A stretch of DNA of 21,474 nt from a virus, in the IMG/VR virus record IMGVR_UViG_3300027801_000191, positions 1-21,474 of that record; one strand, written 5' to 3'. How positions within the stretch are numbered: the first letter of the stretch is position 1; every line of letters starts with the position of its first letter. Under the pieces are notes generated by a model. It searched no databases. It was given only the letters and a program-made list of their open reading frames with translations, and was not told where the DNA came from. A program made the translations under genes and the position numbers. Of this stretch, positions 1-21,474 are shown one piece after another.

Positions 1-1438
1 CTTTCCTAAAAGAAAACACAGTAGTTTCTTAGATGCAATTACTTTTGCTAATAGGGGTGCTGGTTACTTTAAAGGTACAGGAAAAATTAGCGACATATCA
101 TTAACACCTGATTTACACATTGGTTATTGGGAAGTTAGAAATGGCGCACAACAATTATTACTTGGTTCGGACCAAAACCTTAGTGGTGTAGATGGTACTG
201 GTGCGGCTGGACATGTTATTACTTTAGTGGGTACTGCGGTGGATGCTTGGGCTACAGTTAACGGTGCGGCAGTTAGTGTTACTAACGTAGGATATGGTAT
301 TGTAGGAGTTCCGGGCGCTGGTAATACTGATGATGGATTTTACTTTTCATATGGTGGAACTTCGGCGGCTACTTTAACACACGTAAAAATATATACAGAT
401 TATACTTTCTCAACTAAGGCTTCGGGTGGACATGCCGCAGTTTTAGCCAGCCTTCCTTGTTTACAATATTATAACGGTACAAAAAATCATGGTGTAGAAC
501 CGGGTCGAGTATATGGGTATGTTACTAATCCTCTAGGGGCGACGGCGGAGATTGATTTAGTAGCACCTGCGCAAGGTACTGATAATGATTTTATAGGTCT
601 TGCGGCTTTAGACCAAGCAGGTACGGCAGATTCACACTATCAATTACCAACAACCGCAAAAGCGATAGTTGCTGGCAATAATAAACATATATTTCTTGAA
701 CCTACTTTGGCTACAGAATTTTATCCTTCTTATACTATTCGTGTAGGTCGTGAATCTAAAGAACATACATTTACAGGTATGGTTTCTACAAGACTTTCTC
801 TTAGCGCAAATCTAAACGAATATGTTATGGCATCTGTTGATTGGTTAGGACAAGCCGAAGCAAATCCTACGGCTGTTCAGACATCAGTAGGTTATTCCGG
901 TTTTGATTTAGATGCTTTACATTTTTCCGGTGCTGAATTATATATAGATGGTTTACTAGCAACAACAGTAAAAATTCAATCAGTTAGTTTAGAGATAAAT
1001 ATTAACCGTGATTTAGATTCTGCTTACGCAGTAGGTAGTAACACTATTCAAAGAATCCCACCATCAAGAACAAGAGAAATCACAGGAAGTATGGAGTTTA
1101 ACGAAATTTTATATGATGGTGATAATACTTTGTTAGGAGAACCAACTTACAATCAATTAGCCGGAACTGCGGCAGGTAGTTCAAACGTACACAAAATTCA
1201 AGGTGGTATAGGTCGCCCTGCTCTTAAATTCCAATTCCAAGATGGAACTAAAACAGATTTTATAGAAATAAATTTATTTAACGTAAGGTTTGAAGCGCCC
1301 GAAGCATCAGTTAGTGGTCGTGACCCAGCAAGAATGACAGTAGGATTCCAAGCATTCTTTGATTCAAAAGAAGACGGTTCACAAAAATCAATTGAAGTTA
1401 AGATGAAAGGTAGTAAATTACAAGCATCAGATTATTAG
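1..1438 (+). CDS. Major tail tube protein, 5'-truncated by window edge
   Basis: The frame is open from base 2 with no stop, so the gene begins left of the window; 478 residues are visible and a GTG at 227 is only an internal codon. The last third (from about base 920) has the pattern of siphovirus tail tube proteins (Phage_tube_2-like): alternating short beta strands, 'IQSVSLEININRD', then a 'GSNTIQRIPPSRTREITGSM' stretch, and finally 'MTVGFQAFFD'. Tube subunits stack as hexameric rings to form the tail channel. Position agrees: it lies directly before the small chaperone genes and the tape measure gene, the usual siphovirus order. It is long for a tube protein, so the first half may be an extra surface domain. 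A sheath protein is the main alternative, but the module has no separate tube or baseplate wedge genes. The family call rests on pattern and position. Confidence 0.7.
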   Translation, partial: FPKRKHSSFLDAITFANRGAGYFKGTGKISDISLTPDLHIGYWEVRNGAQQLLLGSDQNLSGVDGTGAAGHVITLVGTAVDAWATVNGAAVSVTNVGYGIVGVPGAGNTDDGFYFSYGGTSAATLTHVKIYTDYTFSTKASGGHAAVLASLPCLQYYNGTKNHGVEPGRVYGYVTNPLGATAEIDLVAPAQGTDNDFIGLAALDQAGTADSHYQLPTTAKAIVAGNNKHIFLEPTLATEFYPSYTIRVGRESKEHTFTGMVSTRLSLSANLNEYVMASVDWLGQAEANPTAVQTSVGYSGFDLDALHFSGAELYIDGLLATTVKIQSVSLEININRDLDSAYAVGSNTIQRIPPSRTREITGSMEFNEILYDGDNTLLGEPTYNQLAGTAAGSSNVHKIQGGIGRPALKFQFQDGTKTDFIEINLFNVRFEAPEASVSGRDPARMTVGFQAFFDSKEDGSQKSIEVKMKGSKLQASDY

Positions 1439-1443
1439 GTGAT
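1437..1443 (+). promoter_or_regulatory. Shine-Dalgarno site AGGTGAT
   Basis: AGGTGAT overlaps the stop codon of the tail tube gene and sits 3 nt before the ATG at 1447. It matches the archaeal 16S anti-SD consensus (AGGAGGTGAT) and fixes the start of the 73-residue gene. It also shows that this virus uses SD-led, coupled initiation. Confidence 0.6.
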
Positions 1444-1446
1444 TAT

Positions 1447-1668
1447 ATGTCTAGAGTAAATAAAGACTGGTTATATAGATTAGGAAGAATAATTCCCGAT
1501 GTTATGATAGACGAGTTACTAGCACTAGATGACGAAACTATAATTGTAGAAAGAATACAAAATTTACCTATGGGTAAAATGCCTGAGTACGAAGCGGCAC
1601 AAAAAATATTTGCAGATTCATTAAAACCAAAGAAAAAAGCCGCTAAGAAAAAAGCCGCTAAAAAGTAA
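1447..1668 (+). CDS. Small tail-module protein with Lys/Ala tail
   Basis: This is a 73-residue protein of unknown function, read 8 nt after the tail tube stop from an ATG with a good SD. Residues 1-60 look helical and mildly acidic ('IIPDVMIDELLALDD'). The last 12 residues are KKKAAKKKAAKK, encoded by a perfect tandem duplication of a 15-nt unit, so a compact N-domain carries a flexible, strongly basic tail. The position between tube and chaperones fits a tail completion, connector or accessory factor, but nothing in the sequence proves a role. The basic tail could contact nucleic acid or the acidic chaperone encoded just downstream. A weak A AAG slip site at the last codons could in principle fuse it to the next ORF, which is open in the -1 frame. 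Confidence 0.7.
   Translation: MSRVNKDWLYRLGRIIPDVMIDELLALDDETIIVERIQNLPMGKMPEYEAAQKIFADSLKPKKKAAKKKAAKK
1630..1659 (+). repeat. Perfect 15-bp tandem repeat (two copies)
   Basis: The unit AAGAAAAAAGCCGCT occurs at 1630-1644 and again at 1645-1659, in frame, encoding KKKAA twice. It looks like a recent slippage duplication that lengthens the basic tail of the 73-residue protein. Confidence 0.9.
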
Positions 1669-1679
1669 TCGTGATTACC

Positions 1680-1850
1680 ATGTCTAGGGCAGGTGCTTCT
1701 AGGCAATTTACAGAAACCTTTAAGAACAGTATTGGTACTTGGAGAATCAAGGAAGATGGTACAATCCGTCTTGTCAGTGAAGAGAAACAACAAAAAAAAG
1801 TTAAAGTGAATAGGAAGTGGAAGAGTGCCGGTAAAGAAAAAAGAATTTAA
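1680..1850 (+). CDS. 56-residue basic hypothetical protein
   Basis: This short ORF fills the gap between the 73-residue gene and the tail chaperone. It starts with an ATG at 1680 and ends with TAA at 1848-1850, overlapping the chaperone start by 26 nt. The product begins MSRAGASRQF and is Lys/Arg-rich towards the end (KQQKKVKVNRKWK). The middle, 'IGTWRIKEDGTIRLVSEE', reads like a short beta hairpin. The initiation region (GTGATTA, a short gap, ATGTCTAG) closely copies that of the gene at 1447, which supports real translation. It lies in the -1 frame relative to the 73-residue gene, so a frameshift fusion is an alternative. No family is recognised. Confidence 0.5.
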   Translation: MSRAGASRQFTETFKNSIGTWRIKEDGTIRLVSEEKQQKKVKVNRKWKSAGKEKRI

Positions 1851-2190
1851 ATTAGATGACGATACAACAGTGTGGGTACGACAAGCATCCGGTATGGAAA
1901 AATTAGCCATATCAAATATACAAGCAAGGGTATATAGAAAGTTTGTTACAAGTCACGGGGAAACAGACAAGTGGGGAGATGGAGTAGGATTAGATTTTTC
2001 TGCGGCTATGGATGAAGAAGGTGCTGGAATACAAGCACAAATAGACCAATGGTTAGTTAACTGTCTTTTACCGGAAGAAGGAAAAGATGTTTTTAACCCA
2101 AATTATTTTACTATTGAAGAATTAATGCCTATACTTGGTTTTGTCCGAGGTGACGACGAAGAAGGTGCAGTTAATTTTTTGAGTTCGTGA
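1825..2190 (+). CDS. Tail assembly chaperone, zero-frame product (gpG-like)
   Basis: This 121-residue protein starts at a GTG preceded by the purine-rich AGGAAGTGGAAGA. The opening ('KKKEFKLDDDTTVWVRQASG') is the usual start of tail assembly chaperones, which bind the tape measure protein and guide tube polymerisation around it, like lambda gpG. It lies immediately before the tape measure gene. The C-terminal half is acidic and ends '...EGAVNFLSS' at a TGA at 2188-2190. A slippery T TTT TTG at 2175-2181 and a hairpin at 2188-2204 at its end should divert some ribosomes into the -1 frame to make the longer gpGT-like form. The family is inferred from context, the acidic profile and the frameshift architecture rather than from a decisive motif. 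Confidence 0.7.
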   Translation: MPVKKKEFKLDDDTTVWVRQASGMEKLAISNIQARVYRKFVTSHGETDKWGDGVGLDFSAAMDEEGAGIQAQIDQWLVNCLLPEEGKDVFNPNYFTIEELMPILGFVRGDDEEGAVNFLSS

Positions 2191-2204
2191 GGGTCGCACC
2201 CTCA
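2175..2204 (+). promoter_or_regulatory. Programmed -1 ribosomal frameshift signal
   Basis: The slippery heptamer T TTT TTG (2175-2181) is in the correct zero-frame phase. It fits X XXY YYZ and lets both tRNAs re-pair in the -1 frame. A spacer of 6 nt (2182-2187) follows. Then comes the hairpin TGAGGGT-CGC-ACCCTCA (2188-2204): 7 perfect pairs with a 3-nt loop, extendable by a G-U pair. The zero-frame TGA is the first base triplet of the stem. The layout is a textbook stimulated slippery site placed between the two halves of a tail assembly chaperone. Confidence 0.8.
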
Positions 2205-2465
2205 TTATGTATGGCCTTTAAAGGCTCTTTACCTTCTAAACTATGGCAATTATATAACCAAGAAGGCGGTAAATATTTAATGGAGTTAGATTTGTTTGTG
2301 GCTTTAGAAATAAATAATATAATTACTAACTCTACTTTAAAAGCATCCAAGAAAAGTAAAAGTGGTTTAAGCCCTTTAAACGCTAATGATTCAAGTAGCG
2401 TAGTATCTAGAAGAAATAAAAGACGAGAAGATAGAAAAAAGCAACAAGGCTTAAACGACACTTAG
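2181..2465 (+). CDS. Tail assembly chaperone, -1 frameshift extension (gpT-like)
   Basis: The -1 frame runs from the slippery site to a TAG at 2463-2465. The predicted fusion is join(1825..2181, 2181..2465): 119 zero-frame residues plus 94 extension residues, 213 in all. The extension contains 'LWQLYNQEGGKYLMELDLF', then a Ser/Asn linker and a basic C-terminus (RRNKRREDRKKQQ). This resembles gpT extensions, which link the chaperone to the tail tube protein. A GTG at 2187 could start it separately, but it overlaps the stop, lies inside the hairpin, has no clear SD, and would give a protein without the chaperone N-domain. Fusion by frameshifting is therefore favoured. The 49-nt gap to the tape measure gene holds that gene's SD. 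Confidence 0.7.
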   Translation, partial: EFVRVAPSLCMAFKGSLPSKLWQLYNQEGGKYLMELDLFVALEINNIITNSTLKASKKSKSGLSPLNANDSSSVVSRRNKRREDRKKQQGLNDT

Positions 2466-2466
2466 G

Positions 2467-2478
2467 GTATCTAGATAC
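2467..2478. repeat. Perfect 12-bp palindrome GTATCTAGATAC
   Basis: This self-complementary 12-mer lies one base after the chaperone stop, in the short gap before the tape measure gene. As RNA it can form only a weak 4-bp stem, so if functional it is more likely a protein or restriction-type site in DNA. It may be chance. Confidence 0.4.
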
Positions 2479-2514
2479 GTAGTGAACCGTAAGGTAGTAG
2501 GGTGGAGTGTATGA

Positions 2515-5500
2515 ATGTTATTAATATCTGAAATACTTATACCGTATATGCCTATTATATTAGGTTTAATGGGAGTACTAATGACAGTACTCCGAACAGG
2601 TGCTTCACAAGTTGTCTTCGACGTTGTAGGTAGATTTCAAGCAGGTCGTTTAATTAAAGACGCTAAAACTCAAATGACTGTGTTTAATTCTTTGCTAGTA
2701 GATGGTTTAGGTATGGTGCAAGAAGCAGGGCAAGAAATGGCAGATGTTATGGATGCTTATATAGATTCTGTATTACCTAGTACTATAGCAATAGCAGACG
2801 CTACAATTGAATTACAAAAATTCGTAGCAGAAGGTGAAAATTTTGAAGAATTAAAAGAACAAGTAATGGAGATAGGTGCTAGTTTTGGTTATACGGGGGA
2901 CCAAGCACTTATGGCCGCATCTAAAATGGCACAGTTATCTTCTGTGTTAGGACAAGGACAAACCGCAGTAGGCGCACAATTAGGTTTTGAGTTCGGATTA
3001 ATAAGTGGTATGGAAACAGATAAAGCCATGCAAAGATTAGTAAATTTAAATCAACAGATTAAATTTATGACTAAAGGTACTACTGCTTTAATGAGCGAAG
3101 AAGAAAAAGGGCTTCATATAAGACAGAATACTTTAAGAGTATTAGACCAATTAAATACTGTGGAGAATAGGTCTGCGGCTACAATGGAACAAGTTACTTT
3201 TGTCATGAATCAATTCGCATCACAGGCTAATCTTACAGGAGAAAGTATATCGTTTATGGCGGCGCAATCAGCAGTTCTTATAGAGGCTGGTGAAGAACAA
3301 GGTAAAGGAGGTAGGGCACTAAAGGCTATATATGCTAGATTAGGGGCTGATACTTCCGGTGCGGCTACTGCTTTACAAGATTTAGGTATTGCTACCCATG
3401 ATGCATCGGGGGGATTAAGACCACTTTCTGATATTTTAGGTCAGTTAAATGAAGTATGGCCGGAAATGAATAGAGGGCAACAACAGAATATTACACAATT
3501 AATTGCTGGTAACAGACACTATACTAGATTAATCAAATTAATTGAAGGTTACGATAGAATGTTGCAGTTACAACATGAAGGTGAGATGGCTTTAATGCCT
3601 GCTCTAGAAGAAGTTAATATTAGATTAGACAGTAATATAAATAAATATAGAGAAGCAGAAGCACAATTATCAAATTACCAAGCAGAATTAGGAGATGCTT
3701 TGCTACCTACTTTAACTAAAGTTACAGAAAAGCAAGCATTATTTACTGCTTCTTTATCAGGTTTTGTTGAAGCAGGTGGTATGATTACTCCTGCTATTTT
3801 TGGTATAGGTAAAGCATTTCAAATGATAGGTGGCCCTTTATTTAACACTTTTATGATGTTTAGAAGTTTAGAAGTAGCAAGCGGTACTTTAGCCAGTATA
3901 ACTAGGGCTTTACAAGGGGAAGAAATAATATTGGCTACTGCTTATGGTAAAGGTGGAGCGGCGTTAGTAGATTATAGCAATAAATTAGGACAATTAAATG
4001 TGGTAAGGACTAATGAAATTAGAAGCGTAAGAAAGTCTTATGAAGGAATTAAAGACATTACCCATAGGCAACTGGAAAAGAATAGAAAATTAATAAAATC
4101 GGAATTATCAATGCAAAAGAAAAGAGATGTATTAGATAAAAAAGGTCAGCACAGGATTGCTATGGCAGAAAGAGAAATAAGCACAATGAGAAGTAAAGTA
4201 TTAGAAGCAAAGAAAGACAAAGCAAGTGTTGCAGAACTAAAAATAGTAGAAGATAACTATACTGAAACTATTGAGAGACAAAGTTTAGTTATAGAGGACA
4301 GTCAAAGAGCAATTAAAGGGAGAGCAAGAGCAAACGCAAAAAGTTTTAACACTACTAAAAAGTTAGGCAACGAAAACGCTAAGTTATTAAATAATGCCGC
4401 CGACCGTAGGGAAGCGATGGATAGAAAAGAAAGTGATAGATTGGCTCGCCAAGCCCAAAATTATATGAAATTTGCTGGGGGTGTTACTGCCGCAGGTGGG
4501 GCAATAATGATGTTAGCCCGAAATGAAGAGCAAATGCAAGTAGGTATGGCGTTGTCTACGGCAGGTATAGTATTCATGACAGCCGCACAAGTAAAAAATA
4601 CAGTAGCGGCAGGATTCTCTATGGTCGCTACTAAATTAAAAGATATACAATTAAAAAAACATATACTAACAACAATTGCGGCTTCTAAGGCTAGTTACGC
4701 TCACATGAGGGCTACACACGCAGAGACAGGAGCAATTGCCGCATCAACTCTTGTTATAAAGAAAAATACTACTGCTTTAGCAACGTGGATGGGTGCGGGA
4801 GTAGGAAAGACATTTGTCAAGAAAGCGGCGTTTTGGACAGCATGGGCGGCGGCGGTAGTTTCAAGTATTGCTCTAGTTAATATGGGTAGTAAAAAACTGC
4901 TTGAGCAACGTAAAAAACTGTCAGAAGGTTTACGTAACGACGTAGTAGACATAGAGTTAATAGGTAACGGTGCTGTAGACATACAAAAATTTAGAGAAAT
5001 GACTCTTGATGACACTATAAGCACAGTAGATATGCAGGGTTTAATGGCTCATCAACTAAAGACTATTAAAATGTATGAAAATGATATTACGGCTGATGGT
5101 AAACAACAACTAAATGATGCTAGAGATTTATATGCTACTTATAAAGATGTGCTTACAGTAAAACAACAAGAAGCATTCTTAGCGATAGATACTACTGACG
5201 CTAACAAAGACAATTTAGAACTTATGTTTGACACAATTGATGCCGTAAGAGAATATGAAAAACAATATGAAGGTACTATTGGGGCCATAAAGGAAATGGG
5301 GAATGCTTTTAGTTGGAATATGCAAAATACACCAGCAAAAGAGTTTCAAGCATTTGTAGATATTTTTGATGACTTAGCGGAGAAAGAACCAGCGATGGGA
5401 AGTTTAATTCAAGCCTTATTAAGTGGGGAGTTAGGTGACGTAGATAGTGTTCTTGATTTAGAGGCTTGGAAAAGCGGTCGTGCGGTTACTCCTTTACTTG

Positions 5501-5790
5501 ACAGTGCTATGATGGTAACAGATACTTGGCAAACTGCTACAGCAAGTTTAGTAGAATTTGCTAATGCTAGAGAAGAGTTATTTTATGGTATGAATGCCAA
5601 CAACATAACCGGAGATTTAATAAGACAAGTTAAACAAACAGGTGTTGAAAATTTAATAGCAAACACAGAAGTAGTAATGACAAATAATTTTAATGGTATG
5701 ACTACAAGAGAAGTAGCAAACGAAATATTAAGACAGATTAGTGATGGTGCTAGTGGCATAGGGGTAAATATTAATGCCAGTAGTATATAA
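2515..5790 (+). CDS. Tape measure protein (TP901 family)
   Basis: This 1091-residue protein sets tail length and is threaded inside the tail tube, and is often released on infection. The first 400 residues carry the TP901 tape-measure signature: 'KGGRALKAIYARLGADTSG' near residue 264, then 'LRPLSDILGQLNEVW', then 'AGNRHYTRLIKLIEGYDRM' near 331. Residues about 500-650 are charged and helical, suited to a coiled coil. Hydrophobic segments lie near 652-668, 676-695 and 772-792 ('FWTAWAAAVVSSIALVNMG') and could insert in the host membrane. The ATG at 2515 has an SD-like GGTGGAG shortly upstream. An ATG four bases earlier, in another frame, stops after six codons. If the usual rule of about 1.5 angstrom per residue holds, the tail is roughly 160 nm long. 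Confidence 0.9.
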   Translation: MLLISEILIPYMPIILGLMGVLMTVLRTGASQVVFDVVGRFQAGRLIKDAKTQMTVFNSLLVDGLGMVQEAGQEMADVMDAYIDSVLPSTIAIADATIELQKFVAEGENFEELKEQVMEIGASFGYTGDQALMAASKMAQLSSVLGQGQTAVGAQLGFEFGLISGMETDKAMQRLVNLNQQIKFMTKGTTALMSEEEKGLHIRQNTLRVLDQLNTVENRSAATMEQVTFVMNQFASQANLTGESISFMAAQSAVLIEAGEEQGKGGRALKAIYARLGADTSGAATALQDLGIATHDASGGLRPLSDILGQLNEVWPEMNRGQQQNITQLIAGNRHYTRLIKLIEGYDRMLQLQHEGEMALMPALEEVNIRLDSNINKYREAEAQLSNYQAELGDALLPTLTKVTEKQALFTASLSGFVEAGGMITPAIFGIGKAFQMIGGPLFNTFMMFRSLEVASGTLASITRALQGEEIILATAYGKGGAALVDYSNKLGQLNVVRTNEIRSVRKSYEGIKDITHRQLEKNRKLIKSELSMQKKRDVLDKKGQHRIAMAEREISTMRSKVLEAKKDKASVAELKIVEDNYTETIERQSLVIEDSQRAIKGRARANAKSFNTTKKLGNENAKLLNNAADRREAMDRKESDRLARQAQNYMKFAGGVTAAGGAIMMLARNEEQMQVGMALSTAGIVFMTAAQVKNTVAAGFSMVATKLKDIQLKKHILTTIAASKASYAHMRATHAETGAIAASTLVIKKNTTALATWMGAGVGKTFVKKAAFWTAWAAAVVSSIALVNMGSKKLLEQRKKLSEGLRNDVVDIELIGNGAVDIQKFREMTLDDTISTVDMQGLMAHQLKTIKMYENDITADGKQQLNDARDLYATYKDVLTVKQQEAFLAIDTTDANKDNLELMFDTIDAVREYEKQYEGTIGAIKEMGNAFSWNMQNTPAKEFQAFVDIFDDLAEKEPAMGSLIQALLSGELGDVDSVLDLEAWKSGRAVTPLLDSAMMVTDTWQTATASLVEFANAREELFYGMNANNITGDLIRQVKQTGVENLIANTEVVMTNNFNGMTTREVANEILRQISDGASGIGVNINASSI

Positions 5791-5808
5791 TGATAGTGAG
5801 TTGATAAA

Positions 5809-8800
5809 ATGGTTAGACCAGTAACAAGTAAATACGGATTTTGGTTAGCAGGATACTATGATGATTTCATGGGTGCTAGAGCCATCCCCGATGATTCTAA
5901 TAGCCCAAGTATAGAAAATACTTATGATTCAAAAACTGCTCATCATGGTAATATTTTAAACGGGGAGGCTAATCTAAATCCTAGATTTAGATGGTCTATA
6001 GTAGATAGGGAAAGAATAGGTAGTGTTTTAATTAGTACTGCTCTTAATAGATATCTTAAAAATAGAGGCAGTTATGAATTTGTTGGTAATGATACCATTA
6101 GACAAAACCATAGTAAATATGAAGGAACTGCTCAATTACAATATCCTGATGGTCATACTAATGCTAATAGAATTAAATTTGCTAATGGTACCGATACTGG
6201 CATAAGCGGTACTAATATTAATGGTTATCAATTATTTTGTAATGGTTATGATACTACTAATAAATATTTAGTACCTACAGGAACCACTGATGCTTCTTAT
6301 GGTAGAACTGATATGGAAGCATATTATACTAGTGCTGGTACTTTTAGTAATACAAAGTATGCAAACAAAATTGCTGGTACTTTTGCTAACGGTGCAGTTA
6401 GGAGTACTACTAGACAAACATCTTTTGCTAATTTAGCAGGAGTTTGGGAAGGGGAAGCGTTTGCTTTTACTGCTAGTGATACACCTACTAATTTATTTCA
6501 CCCAGTTAAATCCCCAAGCGGTAAACCTTTTTTAGTTATACAAACTACTTCTAGCGCACCTAGTAGTAACCCTACTATAGCATACGACGGTACTTTAAAT
6601 AGCAAATTAGATGGAGATATATTTACGGTAAGACTTTGTGTTAGGTCTTTTAGTGGACATAGTGTTACCGCAGGCAAAGAGCCACAAATTGTTTTTAATA
6701 TAGGTTATGCGGCTACTAATTTAACTAGTAGTTTAGGATTTACTACTACTCCCGCTATCAGTTATACTTGGAGGCCCGCTAGTCATCCTGCTGGTACAAG
6801 AGCATATACGTATGATTATTTTGGTGCTAGTTTTATAGGTACTGGTAGTAACACAAATATAGTGAACGATGATTGCTGGCTTGATTTTGATTTTGTAATG
6901 GATTATACTAATAGGAAATACAATGTTTATTGTGATGGTGAATTAATAGGTGATACTGAAAGTATGAACGGTACACCTACTGCTGAAAGTATGTATGGTT
7001 GGTCTATGAGTTTAGATGCTACTTACACTAAATCTTCTCAATATCTTATGTTAGATAGAGTAGGTTTAGTAAGACCATTAACTGACCATGTAAAGGATAC
7101 AGAAAAACTAACAGGTTCTCCTGTAACTGATTTAAGTATGAATTTACCTAATAATGGATTTAGTAATTGTAAAATTACAATTTTTGATGATGCTAACGAT
7201 ACAGATAATGACAACGTTTACGGAGAATTAGACGCTGATTACGCCCATAATAAATTAACTACTTTATTCAATACTGATAGTATAAGTAATTGGGAATTAT
7301 TAATTTTTGCTGATGTAGAAGTTAATAGAATAGATAGACCTATATGGAGAGGTATTGTTAAAAACTTTGAAATAGATGAATCAATAAGAAGTGGAAGAAA
7401 ACTAGCAATATCAGCAGAGGATAGAACTAGTTTATTAGATAAACAAATACCTGTTTGGGATATAGGGCAGGCTTCTTTGTCTACTACATATGGTTCTGAA
7501 ACCCCTTATTGGTTAAGTGAAACAGAAGGATATAAACATTTAATGAATTTTGGTTCTGAACCTCTTAAATTAACACAGAATAGTATTGGTTTTAATTCCA
7601 ATAAGTATTTAGAAGAGGCGCAACAAAGAACACAATTGTATAGTGGTATTCCTATACAAATGTATAATAACGAAGAAGTAGATTTTGGTCCTAACGAAGC
7701 CCATAAAGGGTGGGAAGGAATTAATATAGTTGGTTTTGGTAAAACAGTACGGGGCACTTATTTAGGTGATGGTAACTCTGATGTAAAAAGTTTTGTTGCT
7801 ATATCTGCTCCTAATAGTACTACCGAGTATGTTCAAAACAGTACCACACAAAAAATTAAAAATACTACTAACCCTAATTATAATAATAACACGATTACTT
7901 TACAAAATAAAGTAGATGTACCATCTAGTAACAGAGTAAGATACAATGAAGATACTGATACTAAACAAATTTTGTGGTATAATGGGTTAACTTATGAACC
8001 TGAAACTGCTAAAATAATATTAATTACAAATTATAGTGGGGCAATATTTCATACGTCTGCTGGTACTACTTATCAACAATGGATATCTTTTAATGTTTGG
8101 CAACCACACGTCAATAATTTAAAGACTGAACACACTAGTTTTTATATGGATGCAGACCCCGATTTAAATTTAGGTGATTATATATATGTTAATCATATGC
8201 ATGATAATTATAGTGATAAAACCACAAGTAAAATGCTTCATCCCTCAGTAAGAGGTAAACAGAAAGTAGTAAATGTAAAAAAAATACATAATTACTTTGT
8301 TGCTAGTAACGCTTTTACTTTTCAAACTAATTTTTTATGGGTAGTTACTACAGATAGACCATATACTGAAAACGGTAAAGGTGATTATGTCAATAGTACT
8401 TTGTTAAGTGGTAATTCTAGGTTTTCTTGGAGTAAAGACGTACAAGGTACTATCACACCTGCTAGTACTAATCATGCACTAACTAAATATAGAAATTTAC
8501 ATACTCAATGGATGACAGATTTACCTAAGTCATTGTGGTTTCAATATAGATATGGTCAAATCAGGGAAACTGCTTTTGGGAGTTGTGTACTACAAGCGTC
8601 AGTAGCAGTTAACGATAATAAAGTTAAAATAACTCAAGATTTATATAATACTTTAAACGCCGCTTCTGCTAAAAAACGAAGTGGGTGTGCAGAAATAGTT
8701 ACTAGTGGTACATCACAAGTTTATTCTTATGTTAAATTTATATATAAATATTTAATAGTAGATGGTAGTAATTATTATCTTGGGGGAACTTCTGATTTTC

Positions 8801-11800
8801 TTAACGTACCTATTACTATAGGTGGAGGTAAAACCGCAACAGTAAATATATGTGATATATCAGATGACTATAAACATTTATGGTTGTTATGGGCTGACAT
8901 GAGAAATAACGGCCAAGCCAATGCTGATGGTGGTCACAGAAAAACAAGTTTTGGTTTAACATCCCCTGTATATAAAAATTATAACCCTACTTTATATTAT
9001 TCAGACCAATTTGATATAGAAGGTAATGTAGATAAATTTACTGATTTAAAAATAGGTAAAGATATAATTATAGAAGAAGTAAATCCTGTTTCCGATTACT
9101 CTACTACTATTCCAATGTCAAAACCTATAGATTACCAAAACCCTATTAGTGCTAGTAGTTTGTCTGAAAACTCTACGGGCGATACTAAATTAAAAGTAAC
9201 TAAAACTAGTCATGGTCTTAACCTAAACGATTATGTATATTTATTTAATACTGATAGACATGATGGTTATTATCAAATAAAAAGTAAAGATACTAATACT
9301 TTTACCTTTAAAGCAGGTACTTTTATAGCAGGAGCGACGGATGACGGGCAAGCAGGGGGTATAAAATATGCAATAACAACAGGTTCAGATAAAGAAATTG
9401 ATATAAAATATCACGATTGGGAAAATAAAGCAGGGGCATTTATAGTAATAGATTCTTCACCTTTCTTTAACCTTAATACTTATATTAATGGTGGTAGAGT
9501 AGGACAAGTAGCAGGAGGAAATACAAATCTAGTAGATTATGAAACTAGTGTAAAAGGGTTTCCTGCTTTACTAGATAATTATTATTCTGAGGCTATAGCA
9601 AAAGATAGTAATAGTGGAGATGAATTTAGTCAACACAAAAACCAAAACAGAATAATTAGTGAGTCTACTACTTTAAGTAATAGTATCCAAATAGGAGATG
9701 TTGGGATAATAGTAGAAGATTTAAGTATTTTTGGTAATAGTGGGATGGGGAGAATAATTGCTAGAGAAAAAGATGACGGTAGTACTGTAAGTAGCGATAA
9801 AGATTTTTACTTTACTTGGAGTTCTAAGAAAAATCTTAGTACAGCACAGGATGGAGTAAGCACTACACCTGCTAATGGGGCATTAGTAGATGTAGTGAAA
9901 CAGAATGGAACTACAGATTCCAGTGGGAACGCCGACAATGTTGGTATTATGACAGGTACAGTTATACCTGTTGGAATGAGTGAAATTTTATCTGCCGATA
10001 TAGGACAAGATACAAATGGAACTAGTTTGGATGCTACTTTATTAGATTTTAATATACAAGCCGGTATGTTAATTTACAGAAAAAATAATGCCGGTACAGT
10101 TTTAAGTAAAGAAAAAGTAGTTTTAGTTAAAGAATATACAGTAGGTGGAGCAACATATCAAAATAGAATGTTAGTAACTGGTCTTTGGACGGCCGGTCTT
10201 GGTGGAAGTAATAATGATAGATGGGAAATACCACCACAATTAGGGGGTATTATTACTGTAGTTAATTCATTAGATGACCCACTTGATTCTGCTACTGGTA
10301 GTAGTCATGGTTTAGAAAACAGTATACATAGATATATAGATAATAACGCTTTACCTTTAGGCTCTACAGAAGATGTTGCATTAACAACAACTGACGAAAA
10401 AGATAAATATTCTTTTATTACAGTAAGTTCTACTGTAAGTAATCAATATGCATTAAGAATATTAATGCATTTAGAAGGAACAACAAAATCATTAGGGGGT
10501 AATACTTATTATGACCATGATAAATTTAGGGCATTATGGTTAGCGTCTTTAATATCTAATTGGAGAGCGCCTATTAAATTACCTTTAATGTATGATATTA
10601 ATAACATACCTATAACATATAATATGAGTAGTGATGGTACTGTAAATAATACGGATGATTACGGTTCTATGTTTAACGCTAATTCTAAAAATTTATTAGA
10701 TGTAACAAAAGGAATAACTAAATTAAGTGGGTTTGGTAATATTAATAATTACCATACTACTTTTTCTTGGTTAGCAGGAAGAGATGGTAGGTTGTCATAC
10801 AGACCTAAATACAATAGTGGAGTTAATTTTGATAGATTAAACGCACAACGAAGTAAATTTAGTAGTAACGTAAAAGGTAAAATTAGTAATGTTAGATTGT
10901 TTTATGACAAAAGTAAATCTTTTGTAGATTTCCCTGCTACTAACCTTAATGATTCTACCAATTGGAAAATAATACAACACCCGGAAATAACTACATCAGA
11001 TGAAGCACTAAAAATGGCACAACAAGAATATAACACAAACAAATCTTCTAAAATAACTATTAATATAACTCCTAGACAAGATAGTTATGAAGAAGATAGT
11101 GTTATCGTAAATGTAGTAGACAAAATGGTACACACAGGTAGATATGGTTATATCGCTGACCCATATATAGCATTTCATGGTAATGATGATTTAGGTAACG
11201 CTTCTGATTTAATGTATTGGACTAGATTAGGTACAGGCGGAGCATTATTTACGGGGGCGCAGAGTGGGTTAGATGGTAATATGGGTAATATCCCTGCTGA
11301 TATTTATAATAGATATGGACAAACAAAATACTCTCAAGCAAATACTAGCGCTACTGATATAGGTTGGGAAAATAATTTTTATTGGTACGGTGCTAAGAGT
11401 CTTAGTTACGCAGTACAAATAGTAGATGTTACTAATAGATGTCCTTTAGTTAGTGAAAAAACAGGACAAGAAATGAGAATGTTTGTGGCTATTAAGCCTA
11501 ATCAAACAGGAGTTAGTATTGATGATTTAATATTTACTGTTTACATGGTAGATTACGCTTATTCTACTAATAAAAATAGAACTACTCTTGATTTAGCAAG
11601 TAGTACTACTTATACTACTGGAACTGCTAGTGACCACATTGGGTCAATAGATGTAAAAGGTAATGGTTTTTATGAAATGCCTATACCTAAATCTTATTGG
11701 TCAAAAGACGGAGGAACTAGTATTTCAGGAGGTAAAATAATAATCTCTGTAAATACTGAATACTGTAGGGCTTTATTAAGACATAGATGTGGCGACCCTA

Positions 11801-13032
11801 CTAACGCAATTATTGTTCAAAATAGTAACTCTCTACAAAATATTAACATAAGCGCCGATGGTAGTGGTGGAAATTATAATGCTTCTAGTATATTTCCTTT
11901 AGGGGGTAAAATATTTACTGAGTGGGATATGTTCTCTGCCCCACGTAACGAATATTATGCCCCAAGAATACATATATGTAAAGATATAAAATACCAACCT
12001 GCTACATACGTAACTTATACTGACAAATCTCTAGACCTAAATCAAAAAGTTATGTCAATAGAAAAAATAGATTGGAAAGTAAGCCAACGTGGTGAAGACT
12101 TAAATTTAATATTGACTAGTGATGAATCAACAAGTAGTGATATAGTGCTTGCTAATTTATTTAGTAAGGCTAATAATCCTGTATTCCAACCACCTCCACC
12201 GGCCCCTACACAAACTATATCTATAGAAAACGATACTAGTGATGATGCGATTGAACCCGATAATAATGTAGGTGGGCAAGACAATGATGATGGAGTAGGG
12301 TCGCCCGCACCACCAAATCTTAAACCTCCCGTTCTTGAACCTGTAGGTTCGTTTGGGTTTAATGTTAACCAAGAAAATAATATTAATAGTATGTCATCTA
12401 CTACTTATGGTAACATGACTAATAGAATAGGTCTTGGTGACGATAATAATAGTTTTAGTGAATTCTCTATCTTAGGACAAACAAGACCTAGTACTATACC
12501 TAGTAGTATTAGAGGTATAGATGCACAAGTAGAGTTTAATCCAACCGGAGGTACTGCTATTAAAACAAGTAATGGTATATCATTCCCCGGAGTAGGGGTA
12601 ATAGAAGGAGAGGGGTTAGCCGACACCCCTGTTAATATTACTACTGCTTCTTTAAAGATAAAAATACCTAATGATGTAAAAACTAATGAGGTAAATATAA
12701 ACACCCAAATTACTCATGCCGCAAATCAAGCAAGTAGTAACGTAGCAGAATTAATTGTAACTGTTACTTGTGACCAAACATCTAACTCTAAATCTAAAAA
12801 CACACTTGTGTATTCAAACTATGTAAATAATAATCTATCATTATTTTCTAATAAAATTTTGGGGGCTAACGTAGGAGGTAATACTTTAACCGTAGAAATA
12901 AAAAGAGTAGCAGGTTCTACTAACGATAGTTCAGATTACAATTCAGTAATATTACAAGACACACAAGTAAGATTAAATAGAGTAGCCGGTCATTCTTCTG
13001 CTGATACTAATAACTTTACTACTTACTCTTGA
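5809..13032 (+). CDS. Giant tail-tip / hub and receptor-binding protein
   Basis: This 2407-residue protein starts 18 nt after the tape measure gene. Because no other tail gene follows before the module ends, it probably combines distal-tail, hub and host-contact roles. Residues about 205-430 look like a LamG/concanavalin-type beta sandwich ('DYTNRKYNVYCDGELIG'). Residues about 435-560 resemble phage hub (gp27/late-control D) domains ('IWRGIVKNFEIDE', 'RKLAISAEDRTSLLDKQIP'). Near 1130-1170 is the common tail domain motif 'SHGLNLNDYVYLF...GYYQI...TFTF'. Near 1631-1669 a second hub-like part reads 'TFSWLAGRDGRLSYRPKYN'. A proline linker (PPPPAP near 2127, then another proline-rich stretch near 2165) leads to a Ser/Thr/Asn-rich C-terminal domain of about 230 residues, the likely receptor-binding tip. 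There is no obvious peptidase or lysozyme motif. Domain limits are approximate. Confidence 0.75.
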   Translation: MVRPVTSKYGFWLAGYYDDFMGARAIPDDSNSPSIENTYDSKTAHHGNILNGEANLNPRFRWSIVDRERIGSVLISTALNRYLKNRGSYEFVGNDTIRQNHSKYEGTAQLQYPDGHTNANRIKFANGTDTGISGTNINGYQLFCNGYDTTNKYLVPTGTTDASYGRTDMEAYYTSAGTFSNTKYANKIAGTFANGAVRSTTRQTSFANLAGVWEGEAFAFTASDTPTNLFHPVKSPSGKPFLVIQTTSSAPSSNPTIAYDGTLNSKLDGDIFTVRLCVRSFSGHSVTAGKEPQIVFNIGYAATNLTSSLGFTTTPAISYTWRPASHPAGTRAYTYDYFGASFIGTGSNTNIVNDDCWLDFDFVMDYTNRKYNVYCDGELIGDTESMNGTPTAESMYGWSMSLDATYTKSSQYLMLDRVGLVRPLTDHVKDTEKLTGSPVTDLSMNLPNNGFSNCKITIFDDANDTDNDNVYGELDADYAHNKLTTLFNTDSISNWELLIFADVEVNRIDRPIWRGIVKNFEIDESIRSGRKLAISAEDRTSLLDKQIPVWDIGQASLSTTYGSETPYWLSETEGYKHLMNFGSEPLKLTQNSIGFNSNKYLEEAQQRTQLYSGIPIQMYNNEEVDFGPNEAHKGWEGINIVGFGKTVRGTYLGDGNSDVKSFVAISAPNSTTEYVQNSTTQKIKNTTNPNYNNNTITLQNKVDVPSSNRVRYNEDTDTKQILWYNGLTYEPETAKIILITNYSGAIFHTSAGTTYQQWISFNVWQPHVNNLKTEHTSFYMDADPDLNLGDYIYVNHMHDNYSDKTTSKMLHPSVRGKQKVVNVKKIHNYFVASNAFTFQTNFLWVVTTDRPYTENGKGDYVNSTLLSGNSRFSWSKDVQGTITPASTNHALTKYRNLHTQWMTDLPKSLWFQYRYGQIRETAFGSCVLQASVAVNDNKVKITQDLYNTLNAASAKKRSGCAEIVTSGTSQVYSYVKFIYKYLIVDGSNYYLGGTSDFLNVPITIGGGKTATVNICDISDDYKHLWLLWADMRNNGQANADGGHRKTSFGLTSPVYKNYNPTLYYSDQFDIEGNVDKFTDLKIGKDIIIEEVNPVSDYSTTIPMSKPIDYQNPISASSLSENSTGDTKLKVTKTSHGLNLNDYVYLFNTDRHDGYYQIKSKDTNTFTFKAGTFIAGATDDGQAGGIKYAITTGSDKEIDIKYHDWENKAGAFIVIDSSPFFNLNTYINGGRVGQVAGGNTNLVDYETSVKGFPALLDNYYSEAIAKDSNSGDEFSQHKNQNRIISESTTLSNSIQIGDVGIIVEDLSIFGNSGMGRIIAREKDDGSTVSSDKDFYFTWSSKKNLSTAQDGVSTTPANGALVDVVKQNGTTDSSGNADNVGIMTGTVIPVGMSEILSADIGQDTNGTSLDATLLDFNIQAGMLIYRKNNAGTVLSKEKVVLVKEYTVGGATYQNRMLVTGLWTAGLGGSNNDRWEIPPQLGGIITVVNSLDDPLDSATGSSHGLENSIHRYIDNNALPLGSTEDVALTTTDEKDKYSFITVSSTVSNQYALRILMHLEGTTKSLGGNTYYDHDKFRALWLASLISNWRAPIKLPLMYDINNIPITYNMSSDGTVNNTDDYGSMFNANSKNLLDVTKGITKLSGFGNINNYHTTFSWLAGRDGRLSYRPKYNSGVNFDRLNAQRSKFSSNVKGKISNVRLFYDKSKSFVDFPATNLNDSTNWKIIQHPEITTSDEALKMAQQEYNTNKSSKITINITPRQDSYEEDSVIVNVVDKMVHTGRYGYIADPYIAFHGNDDLGNASDLMYWTRLGTGGALFTGAQSGLDGNMGNIPADIYNRYGQTKYSQANTSATDIGWENNFYWYGAKSLSYAVQIVDVTNRCPLVSEKTGQEMRMFVAIKPNQTGVSIDDLIFTVYMVDYAYSTNKNRTTLDLASSTTYTTGTASDHIGSIDVKGNGFYEMPIPKSYWSKDGGTSISGGKIIISVNTEYCRALLRHRCGDPTNAIIVQNSNSLQNINISADGSGGNYNASSIFPLGGKIFTEWDMFSAPRNEYYAPRIHICKDIKYQPATYVTYTDKSLDLNQKVMSIEKIDWKVSQRGEDLNLILTSDESTSSDIVLANLFSKANNPVFQPPPPAPTQTISIENDTSDDAIEPDNNVGGQDNDDGVGSPAPPNLKPPVLEPVGSFGFNVNQENNINSMSSTTYGNMTNRIGLGDDNNSFSEFSILGQTRPSTIPSSIRGIDAQVEFNPTGGTAIKTSNGISFPGVGVIEGEGLADTPVNITTASLKIKIPNDVKTNEVNINTQITHAANQASSNVAELIVTVTCDQTSNSKSKNTLVYSNYVNNNLSLFSNKILGANVGGNTLTVEIKRVAGSTNDSSDYNSVILQDTQVRLNRVAGHSSADTNNFTTYS

Positions 13033-13799
13033 TAAGTTTCTCTTAGGCTTAAAATACGCTTAGCCTTTTCTCTACCTATACCATCTATCTCCATAAGAGA
13101 TTTTTGTGTAGTTCTAGAGTTAAGTATCTTAGGTATGCTACCAAATTTGTTTAGTAAATCTTGTGCGTGTTTAGGAGTAATACCACTAAGTGAACTAAGA
13201 ACTAAAACTTTAGGGTCATAATCTTTATTTTTAATCTCTGTCTGTATGTCTTTAGGCAAATCTTTAAAAGTTATTTTTTCCTTAACGGTAATTTGAGTGT
13301 GATTAATTATGAGAAAATCTACAAAGTCATCCATACTATTAACTTCCATATATCTTATCTTAGGAAATCTCTGATAGAATGTCATCTTAAATTGTTGGGT
13401 TATTTTTTTCATCCTAGCAATCTCTATAGCAATCAATCTAGCCGTTGGCCTACCACTAGGTATGTAAGGCTTAAACTTCGTACCATACACGACTAGGAAG
13501 GGATTCTCGTATGCTTCCTGCAAGTCTTGTAGTTGTGCTACTATAGTCCTACTTCTACCGTAGCCCATAATAGACCTGTATAGGTCATTGATTTCTTTTG
13601 CTTCTATTCCCCAACTACCCATTCTATAATCGGCGCTTTTCATTCTTATTACTTTAGCCAAACCTTTCTCATCTTGTTTAGCATCCCCCATCCTCATAAG
13701 TATTTTATTAATTACTTTAGGGTTTTCTCTATCGTCTACTAGAAGCACAAAGTGTACACTAAAAGTAGAGTACTTAAAAGGTACATACACCATCTCCAC
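13023..13799 (-). CDS. ERCC4/XPF-family structure-specific nuclease with HhH repeats
   Basis: This 258-residue protein has the XPF/Mus81/Hef nuclease plan without a helicase. The ERCC4 motifs are 'VDDREN' (D22, R24, E25), then 'SADY' (D57) and 'GIEAKEINDLYRSI' (E66, K68, D72). The canonical family signature is VDxRE...GDY...ERK..D; here ERK is EAK. A core strand follows ('PFLVVYG'). The C-terminus has tandem helix-hairpin-helix motifs: 'SGITPKHAQDLLNKFG' near 205-220 and 'IDGIGREKAKRILS' near 238-251. Such enzymes cut branched DNA such as flaps, forks and replication intermediates, and in archaea work with PCNA, which fits the clamp in the same operon. The GTG start is uncertain because an in-frame ATG lies at 13793. 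It is the last gene of the minus operon and overlaps the tail-tip gene tail-to-tail by 10 bp. Confidence 0.85.
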   Translation of the reverse strand: MEMVYVPFKYSTFSVHFVLLVDDRENPKVINKILMRMGDAKQDEKGLAKVIRMKSADYRMGSWGIEAKEINDLYRSIMGYGRSRTIVAQLQDLQEAYENPFLVVYGTKFKPYIPSGRPTARLIAIEIARMKKITQQFKMTFYQRFPKIRYMEVNSMDDFVDFLIINHTQITVKEKITFKDLPKDIQTEIKNKDYDPKVLVLSSLSGITPKHAQDLLNKFGSIPKILNSRTTQKSLMEIDGIGREKAKRILSLRETYQE

Positions 13800-13905
13800 A
13801 ACAAGAAGATATTTTGTTGTGGCAATTCATACAAGATAAAGAGCCATGTAAATCCATGAACCCTCTATCGCTTCTACAGATAGGGCATAATTCTTTTACT
13901 TTCAT
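13774..13905 (-). CDS. 43-residue zinc-ribbon protein
   Basis: This short ORF begins with an ATG at 13905 that overlaps the upstream stop as ATGA and has a purine-rich GGAGAGAGAGGA just before it. The product has paired cysteines CPIC (C7, C10) and CMNC (C25, C28) with 14 residues between them, the spacing of a small zinc ribbon, then a second cluster CC...C (C35, C36, C41). It ends at a TAA at 13774-13776, overlapping the nuclease start by 26 nt. Small zinc ribbons of this kind often serve in nucleic-acid or protein contacts. No specific role is recognised. The exact coupling on one side and the intact Cys pairs argue that it is real. Confidence 0.65.
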   Translation of the reverse strand: MKVKELCPICRSDRGFMDLHGSLSCMNCHNKISSCCGDGVCTF

Positions 13906-14324
13906 TCCTCTCTCTCCGGTCTTTTATTTCTTTCTTCCGCAGTAGTTATTTCTGAAAAATTATTTGGTATAATATTCCTTCTTCTGTATTCTACAGGCGA
14001 AGATACTTTTTCCTTTCTTTTTGATACATAATCTCTAGTGGTATATATTCTCATAATACTAGATAGAACATAAGAACTAATTTGTTTCCAGTGGTTGCTT
14101 ATTTGTTTAGTCGCTTCATAAGCAATCTGTTCTGCGGTCTTCCAATCATCCATATAAGAACTATTAATAGTAGTCTCTATTGCTTTTTGGTACTCTTTCC
14201 TTTTGTGTTGAGCGCCGTGGTAGTTATTTTTATCTTTACTTTGACGGTTAAACTTTTTACCAGTAACTTTACTTCTACTACTGTTAGTTACTTCTGTACT
14301 ATTTTTAGGGTATCTACCGGCCAT
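13902..14324 (-). CDS. Basic winged-helix-like DNA-binding protein
   Basis: This 140-residue protein has a disordered, basic N-terminus (residues 1-45, rich in Lys, Arg, Ser and Asn). Residues about 58-116 read like a winged helix: 'WKTAEQIAYEATKQ', a recognition-helix-like 'ISSYVLSSIMRIYTTRDYV', then a wing 'SKRKEKVSSPVEYRRR'. The C-terminus is again charged. The ATG overlaps the primase stop as TAATG and has a clear SD (AGGAGAGG, within 14331-14340, 6 nt upstream). It could be a regulator of this operon or a replication accessory protein that binds DNA next to the primase. The fold is inferred from pattern only; no close family is named. Confidence 0.65.
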   Translation of the reverse strand: MAGRYPKNSTEVTNSSRSKVTGKKFNRQSKDKNNYHGAQHKRKEYQKAIETTINSSYMDDWKTAEQIAYEATKQISNHWKQISSYVLSSIMRIYTTRDYVSKRKEKVSSPVEYRRRNIIPNNFSEITTAEERNKRPEREE

Positions 14325-15358
14325 TAAGTACCTCTCCTTGTCCCATCATCTCTCCAACATGGGCCTGTACACAGTCCTCTTGCTTCTAACCAAGAACAGG
14401 AAGGAGTATTTTCATAATCCATCATACTGTTAATATGTTTCAAAGAAATATGTGGGTTAAAATCTCTCCACCCTAAAGTAGACATGAATTTTACCATCTT
14501 CTGTGCTATCTCATTCTTCTGACTTCTCTCTAAACTTTTTGGGTTAGCAAACCATCTTAGATTCTCTGCTAGATGTTGAGCCAGCGCTAGTCTAACGTGA
14601 TGTCTAGGATTCTCATGTGTTATAGCCTTACTAAGACAAGGTGGTATAGGCACTTGGTCTATAGTACCAATGTCCCCATTAAAATCACCTAACTGATAGG
14701 CTATTTCTTTTACAGGATTTTCAGCAATCCAACTTAATATATTAAATTCTTTTTGCTTAAAAGAAATACCTAAGTCCATGTTCCCAGTGAAGGGGTCTAA
14801 TTCTCTATTCTCCTGTAAAGGTTTTGTAGGGATTTTAAAATTCATAGGGTCATCCCTAAATAATCGAGCATCTATATTGACCGCCCACTTATTTCTTTTA
14901 GGGTTAAACGTATCAGGGATACGTGTTAGTTTTTGTGGGTGACCTACACCATCTAGTGTAGGTAAACCTGAAGCAACCTCTCTCTCATATCTATCGACGT
15001 GCTTTGCTATTGCAGTACCCTTGACAGACTTGTTAAATAATTGGTGTACGTGAAAACCTCTACCTGTAAACACTAAGCGTATGTCTCCATTGAGCCTATT
15101 AAGTAGCACTCCTACGTCGCGTTTAACATCTGCTAGGTTACCTCCCTCTACTATATCAAAGTCCCACCAAGCCCTGTCTATGATGACAGAATCTATATCC
15201 ATTTTCCATGACCTAGTAGGGTGAGTAGAACCGAAAGAATATAGACTAGTATAACAAGAAGCCTTACCATTCAATTTATTTATGTATGTATCATATCCGT
15301 CACGACTGTCACAAATATTACGGCGAAGCCCTATCTCTCTAGGGAAATTTAAAAGCAT
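14324..15358 (-). CDS. Archaeo-eukaryotic primase, PriS-PriL-type fusion
   Basis: This 344-residue protein appears to hold both primase halves. The N-terminal part shows the PriS (AEP) catalytic pattern: acidic 'WWDFDIVEG' (D66, D68), 'FTGRGFHVH' (99-105, the SGRGxHxH-like motif), and 'KLTRIPDTFNPKRNKW' (143-158), resembling the nucleotide-binding Arg region. The C-terminal part, from 'PIPPCLSKAI' onward, looks like the PriL C-terminal Fe-S domain: C241, then C321, C330 and C334 ('SCSWLEARGLCTGPC'), with 'NPRHHVRLALAQHL' between. Separate PriS and PriL subunits are usual in archaea; single-chain fusions are known from Nanoarchaeum and some archaeal plasmids. It should make primers for the operon's polymerase. 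The ATG lies 4 nt after the preceding zinc-ribbon gene. Confidence 0.85.
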   Translation of the reverse strand: MLLNFPREIGLRRNICDSRDGYDTYINKLNGKASCYTSLYSFGSTHPTRSWKMDIDSVIIDRAWWDFDIVEGGNLADVKRDVGVLLNRLNGDIRLVFTGRGFHVHQLFNKSVKGTAIAKHVDRYEREVASGLPTLDGVGHPQKLTRIPDTFNPKRNKWAVNIDARLFRDDPMNFKIPTKPLQENRELDPFTGNMDLGISFKQKEFNILSWIAENPVKEIAYQLGDFNGDIGTIDQVPIPPCLSKAITHENPRHHVRLALAQHLAENLRWFANPKSLERSQKNEIAQKMVKFMSTLGWRDFNPHISLKHINSMMDYENTPSCSWLEARGLCTGPCWRDDGTRRGT

Positions 15359-15362
15359 AGTA

Positions 15363-15527
15363 TCACTCTGTGATATCCGCTACTTCTTGTTGATGTCCAC
15401 ATTGACATCCACCAATAAGAATATTTCTAGGTTTAGAACCTGTCTGAGCGTTCACTTGAACCATCTCTTCAAACCCTTCCCAATTTTCATCATTACCACA
15501 ATTACTACAAGTTATTTTTATCTTCAT
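15363..15527 (-). CDS. 54-residue zinc-ribbon protein
   Basis: This ORF starts at an ATG at 15527 with a strong SD (GGAGATGA, 15534-15541, 6 nt upstream) that overlaps the stop of the preceding micro-ORF as TAATG. The product has CSNC (C7, C10) and CQC (C41, C43) flanking about 30 residues, then GH and a short acidic tail. This resembles a small zinc ribbon, though the second pair has one residue rather than two between the cysteines. It ends 4 nt before the primase ATG, so it is probably co-translated with the primase and could act with it. No family name is certain. Confidence 0.7.
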   Translation of the reverse strand: MKIKITCSNCGNDENWEGFEEMVQVNAQTGSKPRNILIGGCQCGHQQEVADITE

Positions 15528-15601
15528 TATAATTCATCTCCTTCTATATCCCAACCATCAAATACTGCTTCCATTAATTTTATAAATTTTCTACTTTTCA
15601 T
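15527..15601 (-). CDS. 24-codon coupled micro-ORF
   Basis: The ATG overlaps the nuclease stop as ATGA and the TAA overlaps the zinc-ribbon start as TAATG, so this ORF exactly tiles the gap. A good SD (GAAGGTGG, 15608-15615) lies 6 nt upstream. The peptide begins MKSRKFIKLMEAVF and ends DIEGDEL; the codons of its end supply the SD of the next gene. It may be a real micro-protein (short amphipathic helix plus acidic tail) or mainly a translational bridge that keeps ribosomes on the mRNA. Confidence 0.5.
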   Translation of the reverse strand: MKSRKFIKLMEAVFDGWDIEGDEL

Positions 15602-16437
15602 ATCCAACCACCTTCTTTTATATTACCTGTCAATTCCGCTTCACAATTAAGGCAAAACTCACACCACAATGGACAAAAATAGTCACTCCAATTCATAGGC
15701 CACTGTTGGAGTCTAAGTGACGATATAGTATCTTTTAAAGATTCCGCAAAGGAGTTTATACTTCTCTTTCCTATAGGCTCAAGAATGGCTATACCTTGTT
15801 CAGGACCTAACCATATTCGCTTACCTCTTTTATTACCTTCTAAGAGTAGTTTATCATTCCCGTCTTCCGGTATCTCATAGTCAGGGGAGATATATAAAAA
15901 ATGAGTAGGAGTCTCATAGTTACCCATGAGTTCTAAAAGCCTATAGTAATAGACTAACTCCTTCCTAGTTCTCGCTAACTTACCCATGTTCATTTTCCCT
16001 GTTTTTAACTCTATAATAATATTCATACCATTACCTGTCTTTATCAAACCGTCTATGATACCAACCCACATAATATCCTCACCTTCATATACTTCGGGAA
16101 TTTCATGTTTAACTTCTGACTCTATAACTTCCATACCACCCAAGTCATGTGCTACTTGGTGTATCAGAATAGAGAGGGATTGTATAGCAGGGTCATCTAC
16201 TATACCTAAAGTACTAGCAGTTTCAGTTATAGCATTAGGTCCTTGTAACAAACCCTCTTCCATGACAGTATGTACTAAACCACCACGTATCATGGCCTCT
16301 GATGCAGGAGGTCTAGGTAAGTCCGCTACATAATTCCAATAGAATTTACGAGGACACATCATATAGGTAATCAATGATGACTTACTTACTCTTAGAGTAA
16401 GACCGTCGGTAGGAGCATAAGATGATTCTTTTGACAT
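15598..16437 (-). CDS. Cas4/RecB-type PD-(D/E)XK nuclease with Fe-S cysteines
   Basis: This 279-residue exonuclease of the Cas4/AddB class has 'YMMCPRKFYW' (C28), a 'GGLVHTVME' His motif (H56), 'VGIIDG' (D129) and 'IIIELKTGK' (E143, K145), which together form the PD-(D/E)XK active site. A QxxxY-like helix with 'LVYYYRLLEL' follows. The C-terminal cluster is C255, C259, C262 and C265 ('FCPLWCEFCLNC'). With C28 this gives the cysteines expected for a 4Fe-4S cluster, as in Cas4. No cas gene or repeat array is nearby, and tailed archaeal viruses often carry such genes next to replication genes. A role in DNA end resection or recombination is therefore more likely than spacer acquisition. An SD-like GAGGG lies about 8 nt before the ATG. 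Confidence 0.88.
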   Translation of the reverse strand: MSKESSYAPTDGLTLRVSKSSLITYMMCPRKFYWNYVADLPRPPASEAMIRGGLVHTVMEEGLLQGPNAITETASTLGIVDDPAIQSLSILIHQVAHDLGGMEVIESEVKHEIPEVYEGEDIMWVGIIDGLIKTGNGMNIIIELKTGKMNMGKLARTRKELVYYYRLLELMGNYETPTHFLYISPDYEIPEDGNDKLLLEGNKRGKRIWLGPEQGIAILEPIGKRSINSFAESLKDTISSLRLQQWPMNWSDYFCPLWCEFCLNCEAELTGNIKEGGWI

Positions 16438-16457
16438 TACTTTTACCCTCTATTAAT

Positions 16458-16727
16458 TTAACTCTCTATATTCACATATCTATATACAGTGATATCAGAT
16501 ACTATACTAGACTCTATCTCTTTTACTTTTCTAATCGCTTGTTGAAATTGATTAGGTGGAGGGCAAATTCTAGACTGTCTTAGAACTTTATGTTGGTTAA
16601 CTATAGAACAAAGATTTGCCTCATTTATAATTTCACTATAACTCTTAGAGCCTATGTCTTTTTTAGACAGGTACTCTAAAACACAACGTAGCCACATAGT
16701 ATTTTTTTTCTTTCTAGTATTAGACAT
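16458..16727 (-). CDS. 89-residue hypothetical protein
   Basis: I do not recognise this protein. It is basic at the N-terminus (TRKKK), then has a predicted helix 'TMWLRCVLEYLSKKD', a Ser/Asn-rich middle, 'RICPPPNQFQQAIRKVKEI' and a C-terminal 'SDITVYRYVN' strand. The helix-loop-helix feel with a terminal beta strand would suit a small winged-helix or protein-binding domain, but no signature motif supports that. It overlaps the DUF3846 stop as TAATG, with GGAGAGGAAGAA before the start acting as SD, and ends 20 nt before the nuclease gene. Two cysteines (C15, C40) plus C55 are too scattered for a zinc site. Confidence 0.7.
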   Translation of the reverse strand: MSNTRKKKNTMWLRCVLEYLSKKDIGSKSYSEIINEANLCSIVNQHKVLRQSRICPPPNQFQQAIRKVKEIESSIVSDITVYRYVNIES

Positions 16728-16744
16728 TATTCTTCCTCTCCTTC
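16725..16744 (-). repeat. Coupling-junction 20-mer, copy 1
   Basis: This copy is identical over 20 nt to bases 16970-16989. Each copy encodes the Glu/Gly-rich C-terminus, carries the SD (GGAGAGG) for the next gene, and ends in the TAATG stop-start overlap. Confidence 0.85.
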
Positions 16745-16972
16745 CATTACAACCACATCACCTACGATGTAATCGTCAAAATCAATCATACTATTAGCCG
16801 CAGGATTGTGTGGTAAACCCATCAACTTACCTTCTTCATTACAATAAAAACGCCCACCATTAGCAGTAGTTACACCTTCTATGTAACCACCTACTGCTTT
16901 CTGTAATTCCTCAAGTGGAGGATTCTTACCCATTTGCTCAATAGTTCCATCTACTTTCAATAGGTATGCCAT
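16727..16972 (-). CDS. DUF3846 family protein
   Basis: This 81-residue protein matches the DUF3846 pattern seen in phage, plasmid and archaeal virus proteins: 'LQKAVGGYIEGV' (23-34), 'YCNEEGKLMGLPHNPAAN' (43-60) and 'DDYIVGDVVVM' (66-76). The family has no established activity; its conserved core suggests a small beta-rich fold. It is coupled on both sides by TAATG overlaps, between a zinc-ribbon protein and the 89-residue gene. The Glu-rich C-terminus (EGEEE) is shared with the upstream zinc-ribbon protein because the same 20-nt junction is repeated there. Confidence 0.8.
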   Translation of the reverse strand: MAYLLKVDGTIEQMGKNPPLEELQKAVGGYIEGVTTANGGRFYCNEEGKLMGLPHNPAANSMIDFDDYIVGDVVVMEGEEE

Positions 16973-16989
16973 TATTCTTCCTCTCCTTC
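16970..16989 (-). repeat. Coupling-junction 20-mer, copy 2
   Basis: This is the second copy of the junction at 16725-16744, at the end of the zinc-ribbon gene. The sequence between the copies is the DUF3846 gene, so the pair brackets one gene exactly. Confidence 0.85.
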
Positions 16990-17268
16990 ATCCCAATCTG
17001 CTATGGTTGTTTGTGTACCTTTGTATAAATCATGTTTACAGTTAGGGCAATCATCACTCTGTTCTAACCCTTCTAATTTAGGACGTAGAACTTCTTCATT
17101 ACAGTTAGCGCACTTTAATTTCTCTAAGTGGCCTTGAGAATCTAAGAAAGTATATAGTAAATGATGTAGTCTCATTAAATCTTGGGCTACGGCATTACCG
17201 AAACCATGAAACTCACTTTCTATCTTATCCAATCTTCCATTTATTTCTGCATCACTCTTTCTCGACAT
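16972..17268 (-). CDS. 98-residue zinc-ribbon protein
   Basis: The first 50 residues are a predicted helix or coiled coil ('INGRLDKIESEFHGFG', 'RLHHLLYTFLDSQG'). They are followed by a zinc ribbon with CANC (C53, C56) and CPNC (C74, C77) separated by 17 residues. The C-terminus is acidic (DWDEGEEE). The layout suggests a small adaptor: helix for partner binding, ribbon for nucleic acid or protein contact. It lies directly after the DNA polymerase gene, with a 34-nt gap holding a possible box A. No good SD is seen, so leaderless initiation is possible. Function is unknown. Confidence 0.75.
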   Translation of the reverse strand: MSRKSDAEINGRLDKIESEFHGFGNAVAQDLMRLHHLLYTFLDSQGHLEKLKCANCNEEVLRPKLEGLEQSDDCPNCKHDLYKGTQTTIADWDEGEEE

Positions 17269-17291
17269 ATTATTACATACCCTATTACGAC

Positions 17292-17297
17292 TATAAA
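17292..17297 (-). promoter_or_regulatory. Possible archaeal box A (TTTATA)
   Basis: TTTATA on the minus strand fits the YTTAWA box A consensus. Its centre is about 26 nt before the ATG at 17268, the distance expected for a leaderless archaeal transcript, and this is the widest gap in the operon. In AT-rich DNA such a match can arise by chance. Confidence 0.35.
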
Positions 17298-17302
17298 GGT
17301 TA

Positions 17303-19513
17303 TTATACCCACACTAAGCCTGTTATTCCTTTCAGAGCGTTATCTAAAGGTTGCATATTCCACTTCATCATTTCATAGTACGGTTGTACTTTTTTTATGA
17401 TAAAACGCTCTACTAATTTATCATACCCTATATCATATAACCCTTCTATTTCACTAGGGTCATCGAATGCTATATATTTACCGTAAGAGTTTATAGTAAC
17501 CTTAAAGTAAGAGCCAGCCCTGTACCCCTTTCCTAGATACTCATTAGCCCATGCCGCACCCGCACTAGGGCCGGACAAAACTTTGTAAGTACTTAAGTCC
17601 CTATCTAGTTTACCTTTCATACATAAATCATTAGGGTCTGCTTCTTTATTAATTACTTTTAAGATAATACTAGTTAGTTTATCTGTTATAACTTCTTCTA
17701 CATCAGCAGAAAGAATACCACCTATGACATCTTGCATACATTGTTTCATAACTTGTGGCATTCTAGATTGCTTCATCTCTATACCCTTAACATATAATTT
17801 GGGGTCGTGATAAGAACCATCACTCCACAAAACATTACCCGCATACCTATTCTTAGCCATAAGAATCATAGTAGAACACCATTTCTCAAACTCGGTTTCT
17901 ATAGGAGCCATACTAATATTAATCTCCCTAAGAACATCCATACCCTCTTGAGGGGAAGGTATGAGAACGAATACGCTGTCAGTATGACCATATATTACTT
18001 TAAAACCAAAAGATTCTGCCTCTTCTTTGAGTTTGTTAAGTGTTTCTCTAGATGTATATGTTATAGCGGCGGCTATTTCGGGATTGTATAGTCCGTACTT
18101 AGCATCACCGGCCACACCATACATAGATGCGACAAGAGATTTACAAGCGAACTGCATTGTATCCCATTTATCAAAATTACTAGGGTCTGATTTTATCAAA
18201 GACTTAAATTTGTTTCTTAGTTTTGTCATGTAATCCATCTGTCTAACTAATAACCCTTTATTTTCAAGGTTAAACTTTGTACCATTACCACAATCCTGTC
18301 CCTTCTCATCAATTGTATCCCAAGAAATATTGTACAAAGATGCGTTGCTATGGTACATAGCCTTTACATCTAATATACCTACGTTGTGGTGTAGGCCTGC
18401 GTGTACATCCATGACATTAGCACCCTCATAATCAACCTTAGTAAACTGAGGGTTGCTAGGTATCTGTACATCAAACTTATCATCCATCAAAGCAAGATTA
18501 GTAAACATCTTAGTGATGAAAGGAGTGGAACGTATATCACATTGTACTACGTGTTGTAAAGCAAGATAGTATTCTATAGCATTTACTTTAGAGTCTAATT
18601 TAGGTAAGAGTCTTACGTCTTGTCTAGCATAATGTAGATACAACGGTAGGTCAGTCAGATATGTGTCGTGTCCGTTAGGAAGTTCAATCTTCTTTTCCCC
18701 TAAAACTTCCCAAGAAACATCATCTAATTTGTATGAAGGTAATTTACCATTCTTAAGTTCCCATAACTTTGAGAAGCCTACCATTAAATCTATACAATTT
18801 CTACCTAGTATTGGTTGTGCCCAGTCACCGAATTGGTAACGTATCTTATTCATAGGAGATAATCTATTTGGAGAAAGCCCAACCTTATTACATCTTTCTA
18901 TGATTGTTTTTATATCTGCACCTGTCACATACCACCCTGTAATTACATCAGGGTCTTGTTCATTAATAACTGTTAAGAATTTATCTAGCATTTCTCTTTC
19001 GTTAGGAAAGCCCCACGCTAGATTCTCGTATTCATAATCTCCATACTCACTAAATGATTGCGCTCTATCTAGATTACTGTCTACAAAATACACATACTCT
19101 TTCTCTGTATAAGAATCATAGAAAACTATTATCCGCATAGCATTAGTCTTAGGGTTCCATTCGCAATCCATATACCACACTCTATGATTGTAGTTAGGTA
19201 TAGGCTCTAGTCCTTCTTGTACCCTATCCACCATCACTCTATTTGTGTATGGTATATTTGCTTCCCATGTAGGAATGCCTAAGTCTCTTACTTCTTTTAA
19301 GTTAAATGTATCTGCTACTACAACCTTAGTTAGTTTTTCCCCTAAGATACCTCTGTAACCATCTTGCGTACTCACCGCACGAACTCTGTATGCATCATCA
19401 GTTTTAACATAACAGTAAGGCCAATGCTCTCTATCAGTAACCACTACTCTTTTATCATTGTTATCTCTATATCTTATGATAACCCCACGCTGGCTATTCT
19501 TTTCTATTATCAT
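17303..19513 (-). CDS. polB: Family B DNA polymerase with 3'-5' exonuclease
   Basis: This 736-residue replicative polymerase has Exo I 'WYMDCEW' (D116, E118), Exo II 'ITGWYVTGAD' (D200) and Exo III 'YARQD' (Y295, D299). The polymerase motifs are A 'LDVKAMYHSNASLYN' (D382), B 'KSLVASMYG' (K458, Y465, G466) and C 'YGHTDS' (508-513), with 'KLYVKGIEMKQSR' near 572-584. Canonical motif B is KxxxNSxYG and motif C YGDTDS, so Asn is Ala462 and the first Asp is His510. The second Asp (D512), the main metal ligand, is kept. The protein is a little shorter than cellular archaeal PolB (about 770-900 residues) and ends 'GLVWV' with no obvious PIP box. It overlaps the HTH gene by 20 nt and should work with the clamp and primase of this operon. 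Confidence 0.95.
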   Translation of the reverse strand: MIIEKNSQRGVIIRYRDNNDKRVVVTDREHWPYCYVKTDDAYRVRAVSTQDGYRGILGEKLTKVVVADTFNLKEVRDLGIPTWEANIPYTNRVMVDRVQEGLEPIPNYNHRVWYMDCEWNPKTNAMRIIVFYDSYTEKEYVYFVDSNLDRAQSFSEYGDYEYENLAWGFPNEREMLDKFLTVINEQDPDVITGWYVTGADIKTIIERCNKVGLSPNRLSPMNKIRYQFGDWAQPILGRNCIDLMVGFSKLWELKNGKLPSYKLDDVSWEVLGEKKIELPNGHDTYLTDLPLYLHYARQDVRLLPKLDSKVNAIEYYLALQHVVQCDIRSTPFITKMFTNLALMDDKFDVQIPSNPQFTKVDYEGANVMDVHAGLHHNVGILDVKAMYHSNASLYNISWDTIDEKGQDCGNGTKFNLENKGLLVRQMDYMTKLRNKFKSLIKSDPSNFDKWDTMQFACKSLVASMYGVAGDAKYGLYNPEIAAAITYTSRETLNKLKEEAESFGFKVIYGHTDSVFVLIPSPQEGMDVLREINISMAPIETEFEKWCSTMILMAKNRYAGNVLWSDGSYHDPKLYVKGIEMKQSRMPQVMKQCMQDVIGGILSADVEEVITDKLTSIILKVINKEADPNDLCMKGKLDRDLSTYKVLSGPSAGAAWANEYLGKGYRAGSYFKVTINSYGKYIAFDDPSEIEGLYDIGYDKLVERFIIKKVQPYYEMMKWNMQPLDNALKGITGLVWV

Positions 19514-19841
19514 TGTTCGGGCCTCTTGAGCGTGTTTCTATATTGTGTTTGTTCAACCATTGATTTATAGCAGTAGCGGATACACCAAACTCATCTGCTA
19601 TGTCAGCCATAGTCCTTTCTTTTTCTAGATAGTGTTCTGCTAACCACAAAGGGTCACGGTACAAAGGGTCTAACTCTTGCCTAACCTTTATGTTAGCAAC
19701 GTATTGCTCTCCATTAGGTCCATCCCATGAGATAGTACTATTACCAAAACTAGGGAATATTACACCGTCTATCTCAAAGAAATCTAACTCATCCCTTCCT
19801 TTACCTAGAAACTTTCCTTTCTTTAATTGATATTCTACCAT
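19494..19841 (-). CDS. Helix-turn-helix protein
   Basis: This 115-residue protein starts at the ATG at 19841, in a TGATG overlap with the clamp stop and with GGGGTG upstream; a GTG one codon earlier is less likely. Residues about 64-101 are a homeodomain-like HTH: 'LAEHYLEKERTMADIADEFG' followed by 'VSATAINQWLNKHNI'. This type is common in phage HNH-associated and regulatory proteins. The first half ('FFEIDGVIFPSFGNSTISWD', then 'GEQYVANIKVRQEL') looks beta-rich and is unrecognised. No nuclease motif is seen. It lies between clamp and polymerase, so it may regulate the operon or bind an origin. Its end overlaps the polymerase start by 20 nt. Confidence 0.75.
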   Translation of the reverse strand: MVEYQLKKGKFLGKGRDELDFFEIDGVIFPSFGNSTISWDGPNGEQYVANIKVRQELDPLYRDPLWLAEHYLEKERTMADIADEFGVSATAINQWLNKHNIETRSRGPNNDNRKE

Positions 19842-20719
19842 CACAACACCCCACTTTGGAATACGAAACCTTCTTCGGAAGATAGAATTAATTTATACCC
19901 TTGCTTTTGTTTAGTAAAATCTAGTATGCTTAGTGTTATCTCTGTGTTCATTAATTGTGCTACGTTATCTAAACCACCTTGAAACTTACACGTATAAACA
20001 GGCTCTTGGCTAATGGGGGAGTCTGATTTAAACAATTCTGTTTCAGTCTGCCCTTTCAACTCTTTACCTGTAATAACCCAAAGATGATTTGCATTCCACG
20101 ACAATGTGAATTCATTTAGTTTTTGGTTGTTCATGTTATCACAACGTAGTGCTTCAAATAAATCAGTAGAATCAAAAGTCCATTGGTGACTAGGTGATTG
20201 ATAATTCCCTGTAGTAAGTTTGTAATTACCAGTAATAGGATTTATTTTTTCCTTTAAAGCAAGAGACTTATCGTTCCAAGTACCCAAAGTAACATTACTG
20301 TGTGGAAACGCTAATGAGTCCATACTACTTTGTATAGTAGTAGTTTTGTTACTAGACTTAATGACTACCTTATTAGGAACAGAATTACTAACCTTAATCT
20401 CGTAAGAAATAGTTAAATTTTGACCGTGGTATTTCAATACTCCCAGTAACATATTTATATCAGATACAGGGATAGAAGTATCCTTAGTAGGACCTCCTAA
20501 TATAGTACAGGGTATATCAAAATACGATACACTAGTTAAACCATCCTTTACTAAAGAGGTAGTAGACATAATAGTAGGTAAGTTAAATGTATCTGCAACA
20601 ATATTTAATACACAAGAGTGAACTTGAGCAATACTTTTACCGTTAATGTTCTGTAGTCGTTGTGTTCTTTTTAGTAGTTGTTCTAACTGAAACTTATCTA
20701 CTGTAACTTTTAACGCCAT
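19841..20719 (-). CDS. PCNA-like sliding clamp
   Basis: The ATG at 20719 is chosen because it follows the upstream stop by 5 nt and has GGAAGAGTGAGAG as SD, giving 292 residues. A longer reading to 20758 overlaps the ATPase and adds an unconvincing N-terminus. The protein begins 'MALKVTVDKFQLEQLLKRTQ', as clamps do. It continues with mixed beta strands ('VHSCVLNIVADTF', 'IPVSDINMLLGVLKYHGQNLTISYE') and a second half containing 'TFDSTDLFEALRC', 'NHLWVITG' and a C-terminal 'YKLILSSEEGFVFQ'. It is longer than cellular PCNA (about 250 residues) and divergent. It would form a ring that tethers the operon's polymerase and nuclease. The call rests on fold pattern and gene neighbours; a non-clamp beta protein is possible. 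Confidence 0.65.
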   Translation of the reverse strand: MALKVTVDKFQLEQLLKRTQRLQNINGKSIAQVHSCVLNIVADTFNLPTIMSTTSLVKDGLTSVSYFDIPCTILGGPTKDTSIPVSDINMLLGVLKYHGQNLTISYEIKVSNSVPNKVVIKSSNKTTTIQSSMDSLAFPHSNVTLGTWNDKSLALKEKINPITGNYKLTTGNYQSPSHQWTFDSTDLFEALRCDNMNNQKLNEFTLSWNANHLWVITGKELKGQTETELFKSDSPISQEPVYTCKFQGGLDNVAQLMNTEITLSILDFTKQKQGYKLILSSEEGFVFQSGVL

Positions 20720-20724
20720 AACTC

Positions 20725-21474
20725 TCACTCTTCCGCAAGGAAGGGTAAGCCTAACCACTCTATCTTTCCATTCTTTACTGCAAGTATTTCGTGAGTAGAG
20801 CCTACATGTTCCATGTTAGCACCCTTCATCTCTTCTACAGTACCACGTACCGACCACTCACCATCATTTAGAGTTCTATCTCCTTTGACACCTGCGGCCA
20901 TGTCAGCCTTCTTCATGTATCTTGATAGGAATATCTGTTGATTGAATTTACGCATAGTACCTCTTTCCCAATCAGGTCTTTCACCTACAGTCATTAGAAC
21001 TTTCTTACCAGTTCCATCATCCATATATTGTTGTACACCTTTTAGGTGGAAAGTATAGAATATCTTATTGACAGGCAAAGCATGAATCCTAGTAAGAACG
21101 TCACGGTTTAATCTGTTACGCTCTCTCCATTCTTTTTGGTTAAAAGAATCATCTTCATTCTCAATAATTCCCTTAGACAATAAGGACTGTCTCATAGCAA
21201 ACTCACACCATTTAAGGAATGTGGAACCACCATCAAATATTATACCACCAACATCTTCACCATCTTCTGAAATCCTACGTGCTATCTCATTCACAAAGAA
21301 AGTAGTTTTATCTACTAATGCTTTATAGTTTACACTATTGTCATCATGGAAGATAGAATCATCCATCTCATCATGTAAAGGTATAACCCTTAGAGTTTTA
21401 TTATTAGGGTAAAGGTATTCTAATGTTGCTTTAGCACTATTATCTACATCTAAAACGTAGACTACTTTGCCTTC
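20725..21474 (-). CDS. RecA-like P-loop ATPase (Sak4/AAA_24-type), 5'-truncated
   Basis: The frame is open to the right edge, so the 5' end, including Walker A, is missing; an ATG at 21366 is internal. About 249 residues are visible. They begin 'GKVVYVLDVDNSAKAT', the strand that follows the P-loop in RecA-fold proteins, and contain Walker B 'GGIIFDGG' (Asp about visible residue 81) and a sensor-like strand 'KIFYTFH'. The later part ('ILAVKNGKIEWLGLPFL') suits the AAA_24/Sak4 group. These proteins anneal or pair single-stranded DNA in phage recombination. The position next to clamp and polymerase supports a recombination or replication role. Without Walker A the exact subfamily stays open. 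Confidence 0.7.
   Translation of the reverse strand, partial: EGKVVYVLDVDNSAKATLEYLYPNNKTLRVIPLHDEMDDSIFHDDNSVNYKALVDKTTFFVNEIARRISEDGEDVGGIIFDGGSTFLKWCEFAMRQSLLSKGIIENEDDSFNQKEWRERNRLNRDVLTRIHALPVNKIFYTFHLKGVQQYMDDGTGKKVLMTVGERPDWERGTMRKFNQQIFLSRYMKKADMAAGVKGDRTLNDGEWSVRGTVEEMKGANMEHVGSTHEILAVKNGKIEWLGLPFLAEE

Follow-up and report, generated by a model that had tools for sequence, protein, structure and literature searches.

The window analysed here, a 21-kb (21,474 nt) IMG/VR virus fragment (IMGVR_UViG_3300027801_000191), carries what is very probably a G/GT-type tail assembly chaperone gene with its recoding site, at which a programmed −1 frameshift would join two overlapping reading frames, G and T, into a single predicted fusion protein (GT). 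We place the probability of this reading at roughly 0.9, on the strength of gene order, a predicted fold and the comparison of 84 related G/T pairs. In the following paragraphs we discuss the site, its relatives and the alternatives.

The order of the genes, as established by Pfam and PHROG profile matches, is tail tube, G, T and tape measure, all of them on the plus strand. The major tail tube protein (positions 227–1438) matches PF18906 (Phage_tube_2) above the cut-off at 1.4e-13 and PHROG 290 at 2.8e-13, while the tail tape measure protein (2515–5790) matches PF10145 (8.5e-16) and the PHROG tape measure families (to 1.7e-20). The G/T pair lies directly 5′ of the tape measure gene and 3′ of the tail tube gene, the same place that is occupied by the G/GT genes of phage λ. 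G (1825–2190, +) specifies a zero-frame product of 121 amino acids, begins with GTG and is preceded by a Shine-Dalgarno (SD)-like duplex of −8.0 kcal/mol. A 56-codon ORF (1680–1850, +), beginning with ATG at 1680 and putatively coding, overlaps the start of G in another frame.

Sequence families barely recognise G, the match to PHROG 344 (tail assembly chaperone) having an E value of 0.064 with one member of 31; scans of G and T against PHROGs and Pfam gave only weak matches or none. G was also modelled with AlphaFold (pLDDT 85.5). The best PDB match of this model by Foldseek is 2ob9, the tail assembly chaperone of HK97 (probability 0.92, with a weak E value of 0.098; TM-score 0.44–0.49, 10% identity), and its named BFVD matches include several tail assembly chaperones and one “pre-tape measure frameshift protein G.”

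The slippery heptamer T TTT TTG (2175–2181, +) is read in the frame of G, the terminal codons of which are AAT TTT TTG AGT TCG TGA. The −1 frame is closed just 5′ of this site by TAA (2172–2174), opens exactly at 2175, and remains open for 94 codons, counted from 2181, as far as the TAG at 2463–2465 (T; 2175–2465, +). In both respects the first-pass annotation of this DNA had been correct, and the 213-residue gpGT-like fusion that it proposed, join(1825..2181,2181..2465) on the plus strand with 119 + 94 residues, agrees with the gene order, the predicted fold and the 84 pairs. The predicted junction peptides are GDDEEGAVNFLEFVR for a tandem slip and GDDEEGAVNFFEFVR for a slip in the P site. 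The spacer AGTTCG (2182–2187, +) is followed by a hairpin (2187–2205, +) with the loop CGC and seven Watson-Crick pairs (2188–2194/2198–2204), the stem of which begins, as had been claimed, at the zero-frame stop: TGA (2188–2190) makes up the first three bases of the TGAGGGT arm. The earlier description of a perfect 7-bp stem with a 3-nt loop and a 6-nt spacer holds as read, but an 8-bp stem with a 5-nt spacer describes the site equally well, because an eighth pair, G2187-U2205, extends the stem; we therefore give the spacer as 5–6 nt. The site combines an in-phase X XXY YYZ, a spacer within 5–9 nt and a 3′ structure, which are the elements of a −1 cassette. When the plus strand is shuffled, 0.7% of sites have an in-phase heptamer, approximately 0.036 being expected for so short an overlap, and 0.3% have a perfect 7-bp hairpin 5–9 nt to the 3′ side, so that the pair is unusual even before relatives are considered. 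Among the in-phase heptamers listed for plus-strand ORFs (12 of 18 in the case of the largest ORF), none other than that at 2175–2181 has a hairpin of this kind.

Relatives were gathered from public viral contigs by searches with the fusion, the tail tube protein and alignments of T and G; the tape measure protein as query recovered none. This yielded 84 distinct G/T pairs, T being at −1 of G in 83 of them and at +1 in one (L020). We define groups A to E here by slip site and by distance to the stop codon of G. Group A, the window's clade, has T TTT TTG at a distance of 6 nt from the stop (10 members including the window); group B has NNN CCT or CAT TTT 9–12 nt before it (27 members); groups C and D both have C CCT TTR, abutting the stop in the former (15 members) and 15 nt before it in the latter (22 members); and group E comprises other sites (9 members).

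Judged from these alignments, the slip site is conserved by rule and not by letters. Slippage on two tRNAs requires identity between XX and the base preceding XXY. With TTG or TTA as second codon, XXX is intact in 56 of 56 pairs (TTTTTTG or CCCTTTG/A) and, once sequences are clustered at 80% identity, in 28 of 28, whereas with TTT in that place it is intact in just 16 of 27 (Fisher p 8e-7 unclustered and 0.002 clustered; the sequences are related and these values overstate their independence, which makes 0.002 the safer figure). This base closes a codon for Val, Ile, Leu, Pro, Ala or Asn; in the remainder of those G genes only 11–12% of Val and Ile codons end in C. Four contigs checked after the rule was formed (L244–L247) also fit it. 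L067 and L068 read GTC CCT TTT TTG, in which both CCCTTTT and TTTTTTG are present, and thereby connect these two forms.

The first-pass annotation had suggested that conservation of the heptamer in homologous contigs be examined, and that homologs lacking it while keeping both frames would tell against frameshifting. T TTT TTG is invariant in the 10 distinct members of the window's clade. Literal loss with both frames kept is found in 11 of the 27 group B relatives, which are distant and lack a full XXXYYYZ, but never with TTG or TTA as the second codon. All 11 end their second slip codon in T and retain T_TTT, a sequence that would allow a single tRNA-Phe to slip by itself; since this is so, and since no TTG/TTA member breaks the rule, they would represent relaxed site types rather than a refutation. 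In group B relatives such as L107, L123 and L037 (7365–7395), T_TTT alone stands in place of XXXYYYZ, and most sites of this kind have TAATG or TGATG at the stop of G; a single-tRNA slip, or a mixture of slippage and reinitiation, is possible there.

The inverted repeat TGAGGGT CGC ACCCTCA (2188–2204), perfect over 7 bp, folds together with the further G-U pair as an RNA hairpin of −11.0 kcal/mol (z −3.8 versus shuffles). Its stem is invariant in the ten distinct group A sequences save for one closing pair in L005, with 98.6% of cells paired, and the eighth pair, at 2187/2205, is G-U in the window and G-C in the nine other clade members. The stem codons GTG, AGG, CCC and TCA are unchanged in 10 of 10 although each has four to six synonyms, whereas the loop codons vary (three and two codons used) and synonymous variation is seen at 23 of the 26 other invariant residues; the probability of such a freeze is approximately 0.001. 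Because the stem is frozen amid this variation, we conclude from codon usage that it is under RNA-level constraint in the window's clade. Compensatory changes in the stem, a check that had been proposed earlier, were sought in group A and none were found; with an invariant stem, covariation is uninformative.

It may be that frameshifting is real and that the hairpin is not its stimulator, being conserved for some other purpose such as translation of T, mRNA stability or the binding of a protein. Relatives beyond the clade do keep the slip site without the window's hairpin, and the want of compensatory changes fits this explanation as well. We nevertheless consider it rather unlikely, given that a position 5–6 nt 3′ of the heptamer is canonical for a stimulator, that the fold is stronger than that of shuffled sequence, and that synonymous sites are frozen in the stem and free in the loop across the 10 distinct sequences. 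Loss of the stem with both frames kept, also named beforehand as evidence against the cassette, holds for every group but A and fails within group A; the hairpin would thus be a clade-specific stimulator at most, being frozen in its own clade and absent from more distant groups. A search for a shared 3′ hairpin in groups other than A revealed no consistent fold; individual 3′ folds with z < −2 were found in L046–L048, L216 and L205. Just after the G stop of L046–L048 an 8-bp hairpin with z −2.2 to −2.8, CGCCTTTG...CAAAGGCG, spans the start of T and is possibly a different stimulator in that subgroup. On the 5′ side of the slip site, an SD-like stretch (2159–2168, +) is a weak candidate for an internal stimulator. 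Its anti-SD duplex energy is −6.8 in the window and −10.0 as the clade median, the background having a median of −2.95 and a 5th percentile of −7.2. This stretch exceeds background in most groups, and its strength may be explained by the conserved coding of DEEG.

That T is made as a protein of its own is in our judgement very improbable, whether GTG 2187 served for termination-reinitiation (translational coupling) or ATG 2211 for internal initiation. The GTG overlaps the stop of G as GTGA in all 10 clade members, and TAATG or TGATG is found at the G stop in 24 of the 27 group B relatives; reinitiation could add some free T in these two groups. GTG 2187 is, however, without an SD-like sequence (−1.5 kcal/mol, compared with −8.0 for the start of G and −7.3 for that of the tape measure gene), and the duplex upstream of ATG 2211 (−6.1) appears to come from the GAGGG of the hairpin some 17 nt away. 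This ATG is missing in L085, L107 and L123, the last two being the relatives that lack both XXX and ATG. Between the slip site and M13 there is no start codon in any group C member nor in 12 of the 22 in group D, the remaining 10 having only a TTG two codons before M13. The residues of T that lie 5′ of every usable start are conserved (F1, L11 and C12 invariant; F4, V7 and A8 at least 90%), and reinitiation leaves the slip-site rule, with its 56 of 56, unexplained. Independent initiation at GTG 2187, which the first-pass annotation had named as grounds for abandoning the fusion, is accordingly opposed by the missing SD-like sequence, the conserved pre-start residues and the rule. From the slip site to M13, 110 of 119 differences in group A and 1306 of 1408 in group B fall at third positions of the −1 frame; within the overlap itself a frame-by-frame comparison is underpowered, the substitutions being too few to separate the two frames statistically. 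As a second ORF, T is without initiation signals of its own, overlaps the end of G, and stands at −1 in 83 of 84 pairs and at +1 in one.

Slippage of RNA polymerase on the run of six Ts would generate a mixed mRNA pool, from which the T frame is read without any ribosomal shift. The T6 homopolymer of the window's clade favours this, but most relatives have CCCTTTG or CCCTTTA at that point, with no homopolymer beyond a few bases, and we give the idea little credence. An error of assembly or sequencing, or a decaying gene, has nothing in its favour as the source of the frame change beyond that change itself, and is scarcely credible when many metagenomes have yielded 83 distinct sequences of the same architecture, with the protein conserved in both frames.

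The sequence elements and their conservation, the order of the genes and the predicted fold are direct results of this analysis; that ribosomes slip here, how efficiently they do so, what the hairpin contributes and how the products act in tail assembly we infer, with programmed −1 frameshifting as the preferred reading. Most ribosomes would translate G (121 aa) and terminate at 2188–2190. A minority would pause as the hairpin meets the mRNA entrance, perhaps also because of the SD-like stretch 5′ of the site, and would slip back one base with tRNA-Phe and tRNA-Leu on TTT TTG; the tRNAs would re-pair with TTT TTT and reading would continue in the −1 frame to 2465, giving the 213-residue GT. 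By analogy with λ, G and a few copies of GT might then form a coat around the tape measure protein and bring in the subunit of the tail tube.

The single +1 relative, L020 (IMGVR_UViG_3300025110_000229, 5690–5720), reads GTA TCC TTT CGT TGA with T in the +1 frame. TCC TTT CGT has the same letters as the +1 site of influenza A PA-X (UCC_UUU_CGU), which is not the window's own mechanism, and TTT-CGC is described at the same gene position in HF1-group haloviruses (PMC7230728). The junction protein of L020, SFVEFLQVAPALCMAFKG, aligns with NFFEFVRVAPSLCMAFKG. This type of site was found in a single contig only, and a one-base error in L020 is therefore possible. It is conceivable, at somewhat less than even odds, that within one family of marine archaeal virus chaperones the signal has changed in kind, comprising tandem −1 slippage (T TTT TTG or C CCT TTR), a reduced site for a single tRNA (T_TTT) and, in L020, a switch to +1 (TCC_TTT_CGT_TGA), while the fused protein has stayed the same through the junction.

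The host of this marine tailed virus is likely archaeal, and a member of the Poseidoniales is plausible; the candidate assignments considered were the order Magrovirales and other viruses of Poseidoniales. Among named records, the window's PolB finds its best matches in haloarchaeal tailed viruses (E to 6e-42), and PolB is present in all ten large relatives searched (47–85% identity). The window also carries a Hef-like ERCC4-HHH nuclease, which matches the Hef model at 5.7e-18 though below the cut-off, and its structural and replication modules are opposed, an arrangement described for magroviruses (PMC12999244). A primase-like and a clamp-like ORF were not confirmed by PDB sequence search, and for that reason the case for the host is made from PolB, the Hef-like nuclease and the gene layout. 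The chaperonin family is matched in five of ten large relatives; the two examples examined (L219 and L220, for relatives L117 and L035) are GroEL-type group I chaperonin genes, and GroEL-type chaperonins have been reported for marine group II (MGII) virus clades 2–4 (PMC5332604). Searches of prokaryote genome contigs for G or T returned no relatives and yielded no direct link to a host, and named phage records likewise gave no relative of the tail tube protein or the fusion.

Frameshifted tail chaperones are standard in long-tailed phages (PMC5009743, PMC8211752, PMC7911831), the λ G/GT frameshift and its relatives in long-tailed dsDNA phages having been described by Xu, Hendrix and Duda in 2004, as cited in PMC5009743 and PMC7911831. 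The window differs from λ in showing no recognisable sequence similarity to its G/GT, and the slip sites of its family are TTTTTTG and CCCTTTN. For haloarchaeal tailed viruses, −1 and +1 tail chaperone frameshifts have already been predicted, among them HCTV-1 (G_GGA_AAC), HCTV-2 (A_AAA_AAC), HCTV-5 (G_GGA_AAG), Hardycor1 (G GGA AAT), HSTV-2 (+1) and HVTV-1 (PMC5009743, PMC8211752, PMC7911831). These cases resemble ours in belonging to archaeal tailed viruses, in gene position and in the X XXY YYZ logic, and the window's PolB has its closest named relatives in some of these viruses; the present family differs in its slip letters (a U-run in the second slip codon), in lineage and in the comparative support of 84 pairs. 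A literature search combining magrovirus and frameshift found “frameshift” only within a reference list. New here are the lineage, the letters at the slip site, the two-site rule and a candidate switch to +1. According to a 2021 review, fucA1 of Saccharolobus solfataricus was the only experimentally supported archaeal −1 frameshift, and the archaeal-virus cases were predictions from a few haloviruses (PMC8211752). With 84 pairs that follow one clear rule at the slip site, candidate stimulators confined to particular clades and a single relative at +1, the family would offer a panel for measuring frameshifting by archaeal ribosomes, and the tail gene annotation of many uncultured marine viruses would be corrected.

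Two further features accompany the tape measure gene. On its 3′ side lies an ORF of 2407 residues (5809–13032, +), which found no match in a PHROG search and is probably a tail or receptor-binding protein. In its leader (2486–2495, +) a small hairpin, ACC-GTAA-GGT, is located just 5′ of the SD-like GGTGGAG; relatives have GCC-GTAA-GGC, GCC-GTAC-GGC, GCC-ATAT-GGC or GCC-GCAT-GGC, from which it follows that the stem pairs change together while the loop varies.
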